64,000 nucleotides of DNA, from contig CALXXX010000027.1 of the NCBI GenBank assembly GCA_944392795.1, forward strand, positions 1-64,000, read 5' to 3'. The notes beneath the pieces are model-generated. The model saw only the letters and a list, made by a program, of their open reading frames with translations, did no database searches and was not told where the DNA came from. Below are positions 1 through 64,000 of the stretch, piece after piece. The stretch comes from an uncultured Alphaproteobacteria bacterium. Lineage in GTDB: Bacteria; Pseudomonadota; Alphaproteobacteria; CAAHEQ01; UBA3637. Made by a program: the position numbers and the translations under genes. Position 1 is the stretch's first letter, and every line of letters starts with the position of its first letter.

Positions 1-1137
1 TGTTGTCCGTTGACGGATGGAGGATGTACACCGAGTTGTACACCTTCATCGGATTGTGATGAATGCAGTGATGGATATTTAGTAGAAGTAGCTTTATCAG
101 AAGGGAATAGTATAATAGGCAGTGGTGGAGGGACTGTTGTGACGGATGGAGCTGTGTATTGTTGTTTAAATTCGTCGATGGCGGGCTGTGGAGCATGTAA
201 TCCGGTCTATTATGTACCTGGGGAGATGACGGGGAATTGTGAAGGCTGTCCTGCAGGTTTGTATGAATCGAATAATGGGTTATGGATAGATTGTGTTGAG
301 TGCACAGAAGATGGTCATTGTGATCCGAATAATTGCATTACATGCCAACGGAATAAGTGTTCATTGAAGTGTGAAGCAGGCGAGACCTGTAATGGGAAGG
401 GGGATTGTTGTTCTGATGGTGTTGGGAATGATGGAGAATGTTGTCCTGCTTTGACAGATCCAGATTGTGAGACAGAAATAAACGAAAACGGTTGCACAGT
501 GTGTAAGACCTCTTGTCCTGAAGACGAACCAGTTTCTTGTTCTATCGGAGAAGATAGTTGGTGTTGCGCTGAAGGTAATACATGCGGTACTACGGTCGGA
601 GAGTGTTGCTTGAATGGTGTTTGCTGCCCTGAAGGACAAAATGCTTATTACGGAACATATTATACTACTGATGGATATAGTATTGACTATGGAGTAAAAA
701 AATATTATGGAGGTGGAAATGCTTCTACAAAAACATTCTGTTGTTCAAACGATCCATCTGCAAGTGGTCAAGAACAAGTCTGTTGTGATATAGGACAAGT
801 AGAACTACATGACTATAAATACGGTAGCTCCGATTATGATTATGATTACAAATCTTATGCTTGTAGAGGGCAAGAATATTGTGATCAATTTAATCCTGGT
901 TCAACCTGGACTCATGAGCTTCATGCTGATTTGAGGACGAAGAATGGCGGTTTTTGGAAAGAAGATGTGTATGGTTGTGTTACATCTGATTATAAAAGAA
1001 TCTCTTTATCTGAATTTTATTGTCCCTCAGATTCTGATTTTTATACAAAATGTGAAGGATGGTCATATGCTTATTGTTATTACTTTGAACCTGCAGGAGG
1101 AGAGATTTGTGATACACCACAATACCCTCATTTGTAA
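1..1137 (+). CDS. cysteine-rich secreted-type protein, 5' end missing
   Basis: The frame is open from base 1, so the true start lies before the window; a TTG at position 10 is only the first possible start inside it. At least 378 residues are visible. Cysteines are extremely frequent, often as CC pairs (CCPE, ECC, VCCD), with Gly, Asp and Tyr rich spacers resembling small disulfide-knot repeats. The last third is Tyr/Asp rich. No enzyme motif is seen. Cysteine density and style match the proteins at 32795 and 63129, suggesting one broad class of exported disulfide-rich surface proteins, although no direct alignment block is shared. The gene ends at TAA and is followed by a bidirectional terminator. 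Function unknown; export is inferred, because the N-terminus is outside the window. Confidence 0.75.
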   Translation, partial: CCPLTDGGCTPSCTPSSDCDECSDGYLVEVALSEGNSIIGSGGGTVVTDGAVYCCLNSSMAGCGACNPVYYVPGEMTGNCEGCPAGLYESNNGLWIDCVECTEDGHCDPNNCITCQRNKCSLKCEAGETCNGKGDCCSDGVGNDGECCPALTDPDCETEINENGCTVCKTSCPEDEPVSCSIGEDSWCCAEGNTCGTTVGECCLNGVCCPEGQNAYYGTYYTTDGYSIDYGVKKYYGGGNASTKTFCCSNDPSASGQEQVCCDIGQVELHDYKYGSSDYDYDYKSYACRGQEYCDQFNPGSTWTHELHADLRTKNGGFWKEDVYGCVTSDYKRISLSEFYCPSDSDFYTKCEGWSYAYCYYFEPAGGEICDTPQYPHL

Positions 1138-1204
1138 TTTTAAAAGATGCGTTGTACTTAGTTAAATAAAAATTATTATATTTTCGTAAATATAAAAATA
1201 AAAC

Positions 1205-1226
1205 AATCCCCTCTTTCGAGGGGATT
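1205..1226. terminator. bidirectional hairpin terminator
   Basis: A perfect 9-bp stem (AATCCCCTC/GAGGGGATT) with a TTTC loop lies between two converging genes. T-rich runs flank both sides, so it can end both the cysteine-rich gene and thrS. Confidence 0.8.
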
Positions 1227-1230
1227 ATCT

Positions 1231-3162
1231 TTATTTATCCTGTGATGGCATCTCTGCTTCTTTTGCTAAGGTCGCAACAAACTCGTCTAACTTCATCACT
1301 TCCTGTTTATCACTTCCCAATCGACGCACGGTAACAGTTCTATTTTCCTTTTCTTTTCCGCCGACAACCGCAATAACCGGAACTTTTGCCAATGAATGTG
1401 TGCGTATCTTATAGTTAATCTTCTCGTTTGAAGTATCAACAGAAGCAGATAAACCGGCTTTTTTCAAAGCATCCGCTACTTCCCTTGCATAATCATCAAA
1501 CTCTGAAACAATAGGCGCCACAACAACTTGTTCCGGAGATAGCCACAATGGCAAATGTCCGGCATAGTTCTCAATTAAAATGCCTAAAAAGCGCTCTATA
1601 GAACCAAATAATGCTCGATGCAACATAACTGGCTGATGCTTTTCTCCATCCTCTCCAATGTAAGAAATATCAAACCGTTGCGGTAAGTTCATATCCATTT
1701 GAACCGTCCCACATTGCCACTCACGTCCAATCGCGTCTTTTAAAATAAATTCCAGTTTCGGCCCATAAAAAGCGCCTTCTCCCGGATTGATTTCATATTT
1801 GTAGCCGTGATGCTCCAAAGCATTTGCCAATGCTTTTTCAGACATGTCCCAAATTTCATCAGAACCTATACGATAAATACTATCCGGTCGAGTGGATAAA
1901 TAGATCTTAACATCTTCAAAACCAAAGTCTTTATAAATGTCTAATATCAATTTAATCGTCCGAACACATTCTTCTTCCATTTGCTCAGGCGTACAGAAAA
2001 TATGCGCATCATCCTGCGTAAATTCTCGCACACGCATCAACCCCATTAAAGAACCTGATGCTTCATATCGATTCACCATACCAAACTCTGCCATACGCAA
2101 CGGTAAATCTCGATAAGACTTAATCCCTTGCTTATAAATGAGCAAGCCACCGGGACAGTTCATCGGTTTAACACAGAACATTTTATCATCCTCTGTTTTA
2201 CCGGAATAATTGTGAGCTCCGTATTTATCCCAGTGTCCGGAAGTTTCCCACAAACATCTGTCCATAATTCGAGGCGTTGCGACTTCAATATAACCGTTAT
2301 TTTCTTGACGCTTACGCATATACTCTATTAACTTCCGATAAATCTTATAGCCTTTATCATGCCAAAATACCGCACCGGGAGCATATTCCGGCTCAAAATG
2401 GAACAAATCCATATCTTTTCCAATCTTACGATGATCCCGTTTTTCCGCCTCTTCCAACATGGTTAAGTAAGCTTTCAGCTCTTTATTATCGGCAAAGGCT
2501 GTTCCATAAATGCGTTGCAGCATTTCGTTTTTAGCATCTCCGCGCCAATAAGCTCCGGCAACTTTCATCAATTTAAATGCTTTTCCCAATTTCCCAGTCG
2601 ATGGTAAATGAGGTCCACGACACAAATCAATATAATCACCTTGACGATAAACAGAAATTTCTGCGTCCGCCGGTAAATCATTAATGATTTCAACTTTATA
2701 ATGCTCACCTTTCTGGGTAAAATAAGCAACAGCTTTTTCTCGAGACCAGACTTCTCTTTCAATTGGCAAATTTCGGTCAACAATCTCAGCCATCCGCTTT
2801 TCAATGCGTTCCAAATCGTCCGTACTAAATGGCTCTTTCTTCGCAAAATCATAATAAAAACCATTTTCAATCACGGGACCAATGGTCACTTGTGTTCCAG
2901 GAAACAGCTCTTGAACGGCTTGTGCCATAATATGAGACGCTGTATGACGTAAAACATTTAATCCTTCTGTCGTTTTTGCGGTCACAATTGTCACAGTCGC
3001 ATCTGTGGTAATCGGTGTCGTTAAATCTTGCAATTTCCCGTTAACTGTGACAGCAAAAGCGGCATCAGCCAATCCTTTACTGATTTTCATCGCAACATCT
3101 AACCCTGAAACGGGCTCCTCGAAAGAAAGGACCGAGGCATCCGGTAATTGAATTTTTATCAT
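1231..3162 (-). CDS. thrS: threonine--tRNA ligase
   Basis: Class II threonyl-tRNA synthetase, cytoplasmic, charging tRNA-Thr; 643 residues, normal length. An N-terminal TGS domain (about 1-60) is followed by the editing domain with HTASH and the CRGPH motif. The catalytic core has motif 2 around RYEASGS and motif 3 [12 protein letters not shown], and a C-terminal anticodon-binding domain follows. A GTG six codons upstream (3180) is in frame, but the AAGGAAAAG ribosome site fits the ATG at 3162, which also gives the usual MIKIQLPD start. The gene lies downstream of the lysozyme-like pair and is separated from it by a hairpin. Confidence 0.97.
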
Positions 3163-3192
3163 TTTCTTTTCCTTTTTCACTTTAAAACAAAG

Positions 3193-3216
3193 AAGGCTTG
3201 GATTTTACCAAACCTT
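3193..3216 (-). terminator. hairpin upstream of thrS (terminator or leader)
   Basis: On the minus strand AAGGTTTGG pairs with CCAAGCCTT (one G-U) and is followed by a T-rich stretch. It could end the lysozyme-like genes or act in the thrS leader; the short distance to thrS leaves both possible. Confidence 0.5.
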
Positions 3217-3245
3217 CCTTAACTCGTCAAGAAAAACAACTGCTT

Positions 3246-4088
3246 TTATCGAGATAAGCCCGTTTTTCCCGACAACACATATGTTCGTGGTTTTGATAAT
3301 TCTTTTTGAGCTTCCTCCAACGCTTGACGGCGAGACCGATTAGTCTCTTCACGTACACCTCGCTCAGGATCAATCGTTGGGTTCACTTTCGAAAACGTTG
3401 CCGGAGAAATATCCATATTCATAATAAAGTCTTTCCAGGCCTCTTGTGAAGCACTCACGGGTAAAGATAATGAATTTGCAGCTTTTAATAAATTATGATA
3501 AGAAGCTAATTTCCCTCCCGTCCGAATATAAACATCAGCCAAAGCTGCTCGAACAATCGCCGGTTTATGAGCATAATCCGGTACAACCTTTTCAATTTCA
3601 GGCGTTATCCTACGCAAGTAAGAAAGAGTATAAGAACGAATAGCATTGTTTTCAATTTTAAAACTTGAAAACTCATTTAACACCTTCTCCGGTAATCCTG
3701 GTATTGGCTCCAATAAATGTTTATAAATCATTCTTTTAATGGCCGGCACATTTTTGCGTCCAAGACCATCAAAACTGGACTTTAAAGAAACAAAGTCCGT
3801 TTCTGAAATCGGCGTACCAAAACCTATTAAAACAACAGGTTTATCTTGGAAAACCCCCTTGCGAGGATAATAAGAAAAATGTCCATCTAACTTTTGTAAA
3901 GCCTGATATGTCGCTAATAAATGCTCTCTTGCCGAATGCCGCGGATGAGCAACAGCTTTTTGTGTTTGTCGAACGGCTGGACGAGAGCCTGAAGAAGAGG
4001 ACTCATTACACCCGCTTCCTGTTAAAATAGTCGCTGCTGCCAAGCCAACAGGCATAACCGTTTTCAAAATTTTCCTTTTTAATGTCAT
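3246..4088 (-). CDS. GH24 lysozyme-like protein, active site degenerate, putative lipoprotein
   Basis: 280 residues with an N-terminal hydrophobic export signal ending in a GSGC sequence, which could be a lipobox although the -3 position is not ideal. A low-complexity SSSSGS linker follows. The core resembles the neighbouring gene: LDGHFSYYP...LIGFG sits where lysozymes have the E-x8-D-x5-T triad, but Asp replaces Glu, the Asp position is not kept, and the Thr is lost. The C-terminal part (AALADVYIRTGG, then TNRSRRQALEEA) fits the helical lobe of T4-type lysozymes. It is probably a paralogue that binds but does not cleave peptidoglycan (inference). It lies 36 bp downstream of the apparently active paralogue. 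Confidence 0.6.
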   Translation of the reverse strand: MTLKRKILKTVMPVGLAAATILTGSGCNESSSSGSRPAVRQTQKAVAHPRHSAREHLLATYQALQKLDGHFSYYPRKGVFQDKPVVLIGFGTPISETDFVSLKSSFDGLGRKNVPAIKRMIYKHLLEPIPGLPEKVLNEFSSFKIENNAIRSYTLSYLRRITPEIEKVVPDYAHKPAIVRAALADVYIRTGGKLASYHNLLKAANSLSLPVSASQEAWKDFIMNMDISPATFSKVNPTIDPERGVREETNRSRRQALEEAQKELSKPRTYVLSGKTGLSR

Positions 4089-4124
4089 TATCCTACCCTC
4101 TGTATTTTATCAATTTATTTGACT

Positions 4125-4994
4125 TTAAAGTCTAACATTCCGAACCGTCTTATTTAATGCTATTTGTCGTTGTGCAGCCTCTTTTTGAAGCATACTATCT
4201 AAAGGAATTACTTGCCTTGTACCCGCCACTTGCAACATCTCAGCTATTGCAGTATTACGCTCTTTTGCAATAGATTTTCGGCTAGATTCAGCCATCATCT
4301 TGCCATAGTCCTTCTTTGCAACACCTAATGTCCAGAACTTTTTAAACTTTTGTGTCGAAAAACCATCTGCTCCCAAGTTATATTCCATATCCAACATAGC
4401 ATATTGCGCTTCATATGCTAAATCATAAAAACCGACGCCGACTGAACGACACTTCCTTTCTAGACTTGATAAACAAGCATAAATCTTTTGTGTTTCTCTT
4501 CTATCCAAACTTGTTGGGGTTGCCTCATAAGCACACAAATTTTTGTAGTATCCTGCTTTATAATTAAAGCCTTTTTTAGCTTGCCTTTGTCGTAGTTGAT
4601 ACAATTGCTTAAAATAATGCGCTTTTTGTTCTCGATTTAATATTTTTCCATCTTTTGTCTGAAAATCCAACTTATCAAACTCGGCCCATGTTGATATATT
4701 TAAACCCCGCCCTATTGTCAAATAGCCTTTCGAATCAAAATAAGGATGAGAAAAGCTCCCCTCATATTTAGGCAATTCTTGCTTCATAAAAGCCACTAAA
4801 GAAGCTTGCCTCTGAGCTTTCATTTTTAATAGGAGATGATATGTATTTTGTGTTTTTTGAACAGTTGAGGATGTCGTCTTAGAGGAAGGCTTTTCAGCAC
4901 CTTCTGCTGTTAACCCAGCAAACCCAACCAAGCCGGATAACATCACCGGAGCTAATCTCTTCAAGCCTTTTTTTTTGAAAAAATCTTTTAACAT
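4125..4994 (-). CDS. GH24 (T4-type) lysozyme-like muramidase, exported
   Basis: 289 residues. The N-terminus is basic then hydrophobic (LAPVMLSGLVGFAGLTAEGA), a likely signal peptide. At about residue 77 KYEGSFSHPYFDSKGYLTIG places Glu, Asp and Thr 9 and 6 residues apart, the exact spacing of the T4 lysozyme triad E11/D20/T26. The later segment AMLDMEYNLGADGFS corresponds to the helical lobe (NMVFQMGxxG in T4). It should hydrolyse the MurNAc-GlcNAc bond in the periplasm or outside the cell. It is not part of the phage cassette 11 kb away, so it may be a cell-wall remodelling or interbacterial enzyme. Confidence 0.72.
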   Translation of the reverse strand: MLKDFFKKKGLKRLAPVMLSGLVGFAGLTAEGAEKPSSKTTSSTVQKTQNTYHLLLKMKAQRQASLVAFMKQELPKYEGSFSHPYFDSKGYLTIGRGLNISTWAEFDKLDFQTKDGKILNREQKAHYFKQLYQLRQRQAKKGFNYKAGYYKNLCAYEATPTSLDRRETQKIYACLSSLERKCRSVGVGFYDLAYEAQYAMLDMEYNLGADGFSTQKFKKFWTLGVAKKDYGKMMAESSRKSIAKERNTAIAEMLQVAGTRQVIPLDSMLQKEAAQRQIALNKTVRNVRL

Positions 4995-5143
4995 TTCCCG
5001 CTCTCCAACTTTATAAATATAACATAAAATTCAAAAAATATCAACTTTTAATATCAGTTTATGCCAAACTCTTGACTTTTTAATTACAAAAACCAACATA
5101 AACAACTGGTTTGTTTTATTTTAGATAAAAAGGGAGAAAAAAA

Positions 5144-5347
5144 ATGGAAATTTTTACCAAAATTTGTTTATGGATTAGTTTAATTGGTGCTTTCAGCTGG
5201 GGGTTAATTGGGGTCTTTGGCATTGACTTAATTGCCTTGGTCTTTGGAACCATGTCTTTACTGACACGTATTGTCTATATCGTCGTCGGATTAACCGCCA
5301 TTTGGGTTGCACTTAAAGAACTCAATTTAATTCCAAGTCAAGATTAA
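5144..5347 (+). CDS. DUF378 family small membrane protein
   Basis: 67 residues with two hydrophobic helices. The pattern ISLIGAFSWGLIGVFGIDLIALVFG followed by LTRIVYIVVGLTAIW is typical of DUF378 (YuzA-like) inner membrane proteins of unknown function. AAAGGGAGAAAAAA precedes the ATG. The gene stands alone and is followed by a strong terminator. Confidence 0.85.
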   Translation: MEIFTKICLWISLIGAFSWGLIGVFGIDLIALVFGTMSLLTRIVYIVVGLTAIWVALKELNLIPSQD

Positions 5348-5352
5348 AGAAA

Positions 5353-5380
5353 AAAAGCCGCTTATCTTTAAGCGGCTTTT
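5353..5380. terminator. bidirectional terminator
   Basis: A 12-bp perfect stem (AAAAGCCGCTTA/TAAGCGGCTTTT) with a TCTT loop lies between the convergent DUF378 gene and the gene at 5383. A-tracts and T-tracts on both sides fit use in both directions. Confidence 0.88.
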
Positions 5381-5382
5381 TA

Positions 5383-6600
5383 TTAACCTCGCGCTCGAGA
5401 AGACGCAACCAACATCGTTAATTGAGGCTGGGTCTTTTGTCCCAAGCTATCAAAAAAAGATGGCCCTAGTTGTTGTTTTTGCTCTGTCGTTAAAAGAGAA
5501 GGAAGCTGCTCTTGTAATTTCTTTAACTCTGTGGGCTTCAACTCTCCCAAATCCACTTGCTCGCCACTTTTATCGTATGTATAAACATTCGAAGAAACAG
5601 AACTTTTATTTAAAGAATCTGAAGGAGAAACATTAATTTCCACCTGATGTTGATCTTGCCTAAAACGTAAAATTGTTTGATCCGCATTCTTTTCAATTTG
5701 AACATCTGAAATATGATCAAATGTAGATAAAAATGGCGACTCTGTCTCTTTCTGAGGCATGTTTGCTTCTTCTTGAGATTGTTGAGCATCTTTTTGCCGA
5801 TTATGAGCTAATAATTGTTCTTTATAAGCGTCAAAAAATTCCCTTTCCTGTGCTACTTCTTTCGGAAGTGCTTTCAAATAATCAACAAACTTACCTTCAT
5901 AATTTTTACAAACACACCATAAAGCAAAATTCTGCATACTTTTTAAAAATAAAACATTCATTCCTGAAGACAATGCCTCGCCTTTAGCACCCGGTATGCG
6001 TTCCGCATAGGTTTGCCCTATCTTCTTCAGGTCAATAATGTCTTCGCTGTTGCAAGCCGCAACAGCATCGTATCCTTTATCAAGGAGAGTATCTAATTCA
6101 TCTTCTTTTATCGGACGACGTTGTCCATTTTCTTCCACCACAATCTCCGGGCTATAAGGGCGAAACGACATGTCTTCCGGATTTTGAGGCGTTTCAAGGC
6201 GATATATCATACTAGCACTTTGTTTCCTGGCAACTAAATTTCCTAATAGCCATTCTATTGCTTCAGGACGCATTAAAACCAAAATTGTTTTATCCCCGTC
6301 CTTAACTTTTAAACCAGTTTCTCCGCCTTCCGCAAAAAGATCAACAGCTCCCAGGTCTGGATTTGTTTTTTGCTTTTCTCGAAACAACGGCGTATCAAAA
6401 GACAAGCCATTCTCTGTAATTTTCTGATTATTTAAAAACTGCCCGAAAAGACTGTTGTCATCAATCTTTTGAACAGAGACTGGTTGAGCTTTTACAGAAA
6501 AATCTTCTTGTGGGGCATCGGCTTCCATCGCACCAGCACCTAAACTCATCGCTGTTGAAGCAATCAAAAGATGTCTTTTTAAACCTTTTAAATCAGGCAT
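5383..6600 (-). CDS. exported protein of unknown function, tandem paralogue A
   Basis: 405 residues and closely related to the next gene upstream (6749-7954). The N-terminus LKRHLLIASTAMSLGAGAME is a likely signal peptide. A region containing FLNNQKIT and PLFREKQKTNP is nearly identical in both copies, as is the segment VEINV...NVYTYDKSGEQ near the C-terminus; the middle is more divergent and Gln/Lys rich with coiled-coil character. A strong ribosome site (AAGGAGG) precedes the ATG. I recognise no known domain. Periplasmic or secreted location is inferred from the signal peptide only. Confidence 0.7.
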   Translation of the reverse strand: MPDLKGLKRHLLIASTAMSLGAGAMEADAPQEDFSVKAQPVSVQKIDDNSLFGQFLNNQKITENGLSFDTPLFREKQKTNPDLGAVDLFAEGGETGLKVKDGDKTILVLMRPEAIEWLLGNLVARKQSASMIYRLETPQNPEDMSFRPYSPEIVVEENGQRRPIKEDELDTLLDKGYDAVAACNSEDIIDLKKIGQTYAERIPGAKGEALSSGMNVLFLKSMQNFALWCVCKNYEGKFVDYLKALPKEVAQEREFFDAYKEQLLAHNRQKDAQQSQEEANMPQKETESPFLSTFDHISDVQIEKNADQTILRFRQDQHQVEINVSPSDSLNKSSVSSNVYTYDKSGEQVDLGELKPTELKKLQEQLPSLLTTEQKQQLGPSFFDSLGQKTQPQLTMLVASSRARG

Positions 6601-6748
6601 AAAAACCTCCTTGTTTAATCTTATTTATTTTATCAAAAAAACTCTTTTTTGTCAAATGATCTCTCTTTCATCCAACAACTGAAACAAAGCTTCCGCATAA
6701 AACAATTCAGCTTTCAGATTCCTTTTTATACATTAATATCGATAGTAT

Positions 6749-7954
6749 TTAACTCCGTGCACGTAAGGAAGCCACAATCATACTTAATTGAGGCTGTGTT
6801 TTTTGATCAAAATCATTAAAAAATGAATCTCCCAACTGTCGTTTTTGTTCGACAGTTAAAACAGAAGGAAGTTTCTTTTGTAATTCTTTCCACTCTTCAG
6901 GCTCTAAACCTCGTAGCCCTATTTGCTCGCCATTCTTATCATACGTATAAACATTTGAAAAAATAGAGCCTTTCTTTAAAGAAGAGGATTGACAAACATT
7001 AATTTCCACCCGATGCTGATCTTGTTCGAACAGTAAAATCGTTTGCCCAAGATTTTTTTCTATTTGAACTCCAGAAATATGATTGAAAGCAATTAAAGAA
7101 GATTGACGCTCGGCTTCTTTTTGCGCCAACATTTGTTCTTCTTGAAGCCTTTTTTCTTCTTGCTTTTGATACTGAGCGACAGCTTTTGCCTTTTGTTTAT
7201 CAAATGCCTGTTTTTCAGCCGCAACCAACTCAGGAAATTTTTTCAAATAACTGACAACCTCTTTTTTATACCCTTTTCCAAAACTCTCTAAAAGAGTATT
7301 CTGCATACCTTTAAAAAACAAGGCATTCATGCTGATAGCCAAAGCTTGTCCCTTAGCGCCTCCTATCCGTTGAGCGTATTTCTGAATCATCTTCTTAGCA
7401 TCAATAATATCCTCGCTATTACAAGCCGTAAAAGCAGCTAATCCTTTATCAAAAATAACCCCTAGCTCACTTTCTTGAATGGAACGCCTTTTACCATTTT
7501 CCTCAACTACAATTTCCGGATAGGAAGAACGAAAGATCCAATTATTTGGGTTTTCTGGAAGTTTAGAAATAACAGCCTCTCCTTTATCCATTGCAATAAG
7601 TGCTCCTATTAAACGCTCAACCGTTTCTTTGGGCATCAAAACCAAAATTGTTTTATTCCCGTCCTTAATTTTTAAACCGGTCTCTTCTCCTTTCGCAAAA
7701 AAATCAACATCACCTAATGCCGGATTTGTTTTTTGCTTTTCTCGAAATAAGGGCGTATTAAAAGATAAACCGTTATAAGTAATTTTTTGATTATTTAAAA
7801 ATTGATTTAAAAGACTATTCTCTTCAACCTTTTGAACAGAAACAGTTTTTGATGACGGTTCTTGCAATGTATCCGTCTCCATCGCTCCGGCACCTAAGCT
7901 CAATGCTGCCGAAGCAATCAAAAGATGTCTTTTCAAATTGCTCCTTAAGGGCAT
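6749..7954 (-). CDS. exported protein of unknown function, tandem paralogue B
   Basis: 401 residues, paralogue of the gene at 5383 along its full length, with the same signal peptide type (HLLIASAALSLGAGAME) and the same AAGGAGG ribosome site. A Glu/Gln/Lys-rich helical stretch (about 245-285) replaces a different insert in the sister protein. The 148-bp spacer between the copies has no gene. Their similarity is high enough to indicate a fairly recent duplication, with the central third changing fastest. No enzymatic motif recognised; function unknown. Confidence 0.7.
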   Translation of the reverse strand: MPLRSNLKRHLLIASAALSLGAGAMETDTLQEPSSKTVSVQKVEENSLLNQFLNNQKITYNGLSFNTPLFREKQKTNPALGDVDFFAKGEETGLKIKDGNKTILVLMPKETVERLIGALIAMDKGEAVISKLPENPNNWIFRSSYPEIVVEENGKRRSIQESELGVIFDKGLAAFTACNSEDIIDAKKMIQKYAQRIGGAKGQALAISMNALFFKGMQNTLLESFGKGYKKEVVSYLKKFPELVAAEKQAFDKQKAKAVAQYQKQEEKRLQEEQMLAQKEAERQSSLIAFNHISGVQIEKNLGQTILLFEQDQHRVEINVCQSSSLKKGSIFSNVYTYDKNGEQIGLRGLEPEEWKELQKKLPSVLTVEQKRQLGDSFFNDFDQKTQPQLSMIVASLRARS

Positions 7955-8064
7955 AAAAAACCTCCTTTTTTATTTTATCAAAAAAGCTTTTTTATGTCAA
8001 ACATCCCTTCGCTTAAAAATCACTGAAAAGAGTCCTTTATCAACAAGTCTTCAACTACAAAAAA

Positions 8065-8082
8065 ACCGTCCAAAAGGACGGT
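8065..8082 (-). terminator. terminator of tRNA-Gly
   Basis: On the minus strand ACCGTCC-TTTT-GGACGGT is followed by a T-run and lies directly downstream of the tRNA gene. Confidence 0.8.
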
Positions 8083-8090
8083 ATTCTAAT

Positions 8091-8165
8091 TGGAGCGGGC
8101 GAAGGGATTTGAACCCTCGACATCAACCTTGGCAAGGTTGCGCTCTACCCCTGAGCTACACCCGC
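8091..8165 (-). tRNA. tRNA-Gly(GCC)
   Basis: On the minus strand a full cloverleaf is seen: acceptor GCGGGTG/CGCCCGC, D arm with AGCTCAGGGGTAGAGC, anticodon stem CAACC/GGTTG with loop TTGCCAA (anticodon GCC), T arm GAGGG-TTCAAAT-CCCTT, discriminator T and encoded CCA. It stands alone and has its own terminator. Confidence 0.95.
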
Positions 8166-8345
8166 AAATTTGAATGTCCTCTTTATGACACAGCTTTCCG
8201 AAAAAATCAAGCTTTTTTTCGAAAATTTTCTCAAAAATAATCAACTCCTTGTTTTTTAAGCATTTTTAAAATAGTATTTCCTCTTTTTTCCTGTTGAAAA
8301 AAAAACAAAAAAGCGTATAATAACCGCCTTACAAAGGAAATAAAA

Positions 8346-10208
8346 ATGGATTTTGATGTTATTGTTGTCGGCGGCGGGCATGCCGGTTGTGAAGCGGCTG
8401 CAGCTGCTGCTCGTGTAGGTGCCAAAACAGCCCTAATTACACATAAAATTAAATCAATCGGTGACATGTCTTGTAATCCGGCTATTGGTGGTTTAGGAAA
8501 AGGAACTGTTGTCAGAGAAATTGATGCCTTAGATGGCTTAATGGGACGTATTATTGATGCTGCCGGACTACAGTTTCGCATGTTAAACCTTTCTAAAGGT
8601 CCCGCCGTTCAAGGTCCAAGAGCTCAAGCGGATAAAGACCTTTATAAACAGCTGATGCAAGAAGCTTTATTAAATTACCCAAATTTAACCCTCATCGAAA
8701 ACGCTGTTGAAGGTATCTTGTTTAATCAGGATACATTAACTGCTCAAGGTGTCCGATGTGCTGATGGAACAGAACTGACCTGTCATGCCGTCGTCATCAC
8801 AACAGGAACCTTTTTAAACGGACTGATGCATCAAGGTGAACAAAAAACGATTGGCGGACGTTGGGGAGACCCCTCTTGCGTTGGTATTACACCGGATTTG
8901 AAGCGCATGGGATTAACAGTCGGTCGACTTAAAACAGGAACGCCCGCTCGATTGGAGCGAGACAGTATTGACTGGGCACAAACAACGGAACAACCGGGAG
9001 ACTCTATTCCGCAGCCATTTTCTTATTTAACAAAAGCGATTATCCAACCTCAAGTCTCTTGTTTCTTAACTCACACAACGTCGGAAACGCACAAGATTAT
9101 TCAAGCGAATTTATCTCGAGCACCCATGTATTCCGGTCAAATTAAATCTATCGGACCACGTTATTGCCCAAGCATTGAAGACAAAATTGTTCGCTTTGCC
9201 AATAGAGATAGTCATCACATTTTCTTAGAGCCTGAAACACGAAATGGTCCCTCTATCTATCCGAATGGAATTTCAACCAGCCTGCCTGTTGATGTACAAG
9301 ACGCCTTCTTACGCACGATACCGGGGCTTCAAAATGTCCGAGTCATTCGTTATGCCTATGCGATTGAATATGATTTCGTCGATCCGCGTGAGGTCAAAAG
9401 AACACTCGAAACAAAGAAAATAAAAAAGCTCTTTTTGGCCGGACAAATCAACGGAACGACCGGTTATGAAGAAGCGGCTGGACAAGGTTTATTAGCTGGC
9501 GTTAATGCAGCATTAAAAGCTTTGGGAAGTGATAAAGAACTCACCTTTGACAGAACAAACAGCTATATCGGTGTGATGGTGGATGATATTACGACTTTTG
9601 GCGTGGATGAACCCTATCGATTGTTTACTTCTCGCGCAGAATATCGTTTAACGATTCGAGCTGATAATGCGGATTTACGATTAACGCCGCTGGGAATTGC
9701 CGTCGGCTGTGTATCTGAGGAGAGGCGCCAAGCTTTTGAAACCAAAAAGAAAGCTTATGATACTTTAAAATATGATTTAACACATTCTTTTGTTAGCCCA
9801 AAAGAATTATTAACGCAGGGATTTGATATTCCTGTCCGTGGGGCAAAGCATAGTTTATTTGGTTTGTTAAGCTATCCTGAAGTTTCTTGGGAAATGATGG
9901 GACGTGTCTTCCCTCATCTGGCCGATTATCGTGCAGATGTTGTTCAACAAGTTATGATTGAAGGACGTTATCAAGGCTACTTATCTCGACAAGAAGCGGA
10001 TATTGAAGCTTTCAAAAAAGACGAGTCCGTTAAGATACCAGAAGACTTGAATTATGATGAAGTTGGTGGACTTTCTATTGAAATTCGAGGCCGTTTAACA
10101 CGAGCAAAGCCAGCCACAATCGGCGTAGCTGCTCGTTTACCGGGCATGACACCGGCCGCAATTACCGCTTTATTAGGTCATTTAAAAAGCAAAAAAAAGG
10201 GAAATTAA
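8346..10208 (+). CDS. mnmG: tRNA uridine-5-carboxymethylaminomethyl modification enzyme
   Basis: 620 residues, FAD-binding MnmG/GidA, which with MnmE modifies U34 of tRNAs reading split codon boxes. The N-terminal [10 protein letters not shown] dinucleotide-binding loop, the [15 protein letters not shown] segment and KTGTPARL are diagnostic, and the C-terminal helical domain with [10 protein letters not shown] is present. The ATG follows AAAGGAAATAAA. Neither mnmE, rsmG nor parAB, its frequent neighbours near the origin in this class, is next to it; a GT8 gene follows after 1 bp. Confidence 0.97.
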
Positions 10209-10209
10209 A

Positions 10210-11055
10210 ATGTCTGTTTCTTTAGTCTATATTACAGATAATGTGTATGTTTTACCAACTGTTGTCAGCATAAGCTCTGCCATCCAGAACAAAAATCCGG
10301 AAACTATTTATGATATTTATGTCATTGGCTATCATTTAAACCAGGGCTTAGAGGAAGCTTTTCCTTTACTTAACACTGAAAATGTGCGTATACATTATTT
10401 AGCTTATAAAGAAGATCCCGTTTTAGAAAAAATTAAACCGGACATTTATGTAACCAGTACAGCTCTTTTAAAATTTAAAATTGCTGATTTACTACCCAAT
10501 GTAGATAAAGCGATTTATATCGATGGTGATACTTTGGTTCAAAAAGATTTAACACAAATGTATGAAATTGCTTTGGAAGATAAAGCTATCGGCGCTGTTA
10601 AAGATTATGCTTGCGTTGAATTATTTCACGATAATCTTAACTTACCAACCTATTTCAACAGCGGCATTCTTCTGATGAATTTAGCTCTTTGGCGAAAAAA
10701 AGACTTTGGAACACAGCTGATGGAGCTGAAAAAAAAGGCTCCTAAATTAAAATACATGGACCAAGATGCCTTTAATATGTTTTTTCAAGATAATTATAAA
10801 AAATTACCTGTTATTTATAATGCAATGATGCCTAATTTTCGAGGATATTCCGTTCCTATGTCGAACTTAAACGCTTTTTATGACTCTCACTTCTCGGATT
10901 ATCAGAACATTTTAGAAAATGCCGTGATTATTCACCTGACCAACTCATACAAGCCTTGGCTTTTCAAGGGTGTTTATTTATCTGACCTTTGGATGAGCTG
11001 CCTTCAAAAAAGTCCTTTCCGAGATATTCAGTTATCACTGGCCGAACCAAAATAA
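10210..11055 (+). CDS. GT8-family glycosyltransferase
   Basis: 281 residues. The N-terminal Rossmann-like start (SLVYITDNVYVLPTVVSI) and the metal-binding DxD in AIYIDGDTLVQ match GT8 retaining glycosyltransferases that use UDP-sugars. FNSGILLMNLALWR and DQDAFNMFF are the conserved acceptor and catalytic region motifs. Such enzymes commonly add Glc or Gal to LPS core, and the lipid A genes elsewhere in the window fit that. It has the ribosome site AAAGGGAAATTAAA, starts 1 bp after mnmG, and its 3' end overlaps the convergent acyltransferase gene by 28 bp. The exact sugar is not predictable. Confidence 0.85.
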   Translation: MSVSLVYITDNVYVLPTVVSISSAIQNKNPETIYDIYVIGYHLNQGLEEAFPLLNTENVRIHYLAYKEDPVLEKIKPDIYVTSTALLKFKIADLLPNVDKAIYIDGDTLVQKDLTQMYEIALEDKAIGAVKDYACVELFHDNLNLPTYFNSGILLMNLALWRKKDFGTQLMELKKKAPKLKYMDQDAFNMFFQDNYKKLPVIYNAMMPNFRGYSVPMSNLNAFYDSHFSDYQNILENAVIIHLTNSYKPWLFKGVYLSDLWMSCLQKSPFRDIQLSLAEPK

Positions 11056-11972
11056 TCATAAAATTGGAAAAAAGCCAATGGATAATTTAAAATCAGCTCC
11101 TCTAAAAAAGAGGTATAAGCTGAAACAATTCCTTTGATCGGTGCCTGACGCGTAAATAATGTATATGTATTTGGTGCTGTTTTGATACACGCGATAAAGA
11201 AAATAGGACTTTCCATCAAACGAGCAAAAGTAAACGCTCCATGAGGCAAAGAGATGTATTTATCCAATAATACCACCTTCTCTTGTCGTCCTGAAACATT
11301 TTTAGAAATTCGATCAGCTGCCATCATAACTAACTCACCCTTTTCTAAAAAACTCTTCATCTCTGCCGCTGTCGACATATCAATCTCATCCGTTGGATGA
11401 ATAAATACATTTGGATCATGACAGTGTTTTCGATAGAACTCAAAGAAAATTTGACTTTGTGTTGTATCTTGAAACGCATGCATAATCCGTGGAGGAAAAG
11501 CGCGAACTTGAGTATAAAGACTTTGCAAGATTTCAATACTACCGACATGAGAACATAAAAAAAAGATTCCTTCTTTTGCTTGTATCCTTTTTAACAATAA
11601 AGAAAAATCACCCTTTTGATCAATTTCAAGTCGTAATTTTTGTTTACACAACGCTGCCGCATCCACTTTATCAAACAAAGCTGTCACATAAGACATAATA
11701 TGAGCATGACTTGTAAAAGAAACAGGTTGAAGTCCTCTTTTTTTACGGGCCGTATTCAAAACATCACGATAAGCGCAAGATGCTTTTCTGGCAGGACCGG
11801 CAAAAATCCAAATACATGTTCCGACGATAAATAAGGCGCCTCGGAATAACCAAAGCGGACAAAATCGATAAATAGTCCACAATATGGCTAATCGTCCACG
11901 ACCGGCACTTTGTTCTTTTTGAACAAACCAAGCTTGCGTTTGTTTGTTTTTTCGTTTACAGTCCTTTGTCAT
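11028..11972 (-). CDS. LPLAT/LpxL-superfamily acyltransferase
   Basis: About 314 residues from the ATG at 11972; an in-frame TTG at 12008 would add 12 residues but lacks a ribosome site. There is a hydrophobic N-terminal anchor (LWLFRGALFIVGTCIWIF). CSHVGSIE carries the H-x4-E acyltransferase motif, and MMAADR is a second family block. It resembles predicted LPLAT-superfamily acyltransferases (COG4261-like) rather than true LpxL, which is present at 26410. It lies head-to-head with a phosphopantetheinyl transferase, a pairing that suggests work on acyl-ACP-derived lipids (inference). The start codons of the two genes overlap in one CATG. Confidence 0.72.
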   Translation of the reverse strand: MTKDCKRKNKQTQAWFVQKEQSAGRGRLAILWTIYRFCPLWLFRGALFIVGTCIWIFAGPARKASCAYRDVLNTARKKRGLQPVSFTSHAHIMSYVTALFDKVDAAALCKQKLRLEIDQKGDFSLLLKRIQAKEGIFFLCSHVGSIEILQSLYTQVRAFPPRIMHAFQDTTQSQIFFEFYRKHCHDPNVFIHPTDEIDMSTAAEMKSFLEKGELVMMAADRISKNVSGRQEKVVLLDKYISLPHGAFTFARLMESPIFFIACIKTAPNTYTLFTRQAPIKGIVSAYTSFLEELILNYPLAFFQFYDYFGSASDN

Positions 11973-12642
11973 GGAAGTTTTTATAGCAGATTTAGACGCT
12001 GTCGGCAAGGAAGAAGAACAAGCTTACGCCGCATTATTAAACTCGGATGAAAGAGTTCGTTCAGAGCATATGTCCGTGCAACGACGCAAAACTTTCTTGA
12101 CCGGACGAGCCTTAGCACGAGACGTGCTGGGACAAATCTTAGGAGAACCGCCACAGCAAGTTGATTTTAAATTGCTGGCCAGTGGCGCACCGGCTTTAAA
12201 AAAAGAAGGACCTTTTTTTAATTTATCACATAGCGGACATTTTGTTTTAATGGCAGTCGATGACCATCCTGTCGGTGTGGATATTGAACATATCAGTAAA
12301 TCCAGAAATATAGACGCTATTGTTCGTGAAAATTTTGATGAAGCAGCAAAAAGAGCTTATTTTGTCTTAGATTTAGCAGAACGACGCCCTTTTTTCTATC
12401 GATTGTGGACAATGAAAGAAGCGGCTTTAAAGCTAAAAGGATGCGGAGGAGATACACTTCCTCTTCTTCAAGGACTGAAAGAAAGTCCCGCCGAACCTAT
12501 CCATTTTTATTCCGGTTCTTTATTCGATTATTTTTTTGCCGTTGCCGGAAAAGAGCCCCTTCGAACAATGCAATTTATCCTAAAAACACCGCTTAAAGGA
12601 AGAGAAAGCTTTTTAACACCGGAAAACACTCTCCTAAGCTAG
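11971..12642 (+). CDS. Sfp-type 4'-phosphopantetheinyl transferase
   Basis: About 223 residues from the ATG at 11971. The three family blocks are present: FFNLSHSGHFVLMAV, VGVDIEHI (Mg-binding Asp and Glu) and the WTMKEAALKLKG signature. It transfers phosphopantetheine from CoA to a carrier-protein serine. No ACP, PKS or NRPS gene is in the window, so the substrate may be the fatty-acid ACP or a lipid-specific carrier. No clear Shine-Dalgarno sequence precedes the ATG. An upstream TTG at 11944 is in frame but less likely. It converges with mazF, overlapping by 4 bp. Confidence 0.88.
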   Translation: MEVFIADLDAVGKEEEQAYAALLNSDERVRSEHMSVQRRKTFLTGRALARDVLGQILGEPPQQVDFKLLASGAPALKKEGPFFNLSHSGHFVLMAVDDHPVGVDIEHISKSRNIDAIVRENFDEAAKRAYFVLDLAERRPFFYRLWTMKEAALKLKGCGGDTLPLLQGLKESPAEPIHFYSGSLFDYFFAVAGKEPLRTMQFILKTPLKGRESFLTPENTLLS

Positions 12643-12938
12643 AGTGTAAACATCTGAGTTAAAATATGGCTAATTTCCTGATGACTATTTTCCGGTAAAA
12701 TACCGATTTTACGCATCAATGCCGTCTTTCTAATTGTGCGAAGTTTATCCAAAGCAATCTGTGCGTCTCGTCCCTTCATTTCAATCATAACCCGATAAGG
12801 TAAAGGACGAATATGACTGATAATCGGCGCAATCATCACATAAGGCAAAGCGTTATTCAATTCATTCGGCGATACAACAACACAAGGCTTTTGGACTCCT
12901 TCATCCTCTGTTTCATAAACCATAAAACGTTTTACCAT
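12639..12938 (-). CDS. MazF/PemK-like toxin (endoribonuclease)
   Basis: 99 residues. VVVSPNELNN, a V-IAPI strand and QIALDKLRTIRK match the PemK/MazF fold, a ribonuclease cleaving mRNA. Two departures from family consensus are visible: the usual RPxVV reads KPCVV, and the loop before it is about seven residues shorter than in typical homologues; the API-T-S threonine is also not kept. Activity is therefore uncertain. The start overlaps the antitoxin gene by 7 bp, the normal arrangement for coupled TA genes. It is the last gene of a three-gene minus-strand operon. Confidence 0.82.
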   Translation of the reverse strand: MVKRFMVYETEDEGVQKPCVVVSPNELNNALPYVMIAPIISHIRPLPYRVMIEMKGRDAQIALDKLRTIRKTALMRKIGILPENSHQEISHILTQMFTL

Positions 12939-13150
12939 TCCCAGTCACCCTCCTCTTGCCATGGTGCTGTTTCGTTCTCCAAAACGGATAACTCTTCCCA
13001 ACCGCGTCGTGTTGTATCCGCTGCCGTTAAAACTAAAGAACGACCCTTCACCTCAACATTCAACATCTCTTCAAACCGGCATTGTTTAATTAAAGAGGAG
13101 GGAATACGTATTCCTTGTGAATTCCCTATTTTAATTAAAGGCAACTTCAT
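12932..13150 (-). CDS. MazE/AbrB-type antitoxin
   Basis: 72 residues. The N-terminal swapped-hairpin DNA-binding motif KIGNSQGIRIPSSLI is diagnostic. The C-terminus is acidic and Trp rich (WEEL, EEGDWEW), as expected for the toxin-neutralising tail. Its ATG overlaps the stop of the upstream 520-residue protein gene (ATGA) and its stop overlaps mazF, so the three genes are probably translated in a coupled way. The pair is expected to autorepress its own operon, but I see no dedicated promoter between the genes. Confidence 0.87.
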   Translation of the reverse strand: MKLPLIKIGNSQGIRIPSSLIKQCRFEEMLNVEVKGRSLVLTAADTTRRGWEELSVLENETAPWQEEGDWEW

Positions 13151-14709
13151 GCGGCGCCTCCTTTCTTCCCCAAAGCTTGTTTTAAAATCATATAAAGTCG
13201 ACCGGCATCAGAACCAATTAAAACCGGCAAAAGAACATCTTTTTTCTCATTATTCTTTGCTTTCTGCGCCAAAGCATCAAACTCTGATAAATAGCGCGTG
13301 ACCGCTACACGAACCGCATTGTTCTCTTGATAAAGCGCTTTAAATTTATCCAACTTTTCTTTCGGAAGAGCCGTTATCAGGTACCGCATAAACGCACCAT
13401 TATCTCCAGCATAGTACTTTTTCCACTGCTCTTCTTCCGCCTTAGGCGTAAATACATGCACAATGTCAATCGAAAACAAAGAAAGATGCTCTAAAATTAA
13501 TCGCGCGTCTTTCATAAACTGATCTGTTTGTGTAGAAGCAAAATCTGCTTTCAGTTCTTTCAAATAGGCCTCCGTCGAACGACTGACCTCCAAAAGATTT
13601 TCTGCTTGCTTTTCTAAGCCTAATGTCCCCAACTCATGTAATTTAGAATCCACAGAGGTTAATGCTTCTCCTAATAAATCAGCCTGTGTTGCAAATTGCG
13701 CTCCGACATCGCCTAAATGATGGATTGCTTTATCTGAAAGTTCAAAAACTGCGTGTGTTTGTTCAGCCGCATGTTCTGCTGCACCCGTCAACTTATGAAG
13801 CGTCTTTTCAACTTCTTGATCCAATAAAGCACCTTGGGTTTTCAAAATCGTTAAAATCTTCTCTGCATTTGCAAATAAGCGCTCATTATAAGTTTGTGTT
13901 TGGACTTCGTATTGACTTAAAATACCCTCCAGTCTATCCATATGGGTTTGAAAATGAACCGCCGTCCCATCTGCTGAGACAACGATTTGCTGCGTTTTTT
14001 CCGCCGCCTCTTTTAACGCATCCGTCACACGGTCAATTGATTTCATATTTTCCGTTAAAAGACCCGCAACACCCGTCATTGTTCGCGCGACCTTTTCAGA
14101 TGTCGCTTGTAAAACCATCGCTCGTTCAGATAAGTCTTCTGTAATCCCACGAGTACTCTCGTTCGCTTTCTGAGTTGACTTTGCAAGAACTTGAACATGA
14201 TGGGCCATTTCTTTAATAGAAGTCAATGTCTGTGTGTCAACATGATCGATAACTGTCGCCAAATCTTTAATCCATAATTTCAAATCATCCCGAACGCTGT
14301 TCGTTTGATCCACCACCTCTGCAAAAACTTTTTTAAACTCTCTTATCTGTGCACGCAACGCGTCTGTCAGAGACTTTGTATAAATCGCTCCTTCTTCCGT
14401 CGGATACATCAGTTGATTCATATAGCGACGAAGGGTCTGTGTCTCTTGTCGAAGTTGATTGCGACGCTCTATCCACGCCACGACAAACCAAATTAAAGCA
14501 AAAGGAACTAACTGGCTGAGAACCATACCCATAAACTCAGCCGGAACCAATCGATACCGATTTGACCACCAAGCCGTTTCAATAAAATAATCTACAGCCA
14601 CCAACAACCATAAAAGACTCAGTCCAATGCCGATCCAATAAATCGGTTTGCGATACCACGCAAAACGCTTTTTAAAACTACTGTCATCAAAAGTATCTTG
14701 TTGTCGCAT
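13147..14709 (-). CDS. membrane-anchored coiled-coil protein, unknown
   Basis: 520 residues. Two transmembrane helices lie near the N-terminus (about 24-46 and 58-82), followed by about 300 residues of almost continuous amphipathic helix (Ala, Glu, Thr, Gln rich, with repeated TQxxxE and VDxVTDAL patterns) resembling methyl-accepting or apolipoprotein-type coiled coils. A more globular C-terminal domain begins near LILEHLSLFSIDIVHVFTP. No MCP hairpin tip, MotA or histidine kinase signature is seen. A GAGGAGG site precedes the ATG. It is first in an operon with the mazEF-like pair through an ATGA overlap. Function unknown; organisation of the envelope or a guard role for the TA pair are possibilities only. 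Confidence 0.75.
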   Translation of the reverse strand: MRQQDTFDDSSFKKRFAWYRKPIYWIGIGLSLLWLLVAVDYFIETAWWSNRYRLVPAEFMGMVLSQLVPFALIWFVVAWIERRNQLRQETQTLRRYMNQLMYPTEEGAIYTKSLTDALRAQIREFKKVFAEVVDQTNSVRDDLKLWIKDLATVIDHVDTQTLTSIKEMAHHVQVLAKSTQKANESTRGITEDLSERAMVLQATSEKVARTMTGVAGLLTENMKSIDRVTDALKEAAEKTQQIVVSADGTAVHFQTHMDRLEGILSQYEVQTQTYNERLFANAEKILTILKTQGALLDQEVEKTLHKLTGAAEHAAEQTHAVFELSDKAIHHLGDVGAQFATQADLLGEALTSVDSKLHELGTLGLEKQAENLLEVSRSTEAYLKELKADFASTQTDQFMKDARLILEHLSLFSIDIVHVFTPKAEEEQWKKYYAGDNGAFMRYLITALPKEKLDKFKALYQENNAVRVAVTRYLSEFDALAQKAKNNEKKDVLLPVLIGSDAGRLYMILKQALGKKGGAA

Positions 14710-14770
14710 AGATAAATCCTCCTCTACATATATTCGAGTTTAACTTTGTTTTTTCTTTTTGACAAGAAGA

Positions 14771-14785
14771 AATTACATTGTAATT
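14771..14785. promoter_or_regulatory. palindromic site AATTACATTGTAATT
   Basis: A near-perfect inverted repeat (AATTAC-N3-GTAATT) lies 62 bp upstream of the 520-residue protein gene and 207 bp upstream of the XRE gene. The same 15 bases occur in reverse orientation at 63766-63780, again upstream of a gene. Likely an operator for a shared regulator (inference). Confidence 0.45.
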
Positions 14786-14891
14786 ACATTTTTATAAAAT
14801 ACCCTCTTAAATAAGCTTCTCGCAAATAAAAAACTAAAAAAGCTTTTTATCCACATTTTAAATATATTTTTCTTCTTCTTTTTCATCCTAA

Positions 14892-14956
14892 ACTATGAGT
14901 CAAATAAGCACTTTATGGTTGACTTATCTTTTTTGCATACATATACTACTATGAGT
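14892..14956 (+). repeat. direct repeat ACTATGAGT flanking the XRE promoter
   Basis: ACTATGAGT occurs at 14892-14900 and at 14948-14956. The first copy lies upstream of the -35 box and the second directly after the -10 box, a layout typical of autoregulation by the downstream XRE regulator. Binding is inferred. Confidence 0.45.
14919..14947 (+). promoter_or_regulatory. sigma70-type promoter of the XRE regulator
   Basis: TTGACT (14919-14924), a 17-bp spacer and TATACT (14942-14947) form an almost ideal housekeeping promoter 45 bp before the gene start, in an otherwise AT-rich 282-bp gap. The start region overlaps one ACTATGAGT copy. Confidence 0.75.
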
Positions 14957-14991
14957 TGTAATCATACAAACTTAAGACAGAGGAGAGAAAA

Positions 14992-15489
14992 ATGAAAAAG
15001 AAATCTTTACGCGGTCGTGTCGATGGAGCACCCAATCCGATTGATATTCACGTTGGTAACCGCGTTCGAATGTGTCGGACTTTAATGGGAATGAGCCAAG
15101 AACGTTTAGGGCAAGCTCTGGGCTTAACCTTTCAGCAAGTCCAAAAATATGAGCGAGGAATGAATCGTATTGGAGCCAGTCGCTTATGGGATATCAGTCA
15201 AGTTTTAAATACTCCTATTTCTTTTTTTTATGAAGGCATTTCAGAAGATGCAGAAAATTTATCTCCTCGTCACATTAATGAAAATTCATCTTCGACAAAA
15301 TCCGTTCAAGATGTTATGCTTACGTTAGATACCAACCCCTTAAACCGAAAAGAAACATTAGAATTGGTTCGGGCTTATTACCGTATTCCGGATCGAAATG
15401 CCGCCCATCGAATTTTTGACTTAATCAAATCTCTAGCCCCTCCTGAAGACGACGAACAAGAAGATATGGAAAAATCGAACGAAGAATAA
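14992..15489 (+). CDS. XRE-family helix-turn-helix regulator
   Basis: 165 residues. The HTH spans about residues 20-75: GNRVRMCRTLMGMSQERLGQALGLTFQQVQKYERG followed by ISQVLNTPISFFYEG. This type, with the GLTFQQVQKYERG recognition helix, is common and usually multicopy in alphaproteobacteria. The C-terminal half is acidic with no enzymatic domain. GAGGAGAGAAAA precedes the ATG. It sits beside the phage cassette but is transcribed away from the mazEF operon on the opposite strand. It could control itself, the upstream operon or the cassette. Confidence 0.88.
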   Translation: MKKKSLRGRVDGAPNPIDIHVGNRVRMCRTLMGMSQERLGQALGLTFQQVQKYERGMNRIGASRLWDISQVLNTPISFFYEGISEDAENLSPRHINENSSSTKSVQDVMLTLDTNPLNRKETLELVRAYYRIPDRNAAHRIFDLIKSLAPPEDDEQEDMEKSNEE

Positions 15490-15565
15490 TCTTTGGTATA
15501 TAATCCTTTTACTATCTGGTTTTTCTTGGATAAACAGAGTATTCTATACAAAGAGGAATGGAAAA

Positions 15566-15781
15566 ATGAAATATACAGATCTTTCAGAAACATTACAAGA
15601 ATCATTAGATGCTTTAGAAGCTCTGTCTGAAGAAGGGCTGATGGTTGTTCCAACGGTTCCAACACCGGAAATGATCTCAGCAGCCATGCGTGTTTCTGAT
15701 TTAACTGAAGAAGAAGTTCGCAAAATTTATTATGCAATGATTACTTTTTCTGATGAAGATTTGGTTCTATCCAGAAACTAG
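15566..15781 (+). CDS. small acidic protein, unknown
   Basis: 71 residues, strongly acidic (SEEGLMVVPTVPTP, LTEEEVRKIYYAM), predicted largely helical. A good ribosome site (AAGAGGAATGGAAAA) precedes the ATG and a strong terminator follows. It lies 76 bp after the XRE gene and is probably cotranscribed with it. Regulator-adjacent small acidic proteins often act as partner or anti-regulator, but nothing in the sequence proves it. Confidence 0.6.
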   Translation: MKYTDLSETLQESLDALEALSEEGLMVVPTVPTPEMISAAMRVSDLTEEEVRKIYYAMITFSDEDLVLSRN

Positions 15782-15803
15782 AGCTCCCTTTCTCTCCTTT
15801 TTG

Positions 15804-15835
15804 ACCGGCTTGATTTCTTATCGAGCCGGTTTTTT
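15804..15835 (+). terminator. terminator after XRE operon
   Basis: ACCGGCTTGA pairs with TCGAGCCGGT (one G-T) around a 7-base loop, followed by six T residues. It separates the regulator operon from the converging phage cassette. Confidence 0.85.
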
Positions 15836-15903
15836 AGAAAAAAAGCTAAAGATAATTAAAAAACCTTTTAAAATAATCATTAAAAATTTCATTTTTTTAC
15901 TCC

Positions 15904-16191
15904 TTAAAGCCATTTATTAAAAAAAAGCTCCGCTGCTGCCAGACAAAAAGCACTGAATGTTGTCGCAGCCACGACAGACAACACAGCCTTAATCGGAGCA
16001 ATTTCTGCTCGTGTAATAAACTTTTTTTCCATATCTTTCATCACATCCGAAGAGAAAGCCGCCAGTTGAGTTGTCAAACGGGACAACTGTCGATTTGTAT
16101 CATCCATTCCTTTTTTCAGCTCGTCTATTTGAGCAGCCAATCCATCCACACGAGCCATTAATTTTCCTATTTCTACTTGAAATGTAGGCAT
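15904..16191 (-). CDS. coiled-coil membrane protein, holin/XhlA-like position
   Basis: 95 residues from the ATG at 16191, which has the site GGGAGGTG just upstream; a longer reading from 16257 is unlikely. Residues 10-65 form a heptad-like coiled coil (VDGLAAQIDELKKGM, LSRLTTQLAAF) and the C-terminus is one transmembrane helix (VLSVVAATTFSAFCLAAAELFF). The start overlaps the hydrolase stop (TGATG). The architecture and position suggest a holin or XhlA-like partner in lysis; the family assignment is not certain. Confidence 0.65.
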   Translation of the reverse strand: MPTFQVEIGKLMARVDGLAAQIDELKKGMDDTNRQLSRLTTQLAAFSSDVMKDMEKKFITRAEIAPIKAVLSVVAATTFSAFCLAAAELFFNKWL

Positions 16192-16619
16192 CAAAACACC
16201 TCCCGATAGAATAAAAGGCGGCCAAACTCTGCCACCGGAACAAGACGTCTTGCCCAAGCCGGTGAAACATCTTTACGATGATAATGTGTCGCTCCATTCA
16301 CAGTATCTGGGACAAACCCTTTTAAAGCGCGTCCGGCCGTCCTTCGACACAATCGATAAAAAGGATCTGATACATTGATATGGACAGCGCGTTCAAAAGA
16401 AGAGCTTTCCGGTGTCCAACACATAAATTGAAAAGGTTTCAAACAAACTTCCGCTGGTGTTTTCCCCCATACCGTTCCAGGATATTCTTTTGCCGCATGA
16501 ACTCGATTCAAAATCACGGAAACAATACCTTCTATGCCAAGTAATCCCTCCCCTTCGGCCTCAGCATATAATGTGCGTGCTACAATATCAGCTTCACTAA
16601 AGCGATCATCTGTTTGCAT
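16191..16619 (-). CDS. SleB-type cell wall hydrolase
   Basis: 142 residues from the ATG at 16619, preceded by TTAGGAGGATGT; a GTG at 16634 is in frame but overlaps the ribosome site. ARTLYAEAEGEGLLGIEGI followed by VILNRV is the Hydrolase_2 (SleB/CwlJ) signature, with the Glu of YAEA as the presumed catalytic residue; WTPESS and the NGATHYHR block also fit. It is probably the cassette's endolysin. It has no signal peptide, so it needs a holin, consistent with the next gene. Confidence 0.88.
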   Translation of the reverse strand: MQTDDRFSEADIVARTLYAEAEGEGLLGIEGIVSVILNRVHAAKEYPGTVWGKTPAEVCLKPFQFMCWTPESSSFERAVHINVSDPFYRLCRRTAGRALKGFVPDTVNGATHYHRKDVSPAWARRLVPVAEFGRLLFYREVF

Positions 16620-16627
16620 ACATCCTC

Positions 16628-18082
16628 CTAACACGTTATTTCTTCTAAGTTTAAAATCGGAAAGTCATGTCCAAATCGCCAATCTGGTTTCAAAGAAAAA
16701 CCTTTGGAAACTCGTGGCAAACGAACAGGCTCCGTTAATAAACATCCTGCAACGGCATCCAACCCATCATCATGTTTGTTCGAGCCGGGACACCATTCCC
16801 GCATTTCCGTTAAAAATGGAGTTGATTGAACCCTTTTATGCACATAAAGACCACCTGCGGCTAATAAAGCATCAAAAGCTTCCAAAATACGTTCTGTTTT
16901 CGGTTGTGTGCTGTGTTTTCCTAAAATAGAGGCGGATAAGTGCTTCAAATTAAATTCTCGCTTTAATAACTCCGGTAAAAATTTACCGATACCATTTGTC
17001 TCAAGTGACAAAGAAGGCAGATGATATCTTTGAACAAAAGCTGCTGCTGCCTGACACTGAAACGCAGCCGATTCCTCTCCCGAAGGAACTTTTAAATACT
17101 CAACTGCATGTAGATAATACCTTCCTTCCTCATCCGTAAAAACACAAGCCAAAACACTGGAATCTCCTTTTTCCGGCTTTCCAAAAGAAGGATCCCACCA
17201 TGCACTGGCTGAAACCATTTTCTTATTTCCGATTTTTAACTCAGCTGATAAATTCGTCTCATGATAAACGATTTCATCCTCATAAAATAGCAACTTATCC
17301 GGGTTCAGTCGACTTTCCTCTTGAGGAACGGGAGCCAACATCATCTGGCTGGAAAATTTCCGAGGTCCGCTCCGACGACGGATCTCTTCGATTTTAGAAA
17401 GGCTGAATCGTTCAGGCCATACACTTTTTCCTTCTGTCGTTAAAAGAGGCAAAAATAAACGTTCAAAGCCTTGCAAATATCCACCGGGACCCGTATTATA
17501 AATTGTCTCATATGCATGAGGTGTCCCGACAAACAGTTGCAATCCACCCGGCACTAAAACAAAAGCCAATTCACTTAAACGTTGTCTTAAATCAACTCTC
17601 TTTTGCGGCGTATCACAGGTGTTCGGAACTTCAACATCATCACATACGATTATATCGGCTCGAGAACCTGTGATATTCGCTCCTAATCCTCTGGCCAAAA
17701 CAGATGGATCTCGAAGTTCTGCATCCCGACGAACCGTAAATCTGTCCGAAGCCCACTGGTCCTTTTCTTTCGGCTTCATTCCTTGTGTTAAAGGATGACG
17801 TTCGATAATACGTTTAATGTTTCGGACCATTTTTTTGGCTAAATCCCAATCCGCAGATAAAATCAAAATACGCGTTTCCGGACGGCATAATAAAACCCAA
17901 GCACAAAATAACCCAACAATCGTTGATTTCCCAGAATCTCGAAAAGCCATCATTAAAGCTTGATGTTTTTCATCATTCAAAACCTGCGTTAAAAAACGAC
18001 ACATTTGTCGATGATGCCGCGGCGTCTTTTGATGTTGTGTTTCATTCCAAACCCAAACGAACTCAGTCAAAGTCACTTTCAT
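16628..18082 (-). CDS. phage terminase large subunit
   Basis: About 484 residues from the ATG at 18082 (MKVTLTEF), which is well spaced from GAGG; a start at 18094 is possible. The N-terminal ATPase has Walker A FRDSGKST and Walker B DIIVCDDVE, followed by a VGTPH coupling motif. The C-terminal nuclease shows acidic residues in WWDPSFG and the HDDGLDA block. It packages DNA into the prohead through the portal. All key residues are present, so it is not an obvious pseudogene. It overlaps the preceding small gene by 20 bp. Confidence 0.93.
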   Translation of the reverse strand: MKVTLTEFVWVWNETQHQKTPRHHRQMCRFLTQVLNDEKHQALMMAFRDSGKSTIVGLFCAWVLLCRPETRILILSADWDLAKKMVRNIKRIIERHPLTQGMKPKEKDQWASDRFTVRRDAELRDPSVLARGLGANITGSRADIIVCDDVEVPNTCDTPQKRVDLRQRLSELAFVLVPGGLQLFVGTPHAYETIYNTGPGGYLQGFERLFLPLLTTEGKSVWPERFSLSKIEEIRRRSGPRKFSSQMMLAPVPQEESRLNPDKLLFYEDEIVYHETNLSAELKIGNKKMVSASAWWDPSFGKPEKGDSSVLACVFTDEEGRYYLHAVEYLKVPSGEESAAFQCQAAAAFVQRYHLPSLSLETNGIGKFLPELLKREFNLKHLSASILGKHSTQPKTERILEAFDALLAAGGLYVHKRVQSTPFLTEMREWCPGSNKHDDGLDAVAGCLLTEPVRLPRVSKGFSLKPDWRFGHDFPILNLEEITC

Positions 18083-18338
18083 CATTTTCCTCATCTAAAG
18101 CCTGCCGAGCCGCTTGTATCCAATCTTGCGGAACAGAAGGCGTTTGATTTTCAGACTGTAAACATGTCTCCAGTTTTAATAATAAAAGCAAATGAGCCAA
18201 CGCACTTTTAGCTGCTTGTTGATACTGAATAAACGCTTTTGCCTCAACCGGAGGCGGCTCGGTCGTAAACGCATCATATTGATTAACGGTTTGTATAATT
18301 TTTTCCGGTAAAAGACGTAAAATAACCTCTTTGGTCAT
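18063..18338 (-). CDS. small helical protein upstream of terminase (possible small terminase)
   Basis: 91 residues, helical, with an acidic C-terminus (DEENDESDFD). Its ATG overlaps the stop of the gene at 18335 (ATGA), and its 3' end overlaps terminase. Position suggests a small terminase subunit or packaging accessory protein, but no DNA-binding motif is recognised. Confidence 0.65.
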   Translation of the reverse strand: MTKEVILRLLPEKIIQTVNQYDAFTTEPPPVEAKAFIQYQQAAKSALAHLLLLLKLETCLQSENQTPSVPQDWIQAARQALDEENDESDFD

Positions 18339-18703
18339 GAGCCCGTCATACCGTCCAAAAGGTTTTTACCATAACTCGCCCCAACCTGTAGCCATTTTTT
18401 CTTTTGAGCTCTTTTATTGGACTTTAACGTGTCTTGTAATTCTTGATCAATCGCCGCATTTTTCAAAGCCGTCTCTTCTTTATAACCTTCTTTAACCGCC
18501 GCGGCAGATCCTTGATCAGGATCAATCCCCATAGAAGCCATTTGTGCTGAATAACTCCCTAATGTTTCATCCAACAAATTTTGATTTGTTTGCTTTTCGA
18601 GTGCCGCTTTCCGACGAGCGCTTTTATTTGCTGCTTTTGTTTCACCCGTTAACTTGTCTAAAATTAAGTCACTTAATTCCGTGCTGTTTGTTAAACTTCC
18701 CAT
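18335..18703 (-). CDS. phage structural or internal virion protein, unknown
   Basis: About 122 residues from the ATG at 18703, directly after the TAA of tail-tube B; a GTG at 18712 is also in frame. The sequence is Lys/Ala/Glu rich and helical (ARRKAALEKQTNQN, KSNKRAQKKKW). Its position between tail tube and terminase is where T7-like phages carry internal core or ejection proteins, but it is much shorter. Unassigned. Confidence 0.6.
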   Translation of the reverse strand: MGSLTNSTELSDLILDKLTGETKAANKSARRKAALEKQTNQNLLDETLGSYSAQMASMGIDPDQGSAAAVKEGYKEETALKNAAIDQELQDTLKSNKRAQKKKWLQVGASYGKNLLDGMTGS

Positions 18704-18704
18704 C

Positions 18705-20606
18705 TTATTCACTCACTTTCATTTCAGTTGTCACAGAAACAATTTTACAAGGACGAGGTAAATCACTTTGAATGCGCCACAAAGGCGTTATGCCGTTGCG
18801 TATCCACCCTAACGCATGAATACAAACATCCGTTGTTTGAGGCTGAGATACTTCATCCAACTTCAAATCATCAGAAAAACGAGAGACAATCGTTTGCGTT
18901 ATGCCGTTGCCAACATCAACTTCCAAGGATTGTGTATTAACAACACGAAATCGTGCCTCGATTAAACGAACGGCTTTTAAAGGCAACGCTCCGGCTGAAG
19001 TCATGGAAACCGGCGGTAATGGAACGATCTCATGAGAAAAACCCAATCCGATTTCTACATTTTTCGCTTCATAGGGTAATGTGATGCTGTCTCCATTGAT
19101 GATTACATCATCTCGAATAACATCATCTGCCACAACTTTGGCAGAAAAACCATCTAAAGCTTCTATGCCGGACCAGGTAAAATGAGGTGTTTCCGCCTCT
19201 CCTAAAAGAGCAGAATCCGTATGCACTTCATCATCAAAAGTTTCTAAACGAATGCTACCGTCTCGTTCCACTAAGACATATACATCATCATAAACAACAC
19301 AAACGGCTTTAAAAAGACCTTGCGTTTCTTGAGCACTCCATGCTAACACATCTTCACTTCGATAATTTGTCAAAGTGGCCATCGTTCCGTCTGACATAAC
19401 CACATACACCAACCGTCTGAGTTGATCATATGCCATATCTACCGGATTGCGGATTAAATGACTCGACAATAAAGAAACATTTGTTGCTTGATAAGCTTGT
19501 TCCAAATCAGCAAATAAAAATTCTCGAATTTCTCGTCCGCTGGCCGAAGCAAATAATGTCGCTCCTGAGACATCAACCGGTGGAACATATCGATAAGTCG
19601 GAGAACCTATTCGTGTTTGACGCTTCAACTGAATGTTCCTCGGTGTCAAAGGTTCTCCGGAAACCATCCATTCAGAACCAGAAGTAAATACCTGTAAATG
19701 ACGACCGCTCATTAAACTACGAATAGCATTGACTTGATCCGACAATATCGTAAATTCTATCGCTTCATCATCATTACCTGTTCCTAAATCAAAATTCATA
19801 ATATGAAAGCTTTTAGATAACCACAATCGATTGGGCAAATCTCGCGAGCCACCGATGACCAAGCGACCTTGATAAAAAGTTACCGTTGCCGGCCAACCAC
19901 GTAATGGTGAAAAGGCTTGTTCTTTCCAATCAAAAGAAGCAGCCCCCGTTGTTAAAGCTTTTGTTATTTGTCCGATAGCTATTGTCGGACTTTTTACTTC
20001 AGTAATACAGATCTCACCATCATTCAACCGTAGATATAATCCGATATAATCATCCGTAAACAAATCTTCAGAGGCTGTCAAAGTCGTCAAACCGGCGACA
20101 ACATTAGAAGAAAGTGAAATATCATTTCGGAAACTGGCATATGGTTGCATTAAAGCGCCACCTTCACTGTCGTATGTCCATCCTTCCAACAACCAGCTGC
20201 CATCTGCTTGACGTGTCAATTTTCTCGGCTCATAGTCCGGATGAACCAACAAAAGTGTGTCAGCACTTTGTGTCCAAGAAATTTGTTCTATATCCTCTGC
20301 TAACCATGGTGTCGTTATCTCTGTCACAAACTCTTCGCTCTGAAAAATCGACATCTTATTAGGCGATAAAACGATTAAATACGTTTGCTCGGTATTAAAA
20401 GTAAAAGATATTAAACGTCCGGCATTCGGTATCTTTGCCACAAATCGAAGCCCTGCTCGACGAGAAACACCACCGATCGGATCAATGAAAACATTTTTTA
20501 ATGTAGAAGCTCCATTTTCATAAGCTTGTAAATCCGACCGCCCCAACACATCCATTGAAACTTCTCCAGCGGTAAAATTTGTTTTATGATTAAAAATATT
20601 ACTCAT
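18705..20606 (-). CDS. tail tubular protein B (T7 gp12-like)
   Basis: 633 residues. The N-terminus NHKTNFTAGEVSMDVLGRSDLQAYENG with KNVFIDPIGGVSRRAGL is the conserved opening of podoviral tail nozzle proteins. A long beta-rich body follows (TFYQGRLVIGGSRDLPNRLWLS, AIEFTILSDQVNAIR, SASGREIREFLF). It forms the distal tail tube through which DNA exits. Its start overlaps the tail-tube A stop by 4 bp. Confidence 0.9.
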   Translation of the reverse strand: MSNIFNHKTNFTAGEVSMDVLGRSDLQAYENGASTLKNVFIDPIGGVSRRAGLRFVAKIPNAGRLISFTFNTEQTYLIVLSPNKMSIFQSEEFVTEITTPWLAEDIEQISWTQSADTLLLVHPDYEPRKLTRQADGSWLLEGWTYDSEGGALMQPYASFRNDISLSSNVVAGLTTLTASEDLFTDDYIGLYLRLNDGEICITEVKSPTIAIGQITKALTTGAASFDWKEQAFSPLRGWPATVTFYQGRLVIGGSRDLPNRLWLSKSFHIMNFDLGTGNDDEAIEFTILSDQVNAIRSLMSGRHLQVFTSGSEWMVSGEPLTPRNIQLKRQTRIGSPTYRYVPPVDVSGATLFASASGREIREFLFADLEQAYQATNVSLLSSHLIRNPVDMAYDQLRRLVYVVMSDGTMATLTNYRSEDVLAWSAQETQGLFKAVCVVYDDVYVLVERDGSIRLETFDDEVHTDSALLGEAETPHFTWSGIEALDGFSAKVVADDVIRDDVIINGDSITLPYEAKNVEIGLGFSHEIVPLPPVSMTSAGALPLKAVRLIEARFRVVNTQSLEVDVGNGITQTIVSRFSDDLKLDEVSQPQTTDVCIHALGWIRNGITPLWRIQSDLPRPCKIVSVTTEMKVSE

Positions 20607-21172
20607 CCTCTGACTCCGATTAAGGGAAAATCTTCTATGGCATTTGGTATAGCTTGTTGTGCATCAATCAGTTTTGCTTGTTGAAATTCTTCGTTCGCTA
20701 GCTTGTTTAAAAATTCGGCGCGAGACGTGCTTTCTGTTAAAGGTAAACAAAATTCTGCTGCCAGCCTGGAAATAATAACCTGGTCAAAAAAAGGAGGAAA
20801 AGCTTGCTCCTCCGGTCTAAATAAATAAGTTAACATCACATTTTCGGCATTCGTGTGTAGCTTATTTTCATGAATTCTATAATCTATCCCCTGTCCTTTT
20901 CGTCCTGTTCCGGCAGACAACACCCGTAAAAAATCAACCGGCAATTGATATGCGTAATCATAGTCCGCTGCCGGTTTCTGAGCTAGTCGAGGCAAAGTCG
21001 CTTGCGCCATTGCAAAACGCCATGGATGTGCGGATAAAAGAGCATCCCGAACTGAACTATAAAGATGCATGGCAACTTCTGACTCGGCTGTGTTTTCGTT
21101 AAATGAAACAATCCCTTTTGCTCCAATTTTGATCAATGCTCTGGAACAGAGCGATATCGCTGTCATAGCCAT
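20603..21172 (-). CDS. tail tubular protein A (T7 gp11-like)
   Basis: 189 residues. The opening ALIKIGAKGIVSFNENTAES and the segment VRDALLSAHPWRFAMAQATL are typical of the gp11-like adaptor that joins portal and nozzle, as is DYDYAYQLPVDFLRVL. It lies between the capsid and tail-tube B, the order seen in podoviruses. The terminator immediately upstream suggests lower expression than capsid. Confidence 0.9.
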   Translation of the reverse strand: MAMTAISLCSRALIKIGAKGIVSFNENTAESEVAMHLYSSVRDALLSAHPWRFAMAQATLPRLAQKPAADYDYAYQLPVDFLRVLSAGTGRKGQGIDYRIHENKLHTNAENVMLTYLFRPEEQAFPPFFDQVIISRLAAEFCLPLTESTSRAEFLNKLANEEFQQAKLIDAQQAIPNAIEDFPLIGVRG

Positions 21173-21191
21173 TCATATTCTCCTTTAATGA

Positions 21192-21211
21192 AAAAGGCGG
21201 CTCATAAGAGC
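21192..21211 (-). terminator. terminator after capsid gene
   Basis: On the minus strand GGCGGCTC-TTAT-GAGCCGCC is followed by TTTTT, directly after the capsid stop and 20 bp before the tail gene start. Probably a partial terminator that raises capsid relative to tail expression. Confidence 0.8.
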
Positions 21212-21221
21212 CGCCCTATGA

Positions 21222-22049
21222 TTAGTCCTTCGCCACAATCTTAATGACACCCTTTGCGTCAATTAAACAAGCTCCTTGGCTCATCATATTATTAACGAAA
21301 TGGGCAGCATAATCACCATGCCAGGTAATATCCGTTTTAATATCCAACCCAACGGCATGACCAACAGCATTCTTGTGGTAAATGTAGCAAGTATGGGTTC
21401 CACCCTCGGCATCAGCAGGAAGCCCTGTGTGCATAATCCAGTTAATACCTAACCATTTACGACTTTCACAACCGGCAACAAAAGGAGTTTTCTCTCCAAC
21501 ATAATCAGCAGAAGAAAACTCTTCAATGCTCAATAATTGGTTCCACTGAGCCGGTGCAACTAAAGCATAACGTTCTCCGTCATCCGGAATATCGCTTTCA
21601 TTTAATTTTGTAAAGGCTTGCAAAATTAAATCTTTTGTCAGCTTTGTACTTCCATCACCAACACTCGTTGTAGTCTTGCCAAGCGCCGCAATAATCAACT
21701 CATCCGTTTTACGTCCCAAGGCATAAGCTCCAGCTTGAGCAACGGCTCGACGTTCATCATGACCCGTTTTCAACTCATCCAAACTATCTACCCACTCACC
21801 AGCATAATAATCTGATAAACTACACTCAACTGCTGTATGAGCGATATTCATCACAGGAACTTGACCGTTGCGTGTCTTTGACGCAGCAGTGCCGGTTCCT
21901 ATTTTTTGGAAAGTCGTAGAGGCTCCTTTAATGTCGCCTTTAGACCGAACCGTTGATTTTAATTTAGATCCCATTTGCTGATACGCCGTCACAACTTCCG
22001 CTTGGAAATGTTTAATAAACGATGTATCAATTGTATTTGTTGTACTCAT
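21222..22049 (-). CDS. major capsid protein
   Basis: 275 residues from the ATG at 22049, preceded by AAAGGAGAAAAA; the reading from 22079 lacks such a site. FQKIGTGTAASKTRNGQVPV, the SLDELKTGHDERRAVAQAG segment and ALGRKTDELIIAALG match podoviral major capsid proteins of the Bbp17-like type. It is shorter than T7 gp10. It follows the scaffold gene and is the only cassette gene with terminators on both sides, fitting a highly expressed monocistronic message. Confidence 0.87.
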   Translation of the reverse strand: MSTTNTIDTSFIKHFQAEVVTAYQQMGSKLKSTVRSKGDIKGASTTFQKIGTGTAASKTRNGQVPVMNIAHTAVECSLSDYYAGEWVDSLDELKTGHDERRAVAQAGAYALGRKTDELIIAALGKTTTSVGDGSTKLTKDLILQAFTKLNESDIPDDGERYALVAPAQWNQLLSIEEFSSADYVGEKTPFVAGCESRKWLGINWIMHTGLPADAEGGTHTCYIYHKNAVGHAVGLDIKTDITWHGDYAAHFVNNMMSQGACLIDAKGVIKIVAKD

Positions 22050-22071
22050 TTTTTCTCCTTTAATAAAAAAA

Positions 22072-22085
22072 CCCGCCAAAGCGGG
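22072..22085 (-). terminator. hairpin between scaffold and capsid
   Basis: On the minus strand CCCGC-TTTG-GCGGG is followed by seven T residues and lies just upstream of the capsid ribosome site. It can be a terminator for the upstream genes or a 5' stabilising hairpin for capsid mRNA. Confidence 0.65.
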
Positions 22086-22162
22086 ATTAAACAGCTTTTC
22101 AAAGGTTATGGAAAAAACCGCCTTTTAAAAGCACTTACCATAAAAGGTCCGAAGATTGTCTT

Positions 22163-22867
22163 TTATGAATTAGAACCTGGATAGAGCCGACGAAATCCGT
22201 CTGAAACTTTCTTAAGCGTTGCCGGATCTTGCTCTCTCCAATATTTTGGGGACATCATTAGTTTTTTTAGCCCTTCTTCATCTAAAATTTCTTCAGAGGA
22301 CAAGGATGAGCGCATTAAACCAGGCTCACCACTCTGCATCATATTGTAAAGCGCCATCACGCCTTCATATGTCGTTGCCATCGCATCAACAACTTGTGTC
22401 GGTAAATGTCCTTTGGCCCAAGCAGCAATTTGACGCGACACTTCACACCATCTTTCATTCCCACCAAAATATTGAACTAAAGCGGCACGCTGATGAGACG
22501 CTTCATATTCTTGGGCTAAATCTTGAATAACCGGCATAATCTTCTCTGCCGCTAAATCATAAACCGCTTGGACTTGTTTATTCGTAAAGCCTAAATTAAA
22601 TAAATATTGATTAACCTCAGGATCAGAAGCCATCAACTCGTTTTTGACCTCAATTTGATAAGCTTCCGGTGTTTCCGGAACACCTAGGCGACGATAAAAC
22701 GCCTGCTTTTCTTCCGGAGCCGCATCTTCAGTAGGAACTTGGACCATATGGCTCATTTTTTTCTCCAGCTCTTGATAAGACTTTAACAGCTCATTCACCC
22801 GAAGTTGACCGTTTTCATCCTGAAATTTAGATGGAATAACCATCTTTTCAATTAGATTTTCAACCAT
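22163..22867 (-). CDS. scaffold/capsid assembly protein
   Basis: 234 residues, helical and acidic, directly upstream of capsid as in T7-like phages. KSYQELEKKM near the N-terminus and the segment FYRRLGVPETPEAYQIE are typical of scaffolding proteins in this group. The ATG follows GGAGAAATAA and overlaps the Bbp19-like gene by 8 bp. Confidence 0.8.
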   Translation of the reverse strand: MVENLIEKMVIPSKFQDENGQLRVNELLKSYQELEKKMSHMVQVPTEDAAPEEKQAFYRRLGVPETPEAYQIEVKNELMASDPEVNQYLFNLGFTNKQVQAVYDLAAEKIMPVIQDLAQEYEASHQRAALVQYFGGNERWCEVSRQIAAWAKGHLPTQVVDAMATTYEGVMALYNMMQSGEPGLMRSSLSSEEILDEEGLKKLMMSPKYWREQDPATLKKVSDGFRRLYPGSNS

Positions 22868-23102
22868 TTATTTCTCCTTTGTCCGTTGAAAGAGTGGCGC
22901 CTTGTTTTCCTTCCTCTATCAAACGAGCGAGATGCGCCACAAGCGCTCGCTGTCCTTCCAAAAATCGTAATTCTGCATCCGTCGCGCCGGAACCCAAAAC
23001 GCGCGCTCGTGTTATTCCTTCCAAGTAAGACAACACGCGCTTGCCCGAGGGCGTCTTAAAGCAACGAACGCACGCCTTTGCTACTTCCGATCTCACCATC
23101 AT
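22860..23102 (-). CDS. Bbp19-like phage protein
   Basis: 80 residues from the ATG at 23102 (or 23099) overlapping the portal stop. CFKTPSGKRVLSYLEGITR with LRFLEGQRALVAHLARLIEEG matches the small Bbp19-like proteins found between portal and scaffold in podoviruses. A longer reading from 23228 runs inside portal and is rejected. Role in virions unknown. Confidence 0.78.
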   Translation of the reverse strand: MMVRSEVAKACVRCFKTPSGKRVLSYLEGITRARVLGSGATDAELRFLEGQRALVAHLARLIEEGKQGATLSTDKGEING

Positions 23103-24547
23103 CCTTGAGCCTCTTTGCTCAGTAAATCCGCCGGAACTCCTAATCGAGAAGCTAGCCATCTTGCAAAAGCCGGACCATTTAAATAACCAAGAGCTTCTTG
23201 ACCTAATGAAGCGAGCTGAGTTAACCAACTTAATGCATTTTGTGCCTCTTGTTCGGCCTGCATTCGCGCAATAGGGGATTTATAATGGACATCCGCTAAT
23301 CGACCATCTAAATAAATTTCCGGAATTTCTCCCCGTCGACGCAAAATATAAACGGCTCGCTCAATCAACGGATACAACAACTCACATTGAAGACGACCAT
23401 ATGTCGCACCCAATACTCGAACCATCTCCGCCGTCCGTTCCAAAACTTCCGTCGCCGTCATCTGAGGCGCGTCAACTTGCCCTAACTTATCTGCCAATAA
23501 AGCATGCCGTATCCGATTGCGCAAATCTTCTAAAACCAGTTGAGAAACATCAAAATTACCCGCCGCTTCCAATGGCGTTAAGCCCTTTGAACCAACCGCT
23601 TTCGGAATAATCGCTCCGGGAACAAGCCGAATATTTGCCGGATTTAAAACACCGTCATCCTCTGCTTGCCATATCCCCGTAACGGCTATCGTTGCATTCT
23701 TCAGTATCAATTCAACAACTTTATTCGCCGTCTTTATATCCGGTAAAGCTTTCATAACCGGTGAGCGACCATAAATCTCTCCGGGCGTCTTTTGCCAACG
23801 AAACGTGATAAATGGAGAATTTTCAAAGTACCCCGTCTTTAAAACAGGAAAATCTGAAGCCCCAAATATATGATCTGTATCATTCTCGATAAAAACCGTA
23901 TAATCATATCCTCCGTTATCTCGCGGAACAACACACTCAATCACAGAAAAAAGACGATCTTTTAACTCTGATGTTAAATGTCGGTCCTTTTCTTTAAAGC
24001 GAGACAAAATTTGAGAAGCTGTCATTCCTGTCCGTCGAAAAGTCGTATCCGGTCGACCGGAAGGACCTTCATCAATATAAATCTCTGCCAACGGAACTGC
24101 CGTGAATTTAAAAGCACTCTTCGCACCAATTTTATTCTCTTCAAAAAGCAAACAGGCCGTCCCAACCGTTACCAAATCTAAAAAACATTGATGAACTTCA
24201 ACACCAAATGAAGAACGGTCCAAATGAGAACGAATAATCTCGGAAATTTTTTCTAATTGACTTGAAACTTCCCCGGCTTCTTTTTCCGAAACTTCCGTTC
24301 CTGTCATTAAATCAAACCATTGGCTCCAAGGCGGCGTCAGTTCTGAAAACATAGAAGCCGATACTTGATCAACACTGTCCGGAGCTGTCCCATCATATAA
24401 ATGATCCGTCTGACTGAATGAACCAGAAAATAACCCTTCTCGCTGCGGAAGAGCATAAGCATAACATTCTCTCCAAGTATTCTCTAACACTTCTCGACGA
24501 GAAGCCAATCGACGAAACTTCTCATAAAGTTCTTCTGCTTGTTTCAT
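23099..24547 (-). CDS. portal (head-tail connector) protein
   Basis: 482 residues. The start YEKFRRLASRREVLENTWRE, then YALPQR, and the LYDGTAPDSVDQVSASMFS block are the conserved N-terminal part of T7-type portals; PFITFRWQKTPGEIYGRSP is the second conserved block. It forms the dodecameric DNA channel and docks terminase. TTAGGAGAGTAAG precedes the ATG, one base after the stop of the small gene upstream. Length is near T7 gp8 (536). Confidence 0.92.
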   Translation of the reverse strand: MKQAEELYEKFRRLASRREVLENTWRECYAYALPQREGLFSGSFSQTDHLYDGTAPDSVDQVSASMFSELTPPWSQWFDLMTGTEVSEKEAGEVSSQLEKISEIIRSHLDRSSFGVEVHQCFLDLVTVGTACLLFEENKIGAKSAFKFTAVPLAEIYIDEGPSGRPDTTFRRTGMTASQILSRFKEKDRHLTSELKDRLFSVIECVVPRDNGGYDYTVFIENDTDHIFGASDFPVLKTGYFENSPFITFRWQKTPGEIYGRSPVMKALPDIKTANKVVELILKNATIAVTGIWQAEDDGVLNPANIRLVPGAIIPKAVGSKGLTPLEAAGNFDVSQLVLEDLRNRIRHALLADKLGQVDAPQMTATEVLERTAEMVRVLGATYGRLQCELLYPLIERAVYILRRRGEIPEIYLDGRLADVHYKSPIARMQAEQEAQNALSWLTQLASLGQEALGYLNGPAFARWLASRLGVPADLLSKEAQG

Positions 24548-24548
24548 C

Positions 24549-24737
24549 TTACTCTCCTAATAATTTTTTGCGCTTTGGCGCTTCATCTGTTTGATCTAAC
24601 AATCCGCGCATAGAAGTTTGAACTGTCTGAAGACCCGCTTGACGCGCACGATAGCTATCATCTTCTTCTGTCGTCTCTTCTTGAGATATGTACTCTTCTT
24701 TGTCTTCAATCCCTATGATTTGCTTAACCTCTTTCAT
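24549..24737 (-). CDS. small acidic phage protein, unknown
   Basis: 62 residues, very acidic in the middle (EEYISQEETTEEDDS) and ending RKKLLGE. AAGGAGAAGGCTTT precedes the ATG. It is first in the portal-capsid transcription unit, just after a terminator, so a promoter for the structural operon should lie in 24738-24831. No family recognised. Confidence 0.65.
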   Translation of the reverse strand: MKEVKQIIGIEDKEEYISQEETTEEDDSYRARQAGLQTVQTSMRGLLDQTDEAPKRKKLLGE

Positions 24738-24772
24738 AAAGCCTTCTCCTTTCTGACTGAAATAAAAAAAAT

Positions 24773-24796
24773 CCCCCGATCCATATCGGGGGATGA
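24773..24796 (-). terminator. strong terminator splitting the cassette
   Basis: On the minus strand ATCCCCCGAT-ATGG-ATCGGGGGAT is followed by an eight-T run. It ends the two-gene unit at 24832-25613 before the structural genes. Confidence 0.88.
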
Positions 24797-24831
24797 ATTA
24801 GATATACCTCTTGCCTTTAACAAAATTGACT

Positions 24832-25245
24832 TTAGCATATTTTTATTTCTTTGTCAAGGATTATTTTCCTATTTTTCGTCAAAAAAAGATACAACTGATA
24901 CGGCGTCCAAACGTTCGGCGCATCAAGCCCTAAAAAACGCTTAGCTGTTTCAACACAGGTATAAGGTCGTAAACGAAAATGCCTCAACGGCTCTTCTAAA
25001 AAAACACGCAAAGTCTGATATCCTTGCTTATGCAAAAACTTTTCTACATCTCCGTCGTCTATAACTATCGTATCCGTATAATGCAATAACGGGTCTATTA
25101 AAATCCACTGACGCTCTGCACCTATTGCAATTACACAATGATAAAAACCTTTCTTTAAAAAGCGCATCCACCATAAAGTAGGAGTCCCTCCAAAACCAAT
25201 CACAGCTTGTTCATATCGATAACCATGACATTTCTCTTGTTTCAT
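24832..25245 (-). CDS. cassette-associated protein with His/Cys motifs, unknown
   Basis: 137 residues. RFLKKGFYHCVIAIG, then LIDPLLHYTD, and RPYTCVETAKRFLGLD give spaced His, Asp and Cys residues as in a small papain-like or NlpC/P60-like fold, but I cannot place the family firmly. The start overlaps the upstream stop (ATGA). It appears to be a conserved companion of podoviral head genes in alphaproteobacteria; this last point is from memory and unverified. Confidence 0.65.
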   Translation of the reverse strand: MKQEKCHGYRYEQAVIGFGGTPTLWWMRFLKKGFYHCVIAIGAERQWILIDPLLHYTDTIVIDDGDVEKFLHKQGYQTLRVFLEEPLRHFRLRPYTCVETAKRFLGLDAPNVWTPYQLYLFLTKNRKIILDKEIKIC

Positions 25246-25613
25246 GCTACCAGCCCTTTTGATAATATACCCTTTTTAAACAAGACCTCCGTCAATGCTT
25301 CCATCGCTTCGCGCCATAAACGACAAGAAGCTAAGCTATCTCCGCTATTCACATGCGGCGGCATTTGCTTTAAACCATAACGTGACATGACCCTTAAATG
25401 TATCTGGCCCAACCGTTTTTCTCGAACAAGGCGTTTTACTACCAAAGAAATATCTGATGTCTCACAAGGACGAACTATAGAAGAAGATGATCCTCGTCCT
25501 CGCTCCGAGCCTAAACTTTCACAAAAGCAAAACCAAAACCAAGCCTCTTCAGCACTTTCAAATAATGTTGTTTCTCGATAATCTGCTCGAAACGGACCTT
25601 TTTTTATTTGCAT
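25242..25613 (-). CDS. cassette-associated conserved protein, unknown
   Basis: 123 residues from the ATG at 25613, which has AAGGGAGAAAAAA upstream; a start at 25640 lacks one. FESAEEAWFWFCFCES is an unusual Trp/Phe-rich block, followed by IVRPCETSDI and RMSRYGLKQMPP-like basic segments (HLRVMSRYGL) that could bind nucleic acid. First gene of the cassette. A role as packaging or regulatory factor is possible but unproven. Confidence 0.65.
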   Translation of the reverse strand: MQIKKGPFRADYRETTLFESAEEAWFWFCFCESLGSERGRGSSSSIVRPCETSDISLVVKRLVREKRLGQIHLRVMSRYGLKQMPPHVNSGDSLASCRLWREAMEALTEVLFKKGILSKGLVA

Positions 25614-25761
25614 TTTTTTCTCCCTTAAAACGCTATTCAAAGTCTTTTCCTCTTATAGGATTCTTTTCCTTTTATGTCAAGCATAATTTTCTTTATTTTC
25701 CTATTTACTTTGTTTTATTCCTATGATACCCTTCTAAAAAAGACAGCAAAAGGAGAAAAAA

Positions 25762-26403
25762 ATGACCCTATCTTATTTTGAAATTTGGAAAGGAATCGAT
25801 AATCTCGCTGCTCAAAAAGGATTATCCCCCTCCGCCTTAGCCCAAAAAGCCGGATTAGATCCAACCTCATTTAACAAAAGTAAACGAGAAGGCCCGGACG
25901 GAAGAAAACGTTGGCTATCCATGGAAACGCTCAACAAAGTCCTCGCTGCAACAAACACCAGCTTTTTAGACTTCATGATGCTGGCCGGAGATAAAATAAC
26001 ACAATCCACTTTATCTTCCGGACTTCCTCTTATCAATTTTTCAGACAATCAAAAAGAAAATTTATTTAATGAAAATGCTATGATCAATAAAGAACAAATT
26101 GTCGAAAAAATTGATTTTCCTTGCTTCTTTAAGCCAGGTATGTGGGCTTTAGAAATGACAACAGATGCTTATGATCCCATTTATCCAAATGGTGCTCTTT
26201 TATTGATAGATCCGCAAACCGAAATCCGACGTCATGATCGAATCGTCGTTCAATTGGAAAAAGGACCTATGTTCCTTGGAGAATTCCTTGGAAAAACAAA
26301 TGAAATATTAGATTTGAAAACATTAACGACCGAAAGAACTCTTCTCTCTTTAACGAAAGAACAAATTGCCTTTATCGCTCGAATTTTATGGGTTAGCCAA
26401 TAA
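25762..26403 (+). CDS. XRE/S24-type transcriptional regulator without protease residues
   Basis: 213 residues. The HTH at about 5-60 (LAQKAGLDPTSFNKSKREGPDGRKRW) is the one found in a common alphaproteobacterial LexA-like family. The C-terminal S24 fold is present (YPNGALLLIDP, HDRIVVQLEKG, IAFIARILWVSQ). In active homologues the motif before Pro reads GDSM; here it is TDAYDP, so the Ser is lost, and the later Lys position reads LGEFL. Self-cleavage is therefore not expected. GGAGAAAAAA precedes the ATG. It is divergent from the phage cassette, with a 148-bp shared intergenic region, so it could repress it. Confidence 0.82.
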   Translation: MTLSYFEIWKGIDNLAAQKGLSPSALAQKAGLDPTSFNKSKREGPDGRKRWLSMETLNKVLAATNTSFLDFMMLAGDKITQSTLSSGLPLINFSDNQKENLFNENAMINKEQIVEKIDFPCFFKPGMWALEMTTDAYDPIYPNGALLLIDPQTEIRRHDRIVVQLEKGPMFLGEFLGKTNEILDLKTLTTERTLLSLTKEQIAFIARILWVSQ

Positions 26404-26409
26404 TTTAAA

Positions 26410-27336
26410 TCAATCTTTATGACGGTACTCTTCTTTAGGAAAACGACGATGTATCCACAACCATTGCTCAGGATGTTCCCGAATCCAGCCCTCTATAATT
26501 GCGTTGATTTGTGTTAAAACATATAACACATCCGCATTTTTATCACCACTGTTTGGCTTTTCTAAAGGGGGAAGAACCTCGATTTTATAATGTGGACCGT
26601 TCAATCGAATAGAACGAGCTGGATAAATAGGAACATCCATTTTATAGGCTAGCTGTGCAATTGCGGAAGCTGTTTTAACCGGATAACCGAAAAAAGGAAC
26701 ATCTAATCCTTCACGCATTTTTTGATCACATAAAATGCCTATATGTTCTCCTTGCTTTAACAGCTCTATCATCCGTCGAGCACCTTCTGTTCCTTTAGGT
26801 ATCAATTGCATTCCATTTAATCGACGACGTTGATAAAGCAACTTTTCTGCCCAAGGATTGTTGGCCGCACGATACACTAAATGAAGTGGAAAACCATATT
26901 GTTTGGTCAAAGAACCATAAAGCTCCCAGTTGCCTAAGTGCGCCGAACAAAAAAAACAACCTTTCTCTGATACGGCCGCTTGACGAAGAAATGAACTTCC
27001 TGTTAATTCTGCCATGTGAACTAATTTATCTCCATGGGGAAGCTCTCCCATCATCCGCCCAAAATGTCGCCACATTCCACGAACAATTCGTCTATGTTCA
27101 GAAGCTCCCAACTCCGGCAAACATTTCTGTAAATTATAATAGGCTACTTTATTTTTACCACGCATTATCCACCCTAAAACAGAACCTATGCCGGCTCCCA
27201 AAATAGAAGATATACTCACTGGTAAAAACTTAAAAACATACCACAAAATAAAAACAAAAACTCCGGTTAAAGGGTCTGAAAAAAAACGTTGCATAACTGT
27301 GCGTTTATGTCCTGTTCGAATTGCTTTACTACTCAT
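26410..27336 (-). CDS. lpxL: lipid A lauroyl-type acyltransferase
   Basis: 308 residues from the ATG at 27336, which overlaps the lpxK stop (ATGA) and has GGAGGA upstream. There is a membrane anchor near residues 20-55. SAHLGNWELYG holds the H-x4-E catalytic motif, and GILCDQKMREGLDVPFFG is the second HtrB/LpxL block. It transfers an acyl chain from acyl-ACP to Kdo-lipid A precursor at the inner membrane. Adjacent lpxK and waaA make a lipid A/Kdo operon. LpxL versus LpxM specificity cannot be told. Confidence 0.9.
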   Translation of the reverse strand: MSSKAIRTGHKRTVMQRFFSDPLTGVFVFILWYVFKFLPVSISSILGAGIGSVLGWIMRGKNKVAYYNLQKCLPELGASEHRRIVRGMWRHFGRMMGELPHGDKLVHMAELTGSSFLRQAAVSEKGCFFCSAHLGNWELYGSLTKQYGFPLHLVYRAANNPWAEKLLYQRRRLNGMQLIPKGTEGARRMIELLKQGEHIGILCDQKMREGLDVPFFGYPVKTASAIAQLAYKMDVPIYPARSIRLNGPHYKIEVLPPLEKPNSGDKNADVLYVLTQINAIIEGWIREHPEQWLWIHRRFPKEEYRHKD

Positions 27337-28286
27337 AACCATTCCTCCAACACACGCAACCACTCTTTCTTATTATCAAAAACAAAAACAATATCTACTT
27401 GCGTTAAATGTGCTTTCAAACGATCCGGTATTTTCACAGCATCTTTTGCCGTTGTAAAAACAGGCAATCCCGTCTTTATCAGCGCTTCCACTTCTTCATC
27501 TTTATAAACATAATGATCCGGATAAGCAATTTTACGTTCTAAAGTAACGCCCTCTTTTTCCAGCATGCTAAAAAATTTTTCCGGCCGACCGATACCCGCA
27601 AAAGCAATACCATGAACGCCTTTAAGTGCTAAAGTCGGCTCAACATGCCCTTTTAAAATAGGCATATCCGGAGCAAGCGATTTAATCTGAGCTGTTAAAC
27701 CTGTTTTATCCGGGCCAATAATAATAACAGCATCAGCACGCTTTAACCCTTGCCCCAACGGTTCCCGCAAAGGTCCCGCCGGTAAACAATAACCATTTCC
27801 TATCCCTCTCTGCCCATCAAAAACAAGAAATGATATCGTCTTAATTACCGAGGGATTTTGAAAACCATCATCCATTAAAATAATATCTGCTCCTAAACTT
27901 TCCGCTTTAGCAACACCTCGGCCTCTATTCCGATCAACAATCGTCGGCCCTTTTGTCGCCATCAGTAAAGCTTCATCACTTACTTGACCGCCTTGATGCG
28001 TACGCAAATCTACAAGAATACCCTGCAACTTACTTTTGTATCCATGATTTAAGAAGTAAACTTGTTTACCCGCTGAAAAAAATAAATCTGCAAGCGCTAA
28101 AGTCACCGGCGTTTTACCTGTTCCGCCAACATTTATGTTGCCAATACAAATAACGGGAACAGAGGGTTGATAAGGATGACCCCGCAATAAGCGTAAACGT
28201 GTTATTAAGCTATAAATCCACCCCAAAGGAGATAAAAAATACCCCAACCAAGAATTCTCTTTTGACCAAAATGCTGGCTGTTTCAT
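27333..28286 (-). CDS. lpxK: tetraacyldisaccharide 4'-kinase
   Basis: 317 residues. GNINVGGTGKTPVTLALA is the LpxK Walker A region, preceded by a membrane-associated N-terminus (LSPLGWIYSLITRLR). ADIILMDDGFQNPS is the conserved downstream motif. It phosphorylates the 4' position of the lipid A disaccharide. It overlaps both neighbours by 4 bp. Confidence 0.96.
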   Translation of the reverse strand: MKQPAFWSKENSWLGYFLSPLGWIYSLITRLRLLRGHPYQPSVPVICIGNINVGGTGKTPVTLALADLFFSAGKQVYFLNHGYKSKLQGILVDLRTHQGGQVSDEALLMATKGPTIVDRNRGRGVAKAESLGADIILMDDGFQNPSVIKTISFLVFDGQRGIGNGYCLPAGPLREPLGQGLKRADAVIIIGPDKTGLTAQIKSLAPDMPILKGHVEPTLALKGVHGIAFAGIGRPEKFFSMLEKEGVTLERKIAYPDHYVYKDEEVEALIKTGLPVFTTAKDAVKIPDRLKAHLTQVDIVFVFDNKKEWLRVLEEWL

Positions 28287-29533
28287 GCGTCAATCCATGG
28301 TTTCAAAATTGTGATAACACGATCAAGAACAGCTGTTTCTCCTGAGGCAAAATTCCTTCCTTTTTCTGAAATTTTCTGTCGATCAATATGCTTATTCATT
28401 AAAACATCCAAAGAAACTTCTAAACCATGCACATCTGGAACTTCTATCAATCCCTCTGCGGCTTTAGCACGCTCTACAATTTCTCTGAAATTAAATGCAT
28501 ACGGACCTATCAACGTACAAGCGCCTGTCCGCATTGGCTCCAACATATTCTGCCCACCAAAAGGAACTAAGGAGCCGCCCACAAAAACAAGAGGAGCTAA
28601 ACGATAAAATAATCCCATTTCACCCATCGTATCTCCTAAATAAATATCTGCATTAACATCTTCTCCGCGAGAACGACGATGAACCGTCAGCCCTTTTTTT
28701 ATCAACTGACGCTCGATCTCATCACAGCGGTTTGGATGTCGTGGAACAAGAACTGTTAAAAGAGAAGGATATTTCGTTTTTAACCGAATATGCATATCAC
28801 CTATTTGTTCTTCTTCATTACTATGCGTGGAACCTGCTACCCATACCGGCCGATCACCTATCGCATTCCGAATCGAAACCAGTTCTTCTTCATCAATCGG
28901 AGGCGGAACAGCTGCAAATTTGATATTACCAACACACGCTGCTTGCGGAGAACCTAAAACTGTCAATCGACGAGCATCTTCTTCCGTTTGTCCTAAAGTT
29001 AACACAAAACATCTCAATAACGGACGAATAAACCAGAGAGCCCTTTTCCACCGACGAAAAGATTTATCCGATATCCGTCCATTTAATAAAATAAGAGGCA
29101 TTTTTCGCCGATGTGCTTCCAACAACATATTCGGCCAAAAATCTGATTCAATAAAAAAACCAACATCCGGATGAAAATGCTTAAAAAAACGACGAACATA
29201 AACAGGATAATCTACAGGAATATATTGATGAAACGCTCCTTTCGGAAGTCGTTTTTCCATAATCGCCGCGCTTGTCACTGTCCCGGAAGTGACCAAAACT
29301 TGATGTCCCTTTTCAACTAACGCCTCAATTAACGGCATATGAGATAAACACTCACCAACACTCGCTCCATGTATCCATAGCAGTCGCCCTGTCGGCCTTT
29401 TTCTTGTATAAATGCCTAAACGTTCCGTGCCTCTGACAGCATCTTCTTTCCCTTTATATCGCCGCCATGCTAAAAAAACTTTCAAAAATGGGTACATCGC
29501 ATAGCTAAGTGCCCGGTAAGCTTCAAGAATCAT
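28283..29533 (-). CDS. waaA: 3-deoxy-D-manno-octulosonic acid transferase
   Basis: 416 residues. An N-terminal membrane anchor is followed by WIHGASVGECLS with the catalytic Glu, and the C-terminal CMP-Kdo binding half includes VWVAGSTHSNEEE and FVGGSLVPFGGQNMLEP. It transfers Kdo to lipid IVA, the step before LpxL. It heads the waaA-lpxK-lpxL unit. Confidence 0.96.
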   Translation of the reverse strand: MILEAYRALSYAMYPFLKVFLAWRRYKGKEDAVRGTERLGIYTRKRPTGRLLWIHGASVGECLSHMPLIEALVEKGHQVLVTSGTVTSAAIMEKRLPKGAFHQYIPVDYPVYVRRFFKHFHPDVGFFIESDFWPNMLLEAHRRKMPLILLNGRISDKSFRRWKRALWFIRPLLRCFVLTLGQTEEDARRLTVLGSPQAACVGNIKFAAVPPPIDEEELVSIRNAIGDRPVWVAGSTHSNEEEQIGDMHIRLKTKYPSLLTVLVPRHPNRCDEIERQLIKKGLTVHRRSRGEDVNADIYLGDTMGEMGLFYRLAPLVFVGGSLVPFGGQNMLEPMRTGACTLIGPYAFNFREIVERAKAAEGLIEVPDVHGLEVSLDVLMNKHIDRQKISEKGRNFASGETAVLDRVITILKPWIDA

Positions 29534-29637
29534 TGTATTCCCGGTCCTTTCTGTTCTTTTTTAAAAAAAGTCTCGCCTTTTTTCTTTTTATCATACATAC
29601 TCATTATAAAAAAGCAAGTAATTTGAATGGGGAAGAC

Positions 29638-30261
29638 ATGTTGCTGTTATTTTGTCAAAATCCGCTGCTCAAACAAACCTTTCAAAATATCATCGACCCT
29701 TTTAAAGGCCTTGTGATTGAAAATGAAGCAGATTTTTGGGAAAAATTACCAGATGCAAAACTTATCGTCATTGATGAAAATGAAAAGCTTTATTATAAAG
29801 CAAAAGAAAAAAACTTAACACAAACCTTTTTGTTCTTAGGGCAAAAAGAACCAACAGAATTTGAAGAAGTACATTTTTTAAAAAAACCATTCTCTGCGTT
29901 TCAGCTGAAACAGCAATTAGAGTTATTGTTCGCATTTGTCAAACGCGGTTTAACTTTATCTTTTGAAACTGTTGATTTCCGCTTTAATGGCGCCAATCGA
30001 ACATTAACGCATATCCAAACACAAACTGAAGTTCGATTAACTGAAAAAGAAGCAGAACTCATACAATATCTTTTTGATAACAGACACCGTATCGTCCCAA
30101 AAGATGAGTTACTCAAACAAATCTTTGGTTATCATAAAGATGTTGAAACACATACCTTGGAAACGCATATCTATAAGCTACGACAAAAAATGGGTGCGGC
30201 GAATGAAACTTTTTTATTAACAATTGATGGCGGATATCAACTTCAGGGTATTTTAGAATAA
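29638..30261 (+). CDS. PhoB/OmpR-type winged-helix regulator with pseudo-receiver
   Basis: 207 residues from the ATG at 29638 (GGGGAAG upstream). The C-terminal 95 residues are a clear OmpR/PhoB winged helix (LTEKEAELIQYLFDNRHRIV, THTLETHIYKLRQKM, IDGGYQL). The N-terminal part is receiver-like but short: it keeps an Asp (LIVIDENE) and the KKPF lysine motif but lacks the acidic pair normally at the end of the first strand (here LLLFCQNP). It is probably not controlled by phosphorylation. The gene diverges from waaA and has no partner kinase nearby. Confidence 0.8.
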   Translation: MLLLFCQNPLLKQTFQNIIDPFKGLVIENEADFWEKLPDAKLIVIDENEKLYYKAKEKNLTQTFLFLGQKEPTEFEEVHFLKKPFSAFQLKQQLELLFAFVKRGLTLSFETVDFRFNGANRTLTHIQTQTEVRLTEKEAELIQYLFDNRHRIVPKDELLKQIFGYHKDVETHTLETHIYKLRQKMGAANETFLLTIDGGYQLQGILE

Positions 30262-30268
30262 AAAAAAA

Positions 30269-30289
30269 CGCCCCGAAGGGCGCTTTTTT
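30269..30289. terminator. terminator between converging genes
   Basis: CGCCC-CGAA-GGGCG is flanked by an A-tract before and six T residues after. It overlaps the stop codon of the fadL gene and serves the winged-helix gene, and possibly both. Confidence 0.75.
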
Positions 30290-31538
30290 AAAACTCATAT
30301 TGAGCTTGAAGACCTATCAAATTGGCCTGCATGCTATACTTCGCGTCTAAATAAGAGCCGGAAGCCAAATTATGTGTTTTTGATGCTTTCACAAACATAT
30401 GAGCATATCCCAAATCAATTGTCGCATTTTTATATTTATAAGAAACACCAACAGAAGCCCACCAACGATTATTGTCAGGAATACGCGCCGTACGATATTC
30501 TGCGTTTTTGACTGGAGATTCATCATAAGAAAGACCTAATCTAAATGTCCAATTATCATCATGATAATAGTCCATACCAACACCTAACATCCAAACATTT
30601 TCCCATTTTTCTTTTGTCGAACTGACACCATATTGAAAGTTTTCTGAATAAATATCTAACTGATCAAAGCGACTCCACTTTGTCCATTTGGCCGAAGCAG
30701 CCAAACCTATTTTATCAATCCGATGATAAGCAGATATTAAAACGTGCTCGGGCAATGTTATTTTAGCACGACCAACAGTTGTCCCGTTCTGGAATGGAAC
30801 ACCAGGAAGAGACGGCATAGCAGATCCTTCAACCAAATGCTTTCCTTTTAAATGATGCGTCACTTTAGAACGATATGAAACGCCAAAACGAGTATCTTTC
30901 AAAGGTTCATACATCAGACCTAAGGTATATCCGTAAGCCCAATCATCTCCTTCAACTTTATTAAAACCACCGCCAGCAGCAGCAGGTAAATCATTTGTTA
31001 ATTTTGCATCTGCTCGTTCAAACAGAACTGAACCACCTAAGGTCAATTGAGGCATAATCTTATATGAAACAGTTGGCGCAAAATCCATAACGCCTATGTA
31101 AGATTTTAAAGCGTGTGTACGTCCAAACCACTCTTCATTATAAACGGTGGATAAACCAAAAGGAGCATATGCACCAAAGCCAAAATCTAATTTATCATTT
31201 ATTTTATATTGAGTAAAAAAATGTGGGATCCAATTCCTTAAACGAATATTTCCTTCTTCTCCTTGGTTAATACCACCATTGATAGTTTCTCCTTGCACAT
31301 CCGCCTTAATCATAACAAGTGTCATTCCGGCTTGTGCTCCTGACTTTTTCAAGCTCATACCCGCTGGATTAAAAGCAATTGCTGAATAGTCATCACCAAC
31401 AACACCTGCACCATTAAAGGCTCGACCTAAATTAGCCGCACTATACTCTGACAGTTGAAAACCGGCTGAAAACGCTGGAACAGAACACATCGTTAAACAA
31501 CCAACCAAAAAAGCTTTTCCTAAAAATTTACAAGTCAT
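30288..31538 (-). CDS. FadL-family outer membrane transporter
   Basis: 416 residues. A signal peptide (FLVGCLTMCSVPAFSA) precedes GFQLSEYSAANLGRAFNGAG, the N-terminal hatch of FadL/TodX proteins, and the YSAIAFNPAGM motif. The body alternates short amphipathic strands and ends in Phe (LQAQYEF), as outer membrane beta-barrels do. It is expected to import hydrophobic compounds such as long-chain fatty acids. GAGGAAGTAAA precedes the ATG. It diverges from the DsbA-like gene across a 208-bp gap. Confidence 0.92.
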   Translation of the reverse strand: MTCKFLGKAFLVGCLTMCSVPAFSAGFQLSEYSAANLGRAFNGAGVVGDDYSAIAFNPAGMSLKKSGAQAGMTLVMIKADVQGETINGGINQGEEGNIRLRNWIPHFFTQYKINDKLDFGFGAYAPFGLSTVYNEEWFGRTHALKSYIGVMDFAPTVSYKIMPQLTLGGSVLFERADAKLTNDLPAAAGGGFNKVEGDDWAYGYTLGLMYEPLKDTRFGVSYRSKVTHHLKGKHLVEGSAMPSLPGVPFQNGTTVGRAKITLPEHVLISAYHRIDKIGLAASAKWTKWSRFDQLDIYSENFQYGVSSTKEKWENVWMLGVGMDYYHDDNWTFRLGLSYDESPVKNAEYRTARIPDNNRWWASVGVSYKYKNATIDLGYAHMFVKASKTHNLASGSYLDAKYSMQANLIGLQAQYEF

Positions 31539-31746
31539 TTTACTTCCTCTTTTATGACAAAAGTAATGCTTTTATATGCAGGTTTGTCTTTTTCTTCAAC
31601 TTTTTTTTATCCAAAAAAACGTTTTGTCACATTTTTGACTTATAAGTCTATTTATTAAAAAAAAATTAAAAAAGGGGCTTGCCTTCCAATCAAAAGTATG
31701 TCAAGTTGATGAACGCTAAATGTTTTTTACAAAAGGAGATTAAATT

Positions 31747-32670
31747 ATGGTGACTAAAAAAAATAAAAAGCCGGTTCAAAAAACAGCTCATGTTTCAGCC
31801 GCTGTTCAAAATATCCCGGCTCAAAAAGAAGAATGCTCTTGCGAAAAAGATTGCAAGTGTGGATGTGATTGCGGATGTAAATGCGGAAAACTATTACCTT
31901 TCTTTGGTATGATTATTATCGCTTTATCAATCTTGGCTACACCATTCTTACGTTCTTGTCCTTTAGGTGTAAAAGCTTCTAAAGCTGATAAACAAACACT
32001 TTCCGAAAATGTTATTCGCGACTTTATTAAGGCTAATCCAAAAGTTATTTTAGATTCTGTCAACAGCTATTATCAAAAACAACAAGGTTCTCAAGCTGGT
32101 AGAAAAGCGCCTCCTAAAAAAGCAGACAGTAAAATGATTGCTGAAATTTTAGCAGACAAAACAAATACCGTGCTTGGTAATCCAAAAGGAACTTTTGTTA
32201 TCATTGAATTCTTTGATTATCAATGTGGCTACTGCAAAATGATGAATAAGAAGTTAGCAGAAGCGATTAAAAAGAGTGATAACATTCGTTGGGTTTTAAT
32301 GGATAATCCTATTTTCGGTGAAAAATCTGAAACGATTGCCCGCTATGCAATGGCTGCGGATAAACAAGGTAAATTCGCTGAATATCATGAAGCTTTAGGC
32401 GATAACAAAGATATGTCCGAAGCCGGTTTAATTGCTTTAGGTAAAAAGTTAGGATTAAATACAGATAAGTTAACAAAAGATGCTAACTCTAAAGAATTAA
32501 AAGATAAGCTTTTAAAAACTCGTGAATACACGAAAGAATTAAATTTAAGCGGTGTTCCGATGTTTATTATCGATGGTGATGTTCAACCAGGCGCTTTCCA
32601 AGACGCTCAATTGGAAGAATACATTAAAAAAGCCAACGATATGAAAAAGACAAAAAAAGCTAAGAAATAA
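31747..32670 (+). CDS. DsbA-like thiol oxidoreductase with cytoplasmic cysteine cluster
   Basis: 307 residues. The first 50 contain CSCEKDCKCGCDCGCKCGK, nine cysteines in 19 residues like a metallothionein, then one transmembrane helix (LLPFFGMIIIALSILATPFL). The periplasmic part has a DSBA fold with active site CGYC at about residue 160 and a cis-proline loop SGVPMF. The family forms or shuffles disulfides in exported proteins; homologues with an N-terminal helical segment before the DsbA fold are common in alphaproteobacteria, but the Cys cluster is unusual. The next gene encodes a cysteine-rich secreted protein, a likely client. AAAGGAGATTAAATT precedes the ATG. Confidence 0.85.
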   Translation: MVTKKNKKPVQKTAHVSAAVQNIPAQKEECSCEKDCKCGCDCGCKCGKLLPFFGMIIIALSILATPFLRSCPLGVKASKADKQTLSENVIRDFIKANPKVILDSVNSYYQKQQGSQAGRKAPPKKADSKMIAEILADKTNTVLGNPKGTFVIIEFFDYQCGYCKMMNKKLAEAIKKSDNIRWVLMDNPIFGEKSETIARYAMAADKQGKFAEYHEALGDNKDMSEAGLIALGKKLGLNTDKLTKDANSKELKDKLLKTREYTKELNLSGVPMFIIDGDVQPGAFQDAQLEEYIKKANDMKKTKKAKK

Positions 32671-32690
32671 TTGCTTTGAGATATCATGAA

Positions 32691-32714
32691 AAAGCTCCTC
32701 GTTTGAGGAGCTTT
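32691..32714 (+). terminator. terminator of DsbA-like gene
   Basis: AAAGCTCCTC-GTTT-GAGGAGCTTT followed by further T residues is a perfect 10-bp stem shortly after the stop codon. It makes the following cysteine-rich gene depend on its own promoter. Confidence 0.88.
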
Positions 32715-32735
32715 TTTTAAAGCTAAAAAAACATC

Positions 32736-32765
32736 TAGACAAGTCAACTATGAATTTGTTATGCT
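32736..32765 (+). promoter_or_regulatory. possible promoter of the poly-C gene
   Basis: TAGACA (32736-32741), an 18-bp spacer and TATGCT (32760-32765) are a reasonable -35/-10 pair 30 bp before the ATG at 32795. Placed by eye only. Confidence 0.35.
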
Positions 32766-32816
32766 TATTTTACAAACAAAATAAGGAGTCTCAGATGTTC
32801 ATTTTTAACAAATTTA

Positions 32817-32829
32817 CCCCCCCCCCCCC
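32817..32829 (+). repeat. C13 homopolymer tract
   Basis: Thirteen consecutive C residues in an AT-rich region, placed within the signal-peptide codons of the cysteine-rich gene. Lengths of 9, 12 or 15 give the full-length frame; the other two frames meet stops within about 10 codons (32840 and 32848). Confidence 0.9.
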
Positions 32830-32906
32830 ATGTTTTATCTAATCTTTTAATATATTTAATACTTTTCTCCTCTTTTTGCTTAACCGCAAACGCAAAAACA
32901 GTTAAC

Positions 32907-32982
32907 CGACAAGCTTATAAAGTCTGTAAAACGAATGAAAAAGCTTATTGGAATGGCTCTTCCGCTCAATGCTGTGATACAA
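32907..32982 (+). repeat. conserved 76-bp 5' module, copy 1
   Basis: 71 of 76 bases match 63216-63291; the first 33 are identical. It encodes the start of the mature cysteine-rich proteins, after which the two genes diverge sharply. Confidence 0.85.
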
Positions 32983-33555
32983 CGACCCATAAACTCGTCA
33001 AAAATTATACAAACGGCATTGGTGAAAACGGTTATGCCTGCTGTCAATTCGAAGAAGAGAACAAAACTTATGAATATTATGGAGAATTACGCACTGATTC
33101 CCAATACACTGTTATCGGAGCAGTTAATGGTTCATGCTGCGGTGGATATACACGAGCAAACTCAATATTACCTACCTGGGATAATATTCCAAGCAGAAAC
33201 CAAACAATAACTTACACCATTAGGAACAATAGTAATATTTACTATTGTGGAATTTTACAAAATGGTCAAGAGGACCCAGCAGGATATAGCATAGCTTCAG
33301 CTTATTTTGGAAATTCAAAATATTGTTACGGGTATTCTTTCTCTGTCGGCGGTGAAATTTATATACAAACCTGTTGCACGGCTGAACGAGGTAATCCAAA
33401 GAATGGAGAGTGCATTCAGGGGATACCTGAAAATGGAAATTTAGGAGATCCTTTTTTGCCTGACTAACTAGCAGTTCTTTCTGTTCCATGAGTAAATCAA
33501 AAGTAAAGTAAATAACAATAAACTATCATTGTTATCTATCAATACATTATTTTCT

Positions 33556-33591
33556 AAATGAAAAGGCCTTGATATCAAGGCCTTTTCATTT
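33556..33591. terminator. 36-bp perfect palindrome, bidirectional terminator
   Basis: Centred on GATATC, with arms AAATGAAAAGGCCTT/AAGGCCTTTTCATTT. It overlaps the rne stop codon and faces the end of the cysteine-rich gene, so it can end both transcripts. Confidence 0.8.
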
Positions 33592-35842
33592 AACTCATCA
33601 GCTTGTTCCACCAGCCACCCTTTTTAGGTTGTACCGGCTCCGATACAGTTTCTTCAACAGAAGGCATTTCAGACACCTTATCCGTCTCAGTTTTTTTCTT
33701 TCGAGGACGACGAACAGCTTCTTTTTTCGTCTTAGCTGGCTCTACAGCAACCACGGCTTGCGGTTTTTCCTCAATAACAGCAACCTCCTTTGGTTCCACT
33801 TTTTGAACAGCCGCTTTATGACTATCATATAAAACCATTGCTTCTTGATGAACAACAGTGAACTTATCTTCTCCACTTGTCATTGGCATTTCTGAATGTT
33901 CTCGACGATCCCGACGGAAACGATTTCTCTGATACCGACGCCGTGAACGATTTTTTATATTCTCTTGTGTTTGTTGCACTTCCTCTGTTTTTTCTTCATC
34001 AAGCGCAGCTTCAGGCGCTTCAACAAAGACGGTTTTCTCGGTTTTTTCAGAATTTTCGGTGGCAAACCGTTCTGATTGGTCACTGTTCTGAGCATTGTCT
34101 CGACGTCCTCTGTCTCGACGTTTTTTGTCTTTGCGTCGACGGCTGTCTTTAATTTCGGCCAAATTTTCTGTTTTGGCGGCGGTAACGACTTTTTCTCCGC
34201 TACCTTTGCTAAAACGTTCAAGACGAAAGTCAGTCGGGTTTTGCATGGACCCGTCTCCTTCCACCTTAATCGAGACATCATGCCGTGTTTCGATTTGACT
34301 TAAGTGTGAACGTTTGGCATTCAACACATACAAAGCCACCTGCAATGGAAGGGTTATCGTTAATTCGGAAGAAGGATGTTGTATCCCAGCCTCTTCCAAT
34401 ACACGCAAAGCATGCATCGCACAAGATTCAACAGAACGAACAATTCCGGTCCCTTGACACATCGGACAGGTATGATGCCCCGTTTCTAAAAAACTGGAGT
34501 GTAAACGTTGACGAGAAATTTCCATCAAACCAAAACCGCTTAAACGGCTCATTTGAACACGTGCACGATCTTTCTTTAATGCTTCCTTCATCCGTCGTTC
34601 TACAGCATGATTATTGCGCATCTCATCCATATCAATAAAATCGACAACGATTAAACCAGCTAAATCCCTTAATCTTAATTGACGAGCCACTTCATCTGCT
34701 GCTTCTAAGTTCGTTTTAAGTGCAGTCTCTTCTATATTGCGTTCTCGAGTGGCACGACCAGAGTTCACATCAATAGCTACTAAAGCTTCAGCTTGATCAA
34801 TAACCAAATAACCACCAGATTTCAAATAAACATTTTTATTATTCATTTCTTCCAGCTGATTTTCGATATTATAAGCTTGAAACAATGGAACATCCTCTTT
34901 ATACTGTTTGATTTTTTTAAGCTGGCGAGGCATCAACAACTTAACAAATGCCCGTGTAGATTTATAAGCAGCTTCTCCTTCAATCAAAACCTCTGCTATT
35001 TCATCACTGAACGCATCACGTAAAGTCCGTTTAATTAAATTACCTTCTTCGTGGATAAGTGTTGGTGCCTTAGACTCTAAAGTTTTATCACGAATTTGCA
35101 TCCATGTTTTAATCAAATATTCATAATCGCGCTTAATTTCAGTTTTTGTACGTTCACGACCGGCTGTTCGAATAATAACCGACATTCCTTCTGGCACAGG
35201 TAAACTTTCCACAATTGTTTTCAACTTCCGTCGATCAGCTGCATTTGAAATTTTCCGAGAAACACCTCCGCCATTCGCATTATTCGGCATCAAAACGCTG
35301 TAACGTCCGGCTAAGGATAAGTAGGTCGTTAAAGCGGCTCCTTTATTTCCTCGTTCTTCTTTTGTGATTTGAACTAAAACGATTTGATTATGGTGAATAA
35401 CCTCTTGTATTTTATATTTACGCAGCGCATAAAAACGAGGACGATAAACATCATCGCTTTCCGATTCGGAAACAGTTTCAACTTCTTGAACAGCATCTTC
35501 ACCTTCTTCGACAGGAGTTGCTGTCTGAACAGGAGGTTCCTCTTCTTCTGGTTTTCGTTCCATCAGCTCTTTTTTCAGAGCTTCACGATCCGCGACAGGA
35601 ATCTGATAATAATCAGGGTGAATTTCGTTAAAAGCTAAAAAGCCATGTCGATTTCCACCATAATCAACGAAAGCGGCCTGAAGTGACGGTTCAACCCGCA
35701 CAATTTTAGCCAGATAAATATTCCCTTTAAGCTGTTTTTTAGTGGATGTTTCAACGTCCAATTCCTCCAGACGTTGCTCATCCAAAACGACCACACGCGT
35801 CTCTTCGGGATGTGTGGCATCGATAAGCATTTTCTTTGACAT
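33590..35842 (-). CDS. rne: ribonuclease E
   Basis: 750 residues from the ATG at 35842 (MSKKMLIDATHPEE), the usual alphaproteobacterial start, with TTTGGAG upstream; a longer reading from 35863 is unlikely. There is an S1 domain (about 35-90, interrupted by an acidic insert EEEEPP..EEGEDA as in relatives), catalytic Asp residues in IDVNSG and VVDFIDMDEM, and the zinc-link CPMCQGTG. The C-terminal 250 residues are Arg/Lys/Glu rich and disordered, the presumed degradosome scaffold. It processes rRNA and tRNA and degrades mRNA. Its 284-bp upstream gap may hold an autoregulatory leader. Confidence 0.95.
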   Translation of the reverse strand: MSKKMLIDATHPEETRVVVLDEQRLEELDVETSTKKQLKGNIYLAKIVRVEPSLQAAFVDYGGNRHGFLAFNEIHPDYYQIPVADREALKKELMERKPEEEEPPVQTATPVEEGEDAVQEVETVSESESDDVYRPRFYALRKYKIQEVIHHNQIVLVQITKEERGNKGAALTTYLSLAGRYSVLMPNNANGGGVSRKISNAADRRKLKTIVESLPVPEGMSVIIRTAGRERTKTEIKRDYEYLIKTWMQIRDKTLESKAPTLIHEEGNLIKRTLRDAFSDEIAEVLIEGEAAYKSTRAFVKLLMPRQLKKIKQYKEDVPLFQAYNIENQLEEMNNKNVYLKSGGYLVIDQAEALVAIDVNSGRATRERNIEETALKTNLEAADEVARQLRLRDLAGLIVVDFIDMDEMRNNHAVERRMKEALKKDRARVQMSRLSGFGLMEISRQRLHSSFLETGHHTCPMCQGTGIVRSVESCAMHALRVLEEAGIQHPSSELTITLPLQVALYVLNAKRSHLSQIETRHDVSIKVEGDGSMQNPTDFRLERFSKGSGEKVVTAAKTENLAEIKDSRRRKDKKRRDRGRRDNAQNSDQSERFATENSEKTEKTVFVEAPEAALDEEKTEEVQQTQENIKNRSRRRYQRNRFRRDRREHSEMPMTSGEDKFTVVHQEAMVLYDSHKAAVQKVEPKEVAVIEEKPQAVVAVEPAKTKKEAVRRPRKKKTETDKVSEMPSVEETVSEPVQPKKGGWWNKLMS

Positions 35843-36126
35843 ATAAACTCCAAACTTTTCCATTTTGACGTCGAAACGGCGTCTTTCAGAACACGCATAG
35901 GAAGAGTCTTTCTCATAAAGACCCGGATGATAAGTTGTTTTATTTTTCTTTGAAAATCCATTTTTTCCTACGGTTCAATAAACTTTTTTGGGTAAGCGAT
36001 TCCGTTTTTGTTTTTTATAAAAATGAACCGTTGACCTAAATTCATCAAAAAACATCATAAACGACTTTTCAAAAAAGAACAACTATATTATGATGTGTTT
36101 ATTATTTTTTTTAGAAAAGAAAACAT

Positions 36127-37308
36127 ATGTGTTTATTGCGACAATTGAAAAATATAGGAACATACCTGTTTTTGAGCTTTTTTTGCTTACTGATAACGAC
36201 TAAAGCTCAAGCAGGTTTATCTGAGTTGCGATTCGGTCGACAAGGAGAAAATGCTGTTCGTGTTGTTGCTCATATTGATAAAAAGACAGATTGTCGTGTT
36301 TTTACTTTACAAAATCCGAACAGAATTGTTATTGACTTTGAAAACACAGAGCTGGAAAAAATTTGTCAAAAGAACATGCCAGAACCATTGCTGTTCATTA
36401 AGCAAGTCCGCGCGGGTGAGCCAATTCCGGGACAAGCGCGAGTTGTTTTAGAAACAGATGATTTATTATCCTTTGATGAAGGGTTCTTCTTGGCTCCGAC
36501 ACAAAAAAATGGAGATTGGCGTTTTGTATTGGACTTAGAAAAAGATAGTAATAACACCTCCTCTGTTATGTTACCTTTAAAACCTCAAGCGCAAAAACAA
36601 CCTCCTGCTCGTTCTTCTAAAGTTCAAAAACCTTTGATTGTCCTTGATCCAGGACACGGTGGCGCGGACCCGGGAGCCATCAGTTATTCAGGGAAATATG
36701 AAAAAAACTTAACACTTAACATGGCTAAAGAGACAAAAGCGGCTTTAGAAAAAACAGGAAAATATCGTGTCTTATTAACACGTTCGACAGACAAAGCTTT
36801 AACTTTGCGTGGTCGTATGGAGTTTGCGCATAAAAATAATGCTGATTTATTTATATCCATCCATGCGGATAGTGCAAAGAATAGAAAAGCAAAAGGTCTC
36901 TCCGTTTACACCATTTCCGAAAAAGCTTCGGACCGTGAAGCAATGCTCTTAGCTGAACGAGAAAACAAAGCTGATATTATCTTAGGAATAGATCTCACAA
37001 ATGAATTGCCAGAGGTGAGCAATATTCTAATAGATTTAGCTAAAAGAGACACAATGGATAAATCTTCTCACTTTGCAAATATTCTTGTTGATGAAATGGC
37101 AAGAAAAGTAACCCTCGTCAAAAACGCTCATCGATTTGCCGGGTTCGTTGTTTTAAAATCCGCCAATATTCCCTCTGTTTTATTAGAAATGGGCTATTTA
37201 TCTAACCGTCAAGAAGAAAAATTATTGCAACAAAAATCTTACCGATCAAAACTAGCACAATCCATTGTTAATGCGGTTAATCAATACTTTAATACAATTT
37301 ATGAATAA
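36127..37308 (+). CDS. amiC: N-acetylmuramoyl-L-alanine amidase with AMIN domain
   Basis: 393 residues. A signal peptide (YLFLSFFCLLITTKAQA) precedes an AMIN domain (about 30-135, LSELRFGRQGENAVRVV), a Gln/Pro linker and an Amidase_3 domain. Zinc-ligand and catalytic motifs are present: DPGHGGADPGA, SIHAD and LLEMGYLSN. It cleaves septal peptidoglycan stem peptides during daughter cell separation. No EnvC or NlpD activator is in the window. It converges with holC, with a 1-bp gap. Confidence 0.94.
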   Translation: MCLLRQLKNIGTYLFLSFFCLLITTKAQAGLSELRFGRQGENAVRVVAHIDKKTDCRVFTLQNPNRIVIDFENTELEKICQKNMPEPLLFIKQVRAGEPIPGQARVVLETDDLLSFDEGFFLAPTQKNGDWRFVLDLEKDSNNTSSVMLPLKPQAQKQPPARSSKVQKPLIVLDPGHGGADPGAISYSGKYEKNLTLNMAKETKAALEKTGKYRVLLTRSTDKALTLRGRMEFAHKNNADLFISIHADSAKNRKAKGLSVYTISEKASDREAMLLAERENKADIILGIDLTNELPEVSNILIDLAKRDTMDKSSHFANILVDEMARKVTLVKNAHRFAGFVVLKSANIPSVLLEMGYLSNRQEEKLLQQKSYRSKLAQSIVNAVNQYFNTIYE

Positions 37309-37309
37309 G

Positions 37310-37759
37310 CTATAATTTTTGTTCCCATCGTCCTGTTGGATCTTGTTTCCAATAAAAAAGCTGTCCTTCGGATTGTTTTACTCTTTTCCATTCCGCCCGT
37401 GCTTTTGTCAAAGCATCAATATCCCGACCATTAAAAAAGTATAACACACGCTCAAAACCACTCTCAAGCGGAACTTCATCTCCGTCCACAATAATCAGCA
37501 AGCTTGCATGATTTGGATTTTCTTCAAATTTGTGTGTGATAAAAATCGGCTGACAATCCGTAAAACCATCCTTTTCAACGCCATGTGGCAAAAAAGAGGC
37601 CGGATCGTAAGTCCACAATAACGTATTGAGATAATCTGATCTTTCTGCTAAACCGGTTTTAATTAAAATGCGCGTTCCTTGCTGATACGCTTTTTCCAAA
37701 ATAAACGGAAGCGCTTTTTCTAAAGACATTTGCTCTAAATGATAAAAATCAATTCTCAT
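37310..37759 (-). CDS. holC: DNA polymerase III chi subunit
   Basis: 149 residues. DFYHLEQMSLEKALPFILEKAY and GTRILIKTG, with LWTYDPASFLPHG, are the conserved blocks of HolC, which links the clamp loader to SSB. It overlaps the upstream protease gene by 11 bp and is last in a thyX-DUF2065-degP-holC operon, an unusual set of partners. Confidence 0.92.
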   Translation of the reverse strand: MRIDFYHLEQMSLEKALPFILEKAYQQGTRILIKTGLAERSDYLNTLLWTYDPASFLPHGVEKDGFTDCQPIFITHKFEENPNHASLLIIVDGDEVPLESGFERVLYFFNGRDIDALTKARAEWKRVKQSEGQLFYWKQDPTGRWEQKL

Positions 37760-38723
37760 GCGTTATCTCCCGTGAAGATGGATTTTTCAAAACACTATCT
37801 ATATCCTCCGCTAGTTCAAGAGAAACCGTAATCTGTGTTCCATCTCGAAGCAATGTTAACGTTACTTGTTGTCCGATAGATAAACGTCGAATTAAATTTC
37901 CCAAACTCTTAGCGCCGCTCAAAGATTGCCCTTCCAATGTTAATAAAATATCGCCTTGTTTGATACCCGCACGCGCAGCAGGACCGTCTTTTTCTACATC
38001 GGAGACATATAAACCTTCTTTTTGATCAAAAATAACCTGAAGACCTAATTTGGGCCGTTTAACGACACCGTCTTTTTTTAAGCTCTCCAATACCCAAATC
38101 AAAGAATCCGAAGGTAGAGCAAAATTCAATCCGATTTCCTCACCTTTAGGACTTAAAATAGCCGTAGACATTCCAATGACACGTCCATCCAAATTAAATA
38201 AAGGACCTCCGGAACTGCCTCGATGAACAGCTGCATCTGTTTGAAAAAAATCATCTAATGGAGCGTCTTGCAATTCTCTCCCCTTTGCCGAGATAATCCC
38301 CACACTTGCTGATATCCCAAGGCCATAAGGATTCCCGAGAGCCAACACCCAATCCCCCACACGAACGCCTTCAGATGTTGCAAACTCAACCGCAGGTAAA
38401 GGCGCCTCCGTCATTGCTTTTAAAAGAGCAACATCCGTTTTTGTATCTCGACCGACAACATATGCTTTCATTGGTTGCTTTTTTTGAGAAAAAATTTCTA
38501 TCTGTTCCGCATCTTTAACAACATGATCATTTGACAAAATAAGCCCATCTTCTGATACAACAAAACCTGTTCCATCTTTTTCTCGACCTTCAGCATTCAA
38601 TGCTCGAATGCAAACAACAGATGGAGAAACAGCATCAATTAATGGCGCAAAACTTTCCCCGGGGACAAAAGCTTTTACAGAAAAAGAAAAAATCAAAAAA
38701 AATGCAATCCAAAATTTTTTCAT
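37749..38723 (-). CDS. Do-like periplasmic serine protease (one PDZ)
   Basis: 324 residues from the ATG at 38723, which overlaps the DUF2065 stop (ATGA). A signal peptide (FWIAFFLIFSFSVKA) is followed by a trypsin fold with catalytic His in NDHVV, Asp in KTDVALL and Ser in GSSGGPL, then one PDZ domain (about 230-310). With one PDZ it resembles DegS or short HtrA proteins rather than DegP. It degrades or senses misfolded envelope proteins. Confidence 0.92.
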   Translation of the reverse strand: MKKFWIAFFLIFSFSVKAFVPGESFAPLIDAVSPSVVCIRALNAEGREKDGTGFVVSEDGLILSNDHVVKDAEQIEIFSQKKQPMKAYVVGRDTKTDVALLKAMTEAPLPAVEFATSEGVRVGDWVLALGNPYGLGISASVGIISAKGRELQDAPLDDFFQTDAAVHRGSSGGPLFNLDGRVIGMSTAILSPKGEEIGLNFALPSDSLIWVLESLKKDGVVKRPKLGLQVIFDQKEGLYVSDVEKDGPAARAGIKQGDILLTLEGQSLSGAKSLGNLIRRLSIGQQVTLTLLRDGTQITVSLELAEDIDSVLKNPSSREITHEN

Positions 38724-38929
38724 CGAGCAATAGACCAAAGAATAAATCCCACGGTAATCATTAACGCTCCATAAAGACGCAATGTTTTTAATGGAGCATC
38801 AACTAAAACTTCTGTTGCAAAATTCTGTATAACCTTTGGAAACAAAAAATAGAGAGCTCCTTCAAAAAATAAAAGACATAGCAATGCTCTAAACCAATCT
38901 GCTGCTGTCAAACTCATTAAATCTTCCAT
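38720..38929 (-). CDS. DUF2065 (YjeT-like) membrane protein
   Basis: 69 residues with two hydrophobic helices (WFRALLCLLFFEGALYFLFP and LRLYGALMITVGFILWSI), the pattern of DUF2065. The ATG directly follows the thyX stop and shares its GAGGAGAAATAA ribosome site. Function unknown; in many proteobacteria it sits near hfl protease genes, here near an HtrA-type protease. Confidence 0.88.
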   Translation of the reverse strand: MEDLMSLTAADWFRALLCLLFFEGALYFLFPKVIQNFATEVLVDAPLKTLRLYGALMITVGFILWSIAR

Positions 38930-39550
38930 TTATTTCTCCTCGAACAAAACCGGAATTTGTTGCCGGAAAGCTTCTCGAAGACTGCACATCAATGCACGAA
39001 CATCCGGATGTGCCGCCGGAGAACAACGTAAATCAAAAATATGCCGCCACTCTCGTAAGTTCGCCGTAACAACTAACTCTGTCTTCAAACAGCAGGGCAA
39101 AACAGAGCGTGCTGTTTCGGGCTTTTCCCCAAGCTCTATCAGCTTCATATATGTCTTTTCAATTTCTAACATCGCATCAAACCAATATTGGTATGCTTTG
39201 CTTGAAGCATCCAACTCTACTGGTTTAATCACACTAATCTCTCCTTGAAACTTATGATGAGAATAACAACAATAACGCGTACTTTCTTGACTAAAAGAGG
39301 CCAACCGATGCCGAACAATCTCATTAGCAATAGCACGGTCCGTAATCAATTTAACCGAAATAGAAAAATGTTCTATAACAGATTCATGATGTCGCTCGAC
39401 AATATGACGTGCAAACCTTTCCGCACTTGTTTCATCCGCCTTATCAAAAGACTGATAACAAGTTCTTCCACATCTTTCTATATGTTTTAAAATTTGTTGC
39501 CCATCTAAAGGGGTTAAAATTTCAAACGACGGTTCAATTATTTTTACCAT
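38930..39550 (-). CDS. thyX: FAD-dependent thymidylate synthase
   Basis: 206 residues from the ATG at 39550; a longer reading (39604) contains the AAGGAG site itself. The ThyX signature RHRLASFSQESTRY (RHR-x7-S) is complete, and ESVIEHFSISVKL and FDLRCSPAAHPDVR also fit. It makes dTMP from dUMP with methylene-THF and flavin. First gene of the operon. Confidence 0.95.
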   Translation of the reverse strand: MVKIIEPSFEILTPLDGQQILKHIERCGRTCYQSFDKADETSAERFARHIVERHHESVIEHFSISVKLITDRAIANEIVRHRLASFSQESTRYCCYSHHKFQGEISVIKPVELDASSKAYQYWFDAMLEIEKTYMKLIELGEKPETARSVLPCCLKTELVVTANLREWRHIFDLRCSPAAHPDVRALMCSLREAFRQQIPVLFEEK

Positions 39551-39658
39551 GGTGCTTTTTCTCCTTTGCTCTTTCAGAATGAATAAAAAAGTCCCTTCTG
39601 TCAATCGTTTTTGACAAAAAAGATATATTGTGATAGACTATAAAAATAAGGAAAAAGC

Positions 39659-40162
39659 ATGGAACAAAAAGAAGCTTTACAACTCTTAAAAGAAAATAAA
39701 ACAAATGCCTGGCAAGGTAAAAACTCTACCTTGATTTTTTATCATGAAAAAGGACGGACATCCCTATTAGATGAACTTTTTGCTCATGGTAAGAAAGGAA
39801 AGCTTGCTTTTAAACTTTATCTAGCAGCTGAAGAAGGACACTTTGCCGGCAATCATCGTCTAGATAATTCTGATATATGGGAAATTCGAGATTCTAGTAA
39901 TTCCGGACCAAGAATTTATTACATTGCTATGCCTAATCGCCCAAATACTTATTTGATTTTAGCTGTTGGAGATAAAAACAGTCAACAATCTATACAAAAA
40001 AGAACAGGTGATGTTCATTTAGCAGAAAAACGATTATCAGATTACTATCGACGTGTTCAAAACGGAACATGGCAAGACTCCCCTGATGGAAAAATGTTTC
40101 CACGGATACAAAATCATTTATTTGCACAAAAGAAAAGAGGATCAAATAGATATGGATGTTGA
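39659..40162 (+). CDS. RelE/HigB-like protein, possible toxin
   Basis: 167 residues. Residues 55-130 show the RelE/HigB pattern: LDNSDIWEIRDSSNSGPRIYYIA, then YLILAVGDKNSQQS and AEKRLSDYYRR. The N-terminal 50 residues are an extension not typical of short RelE toxins, so the assignment is tentative. A small gene overlaps its 3' end by 11 bp, the layout of many TA pairs with the toxin first. The Lys pair usual in GF-KK is reduced to GDKN. Confidence 0.55.
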   Translation: MEQKEALQLLKENKTNAWQGKNSTLIFYHEKGRTSLLDELFAHGKKGKLAFKLYLAAEEGHFAGNHRLDNSDIWEIRDSSNSGPRIYYIAMPNRPNTYLILAVGDKNSQQSIQKRTGDVHLAEKRLSDYYRRVQNGTWQDSPDGKMFPRIQNHLFAQKKRGSNRYGC

Positions 40163-40361
40163 TATTTTAAAAGAGATGTTAAAAGATCCAAAAGATGCAA
40201 TGGCTTTTTTGGAAGAGCTGCGAGACAAATATCGTGCTGACTTAGATAAAGACGCTTATTTACGTGGCTTAGATACAGTCGTTCGTTCAACGAAGAATAA
40301 TACGATTCAACAATATATTCAAATGGTTCAGGCTCAATTAAATGAGCGACAAAAAAACTAA
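40152..40361 (+). CDS. small protein coupled to RelE-like gene, possible antitoxin
   Basis: 69 residues from the ATG at 40152, inside the 3' end of the upstream gene; a reading from 40053 lies in another gene's frame and is rejected. The sequence is charged and helical (KEMLKDPKDAMAFLEELRDKY, QYIQMVQAQLNERQ). No clear helix-turn-helix is seen, unlike HigA. It is named a possible antitoxin only by position. Its stop overlaps the convergent CDGSH gene by 4 bp. Confidence 0.55.
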   Translation: MDVDILKEMLKDPKDAMAFLEELRDKYRADLDKDAYLRGLDTVVRSTKNNTIQQYIQMVQAQLNERQKN

Positions 40362-41116
40362 CGAACAGGTGGCGCCTTCCGTCGACGAGGTTTAGCTTTT
40401 TGATGATTCTCCATTAAACCATCATTAAAACGCATACTGGCATGCGTTCCATCACAAAAAGGCTTATTTTGTGAAGCGCCGCACCGACACAGCGTCTGAC
40501 GATTACGTATTTCATAAAGAGTCCCGTCTGCCGCAATAACCTGTATCCCTCCCTTTATATACAAAGGCCCACTTGACTGAAGAAGAGGATCTTCAACAAC
40601 GCCGATTGATTTTTCTAACTTTGGTTCTATCATTTCTCCCGTCTCATTATTTTGTATCATCAGCCTTCCTGCACAACAATGTGCCGTTTCACGAAGAGCG
40701 ATTTCATCGCTTTCAAGTCGTCCTTCTCTGACTAAGTTCCATATTTGTCCAAACGCATCACAAAAACGAGCAAAAGCACAATAAAGTTCATTATCATATA
40801 ACGTATAATGTGGCCCTTTGTAAGCCATTGCTTTGTCCATAATATTTTCTCGAGGAGCTGTTTCTGATCCATCGAAATTTACTTTTTTGTGTGTTCCATC
40901 ACAAAAAGGTTTTTTCTTAGACTGACCACATCGACATAAGGCACAGGGTTGATGATCACTTTTATATTTTTTTCCTTTTAAATATTCCCACGGGTGTCCT
41001 TCTTGATTTGGCTGAATGATATGTTGTTGAATATCCATATCTCCGAACACAAGATAAGGTCCGTTTTGGGTCACTTTAATATATAAGGATGGTTCTTTTT
41101 GTGTTTTTTTTGACAT
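40358..41116 (-). CDS. dual CDGSH-type iron-sulfur protein
   Basis: 252 residues from the ATG at 41116 (GGGGAGAAAA upstream). Two CDGSH-like Fe-S sites are visible: CRCGQSKKKPFCDGTH near residue 65 and CRCGASQNKPFCDGTH near 215. Between them lie HCCAGR and a divergent Fer4_19/DUF1271-like region. Each C-x-C-x9-10-C-x3-H would hold a [2Fe-2S] cluster. The C-terminus is Arg/Lys rich. Redox or iron-handling role; substrate unknown. Downstream end of a minus-strand stretch behind the gapR terminator. Confidence 0.87.
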   Translation of the reverse strand: MSKKTQKEPSLYIKVTQNGPYLVFGDMDIQQHIIQPNQEGHPWEYLKGKKYKSDHQPCALCRCGQSKKKPFCDGTHKKVNFDGSETAPRENIMDKAMAYKGPHYTLYDNELYCAFARFCDAFGQIWNLVREGRLESDEIALRETAHCCAGRLMIQNNETGEMIEPKLEKSIGVVEDPLLQSSGPLYIKGGIQVIAADGTLYEIRNRQTLCRCGASQNKPFCDGTHASMRFNDGLMENHQKAKPRRRKAPPVR

Positions 41117-41189
41117 TTTTCTCCCCTTTTTTATCCTATATAGATAAAAAAGAAAGAAACGCAACCTTTCGTTGATGTGGCACAAAAAA

Positions 41190-41211
41190 ACTCTCTCCCG
41201 AAGGAGAGAGT
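41190..41211 (-). terminator. UUCG-type terminator of trcR-gapR
   Basis: On the minus strand ACTCTCTCC-TTCG-GGAGAGAGT is followed by TTTTTTG: a 9-bp stem closed by a stable UUCG tetraloop. Confidence 0.9.
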
Positions 41212-41239
41212 TCAGTATAAGATATAAGAAAGTCTCTTT

Positions 41240-41497
41240 TTACTCCATCCCGAGCGCAGCCTTATAAGCATCCAACAAAAATTCCGTCTCCGCTCGATCA
41301 GCCGGGTTCATTTTCCTAAGCCGCAGAACTTGACGCATGACCTTTGGATCAAATCCATTTCCTTTTGCTTCTGCAAAAATTTCACGAATATCTCCCCGCA
41401 AAGCTTTTACTTCTTCTTCCAAACGCTCAATGCGGTCGAAATAAGAAGTTAAACGAGCAGAATCAACTGTTCCGGAAGAAGTGATTTCATCAGCCAT
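41240..41497 (-). CDS. gapR: GapR (DUF2312) nucleoid protein
   Basis: 85 residues from the ATG at 41497 (AAGGAGAATAAA upstream). LTSYFDRIERLEEEVKALRGDIREI, followed by EAKGNGFDPKVMRQVLRLRKM, is the highly conserved DUF2312 family. In Caulobacter GapR binds overtwisted AT-rich DNA and aids replication through topoisomerase stimulation. It overlaps no gene but starts right at the trcR stop. Confidence 0.95.
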   Translation of the reverse strand: MADEITSSGTVDSARLTSYFDRIERLEEEVKALRGDIREIFAEAKGNGFDPKVMRQVLRLRKMNPADRAETEFLLDAYKAALGME

Positions 41498-41498
41498 T

Positions 41499-42041
41499 TT
41501 ATTCTCCTTTTTCATCTAACGGAATATTTTTAACCGCGACAGCTAACGCTTTATCCAATTCCATTTGAGAACACAATCCCAACAAAACAGGATTTTGTGG
41601 AGATAAATCCTCAATATCTTTATGTGTTTTGTTCCGAATAGATTCAATAGTTGGTCGAGTCGTCCGAATGAGTTTGACAATTTGTAAATCACTCAGTTCC
41701 GGATGATTTTTCAGCAACCAAGCCACAGCATTTGGACGATCGCCTCGTTTTGCCATAGGTGTGTATTTAATGCCCTTCTTTGCTAGATGAGCCACCTCAT
41801 CATGTTTTTCCAAGACAAGACGAGCCGTTGGATCTTTTTCACAACGTTCAATTTCTTCTTTTTTTAATTGACCGTTTGCCACAGGATCTAATCCCATAAT
41901 ATGAGACGCAACATCACCATCAGCAATTGCTTGAATTTCCAAGGTATGCATTCCGCAAAAATCAGCGATTTGGTCAAAAGAAAGCGATGTGTTTTCAACA
42001 AGCCATACAGCTGTCGCTTTAGGCATTAAAGGACGTGTCAT
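41499..42041 (-). CDS. trcR: cell-cycle regulator TrcR (DUF1013)
   Basis: 180 residues from the ATG at 42041 (GAAAGGTTATATC upstream). The start RPLMPKATAVWLVENTSLSF and the later block RPNAVAWLLKNHPELSDLQI show two related helical repeats, each like a helix-turn-helix, matching DUF1013, an alphaproteobacterial family annotated as a cell-cycle transcriptional regulator. Operon with gapR, so two chromosome or cell-cycle proteins are co-expressed. Confidence 0.88.
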   Translation of the reverse strand: MTRPLMPKATAVWLVENTSLSFDQIADFCGMHTLEIQAIADGDVASHIMGLDPVANGQLKKEEIERCEKDPTARLVLEKHDEVAHLAKKGIKYTPMAKRGDRPNAVAWLLKNHPELSDLQIVKLIRTTRPTIESIRNKTHKDIEDLSPQNPVLLGLCSQMELDKALAVAVKNIPLDEKGE

Positions 42042-42124
42042 GATATAACCTTTCATTTAGTTTATTAAAATAGAGGCATTGTATCAACTTTCAGAAAAAA
42101 TTCAAGAAAAAACCACCAAAAAAA

Positions 42125-42147
42125 TCCCGCCGATTATAACAGCGGGA
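42125..42147 (-). terminator. terminator of candidate sRNA
   Basis: On the minus strand TCCCGC, an 11-base loop and GCGGGA are followed by seven T residues, 84 bp upstream of trcR. There is no coding gene for it to end. Confidence 0.7.
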
Positions 42148-42277
42148 CTTATTATCAAAAAAAGCTTTTATTTTCATATTACGACTTTATCGTCCCTAGG
42201 CTCTACAGGAGTCGGATAGAGGGGATATACTCTTTTTCCTTACAAGCCTTTTTTGATTTTCTCAGACTCCTCTGGCT
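42125..42277 (-). ncRNA. candidate small RNA, unassigned
   Basis: In the 317-bp gap between the rubrerythrin and trcR genes the minus strand has a promoter-like TTGTTC-N16-TATGCT (42311 down to 42284) and, about 150 bases on, a terminator hairpin. Between them are complementary segments (AGGAGTC/GACTCCT and others) that can fold. Length near 150 is compatible with 6S-like or regulatory sRNA, but I cannot match a family. It could instead be an attenuated leader of trcR. Confidence 0.35.
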
Positions 42278-42332
42278 TTTATAAGCATAGATAAGCACGA
42301 AAAAAGAACAATCTAGCTTTTGGAATAGGAAA

Positions 42333-42354
42333 AAGGCGCTCTACCGAGCGCCTT
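42333..42354. terminator. terminator of rubrerythrin operon
   Basis: AAGGCGCTC-TACC-GAGCGCCTT is a perfect 9-bp stem with T-runs on both strands, right after the rubrerythrin stop. Confidence 0.88.
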
Positions 42355-42358
42355 CTTT

Positions 42359-42898
42359 TTAATAATTTTCTTTCCGAACAAAGAAATAGGCTTGCGGATG
42401 TTTACAAACCGGGCAAATTTCCGGCGCTTTTTCTCCAACATGAATGTGACCGCAATTTCCACACTCCCAAATGGTAATGGAACCCTTTTGGAAAACTTCT
42501 CCTTTTTTCACATTGCTGAGCAATTTACGATAACGTTCTTCGTGCATTTTCTCAATAGCTGCAACCATTTCAAATTGTTTTGCTAATGCTTCAAAGCCCT
42601 CTTCGCGAGCTTCTTTAGCAAAAGTTGCATACATGTCTGTCCATTCATAGTTTTCTCCGGCTGCGGCATCATCTAAATTTGTTGCCGTGTCGGCAATTTC
42701 ACCACCATGCAAAGCTTTAAACCATAATTTTGCATGTTCTTTTTCATTATTGGCTGTTTCTTCAAACAAAGCTGCAATTTGTTGAAAGCCTTCTTTACGA
42801 GCCTTGCTGGCATAATATGTATATTTATTACGCGCTTGAGACTCTCCGGCAAAAGCTGCCATTAAATTTTTTTCTGTTTTAGATCCTTTTAATTCCAT
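42359..42898 (-). CDS. rubrerythrin
   Basis: 179 residues. An N-terminal ferritin-like diiron domain with paired E-x2-H-type motifs ([36 protein letters not shown]) is followed by a C-terminal rubredoxin domain with CGNCGHIH and [11 protein letters not shown] holding one Fe. It reduces hydrogen peroxide with NAD(P)H through an electron donor, typical of anaerobic or microaerophilic life. It overlaps the PerR-type gene by 20 bp and has its own AAGGAGAATAAAA site. Confidence 0.96.
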
Positions 42899-43298
42899 TT
42901 TTATTCTCCTTTTCTTTTGTTATTGCTGTCCGGCAAGTCGGACAAACGCCTTTAAAATTAATCTCATGAACCAACGCGCCTTTCCCCAAATGTTCAGACA
43001 CTCTCGCCCGAGCCTCAGAGACAAAGTTTGATGGAACATCTTGAACACTGCCACACGATAAGCAAATAAAATGATCATGCGGTGTGAGTGTATGATCAAA
43101 ATGATCCTTAGAATCTAATCCTGTAATTTTTCGGATCAGACCTAACTCGACCATTTGATTGAGATTACGATAAACTGTTGCTAAACTCAGATGCGTATCT
43201 GTCCTTTTCAATTTCGCCCATAATTCATCCGCAGTCGGATGAACCGGATTTGTTTTCAATGTGTTTAAAATAAGCTCTCTTTGTTTAGAATAATTCAT
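42879..43298 (-). CDS. Fur-family regulator, PerR type
   Basis: 139 residues. The winged helix includes [13 protein letters not shown] and [17 protein letters not shown]; the dimerisation/metal region has [21 protein letters not shown] with a second CxxC (CPTC) for structural Zn. Pairing with rubrerythrin in one operon indicates peroxide sensing (PerR) rather than iron homeostasis; this is inferred from context. Probably autoregulated through the AT-rich site just upstream. Confidence 0.9.
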
Positions 43299-43312
43299 CT
43301 TTTAAACCTAAA

Positions 43313-43331
43313 AATAATAATAATTCTTATT
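43313..43331. promoter_or_regulatory. possible Fur/Per-box
   Basis: AATAATAATAATTCTTATT, just upstream of the Fur-family gene, loosely resembles the inverted AT-rich Fur/PerR operator. The low complexity of the area limits confidence. Confidence 0.3.
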
Positions 43332-43435
43332 TTTTATTTACATCCTTTTATATGTCTTGTCAAGAACTATAAAAAATATTTGAAATATTTTTACAAAACA
43401 TGTTAGACTAATCCTTAAATAAGGAGGATATTATA

Positions 43436-44167
43436 ATGGAAAACAACACATCTTTCGGACGTTTGGGCGCCGCTTTTTTAATTGGCTTAGGACTGACCTT
43501 AGGCGGTTTTTTCCCAGGATACTACTATTATCAGGCAAAAATGAATGCGAACTCTGTATCCGTTAAAGGACTGGCGGAAATGGATGTCAAAGCTGATTTA
43601 GCTGTTTGGGACATTAAATATACCGTCACAAATAATGACTTAACGACAGCCGGCGCTCGCATGGCGGAACAAAAAAAAATTATTTTAGATTATTTAACGG
43701 AAAAAGGATTCTCTCATAAAGAAATCAATATCGGCAGACTCGAAACAAATGATTTAATGACAAATCCTTATCGCGATCAAAATATTTCCTCACGTTATAT
43801 TTTAAATCAAACCATTACCGTTCGCAGTCAACAAGTCGACAAAATCGAAGAAGCGGTCAGTACAATCGGGAGCTTAATTGACAAAGGTGTTATTTTTGAC
43901 AGCCAAAGTTATGGTTCACCGGTTGCCTATCTATTTACAGGGTTAAACGATATTAAACCCCGCATGCTGCAAGAAGCGACGCAAAATGCGCGTAAAGCAG
44001 CTGATGAATTTGCAAAAAGTTCAAACTCAAAAGTAGGTAAAATCAAACGAGCATCTCAAGGAGTTTTCTCTATTTTACCTCGTGTTCAGACACCAGGAGC
44101 CATGGAATCTGCTCAAATTGATAAACAAGTCCGTGTTGTCTCAACTATCGAGTATTGGCTTGAATAA
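43436..44167 (+). CDS. SIMPL (DUF541) domain protein
   Basis: 243 residues. An N-terminal membrane anchor (LGAAFLIGLGLTLGGFFPGYYYY) precedes a SIMPL domain with SVSVKGLAEMDVKADLAVWDI and the KKIILDYLTEKGF helix. Such proteins are periplasmic, anchored to the inner membrane, and are linked to oxidative or envelope stress in some species, but the biochemical role is unknown. AAGGAGGATATTATA precedes the ATG. It diverges from the perR-type operon. Confidence 0.88.
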   Translation: MENNTSFGRLGAAFLIGLGLTLGGFFPGYYYYQAKMNANSVSVKGLAEMDVKADLAVWDIKYTVTNNDLTTAGARMAEQKKIILDYLTEKGFSHKEINIGRLETNDLMTNPYRDQNISSRYILNQTITVRSQQVDKIEEAVSTIGSLIDKGVIFDSQSYGSPVAYLFTGLNDIKPRMLQEATQNARKAADEFAKSSNSKVGKIKRASQGVFSILPRVQTPGAMESAQIDKQVRVVSTIEYWLE

Positions 44168-44210
44168 GTTTTGATTTGTAAAAAAAAGTATTTTTCAGTA
44201 TACTATCTTT

Positions 44211-44864
44211 ATGACACAAGACAAGTATCAGTTGCCTCCTGAGATTATGAAAAAGGCAGTTAAAGGAATAACCTATATTGCGCATCCGTTGCGTTTGCGC
44301 ATATTAGAATATTTAGATGTCAATGGACCTTCTTCTGTTTCCACAATTACAAAAGCGATGAATGAAGAACAAGTGATTGTTTCTCAAAGTCTTAAAAAAT
44401 TACGTGATGCTCATCTTGTCACAACGCAACGACGAGGATTATTTATTTATTATGCTGTTGCGGAAGAATATCCGGCCAGTATTTTTGTCTGTATTCGTAA
44501 ATTATTTGGTTATATGACAGACAGTTTTCGTTTTTTACAAGATGATTATAAGGCTCTTTTACCTAGAGATTATACAACCATGGTAGCAAATCAAATCAAA
44601 CTATTTGCAAACTATGATAAAATGCGAATTTTAGAATATTTAAACGAGTTTGGACCGGCTTCTGTTTCTCAAATTATGGAAGGGATTAAAAGCTCACAAA
44701 TAAAGGTCTCTCAATATTTAAAGCGATTGCGTGATGATGGCTTTGTCGTCAGCCGTCGAGAAGGACGCTTTATTATTTATGCCATTACAAAAGGCGTTCA
44801 TCAAACAGCTATGACATGCATCCATAAACGTTATAATAGTTTACTTGATAAATCTGCTTTTTAG
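44211..44864 (+). CDS. tandem-duplicated ArsR-type regulator
   Basis: 217 residues made of two copies of an ArsR-like winged helix (about 15-95 and 120-205). Each contains RILEYL, a GP-S-VS-I segment, a VSQ-LK-LRD recognition helix and a RRGLFIYYAV or RREGRFIIYAI wing. A single chain would act like a built-in dimer. No metal-binding CVC motif is seen. It leads an operon with the oxidoreductase (9-bp gap) and a MerR regulator. Confidence 0.85.
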   Translation: MTQDKYQLPPEIMKKAVKGITYIAHPLRLRILEYLDVNGPSSVSTITKAMNEEQVIVSQSLKKLRDAHLVTTQRRGLFIYYAVAEEYPASIFVCIRKLFGYMTDSFRFLQDDYKALLPRDYTTMVANQIKLFANYDKMRILEYLNEFGPASVSQIMEGIKSSQIKVSQYLKRLRDDGFVVSRREGRFIIYAITKGVHQTAMTCIHKRYNSLLDKSAF

Positions 44865-44873
44865 AGGTTCAGT

Positions 44874-46070
44874 ATGACAAAACCTTTATACCTTAGCAAA
44901 CTTCAGTTAAAAGCAGAGCTGGACCGTTGTTTAAATTGTCCAAGCAAACCTTGTATGAGTGCTTGTCCCGTCTCTTGCAACCCGCAAGAGTTTATTCAAG
45001 CAGCCAAAAAAGGAAATTTTGCGGAAGCTGTTGAAGCAATAACACGAACAAATCCCATGGGACAAACATGTGGGCTCATTTGCCCGGACAAATTTTGTAT
45101 GAAAGCATGTACGCGTTCTCATATTGACTTTGCTATTCAAATTCCGAAAGTTCAAGCAACCATTCTGGAACAAACCCGACAGAAAACGCCGGCGACAATC
45201 CAGGTGACGACACGTCGTCATCCTTTAGCTGCTGTTATCGGTGCGGGTCCAGCCGGAATTGCTGCTGCAGCCGAATGGACGCGTCTTGGTGGTTCTGTTA
45301 CGTTGTTTGAAGCAAAAGATCGCATCGGAGGGGCATTAAATATGATCCCAAAAACACGCTTACCTCATGAAGTTATCGAAAAAGATTGGCTTTTCTTAAA
45401 AAATCGACCGTACATTGAACTACGTTTAAAAACACCTATTCATGCGCCAGAAAATTTGCTTAATCAAAATTATGATGCTGTCATTGTCGCCACAGGTGAA
45501 CCTTTGTGTCAAAAGTTAAATATACCTGGCGAGGAATGGTGTCTATCTTACATGGATTATTTATCGGATCCAAGTGCTTATCCGGCTAAAGGTAAAGTAG
45601 CCGTCATTGGTGGCGGAAATGTCGCCGCAGACTGTGCTTTAACAGCTAAAAGCTTGGGGGCGCAACATGTTGATATGTTTGTCCGAAGACGTTTAGCTGA
45701 TATGAAAATTTCAAAAAGCGAATGTTTGATGTTGATAGACCGTTTTGTTAACATTTCTGCCTTAACAAGCCCCGTCTCAATCCTCCGAGAAGAAAAATAC
45801 TTGACTTTAACTGTCCGAAAAAATCAATACATAGATAACGTTCTGACCCCATTAACAGAAACAGACACCCCTTTAAAAGGATTTGACTTAGTTATTCGTG
45901 CTATTGGCAGTCATTCTTCAGAGAAAAAAATCTGCGAACGATTAATCTATGCTGGAGATTGTAAAACAGGTGGCTCAACGATTGTAGAAGCACTGGCTTC
46001 TGGACAAAAAGCAGCATACAACTTGTTTCATCAGCTTTTTAAGAGAAAATCACCTAACGTAAGGAGATAA
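44874..46070 (+). CDS. GltD-like FAD/NAD(P)-dependent Fe-S oxidoreductase
   Basis: 398 residues. The N-terminal Fer4_20 domain has two cysteine clusters (CLNCPSKPCMSACPVSC, CGLICPDKFCMKAC). A GAGPAGIAAAAE FAD-binding loop follows, then a second Rossmann motif VIGGGNVAADCA for NAD(P)H, and YAGDCKTGGSTIVEAL at the C-terminus. It resembles the glutamate synthase small subunit and PreT, which pass electrons from NAD(P)H to a partner. No partner enzyme is adjacent. It lies between two regulators in one operon. Confidence 0.88.
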   Translation: MTKPLYLSKLQLKAELDRCLNCPSKPCMSACPVSCNPQEFIQAAKKGNFAEAVEAITRTNPMGQTCGLICPDKFCMKACTRSHIDFAIQIPKVQATILEQTRQKTPATIQVTTRRHPLAAVIGAGPAGIAAAAEWTRLGGSVTLFEAKDRIGGALNMIPKTRLPHEVIEKDWLFLKNRPYIELRLKTPIHAPENLLNQNYDAVIVATGEPLCQKLNIPGEEWCLSYMDYLSDPSAYPAKGKVAVIGGGNVAADCALTAKSLGAQHVDMFVRRRLADMKISKSECLMLIDRFVNISALTSPVSILREEKYLTLTVRKNQYIDNVLTPLTETDTPLKGFDLVIRAIGSHSSEKKICERLIYAGDCKTGGSTIVEALASGQKAAYNLFHQLFKRKSPNVRR

Positions 46071-46072
46071 AA

Positions 46073-46534
46073 ATGACTTTTACAATCAGTCAAGCAGCAA
46101 AAAAAGTCGGATTAACTGCACATACACTTCGTTATTACGATAAAGAAGGATTATTGCCTTTTGTCAAAAGAACAGCATCAGGGATTCGTTTTTTTACAGA
46201 TAAAGATTTAGAGTGGCTTGTTTTACTTGAATGCTTAAAGGAAACAGGAATGTCTATCCATGAAATCAAACAGTATATTGATTGGTTTTTAGCGGGAGAC
46301 TCCACACTAGAAAAGCGTTTAGAATTGTTTCGGAGACAAAAGAAAAGACTGGAAAAGCAAATACGGTCTTTTCAACAATATATGGACAAGATCAATTATA
46401 AAATCGCCTTTTATGAAGAGGCTGTAAAAAAAGGCTCTATCGATGCAGCTTACCATAACGCTTGCTTGCAAAAAGAAAAAGAACGTGTATTCAGAAAAAC
46501 AGGTTTTAATTCCAACGCGACGGAAAAAAACTAA
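46073..46534 (+). CDS. MerR-family regulator
   Basis: 153 residues. The HTH TISQAAKKVGLTAHTLRYYDKEGLLPF and the wing/helix FFTDKDLEWLVLLECLKETGMSIHEI are typical. A coiled-coil dimerisation helix follows (RRQKKRLEKQIRSFQQYM). The C-terminus lacks metal-binding Cys clusters, suggesting an AdhR or stress-type sensor. The gene starts 2 bp after the oxidoreductase stop. Confidence 0.92.
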   Translation: MTFTISQAAKKVGLTAHTLRYYDKEGLLPFVKRTASGIRFFTDKDLEWLVLLECLKETGMSIHEIKQYIDWFLAGDSTLEKRLELFRRQKKRLEKQIRSFQQYMDKINYKIAFYEEAVKKGSIDAAYHNACLQKEKERVFRKTGFNSNATEKN

Positions 46535-46537
46535 AAA

Positions 46538-46747
46538 TTATCTTCTACCACGATAACGAGTAGATAAGCCGACCATCTGAGCTCGCATACCGGCTCGATG
46601 ATGTGCTATTCGAGCATCTCGAGCAGAACGAACGGTCTGCACTTTCATCATCAAATATGGGATATTTTGCGCCTTAATGACAGGCAGAGGGAAAAAAGCT
46701 CCGCCTGTCAAAAAAGCAAATAACCTTAGAAAGATGAACTCTCTCAT
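46538..46747 (-). CDS. small basic protein downstream of ileS, unknown
   Basis: 69 residues. The ATG overlaps the ileS stop (ATGA), implying coupled translation. The N-terminus is hydrophobic (FIFLRLFAFLTGGAFFPLP) and the rest is Arg/Ala rich (RSARDARIAHHRAGMRAQM), ending RYRGRR. It could be a membrane-associated small protein; no family recognised. Confidence 0.5.
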   Translation of the reverse strand: MREFIFLRLFAFLTGGAFFPLPVIKAQNIPYLMMKVQTVRSARDARIAHHRAGMRAQMVGLSTRYRGRR

Positions 46748-49700
46748 GCTTTTTCTAATTCAATCTGAATGGCTCCATCTCCTAATTCTTGTTTTTCTGC
46801 TGCCAATTCTTTGACTTTTTCCATACGAACGGCTAAGACTTGTTCCATAATATAATTTTCATGCAGTAATAAACTTTCTGCTATTAAGTCTGTTGAAGGA
46901 ACATAGTTAACAATGATCCGATCTGAAACATCAAAATTCTTTTCTTTACGCATGGATTGCACTAACCGAACGAAATCTCGAGCAATTCCCTCTTTTTCCA
47001 ATTCAGGATAAACAACCGTATCTAACTGAACAACAGCCGTATTATCTGGCAAAGCTTGGCCTTCCAATCCTTCTTTTAAGACAAGACGCAACTCGAATTC
47101 ATCCGCATTCAATACATGACCTGCAATAAACAAAGTACCATCCTCGCGAATACTCCAGGCATCCGTCTTACTGGCCGCCATAATATCCTTCATATAAGGT
47201 CCAAGACGCTTTCCAATCAATGGTGTTTTCAGATATAAAAACTTCGTTGCCAAAGCTAGAACATCATCTGCAAAACCAACTTCTTTAACATTGATTTCAT
47301 CTTTGATAATCTCTGTAAAAGGTTCCAGTTCGGAAATTCCCTCTCCGGCAATCGTCATAGAGGCCAATGGCAGTCGATTCCGTAATTTCTTTTCCTCTCG
47401 AACTGCTTTTGCCGTCGAGCAAATAGCACGAACTTTATCCATCTGTGCAATCAGTGAAGTGTTTCCTTCTAATACTTCACCACTGACCCAATCTGTCAAA
47501 TGAACCGATTCTCCGCCCGTCAGTGCTTTATAGACATATTCCGTCATAAACGGCATCAATGGCGCAAGCAATTCTGAAATAGTCACCAAAACAGTATAAA
47601 GCGTATCAAAAGCTGCTTTATCCATCCCATCCCAGAAGCGAGCCCGACTTCGACGAATATACCAGTTATTTAAAATCTCTAAGAATTCTGCGCTTTCAGA
47701 ACAAGCTGTCACAAAGTCATACTGATCCATTGCATTTGTCATAGTTTTAATCAAAACTTTTAGTTTTGCTAAAATATATTGATCCAACACATCTGTGGAT
47801 GAGTTTGTTAAATCAGCTTTAATCCCTTCCGCATTTGCATATAAACAGAAGAAATAAAATGCATTCCAAAGCGGAATTAAAGCTTTACGAGCCGCTTTGG
47901 CAATCTCTTTTCCATCCTTATCCACAGCGACATTTCCCCCCCTTAAAACAGGAGAAGAAACAAGGAACCAGCGCAGCGCATCTGAACCCATTGTTTCCAA
48001 AACACCATTCGGATCCGGATAATTCTTCAGTTTCTTAGAAAGTTTCTGACCATTATCCGCCATCAATAAACCGGTGCAAACACAAGTTTTGAATGCCGGT
48101 TTATCATGTAAAGCCGTTCCTAAAACAGTCAGTGTATAAAACCATCCACGTGTTTGATCCATGGCTTCCACAATAAAATCAGCGGGGAAATGATGTTCAA
48201 ACCATTCCTTATTTTCAAATGGATAATGAACTTGCCCATACGGCATTGAACCGGATTCAAACCAACAGTCAAACACATCGCCAACACGTCGCATCATGGT
48301 TTTTCCACTGGGGTCATCCGGATTAGGATACACGACTTCATCAATATACGGTTTATGTAAATCTTTAACTTCTATGCCTGTCTTTTCTCGAATTTCAGCG
48401 ATAGAGCCGAACACATCCACCCGAGGAAAAGCAGGATTATCTGATTTCCAAACAGGAATAGGCGTTCCCCAGAACCGATTCCGAGAAATAGACCAATCCC
48501 GAGCCCCCTCTAACCATTTACCGAAACGACCATCCTTCACATGCTCAGGAATCCATGTGATTTGTTGGTTCAGCTCAACCATTCGATGATTAAAATCAGA
48601 AACTTTGACAAACCAACTGGACATCGCTTTATAAATTAACGGTGTATCTGTCCGCCAACAATAAGGATAACTGTGAGTATATTGTTCTTTTTTGACAAGT
48701 TTACGATTTTCTTTTAGCCAACTCAGAACAAGTTCATTCACATCAAAAACTTGTTTCCCTTGATAGTCAGGGACTTCCGAAGTAAATTTTCCCGCTTCAT
48801 CAACCGGACAAACGATTGGAAAATCAGGATCATAGGCACGACACGCCTCAAAGTCGTCTTGACCAAAGCCAGGCGCAATGTGAACAATGCCGGTTCCGTC
48901 TTCTGTTGAAACAAAAGAACCGCTTAAAACACGAAAAGCGCCTTTTTCTTTCAAAGAAGAAAAGTATGGGAACATTGGTTCATATGACAAGCCAACCAAA
49001 TCACGACCTTTAATAACCTTCACTTCTGTTGCATATTGCAATTGTTGTTTATATTTATCTTTCAAAGCTGAAGCTAAAATATATTGCTCGCTTCCTTCTT
49101 GCATAACAGAATAATCAATGTCTTCTCCGACTGCGATCATCAAATTAGACGGTAAAGTCCATGGCGTTGTTGTCCAAACCAACAAATGACGACCATCTTC
49201 CAATTTAAATAAAACCGTAATAGCTGTATCTGTTTTGTCTTTATAGCCTTGATTGACTTCAAAATTAGACAAAGGCGTTTCTGCAGCCCAAGAATAAGGC
49301 AAAACTCGGAAATCTTCATAAATCAAGCCCTTATCATATAACTCTTTAAAATTATGAATAACGGATTCCATAAAAGGTAAATCCATTGTCTTATAATCAT
49401 GATCGAAATCAACCCATCGACCGATACGACGAAACATATCGGTCCAAATCGTAGAATATTTCAACACATCCTGACGACAAAAAGCGTTAAACTTTTCAAC
49501 ACCATACTCTTCAATCTGTTTTCGACCGGAAACTCCCAATTGTTTTTCCGCTGACATTTCGGCAGGAAGACCGTGACAATCCCATCCTAAACGACGCTCG
49601 ACCTTTTTACCGCGCATCGTCTGATAACGAGCCACGACATCTTTAACATAAGAAACCATAATATGACCATAATGAGGTGTCCCGTTTGCAAACGGAGGCC

Positions 49701-49854
49701 CGTCATAAAAGACGAATTCTTCTGCTCCTTCGCGATTGCGAACAGACTTCTTAAATGTATCGTTTTCATTCCAAAATTTTAAAATTTCTAATTCTCGAGC
49801 CGGAACATCATTTGAGGCCGATAATTCAGGATAATATTTTTGTTTTTCAGACAT
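46744..49854 (-). CDS. ileS: isoleucine--tRNA ligase, type 2 (eukaryote-like)
   Basis: 1036 residues, class I. The HIGH motif reads HYGH in DGPPFANGTPHYGHIM and the KMSKS motif reads KLSKKLKNYPDP; both forms and the length mark the eukaryote-like IleS2 group rather than the E. coli-type IleS, and no C-terminal zinc finger is present. The editing domain includes LVWTTTPWTLPSNL. Members of this group are often poorly inhibited by mupirocin. A 19-bp inverted repeat lies 66 bp upstream. Confidence 0.95.
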   Translation of the reverse strand: MSEKQKYYPELSASNDVPARELEILKFWNENDTFKKSVRNREGAEEFVFYDGPPFANGTPHYGHIMVSYVKDVVARYQTMRGKKVERRLGWDCHGLPAEMSAEKQLGVSGRKQIEEYGVEKFNAFCRQDVLKYSTIWTDMFRRIGRWVDFDHDYKTMDLPFMESVIHNFKELYDKGLIYEDFRVLPYSWAAETPLSNFEVNQGYKDKTDTAITVLFKLEDGRHLLVWTTTPWTLPSNLMIAVGEDIDYSVMQEGSEQYILASALKDKYKQQLQYATEVKVIKGRDLVGLSYEPMFPYFSSLKEKGAFRVLSGSFVSTEDGTGIVHIAPGFGQDDFEACRAYDPDFPIVCPVDEAGKFTSEVPDYQGKQVFDVNELVLSWLKENRKLVKKEQYTHSYPYCWRTDTPLIYKAMSSWFVKVSDFNHRMVELNQQITWIPEHVKDGRFGKWLEGARDWSISRNRFWGTPIPVWKSDNPAFPRVDVFGSIAEIREKTGIEVKDLHKPYIDEVVYPNPDDPSGKTMMRRVGDVFDCWFESGSMPYGQVHYPFENKEWFEHHFPADFIVEAMDQTRGWFYTLTVLGTALHDKPAFKTCVCTGLLMADNGQKLSKKLKNYPDPNGVLETMGSDALRWFLVSSPVLRGGNVAVDKDGKEIAKAARKALIPLWNAFYFFCLYANAEGIKADLTNSSTDVLDQYILAKLKVLIKTMTNAMDQYDFVTACSESAEFLEILNNWYIRRSRARFWDGMDKAAFDTLYTVLVTISELLAPLMPFMTEYVYKALTGGESVHLTDWVSGEVLEGNTSLIAQMDKVRAICSTAKAVREEKKLRNRLPLASMTIAGEGISELEPFTEIIKDEINVKEVGFADDVLALATKFLYLKTPLIGKRLGPYMKDIMAASKTDAWSIREDGTLFIAGHVLNADEFELRLVLKEGLEGQALPDNTAVVQLDTVVYPELEKEGIARDFVRLVQSMRKEKNFDVSDRIIVNYVPSTDLIAESLLLHENYIMEQVLAVRMEKVKELAAEKQELGDGAIQIELEKA

Positions 49855-49919
49855 TTTTTTACTCTTTTTTTTAGTGGATTTTCATTTTTTTCGATAAATT
49901 TGAGAAAGCATGATATTGT

Positions 49920-49938
49920 TAGGAACTGTTAGTTCCTA
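49920..49938. repeat. inverted repeat upstream of ileS
   Basis: TAGGAACT-GTT-AGTTCCTA is a perfect 8-bp inverted repeat in the 155-bp gap between ileS and the yejEF end. No T-run follows on either strand, so it is more like an operator or leader hairpin than a terminator. Confidence 0.45.
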
Positions 49939-50009
49939 ATTCGACGAATAATAATATGATTGCTTATTTCTTTCATAATATTTTGTTATATCGAACTTAA
50001 TATGAAAAA

Positions 50010-52520
50010 TCAAGCAAAAAAAGAAGCCTGTATAAGCTTTTGCGTCTCTTCTTTTTGACAAGCTTCAAAGATTTGACGAACAGGTCCTTGCTCTATCGCA
50101 TGACCGTGGTCTAAAACAAGAACGGTATCCGCCATTTGACGAATGAGTCCCATATCATGGGTAATCAAAATATACGCAAAATCAAACTGCTGTTGAAGTT
50201 TTTGCAATAACTCTAAAATCAATGTCCGATTTTTCTCATCTAAGGCACTGGTCGGTTCATCCAAGATTAAAACTTTTGGTTTTAAAACCAATGCTCGCGC
50301 AATCGCGACACGTTGACGTTCTCCGCCGGACAACTCATGCGGATAACGATTCAAATAATCAAGAGTTAAACCAACCTCTTTCAACGCTTTTTTTACTAAA
50401 AGACACCGTTGTTCCAAAGATAAAGAAGTTTGAACATAAAGCCCCTCTTCCACGATTTGACCAATCGTCATACGCGGATTTAAAGAAGCAAACGGATCTT
50501 GAAAAACAAATTGAAGACAACGACGAAATAACTCTGCCGAAGTCCCTGGCAACTCAACATGCCCCTCAAAAGGGATAAGTCGCAACAGAGCTTGTGCCAA
50601 AGTTGTTTTTCCTGCACCGCTTTCTCCGACAATACCAAGCGTCTTTCCGGCTTGAAGTTCAAAAGACACGGGAAACAGAGCTTGCTTTAATCCATAGCGA
50701 ACAGAAATTTCTTTTACTCTTAAAACAACTGTGGTTGGTGGTTTTACCTCTGAATATGGCGGCACAGAAGATACCTCTGCTTGAGATAATGCCAAATGAC
50801 CTTTTTTCATCTCATAAACTGTATCAGCAATAAAATGCACAACGGATTTATCATGAGAAATAAATAAAATAGACAAATTTAAACGTCGTTGTAATTCTTT
50901 CAAAAGAATTAAAATTTGTTGTTGAATGGTGACATCTAAAGCTGTTGTCGGTTCATCGGCAATTAACAAATCCGGTTTTCCGGCCAACGCCATCGCAATC
51001 ATGACACGTTGTCTTTCTCCACCAGACAATTCATGTGGAAAGGACCTATAAATGCGTGCCAAGCCTCGTAATCCTACTTGACGAAACAAATCCATCACCT
51101 GTCGTCGGCTTCCGTGACCGAAATGAATTGTAAAAACTTCCATCACTTGTCGTCCGACACGATGCAACGGATTAAGCGCTGTCATTGGCTCTTGAAAAAT
51201 ATAAGCTATTTTACGACCACGCAATTTTTGCATTTTCTTTTCATTCAAACCAATTAATTCTTGGCCGTTTAATTGAATACTTCCTCTTATTTCAGCTCCG
51301 CGAACAAGACCCATCACAGCAAGAGCCGTCACAGATTTACCGGAGCCGGAAGCTCCCATAAGAGCCACCGTTTTTCCTTGTGGCACAACAAAAGAAATGT
51401 CATGAACAACTTTTTTGTTTTCAAAAGCGATGGATAAATGACTGACATTCAACACATCTTTTGAACGAGAAAATGATAACTTTTGACATACTGACGGGGT
51501 ATGTTTCTTTTCTTTGCGAGGATCAAAAGCATCACGCACACCTTCTCCAATAAAAATTAAGGCAGACAATAAAACAGCCAAAACAATAAAAGCAGCAAGT
51601 CCTATCCAAGGCGCATTTAAATTTTCTTTTCCTTGACGAACCAACTCTCCCAAAGAAGGCTCTCCCGGTGGCAAGCCAAATCCTAAAAAATCCAAGGCCG
51701 TTAAAGCAACAACCGCTCCGGATAAAATAAAAGGAATATAAGTCAATGCAGATACCAAAGCATTCGGCAAAATATGCCGCAACATAATCCGAAAATTAGA
51801 AACGCCTAAAACACGAGCCGCTTTCACATATTCAAAATTGCGTGCGCGTAAAAATTCAGCACGAACGACCCCAACCAAACTCGTCCAACTAAATAACAAC
51901 ATGACGACCAATAGTGTTCCAAAAGAAGGTAGTAATAAACTGGATACGATAATCAAAATAAACAACTGCGGTAAACTTCCCCAAATTTCTAAAATGCGTT
52001 GTAAAATTAAATCAACTTTTCCGCCAAAATAACCTTGAAGCGCTCCCATAAAAATGCCGATTAAAGAAGATAAAATTGTTAATGCCAACCCAAATAATAA
52101 ACTGGCACGAACACCATAAATAAGCCGAGCTAAAACATCTCGCGCCTGGTCATCGGTTCCAAGCCAATTAACACGACTGGGAGGAGCCGGAGACGGTTGA
52201 TCTAAATCATAATTAACCGTATCATAAGAAAAAGGAATAGGAGGCATCACCATCCATCCATTTTTTTCAATTTCTTGTACAGTAAAAGGATCTTTATAAT
52301 CTGCAAAAGTGGGTAAACTCCCGCCAAAAAAAGCATCTGTATAATCTGTCAAAATCGGAAAATAAAAATGTCCCTTATAACGCACTAACAACGGTTTATC
52401 ATTTGCAATGACTTCGGCAAATAAAGAAACGACAAATAAAACAATCAATAAAATCGATGCCCATATGGCACGACGATTTTGACAAAATTGATTCCAACGA
52501 CGGGAAAATAAAGGACTCAT
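50010..52520 (-). CDS. yejEF: YejE-YejF fusion: ABC permease and dual ATPase
   Basis: 836 residues joining two proteins that are normally separate. Residues 1-340 are the YejE permease: one N-terminal helix, a periplasmic loop, five more helices and the EAA-like loop [20 protein letters not shown]. After a short linker, residues 355-836 are YejF with two ATPase domains: Walker A GASGSGKS and GESGAGKT, two LSGGERQRV signatures, and Walker B LLIADEPT and VLILDEPT. The system imports microcin C-like peptides or related oligopeptides. It overlaps yejB by 4 bp. Confidence 0.93.
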
Positions 52521-53596
52521 GATTCCCGCCTTTCAAAATCAATACGCGGATCAATCAAGCGGTATGTTAAATCGCTGATAAGATTCAGAACAAGTCCTAA
52601 TAAAGCAAACAAATAAAGTGTTCCAAAAATAACCGGATAATCTCGGTTCATAACAGCTTCAAAACCTAACAAGCCCAAACCATCCAAAGAAAAAATAACC
52701 TCTATCAAAACAGAACCCGTAAATAATAAAGCCACTAATGTAGCCGGAAAACCTGCGGTAACAATCAACATTGCATTTCGAAAAATGTGTCCATATAAAA
52801 CACGATGTTCCCCAGCACCTTTGGCCCGTGCCGTTAGAACATAATTTTTACTCATTTCATCTAAAAAAGCATTCTTTGTGAGCATGGTTAAGCTTGCAAA
52901 ACCGCCTATAACCATTGCAGTCACAGGAAGAACCATATGCCATAAATAATCTAATATTTTTCCGCCTAAAGATAAACTATCCCAGTTATCTGATACTAAT
53001 CCTCGTAAAGGGAACCAACCTAAGTCTCCAGCAAAAAATATCACCAAAACAATTGCAAATAAAAATGATGGGATTGCATAACCGATAATAATGATAAAAC
53101 TACTTATAACATCAAAACGTGTCCCATCTTTAACCGCTTTTCGAATGCCTAAAGGAATTGAAATCCCATAAATTAACAAAGTCGTCCACAACCCAAGTGA
53201 GATAGAAACAGGCATCTTTTCTAAAATTAAATCTGTCACTTTTTGATCTCGATAGAAACTTTTCCCAAAATCAAACAACAGATATTTTTTCATCATCAAG
53301 CCAAAACGAGTGAAAAGAGGCTTATCAAAGCCGTATTCTTGAGATAGTTCAGCAATAAGTTCTTCTCGAACGCCTTGAGCCCCTTGATATTTTGTATTTG
53401 AAGCTCCTCTTTCGGCTGCTGCCGCGCCGGAACCCGAAAAACGAGCCGTAGCGGCTCCGGGAGCACCTTCTAATTTCATCATCATCTGCTCTACAGGTCC
53501 GCCCGGAGCAAGTTGCACAAACACAAAATTCAGCGCCATTATGCCAAATAGTGTCAGCGGAATTAACAATAACCGTTTTAATAAATATCGCTTCAT
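52517..53596 (-). CDS. yejB: ABC transporter permease YejB
   Basis: 359 residues from the ATG at 53596, which overlaps the yejA stop (ATGA). The N-terminal helix YLLKRLLLIPLTLFGIMALNF, the VQLAPGGPVEQMM motif, and the GAGEHRVLYGHIFRNAMLIV EAA loop are typical of Dpp/Opp-type B permeases; the RFSGSGAAAAERG insert belongs to YejB. Pairs with the YejE half of the fusion. Confidence 0.94.
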   Translation of the reverse strand: MKRYLLKRLLLIPLTLFGIMALNFVFVQLAPGGPVEQMMMKLEGAPGAATARFSGSGAAAAERGASNTKYQGAQGVREELIAELSQEYGFDKPLFTRFGLMMKKYLLFDFGKSFYRDQKVTDLILEKMPVSISLGLWTTLLIYGISIPLGIRKAVKDGTRFDVISSFIIIIGYAIPSFLFAIVLVIFFAGDLGWFPLRGLVSDNWDSLSLGGKILDYLWHMVLPVTAMVIGGFASLTMLTKNAFLDEMSKNYVLTARAKGAGEHRVLYGHIFRNAMLIVTAGFPATLVALLFTGSVLIEVIFSLDGLGLLGFEAVMNRDYPVIFGTLYLFALLGLVLNLISDLTYRLIDPRIDFERRES

Positions 53597-55356
53597 TTTA
53601 TCCACCATGTCATTGGACTAATCCCTTTTATTGGCTCACTTTCCGGCATACCGAATTTATCCCAATAAGCAAATCGTGAAACAGAACTAAACCAATGAGG
53701 AACAACATAAAAACCATGCAACAAAACTCTATCCAATGCCCGCACGGCGGTTTCTAATTCTTCTCGTGTATCAGCACCGATTACTTCTTCAATTAAAGCA
53801 TCTACAAGCGGATCTTTAATCCCAGCAAAATTATAACTACCCGGTTGATCGGCCGAAGCCGAACCCCAAAAATAACGTTGCTCGTTTCCTGGGCTTAATG
53901 ATTGCCCCCAAACCATAACAAACATATCAAAATCAAAATGATCCAAGCGATTCTTATATTGCAATACATCCATCACGCGTACTTGCACATTCATACCAAG
54001 CTTCTTTAAATTACGAACATAAGGTAAAACGATTCGTTCCCATGCTGGCGCTCCGGAGCTATCCAACAAAATTTCAAAACGAAATTCCTCTCCTTTATCA
54101 TTCATCAAACGACCTTTTTGAACAGTCCAACCAGCTTCCTTCAAAAGATCAAGAGCTTGCATCAGTTGTGGTCGAATATTGCTGTCCTGAACGACAGGAA
54201 AAATGATTTCTTTTGTTAAAATCTCATTCGGAGCACCTAATTTTTCTAAAAGCTTTTTTTCTTCTCCTACCGGCAATCCCTTTGCTGCCATGCTTGAATT
54301 ATCAAAATAACTGGTTGTTCGCTGATACATTCCATAAAACAGATTTTTGTTTGACCAATCAAAATCAAAAGCTAATCCTAAGGCTTCTCGAACACGTTTA
54401 TCGGCAAATAATGGTCGCCGTGTATTCATCACAAATCCTTGCATGCCGCTTGGTAAGCCATGGTGCCATTCTCGAAGAATAACATGTCCTTTTTTCACAG
54501 CATCAAAATCATATGCCGTTGCCCATTTTTTAGCCTCATTTTCAAGTCGAATATCATAGGCTCCAGCTTTAAAAGCTTCTAAAGCCACTGTCGTGTCTCG
54601 ATAAATATCATAACGAATTTGATCAAAATTATACTGTCCTTTATTAACCGGCAAGTCTTTTCCCCAATAATCCAACCGTCGCTCATAAAGAACATAACGG
54701 CCCGCTTCAAAAGCTTTAACACGATAAGGACCAGTTCCAATGGGAGGAACAAGAGTTGTCGCCGTAAAGTCCTTCCCTTCCCAATCTTTTTGACTTAAAA
54801 CTGGCATTTGACCTAAAATTAACGGAAGCTCTCTATTGCCCTTTTCTTTAAATTCAAAAACAACACGCTGGGTTCCTTCTTGCCTTACTCGAAGAACATC
54901 ACCAAAATAATAACGATATTGAGGAACTCCTTTCTCCCGCAACGTATTAAAAGTAAAAATAACATCTGCCGGCGTCACGGGTTGACCATCCGAAAAACGA
55001 GCCAACGGATTCAAATCAAATGCAACCCAAGAACGATCCGGTGCTAACTCTATTTTTTCCGCTATCAATCCATACTCCGAAAACGGCTCATCTAAGCTTT
55101 CAACCATCAATGTATCAAAAAGCAATCCAATACCCGGAGCCGCTGTTCCCTTAACAGAAAAAGGATTAAAAGTATCAAATGCACCAAAAGAAGCTTGACG
55201 TAAAACCCCACCTTTAGGTGCATCGGGATTAACATAATCAAAATGTGTAAACTCTGCGGTATACTTAGGCAATCCATGCATTGCTAATGCATGAACACGC
55301 TCTGCCATGGTCGGAAGACTGAAAAAACAAAAAATAAAAACCCATATCCACTTCAT
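53593..55356 (-). CDS. yejA: ABC transporter substrate-binding protein YejA
   Basis: 587 residues, SBP_bac_5 family. A signal peptide (WIWVFIFCFFSLPTMA) precedes HALAMHGLPKYTAEFTHFDY and NPDAPKGGVLRQASFGAFDT, the YejA opening. Late segments GSASADQPGSYNFAGI and VVPHWFSSVSRFAYW are also conserved. Periplasmic peptide binding, feeding YejB and YejEF. Its ATG overlaps the upstream membrane protein gene. Confidence 0.94.
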   Translation of the reverse strand: MKWIWVFIFCFFSLPTMAERVHALAMHGLPKYTAEFTHFDYVNPDAPKGGVLRQASFGAFDTFNPFSVKGTAAPGIGLLFDTLMVESLDEPFSEYGLIAEKIELAPDRSWVAFDLNPLARFSDGQPVTPADVIFTFNTLREKGVPQYRYYFGDVLRVRQEGTQRVVFEFKEKGNRELPLILGQMPVLSQKDWEGKDFTATTLVPPIGTGPYRVKAFEAGRYVLYERRLDYWGKDLPVNKGQYNFDQIRYDIYRDTTVALEAFKAGAYDIRLENEAKKWATAYDFDAVKKGHVILREWHHGLPSGMQGFVMNTRRPLFADKRVREALGLAFDFDWSNKNLFYGMYQRTTSYFDNSSMAAKGLPVGEEKKLLEKLGAPNEILTKEIIFPVVQDSNIRPQLMQALDLLKEAGWTVQKGRLMNDKGEEFRFEILLDSSGAPAWERIVLPYVRNLKKLGMNVQVRVMDVLQYKNRLDHFDFDMFVMVWGQSLSPGNEQRYFWGSASADQPGSYNFAGIKDPLVDALIEEVIGADTREELETAVRALDRVLLHGFYVVPHWFSSVSRFAYWDKFGMPESEPIKGISPMTWWIK

Positions 55357-55805
55357 GGTTTATCTTTATCCACAAAGTGCAAGTCAACATCATCCGGAAG
55401 TTCTAAATCTTTATATTTCGAAATGGGTTCATTTTTAGAAATATTTATAACAGAAGAAGGCTCTTCAAATGGTAATTCATAAGTGTCCGTGTCCCGCAAT
55501 TCATCTTGCAATTGCTGTCCAATCATAGCATGGACCCTTTCTTCATATGAAACAAACTCTTTTTTCAAAGAAGCAATCCAATCCTTAAATATCAGGCGAT
55601 TTTTTTGCTGCTCCATTGAGATATAAACGAACATCCCACCTAGCAGAATTAACAAAAAAGGCAAAAAAACACCCATAAGCAACAAAAACCATTCCATGGG
55701 GGGACGAGCCCAAAAACCTATTTTACTAAAATAAGAAATAACAGCCATAAGCCATACTAATGCAATGGAGACACATAAACTGATAAATCCAATCAGAGCT
55801 ATCAT
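55353..55805 (-). CDS. two-helix membrane protein in yej operon, unknown
   Basis: 150 residues. Two N-terminal transmembrane helices (LIGFISLCVSIALVWLMAVI and WFLLLMGVFLPFLLILLGGM) are followed by a cytoplasmic-type helical and acidic tail. TGAGGAAAA precedes the ATG and the stop overlaps yejA by 4 bp, so it is cotranscribed. Not a usual yej component; no family recognised. Confidence 0.65.
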   Translation of the reverse strand: MIALIGFISLCVSIALVWLMAVISYFSKIGFWARPPMEWFLLLMGVFLPFLLILLGGMFVYISMEQQKNRLIFKDWIASLKKEFVSYEERVHAMIGQQLQDELRDTDTYELPFEEPSSVINISKNEPISKYKDLELPDDVDLHFVDKDKP

Positions 55806-55811
55806 TTTTCC

Positions 55812-55931
55812 TCACATATAAGATGCAATCAAGAACAATAATACAAAAATTGCAGCTAAAACTATTAAAAATCGAATAAACATTTTAGAGCCTTTCACAA
55901 ATGTGTCATCTTTATTTGCTGGACTTTTCAT
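55812..55931 (-). CDS. 39-residue single-helix membrane protein
   Basis: A short frame from the ATG at 55931 to TGA: MKSPANKDDTF, then a single transmembrane helix (FIRFLIVLAAIFVLLFLIA). It ends 6 bp before the next gene's ATG and supplies part of its ribosome site, the layout of the first gene of an operon. Against it, no Shine-Dalgarno sequence precedes its own ATG. Confidence 0.45.
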   Translation of the reverse strand: MKSPANKDDTFVKGSKMFIRFLIVLAAIFVLLFLIASYM

Positions 55932-55979
55932 AAAATATCATATATTTTTTAAAAAAACAGTAAAAAAAGGATAAATACG

Positions 55980-56927
55980 ATGAAAACTTTGGAATTTGAA
56001 AAAAATATCCGCGAAGTTGAAGAAAAAATTGAAGGATTACGTCATTTAGCGCCGACAGACGAAATGAATATTGTCGATGAAATCAAACGCTTGGAAGCAA
56101 AACTAAAAAAGCAAATGGAAACTGTTTACAAGAAACTAACACCATGGCAAAAAACACAAGTAGCTCGTCATGAAGACAGACCCCATGCTTTAGATTACAT
56201 CAAAACATTAATAACCGATTGGACGCCTTTACGCGGAGATCGTTGCTTTGGAGACGATGAAGCAATAGTTGGCGGGATCGGACGTTTCAACGGTCGGACG
56301 GTTATGGTTATCGGACAAGAAAAAGGACATGATACACAAAGCCGATTAAAACATAATTTTGGCATGGCTAAACCGGAAGGATATCGTAAGGCTATTCGTT
56401 TAATGCAACTAGCTGACCACTTTGGAATTCCTGTCCTGACTTTCGTAGATACAGCTGGAGCTTTCCCTGGTTTAGAGGGAGAAGAACGTGGTCAAGCAGA
56501 AGCGATTGCTAAAGCAATGGATGTTTCTTTAGGCCTAACAGTCCCTATTATCGCGACGGTTATTGGAGAAGGCGGTTCCGGTGGTGCTATTGCCATTGCA
56601 ACTGCAAATACTGTTCTTATGTTAGAAAATGCTATCTATTCTGTTATCTCTCCGGAAGGATGCGCTTCCATTTTATGGAAAGATTCAGCTAAAGCTCCTA
56701 TTGCAGCCGAAACTTTACATTTAACTGCGCAAGATTTGCTGAAGTTAAAAGTCATCGATGAAATTATCGAAGAACCATTAGGCGGTGCGCATCGAGAACC
56801 TAAAGAGGCAATAGAAGCTGTCGGACGAACAATTGACAGATACTTATCAACTTTTGACAATATGCCGCCCGAGATTATCAAAAAGCAACGTCAGGATAAA
56901 TTTATGGGAATGACTCGACTAGACTAG
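55980..56927 (+). CDS. accA: acetyl-CoA carboxylase carboxyltransferase alpha
   Basis: 315 residues. The opening LEFEKNIREVEEKIEGL, the TPWQKTQVARHEDRPHALDY segment, and GEGGSGGAIAIATANTVLMLE are the AccA signature. With AccD it moves carboxyl from biotin to acetyl-CoA for fatty acid synthesis. accD is not in the window. Stands alone on the plus strand. Confidence 0.97.
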   Translation: MKTLEFEKNIREVEEKIEGLRHLAPTDEMNIVDEIKRLEAKLKKQMETVYKKLTPWQKTQVARHEDRPHALDYIKTLITDWTPLRGDRCFGDDEAIVGGIGRFNGRTVMVIGQEKGHDTQSRLKHNFGMAKPEGYRKAIRLMQLADHFGIPVLTFVDTAGAFPGLEGEERGQAEAIAKAMDVSLGLTVPIIATVIGEGGSGGAIAIATANTVLMLENAIYSVISPEGCASILWKDSAKAPIAAETLHLTAQDLLKLKVIDEIIEEPLGGAHREPKEAIEAVGRTIDRYLSTFDNMPPEIIKKQRQDKFMGMTRLD

Positions 56928-56978
56928 TTCTTTTTTCTGCGCCCAATAACCATAAAGTAAATGAAATTGAGTTTCCTT

Positions 56979-57069
56979 TGGCGGAGAGGGGGAGATTCGA
57001 ACTCCCGGTGCCGACAAGCAGCACAACAGATTTCGAGTCTGCCGCATTCGACCACTCTGCCACCTCTCC
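56979..57069 (-). tRNA. tRNA-Ser(CGA)
   Basis: 91 bases on the minus strand: acceptor GGAGAGG/CCTCTCC, D arm GCAGAGTGGTCGAATGC, anticodon arm GACTCGAAATC (anticodon CGA), a long variable arm typical of class II tRNAs, T arm GGGAG-TTCGAAT-CTCCC, and encoded CCA. Confidence 0.94.
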
Positions 57070-57131
57070 ATAAAAAAGGCTTTAAAAGCTCCTTTAAAGG
57101 TTCTTCCTTATAGCTTTTTTTTCTCTAAAAG

Positions 57132-58742
57132 TCAATTGCTTCTTTCATATCGCAGTAACATACCTCCATCCGGTAATCCTGCTGCTTGCAAAGTTAACAA
57201 GCTTTTATCCGGTAATTGAATTGTCAACTCACCTTCCCGACTTTCCATGACCGCTAAAATTTTCTGCTTTAATAACATCCAAACATCATCACTTTGAGCT
57301 AATAAATTTCTTTGACTCTCCAAAACATCTAAAATCAGAGGTTCGCTTGCCATAAAATCTGAATTAGGCTCAAATAAAACTGCATATGCCGTATTATATA
57401 AACGAAGCCGACCGGCGGCGTTAAAAACGATCATAGCCTCTGGTAAATGGTTAATAATGGACTTTTGAATCTCTATCTGCTCATTAAAAGAGCGCTCTAG
57501 AGAAATCCGATCCGTCACATCCTCAAAAGTCATAACCATTCCGCCTAATGGATAAGGGCTCATCAATCTTTTCAAAATTTTACCATCTGGCAAATGAAGA
57601 ATATTCTCAGTCGGTTGTGTAACCGTCTGAAAAAGCTGTAACTCATGGTGCTTATATTGCAAAAAATGAGCTTCTTCCGGCAACAACCTCTTTTCCCGAA
57701 GCTTATCTAAAACACCCGCCAAAGATGGATGACGACTTAACCAATCTTCATCCAATCGCCAAATCCCTGCAAAAGCTTTATTAAAAAACTGCAAATAACC
57801 GTTTACATCAAAAATCGCAATACCGGAAGCCAGCGAACCTAATACTTGATATTGTGCTTTCAAATAACTGTCTAATCTTTGACGAAATGTTTCTTCTCCC
57901 TGAACCGACTGCATAAAACCAATTGTATAACGCTCTTCTCCGGGCTTATCTCGATAAAGAGGAACTTCCGTAATATCAACGGCTTGTGTATGTCCATCAA
58001 GAAGAATATGTCCACGATCTATTTTTGTTTCTCCGGAACTTTTCGCTGAAATAGCTAATATTTTTGGGCTCATTCCAACAGGAGAATCATAACTTAACTC
58101 AACATGATGCTTCAGAACTTCTTGCCGATTTTGCCCTCCAACCTGTCGAACATAAGCTGTATTGCAATATGCAAGCGTTAAATCCTGATTACGAAACCAC
58201 AACGGAAAAGGCAAACCATCTAAGGCTTCACAGAAAACAGCATCTCGACCTTCCAACCCTTTCAATCTTTTTTCCAGCATTTCAAGAGGAGCAGCAACAT
58301 CCGTTTCATTTTGAAACCATAATATATCTCCGAATAATTCTCCTTCTAAACTTTCCGCACGCACACCAATAACATTTAAACGAAAAGCATCATTTTTATC
58401 TCGAATAACAAGCCGAAACTCTTTTCCACTTTGACGTAATCTTTCAACAGATTTTCTTAACAAAGATGCACTTGAAGATGATAAACGATTTAAAACATCA
58501 CAAAATTTAGGTTCCGCTTCAAATAAGCCTAGTAAAACGGCTAAACGACGAGAACAAATTTCACCCTCTGATGAAAAACAAAACCATCCGTCCGGAGCAC
58601 TTGACAACCATTCATTAACCTCTGACAATTTTTGTTTATATTGACGCTTTTTGCGGCGAGCGTTTAACAACATAAAAAAAAGCAAAATAAAAGCAGATCC
58701 TTCTACTAATAAAAAAACCGCTCTAACCCAAGCCGTCATCAT
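57132..58742 (-). CDS. membrane PAS-repeat sensor protein without kinase
   Basis: 536 residues. One transmembrane helix (VFLLVEGSAFILLFFMLL) is followed by about four PAS-like modules (near 45-150, 165-280, 300-410, 425-530; e.g. ALDGLPFPLWFRNQDL, VLGSLASGIAIFDVNGYLQF, HLPEAMIVFNAAGRLRLYN). Homologues of this layout normally continue into a DHp and HATPase domain; here the protein stops right after the last PAS (GGMLLRYERSN) and no kinase sequence follows before the tRNA. Either a true kinase-less partner or a truncation. The start overlaps the comM stop. Confidence 0.82.
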   Translation of the reverse strand: MMTAWVRAVFLLVEGSAFILLFFMLLNARRKKRQYKQKLSEVNEWLSSAPDGWFCFSSEGEICSRRLAVLLGLFEAEPKFCDVLNRLSSSSASLLRKSVERLRQSGKEFRLVIRDKNDAFRLNVIGVRAESLEGELFGDILWFQNETDVAAPLEMLEKRLKGLEGRDAVFCEALDGLPFPLWFRNQDLTLAYCNTAYVRQVGGQNRQEVLKHHVELSYDSPVGMSPKILAISAKSSGETKIDRGHILLDGHTQAVDITEVPLYRDKPGEERYTIGFMQSVQGEETFRQRLDSYLKAQYQVLGSLASGIAIFDVNGYLQFFNKAFAGIWRLDEDWLSRHPSLAGVLDKLREKRLLPEEAHFLQYKHHELQLFQTVTQPTENILHLPDGKILKRLMSPYPLGGMVMTFEDVTDRISLERSFNEQIEIQKSIINHLPEAMIVFNAAGRLRLYNTAYAVLFEPNSDFMASEPLILDVLESQRNLLAQSDDVWMLLKQKILAVMESREGELTIQLPDKSLLTLQAAGLPDGGMLLRYERSN

Positions 58743-60253
58743 CCATTACTCCGATGTAAAATACGCCGAAAAGATAGCGCCTCTCTTAAATGAGCTGCTA
58801 AAATACGTTCTTCTCCAGCTAAATCTGCTATTGTCCGGGCAACACGTAAAATACGATGATATCCTCGAGCCGAAAGTGTTAATTGTTCGACTGCTCGATG
58901 CATTAAATCTATTCCTGCTTGATCTAATTCTGTTATCGCTTCTAAAATCTCGCCATCTGCCTCAGCGTTCCGCCTTATAGAGGTGTCACGAAAACGATTT
59001 TCTTGTATTTCAACAGCTTTTAAAACACGCTTTGCTATCTCTGAGGAAGGTTCTCCTTCCGGTAAATGAGTCAGCTCATATGGTAATACTGCTGGGACTT
59101 CTACATGCAAATCTATTCTGTCCAGCAAAGGTCCAGAAATTTTAGATTGATACTCCTCCGCACATAAAGGTGCCCGTTTACACTCATGTCCCTTAACCCC
59201 TAAATAGCCACATCGACAAGGATTCATCGCTGCGACCAATTGAAACCGAGCCGGATAAGTGACATGACCATTGACACGCGCAACAGAGACACTTCCCGTT
59301 TCCAAAGGTTGTCGAAGAGCTTCTAATGCTTGTCTAGAAAATTCAGGAAGTTCATCCAAAAATAAAACACCATGATGCGCTAAAGAAATCTCTCCCGGCT
59401 TGGTCTTCAAGCCTCCTCCGACTAAAGCCGGCATAGATGCAGAATGATGCGGCGCTCGAAAGGGGCGCGTCATAACCAAAGAGCTATCCTTTAAAAGCCC
59501 TGCAACCGAATGAATCGTTGACACTTCCAACATCTCCTTACTCGTCATCGGAGGTAAAATTCCGGGAAGACGCGCAGCCAACATGGATTTACCGGAACCG
59601 GGAGGACCAATCATCAATAAATTATGTCCTCCAGCCGCTGCAATTTCTAATGCTCTTTTAGCATTCTCTTGACCTTTTACATCTTTCATATCTAAAAATT
59701 TTACTTGAGACGGTGGCGCTTGCGGTGAAGGACTTTCTAATAATTGAATTCCCTTAAAATGATTAATAACCTCTATCAAAGTCCCCGCTGGTAAAATGTC
59801 AGAATTTCCAGACCATAAAGCTTCAGCACCTTGTTCCTTCGGACAAATCAACCCCAGCTCATAACGTGTAGCGGCCAAAGCCGCCGGTAAAATACCAGAA
59901 ACAGAAGCAATACGTGCATCTAACCCCAACTCCCCCATCATCAAGTAATGTGATAATTGCTCTGTCGGAAGAATATCCATGGCGCACAACAAACCAATGG
60001 CAATAGGCAAATCAAAATGAGATCCCTCTTTTATAACATCAGCAGGAGCTAAATTGACAACAATCCGTTTTGAAGGGAAAGCTAACCCCAAAGAATGTAA
60101 GGCACCACGAACACGTTCAGAACTTTCAGCAACAGCTTTATCAGCCAAACCAACGATTTTAAAAGCAGGAAGACCTGAGGAAATTTGGACTTCCACCGTT
60201 ATCTGAAGAGTATCTATTCCCCTAAAGGTGACGGTTGGTATCCGTGAAAGCAT
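58739..60253 (-). CDS. comM: ComM/YifB-type Mg-chelatase-like AAA+ ATPase
   Basis: 504 residues. The N-terminal ChlI-like domain (SSERVRGALHSLGLAFPSKR) is followed by Walker A GPPGSGKSMLAARLPGILPP, Walker B GVLFLDELPEF and arginine-finger region ATMNPC-type AMNPCRCGYLG with a Zn-like cysteine set, then the C-terminal Mg_chelatase_C domain. ComM is a branch-migration helicase promoting integration of foreign DNA during natural transformation. It starts 3 bp after the upstream gene with GGTAGGAG. Confidence 0.95.
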   Translation of the reverse strand: MLSRIPTVTFRGIDTLQITVEVQISSGLPAFKIVGLADKAVAESSERVRGALHSLGLAFPSKRIVVNLAPADVIKEGSHFDLPIAIGLLCAMDILPTEQLSHYLMMGELGLDARIASVSGILPAALAATRYELGLICPKEQGAEALWSGNSDILPAGTLIEVINHFKGIQLLESPSPQAPPSQVKFLDMKDVKGQENAKRALEIAAAGGHNLLMIGPPGSGKSMLAARLPGILPPMTSKEMLEVSTIHSVAGLLKDSSLVMTRPFRAPHHSASMPALVGGGLKTKPGEISLAHHGVLFLDELPEFSRQALEALRQPLETGSVSVARVNGHVTYPARFQLVAAMNPCRCGYLGVKGHECKRAPLCAEEYQSKISGPLLDRIDLHVEVPAVLPYELTHLPEGEPSSEIAKRVLKAVEIQENRFRDTSIRRNAEADGEILEAITELDQAGIDLMHRAVEQLTLSARGYHRILRVARTIADLAGEERILAAHLREALSFRRILHRSNG

Positions 60254-60256
60254 CTC

Positions 60257-61003
60257 CTACCACCGAGGAATGGTGTTATCATTTCTCCATTGTCCGGCAG
60301 GATAAGCCGTTTCAGAAAAGACTTCATCTTCCGCCGTAAAACGAGATAAATTATTAGACCGAACATACCCCAATCGTTCATAAGAAGACAAACAAACATC
60401 ATCTGTAGCGGGGCAACGAACAAGGTCACGTTGAATAGGATGTTGCATAATAACAAATGAACCGCTTTGAACCGTATAATCTGCCGGAGTTGAATAAGAA
60501 GATGGTTCTGGATTTCCCATCGGAACAGAAGATGATCCAGCAAAACCGGGTTGAACGACAGGAACCGACGGCAAATAAATATTAGTAGCATATGCTCGTG
60601 GTTCCTCCATATAAGAAGGACGAACATTCATTGCCTGATCTTTTAAAGTCTTTTCTTTATAAGACAGGGCCTTAGAACGATTATAAAAATCGGCCTCTCG
60701 ATTAGCCAGTGTTTTTTCGCGTTCATACAACTCTTGTTGCGCGGAAAGGAGAGCTTTTTCTTTTTCGAACACTTCTTGTTCTTTTCGTTGTAATGCAATA
60801 CTGTTATCTTCATAAGCAGGTGGCTCAAACGCATACGGACTTTGAACCGTTGCTGTATCAACGACCGGCGTTACGTATTGCGGAACTGTTTGTACCTGGT
60901 AATCATACATTGGTTGTGTTCCATAATACGGTGTTTGTTGAGCCGTCGGCTGCATCATGCATCCGCAAAGTGTTAAACAAGAGACAAGCAAAAAGCGTTT
61001 CAT
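60257..61003 (-). CDS. putative lipoprotein with coiled coil, unknown
   Basis: 248 residues. A signal peptide with lipobox LCGC at about 12-15 precedes a Gln/Tyr/Pro-rich segment (YYGTQPMYDYQVQ). A coiled coil spans about 72-125 (RKEQEVFEKEKALLSAQQEL), and the C-terminal part has CPATDDVC. Probably an outer-membrane-anchored structural protein. No known domain. It precedes comM by 3 bp. Confidence 0.7.
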   Translation of the reverse strand: MKRFLLVSCLTLCGCMMQPTAQQTPYYGTQPMYDYQVQTVPQYVTPVVDTATVQSPYAFEPPAYEDNSIALQRKEQEVFEKEKALLSAQQELYEREKTLANREADFYNRSKALSYKEKTLKDQAMNVRPSYMEEPRAYATNIYLPSVPVVQPGFAGSSSVPMGNPEPSSYSTPADYTVQSGSFVIMQHPIQRDLVRCPATDDVCLSSYERLGYVRSNNLSRFTAEDEVFSETAYPAGQWRNDNTIPRW

Positions 61004-61165
61004 TTTAAGACCCCTTTTTTAATTTCGCTGTTTTTACTATAAACAAAAAGGGATAGAAGAACAAGTCTTTTTTAAAAATTTTTTTATTTTTTAAAAAACA
61101 AGGCTTTTCAGCGAGTCGTTTCGAGTCGTTTTTTATTTCAAAAACAAAGAATTATCTCATAAAAA

Positions 61166-61762
61166 TTAACGGTTAAAATTCATGTAATTTTGTTTAAGTT
61201 GATAAAATTGCTGATTTTCTTTAGCTATTTCCAAAGCTATTTCATCCATTTCACGTCGAACATTTTTCAATAAATTATCATTTTTTCCCATTGTTTTAAT
61301 TTTTTTAAGAAAGATTTCGATTTTATTTGGATTATTTAAAATATCCTTCATCAAGCTTTTTTCGGTACTGTCGAGAACTAAATATAAGTTAATTAAAAGC
61401 TGACATGTTGCTTTATCTAATAAAGCCGGAAATTGATCCAATTTTTCCGTTAAAACATCTTTAATTTCTTTACGATCTTGATTTTCCTCAACGGATACCT
61501 CCTGCGGACTTTTTTTCAATGAAGCTATTTTATTTTTCCAAAACTGCAATCGATCCATCGGTGCCATTTTTTTAGCCTGATATTGAGCCTTACGACGATC
61601 TGCATTTAAACAATCGGAACAGCGACGAGGAATGCCAACCAATGCCAAAGGAGTATCAAACAAGCTACAATGCGCCATTTGAGCGTCTTCAAATAAAGTA
61701 TAAACCTTTAAAAAGGGACACGTTTTAGGACAAGGCTCTATTTTATCGAACGACATTAACAT
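61166..61762 (-). CDS. N-terminal cysteine-cluster protein, unknown
   Basis: 198 residues from 61762, or 196 from the second ATG at 61756, which is better spaced from GAAGGG. The N-terminus has CPKTCPF, MAHCSLF and RRCSDCL, six cysteines that could bind Zn or an Fe-S cluster. The rest is Lys-rich helix. It overlaps the ampG 3' end by up to 20 bp. Function not recognised. Confidence 0.65.
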   Translation of the reverse strand: MLMSFDKIEPCPKTCPFLKVYTLFEDAQMAHCSLFDTPLALVGIPRRCSDCLNADRRKAQYQAKKMAPMDRLQFWKNKIASLKKSPQEVSVEENQDRKEIKDVLTEKLDQFPALLDKATCQLLINLYLVLDSTEKSLMKDILNNPNKIEIFLKKIKTMGKNDNLLKNVRREMDEIALEIAKENQQFYQLKQNYMNFNR

Positions 61763-62987
61763 TTCCCTTCATCAAAAAGAATAATAGTCCTAATGCCGGC
61801 AACATTAAAAAACCGGTTAAGATGAAAAAAGCTTCCCATCCTAAACTTTCTGCCAACACGCCGCTTTGGCTAGCTAATACGGACACAGAAAACATCGTCA
61901 AAGAACTCAATAAAGCGTATTGCGTTGCGGAATAGTTCTTAGAACATAGTGAAGATAAAAAGGCAACAAAAACAGCTCCACCCATTCCGCCGATAATATT
62001 ATCAAATACAATCACAGCAAAAAACAAACCAAGAGATGGACCAACAAAAGCTAATAAAGCAAATGCAAATGATGTAAATATTTCAAAACAACCCAACAAC
62101 AAAAGCGACTTATAATAATCTAAACGTACCATTAAGAAACCACCAGCAATCACACCAAGCATTGTTATCCAAGGACCAATAGTTCCAGATACCAAGGCTA
62201 TTTCATTTTTACTAAATCCGTTTGACAAATAAAATGGATCAGCCATACGACCCAAAACAGCATTGCAAACTTTATATAAAATGATAAATACAATCAAAAG
62301 AAGCCAATGATGATGTTTCATAAAATCCAAGAAAGGCGCTAAAACACCCGTTCGAAAACTCATGGGCTGAGAGACAGAATGAGGCTCTTTGATAAAAAAT
62401 AAACAAAGCAGCCCCAATAAAACTAATCCAGTTGATAAAAAATAACACACGCCCCACGGCAAATAAGTCGATAACGCAATAACACCAGCGCCCGTTATCA
62501 ATAATCCCATACGATATCCAAATTGATATAATGCTGATCCTTCTTTTAATTGTTCATCTGTTAACGTGTCAATTCGTAAAGCATCAACAACAATGTCTTG
62601 GCTTGCTGCAAAAAAGGAGGCTATAAAACACCACACGAATAAAGCTTGTACGGAAGAAACCGGATTTAAAAAAGAAATTTGAATGAAGGAAATCATTAAA
62701 CCAACTTGGAATAAAACACCCCATGCTTTTTTTCGTCCCAACCGTGATAATATTGGTAAATTAAGTCTATCAACAAGAGGAGCCCATAAAAAACGCAAGC
62801 TATAGGGAAGTAAAACAAGGCTAAAAAGACCTATTGTTTTTAAATCTATTCCCAGCTCTCGTGTCCAAATGGAAAGCGTCTTGGCTAATAAATTCAACGG
62901 AGCTCCGCAAGAAAGGCCTAAGCCTAAAAACAATAGAACGTCTTTTTTAAAATAACCCCGTAAAGCAGTTTTTAGTCGTTGCATCAT
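61743..62987 (-). CDS. ampG: AmpG-like MFS muropeptide permease
   Basis: About 414 residues from the ATG pair at 62987/62984 (AAAGGAG upstream); the reading from 63014 contains the ribosome site. Twelve transmembrane helices are likely. The AmpG pattern is clear: GLSCGAPLNLLAKTLSIWTR, then LGIDLKTIGLFSL and LPYSLRFLWAPLVDR, with AASQDIVVDALRID. It imports anhydromuropeptides for cell-wall recycling. No AmpC/AmpR is present. Confidence 0.9.
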   Translation of the reverse strand: MMQRLKTALRGYFKKDVLLFLGLGLSCGAPLNLLAKTLSIWTRELGIDLKTIGLFSLVLLPYSLRFLWAPLVDRLNLPILSRLGRKKAWGVLFQVGLMISFIQISFLNPVSSVQALFVWCFIASFFAASQDIVVDALRIDTLTDEQLKEGSALYQFGYRMGLLITGAGVIALSTYLPWGVCYFLSTGLVLLGLLCLFFIKEPHSVSQPMSFRTGVLAPFLDFMKHHHWLLLIVFIILYKVCNAVLGRMADPFYLSNGFSKNEIALVSGTIGPWITMLGVIAGGFLMVRLDYYKSLLLLGCFEIFTSFAFALLAFVGPSLGLFFAVIVFDNIIGGMGGAVFVAFLSSLCSKNYSATQYALLSSLTMFSVSVLASQSGVLAESLGWEAFFILTGFLMLPALGLLFFLMKGNVNVVR

Positions 62988-63128
62988 CTCTCCTTTGGAA
63001 GAGAAGTGTATCACAACGGGGCATCCGTTGCAAGCGGAAGACTTCTTTCCTTTTGGAGGATTATTAATTGAAATATTTTATAATCCTGTTATGATTTTAT
63101 TATTTGAATAATCTGAAAGGAGAAAATT

Positions 63129-63755
63129 ATGTTTACAAACCAACTTTCTTTGATTTATAAAATTTTCATTATTCTTTTCTTCTTTTCTGTTCCTCTTTAT
63201 GCAGAAACGATCCAACGACAAGCTTATAAAGTCTGTAAAACGAATGAAGAAGCTTATTGGAACGGTTCTTCCGCTCAATGTTGCGATACAAAAACACAAT
63301 ACACAGGAGATCCTCCATATGTTATAGGTGTTTCTCTGGATAATATCCCTTATACACAAAAGTTAGTAAAAAACTATATAACTGGTCAAGACACGACTTC
63401 TTATGCTTGTTGTCCAAATTTTGCAGATGCCTCAAAACCTTATGATTACGAAGCAGATTTGTGGGGAGAAACTGTACGCAACTATCAATTAGCCGGTTCT
63501 GTTAATGGAAGTTGCTGTGGCGTTCATACAACTTCATCTTTAGATTTTGAAAAAGATGGATATAGCCTTGTTTACACATCTTCTGCTACTATTTATCAAA
63601 ATGGCGGAGTTTATTATTGTGCTATTAGTCGTCTTTCTGAACGAGATGGCGCGGTTTACGAGAGCGCTTCCAAAGTTTGTACATATTATAATGGTTCAAA
63701 AGTCGGATGCACCTGCAGCACCAGTGGAGATCCTATGAATGGGACACCTTGCTAG
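63129..63755 (+). CDS. cysteine-rich secreted protein, paralogue of the poly-C gene
   Basis: 208 residues. A signal peptide (IFIILFFFSVPLYA, cleavage before ETIQ) precedes RQAYKVCKTNEEAYWNGSS and AQCCD, nearly identical to the gene at 32795. Later shared motifs are KLVKNY, ACC, VNGSCCG and YYC. About 12 cysteines, arranged in pairs, suggest a disulfide-stabilised exterior protein. Here the signal peptide has no homopolymer and the frame is intact. AAGGAGAAAATT precedes the ATG. It ends TPC. Function unknown. Confidence 0.82.
   Translation: MFTNQLSLIYKIFIILFFFSVPLYAETIQRQAYKVCKTNEEAYWNGSSAQCCDTKTQYTGDPPYVIGVSLDNIPYTQKLVKNYITGQDTTSYACCPNFADASKPYDYEADLWGETVRNYQLAGSVNGSCCGVHTTSSLDFEKDGYSLVYTSSATIYQNGGVYYCAISRLSERDGAVYESASKVCTYYNGSKVGCTCSTSGDPMNGTPC
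63216..63291 (+). repeat. conserved 76-bp 5' module, copy 2
   Basis: Matches 32907-32982 at 71 of 76 positions; flanking coding sequence diverges on both sides. Confidence 0.85.
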
Positions 63756-63765
63756 TCTATTTTAT

Positions 63766-63780
63766 AATTACAATGTAATT
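63766..63780. promoter_or_regulatory. palindromic site AATTACAATGTAATT
   Basis: Exact reverse complement of the site at 14771-14785; including flanks, 20 of 21 bases match (GAAG then A or T, then the core). Located after the cysteine-rich gene and 106 bp before the next gene start. Confidence 0.45.
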
Positions 63781-63886
63781 ACTTCTTTTTTTTAAAAAAG
63801 ACGCACTATTATAGATTTTTTCTGCTTTCTCTTGCTTTTTAAGTTTTCAACGCCTATTTCTTCTAAGAGGAATGAAGAGAGGAGCT

Positions 63887-64000
63887 ATGCGCCACTTTAT
63901 TCTTTTAATTGCTTGCCTTTTCTTAACCTCTTGTGCCAGTTTCGGGCGAGGCATGATACAAGGTTTTTTAGACAATAAATCTGAACAACCGCCGGAATGC
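63887..64000 (+). CDS. lipoprotein, 3' end beyond window
   Basis: 38 codons are visible. MRHFILLIACLFLTSC is a signal peptide with a strong lipobox (LTSC, Cys16 lipidated), followed by ASFGRGMIQGFL. A GAGAGGAGCT site precedes the ATG at 63887. The open frame runs off the end. Family cannot be assigned. Confidence 0.75.
   Translation, partial: MRHFILLIACLFLTSCASFGRGMIQGFLDNKSEQPPEC

Follow-up and report, generated by a model that had tools for sequence, protein, structure and literature searches.

Does a run of 13 cytosines, placed a few codons into a gene, act as an ON/OFF switch for a secreted protein, and does it act alone or as one of a set? The locus lies in a stretch of 64,000 nucleotides (the window) from contig 27 of an alphaproteobacterial genome of 1.29 Mb in 41 contigs (G000). 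On the plus strand, a promoter-like site, TAGACA-N18-TATGCT (32736-32765, predicted from a consensus match only), is followed by the Shine-Dalgarno sequence AAGGAG (32783-32788), by the start codon and a 22-nt pre-tract leader encoding MFIFNKFT (32795-32816), and by the C13 tract (32817-32829), the proposed phase-variation switch. At this tract length, the frame of ATG 32795 ends at the TAA at 32840, after 15 codons; from the RBS to this stop, the layout reproduces to the base what a first-pass annotation of the same DNA had described. It had also been claimed that a tract with one C fewer, or of C9 or C15, would open a 223-codon frame encoding a signal peptide followed by a mature protein rich in Cys, and the translation agrees. 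At C9, C12 or C15 the leader continues into one long frame of 222-224 codons (223 at C12), which at C12 reads MFIFNKFTPPPH and contains the remainder of the signal peptide (HVLSNLLIYLILFSSFCLTANA, 32829-32894), a hydrophobic stretch ending in ANA. The mature Cys-rich domain of 190 aa and the stop follow (32895-33467), with a 5' part conserved to about 33045 and a variable 3' part; the putative cleavage site, ANA/K, was placed by eye. The C14 version stops after 18 codons, so that, as had been proposed, both other phases are closed early.

The tract is exceptional in its surroundings, being the longest C run in the window (the runner-up has 7), where overlapping C8 words occur 6 times against 0.44 expected from shuffles. 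In the terms of the first criterion for SSR contingency loci, an over-long repeat is placed here where its length alters the frame. The 212-codon frame behind it is a real, non-random coding frame, as none of 3000 dinucleotide shuffles contained any frame open for at least 205 codons, and in the terms of the second criterion the ORF is intact in a single phase and conserved as a protein. The lack of a useful internal start, another of the earlier claims, is borne out: past the tract, the ON frame contains a single ATG, GTG or TTG codon, TTG 33456, and consequently no expression is expected from the assembled allele, barring slippage. An ATG situated 67 nt 5' of the tract was considered as an alternative start and discarded, because it sits in the promoter-like block and the RBS belongs to ATG 32795. 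The OFF state of the window gene is that of one assembler consensus, and not a population measurement.

The predicted mature protein contains many Cys residues, several of them as CC pairs, and an alignment of 11 family members reveals invariant Cys, Trp and Gly positions. Protein matches were found in 18 stretches of the same genome. The paralogue that had been announced at position 63129 is real and tract-free; located on the plus strand (63129-63755, 208 aa), it shares 70% identity with the window protein in the conserved N-terminal segment and 42% beyond. Since tract-free paralogues, including this one, align on both sides of the tract without the TPPP segment, the tract looks like an element added to the leader. 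Pfam and NCBIfam searches with the window protein gave nothing above cut-off, and a solved relative was not found by sequence in the PDB. AlphaFold predicts an all-beta mature protein with moderate confidence (pLDDT 74, pTM 0.63), for which a PDB fold search returned no match at E<=0.001. The signal peptide and the resemblance to the Cys-rich regions of prepilin-type proteins suggest a surface location. The upstream neighbour, on the plus strand, encodes a DsbA-like thiol oxidoreductase (31747-32670; Pfam DSBA, 6e-19) that is syntenic in the sister species G001, and a functional link between this enzyme and a disulfide-rich secreted protein may be conjectured.

The window tract is not the only one of its kind in the genome, where about 14 C stretches reach a length of eight or more. 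In at least eight cases the stretch closely follows an ATG, which almost always has an RBS, and precedes a Cys-rich or prepilin-like ORF. Cys-rich paralogues stand behind tracts on contigs C8, C17, C19 and C25 and at two places on contig C27, and type IV prepilin leaders (e.g., GRSMIEMLGVLVIIGVLSIGAL) stand behind those on contigs C9 and C22. The latter two loci display Gly at -1, Glu at +5 and the hydrophobic helix (G/RSMIEMLGVL...) of type IV prepilins, with a Pfam N_methyl E-value of 0.0011, just short of the curated cut-off. Moreover, a single 5' block, made up of the promoter-like site, the RBS and the leader, in which AAGGAG is kept, is common to six loci (the window gene, those on contigs C17, C25 and C7, the second one on C27, and the prepilin locus on C9), and the G001 orthologue of the window gene retains it too.

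Two further arrangements of poly-C were observed in the genus. In its three species, a C13-C15 tract whose length varies among species, and which may sit in a leader or in a promoter, is conserved upstream of an ORF containing MDALFWHDLVERC (L044, at G000:C34:49446-49458; L125; L132; L149). Elsewhere, poly-C is flanked by the inverted-repeat arms AAAAAAGGAAC and GTTCCTTTTTT in a terminator-like, genus-conserved structure (L032, at G000:C4:40922-40933; L036, at C11:58-72; L117; L155).

The genomes compared here are all assemblies, in which tract lengths are imperfect, and the window gene might simply carry a miscounted tract, the real one being fixed at an in-frame length that leaves the gene always on. 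The length of a 13-base homopolymer is uncertain in a short-read assembly, and Illumina indels in long homopolymers have been documented (PMC8808543). Besides, 10 of the 14 C tracts of the window's genome are less than 400 bp from contig ends (chance probability about 1e-13; contigs C4, C7, C8, C9, C11, C17, C22, C25, C26 and C27); assemblies thus break at tracts. These breaks fit mixtures of lengths, and equally a shared repeat combined with poor sequencing through poly-C. As the sequence beyond some contig-end tracts, for instance on contig C25, resembles sequencing error, ON/OFF calls at contig ends are not trustworthy. The window tract, in contrast, lies in the interior of its contig; its flanks are clean, and so is the syntenic orthologue. 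Mixed lengths recur over many loci and genomes. An artefact also gives no account of long C runs behind an RBS and an ATG (0 matches with the control pattern), and a C12 tract would itself be expected to be unstable. An error of this kind is therefore an improbable explanation of the locus.

Comparison of alleles argues in favour of a switch. Among 34 tract genes for Cys-rich and prepilin proteins, with tracts mostly of C9-C15, 11 are in frame (ON) and 23 out of frame (OFF) in the assemblies, so that the ON share is near the one-third that free drift of tract length would give; all seven scorable tract genes of the window's own genome are OFF. The comparison of tract lengths in related genomes, proposed with the first description of the locus, was made on assemblies of sister species, not strains. 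In G001, the orthologue at the corresponding position, within a syntenic region that spans 29415-33045 of the window, carries C12 and is in frame (ON), versus C13 (OFF) in the window, so that, in the terms of the third SSR criterion, length differs between orthologous alleles. Other orthologue pairs differ as well (C14/C12 and C12/C10).

It could be argued that the window gene is a frameshifted relic whose job is done by the tract-free paralogue at 63129. The assembled allele is out of frame, there are paralogues without a tract, and one member of the family, L080 in the congener G002, has an extra stop shortly past the tract. Decay of this sort should have left other inactivating mutations in the orthologues, which were looked for as the earlier reading advised; the orthologues are instead intact, with dN/dS values of 0.38-0.52, and 212 codons without a stop follow the tract of the window gene. 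The synonymous signal is modest and weak in single pairs; when the pairs are pooled, the bias towards synonymous substitutions reaches p = 1e-5, dominated by the most diverged pair. The C12/C10 pair is out of frame in both species and even so retains 215 intact codons with 97% identity. Locus after locus, the tract is the sole lesion, and one third of the loci are in frame. Mixed frames, unequal lengths and intact, synonymous-biased ORFs match contingency loci, not decayed pseudogenes, and a relic is barely credible.

Intact OFF frames would also be accounted for if RNA polymerase or the ribosome slipped on the C run, as long homopolymers permit, giving some protein at every length, in which case the tract would tune the level of expression instead of switching it. 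Unlike programmed slippage sites, these tracts do not conserve their length among paralogues or orthologues, and transcriptional slippage has been documented mostly on A/T runs. It is thus very unlikely that slippage during expression is what the tract serves.

The window locus is, with high probability, a member of a multi-locus set of genes made phase variable by slipped-strand mispairing in poly-C. The first-pass annotation had proposed phase variation by tract slippage, and this remains the best explanation of a multigene family with the same tract position, mixed frames, intact OFF ORFs and a C12 orthologue in the ON state; the case is much stronger over the whole genome than at a single locus. 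According to this model, replication slippage would change the length of the C tract; at C12 (or C9 or C15), ribosomes that initiate at 32795 would read across the tract and on into the signal peptide, yielding a secreted Cys-rich protein, and at C13 or C14 translation would end within 15-18 codons. The tract would be read as proline codons in the n-region of the signal peptide, or ahead of the prepilin cleavage site, and the leader bearing it would be removed by signal peptidase, or by prepilin peptidase in the pilin-type members. Because the tract would lie in a cleaved leader, in-frame changes of length would spare the mature protein, making the tract a pure switch that is free to drift. 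With one cassette of promoter, RBS, leader and tract at several loci, the secreted Cys-rich and pilin-like proteins of a population could be ON or OFF in many combinations, and might play a role in interactions with a host or with phages.

The pattern RBS-ATG-C9 is present in 11 of the 43 genomes of the family, and its reversed control in none (0/43). The sister species G001 has the same tract design, and the congener G002 (1.3 Mb) carries 60 C tracts of at least nine bases (L063-L092 and L132-L161), many of them apparently intergenic; one of its tracts (L147) stands before a glycosyltransferase-like ORF. Across 385 genomes sampled over the class the pattern is rare and mostly limited to single loci, against 4 control matches. 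In another alphaproteobacterial family (G053 and G194; L240-L244), several copies of RBS-ATG-leader-C9 precede prepilin-like leaders; the four cassettes of G053 are all C9 and all in the same out-of-frame phase, which speaks against fast drift. Loss of mismatch repair was considered as the cause of tract accumulation and rejected: MutS (PF00488) is encoded by G000, by G001 and by the tract-rich G017, and was not found in the tract-rich G002 nor in the tract-poor G004 and G032, so its presence does not follow tract richness and no simple link emerges. Regarding the Cys-rich family, it is concentrated in the window's genus; two other genera gave weaker matches. A scan of genome contigs with the single window protein returned nothing, and a scan with the family alignment gave matches only in bins of uncultured Alphaproteobacteria, which are presumably of gut origin. 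Four tract genes (L067, L099, L100 and L118) encode proteins of 426-513 aa that begin like prepilins and end in a long region rich in Cys, and these possibly represent a link between the pilin and the Cys-rich classes.

The window locus also appears to be mosaic. Between 32900 and 33045, in the 5' coding part, identity to G001 is 97%, compared with 86% for the syntenic block as a whole; past 33045 this identity ends, and the downstream neighbours differ, being a gene of the RNase E/G family in the window (33590-35863) and an elongation-factor-like GTPase, named by eye from its sequence, in G001. High 5' identity, its abrupt end and the different neighbours point to recombination by which 3' halves would have been exchanged downstream of a conserved 5' cassette. 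A DNA-level search of G001 and G002 for the 3' half of the window gene, together with the adjacent RNase E gene, found no donor. In four genomes of three genera, poly-G occupies the spacer between the -35 and -10 elements (TTGAC..Gn..TATAA; control, 0), and one such promoter precedes a 723-aa prepilin-type ORF, others preceding unknown or ankyrin-like proteins. Promoter-type tracts of the form TTGAC-Gn-TATGNTATAA were recorded at L229-L239 and L245-L251 (e.g., G002:C32:11390-11418). The pattern is absent from the window's genome, including the window locus. It is conceivable, at somewhat less than even chances, that all this makes up a combined system of phase and antigenic variation in non-pathogenic Alphaproteobacteria, in which a cassette placed before two unrelated exported families recombines among loci and swaps 3' halves, slippage sets the expressed combination, and a parallel class of poly-G promoter spacers acts on related prepilin genes.

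The kind of mechanism proposed here is already known. In Neisseria, the pilC tract sits in the signal-peptide region, and the opa genes encode related exported proteins, each with its own leader tract, which results in combinatorial expression. The genes pilC1 and pilC2 contain a G/C tract in the reading frame, and the repeat of opa is CTCTT (PMC5953494). As in pilC1/pilC2, whose product is exported and pilus-associated, a long G/C homopolymer within the reading frame would turn translation ON or OFF at the window locus. Neither Pfam nor NCBIfam nor the PDB gave a match of the window protein to PilC/PilY1, and hence the gene would work like pilC phase variation and yet does not seem to be a PilC; unlike pilC, with no detected homology, the present system belongs to Alphaproteobacteria and joins two target families to one 5' cassette, and the genomes of some relatives each contain dozens of such loci. 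It resembles opa in being a family of exported proteins with individual leader tracts, and differs in that the repeat is mononucleotide instead of pentanucleotide and the proteins are unrelated. Contingency genes with G/C homopolymers also form the phasomes of Campylobacter and Helicobacter (PMC6321876, PMC2823697), with which the present set shares many G/C homopolymers in an AT-rich genome and surface-related targets; those targets are mostly surface-modification genes, whereas here they are mostly secreted Cys-rich proteins and prepilins. The porA promoter of Neisseria contains poly-G (PMC3639595), like the -35/-10 spacers of some relatives, a class separate from the window locus. A multi-locus homopolymer phasome in Alphaproteobacteria was not found in the open-licence literature, the closest case being recombination of BadA in Bartonella. 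What is new is the lineage, the Cys-rich and prepilin targets, and the cassette common to both. ORF callers would miss or truncate tract genes in metagenome assemblies, so the repertoire of secreted proteins and pilins of this lineage is probably undercounted. A way of switching genes that has been described mainly in Neisseria and other pathogens would therefore also appear in an unstudied lineage, for which small uncultured alphaproteobacterial genomes, one of them with 60 long C tracts and many proposed switches before exported proteins, offer a direct test case.
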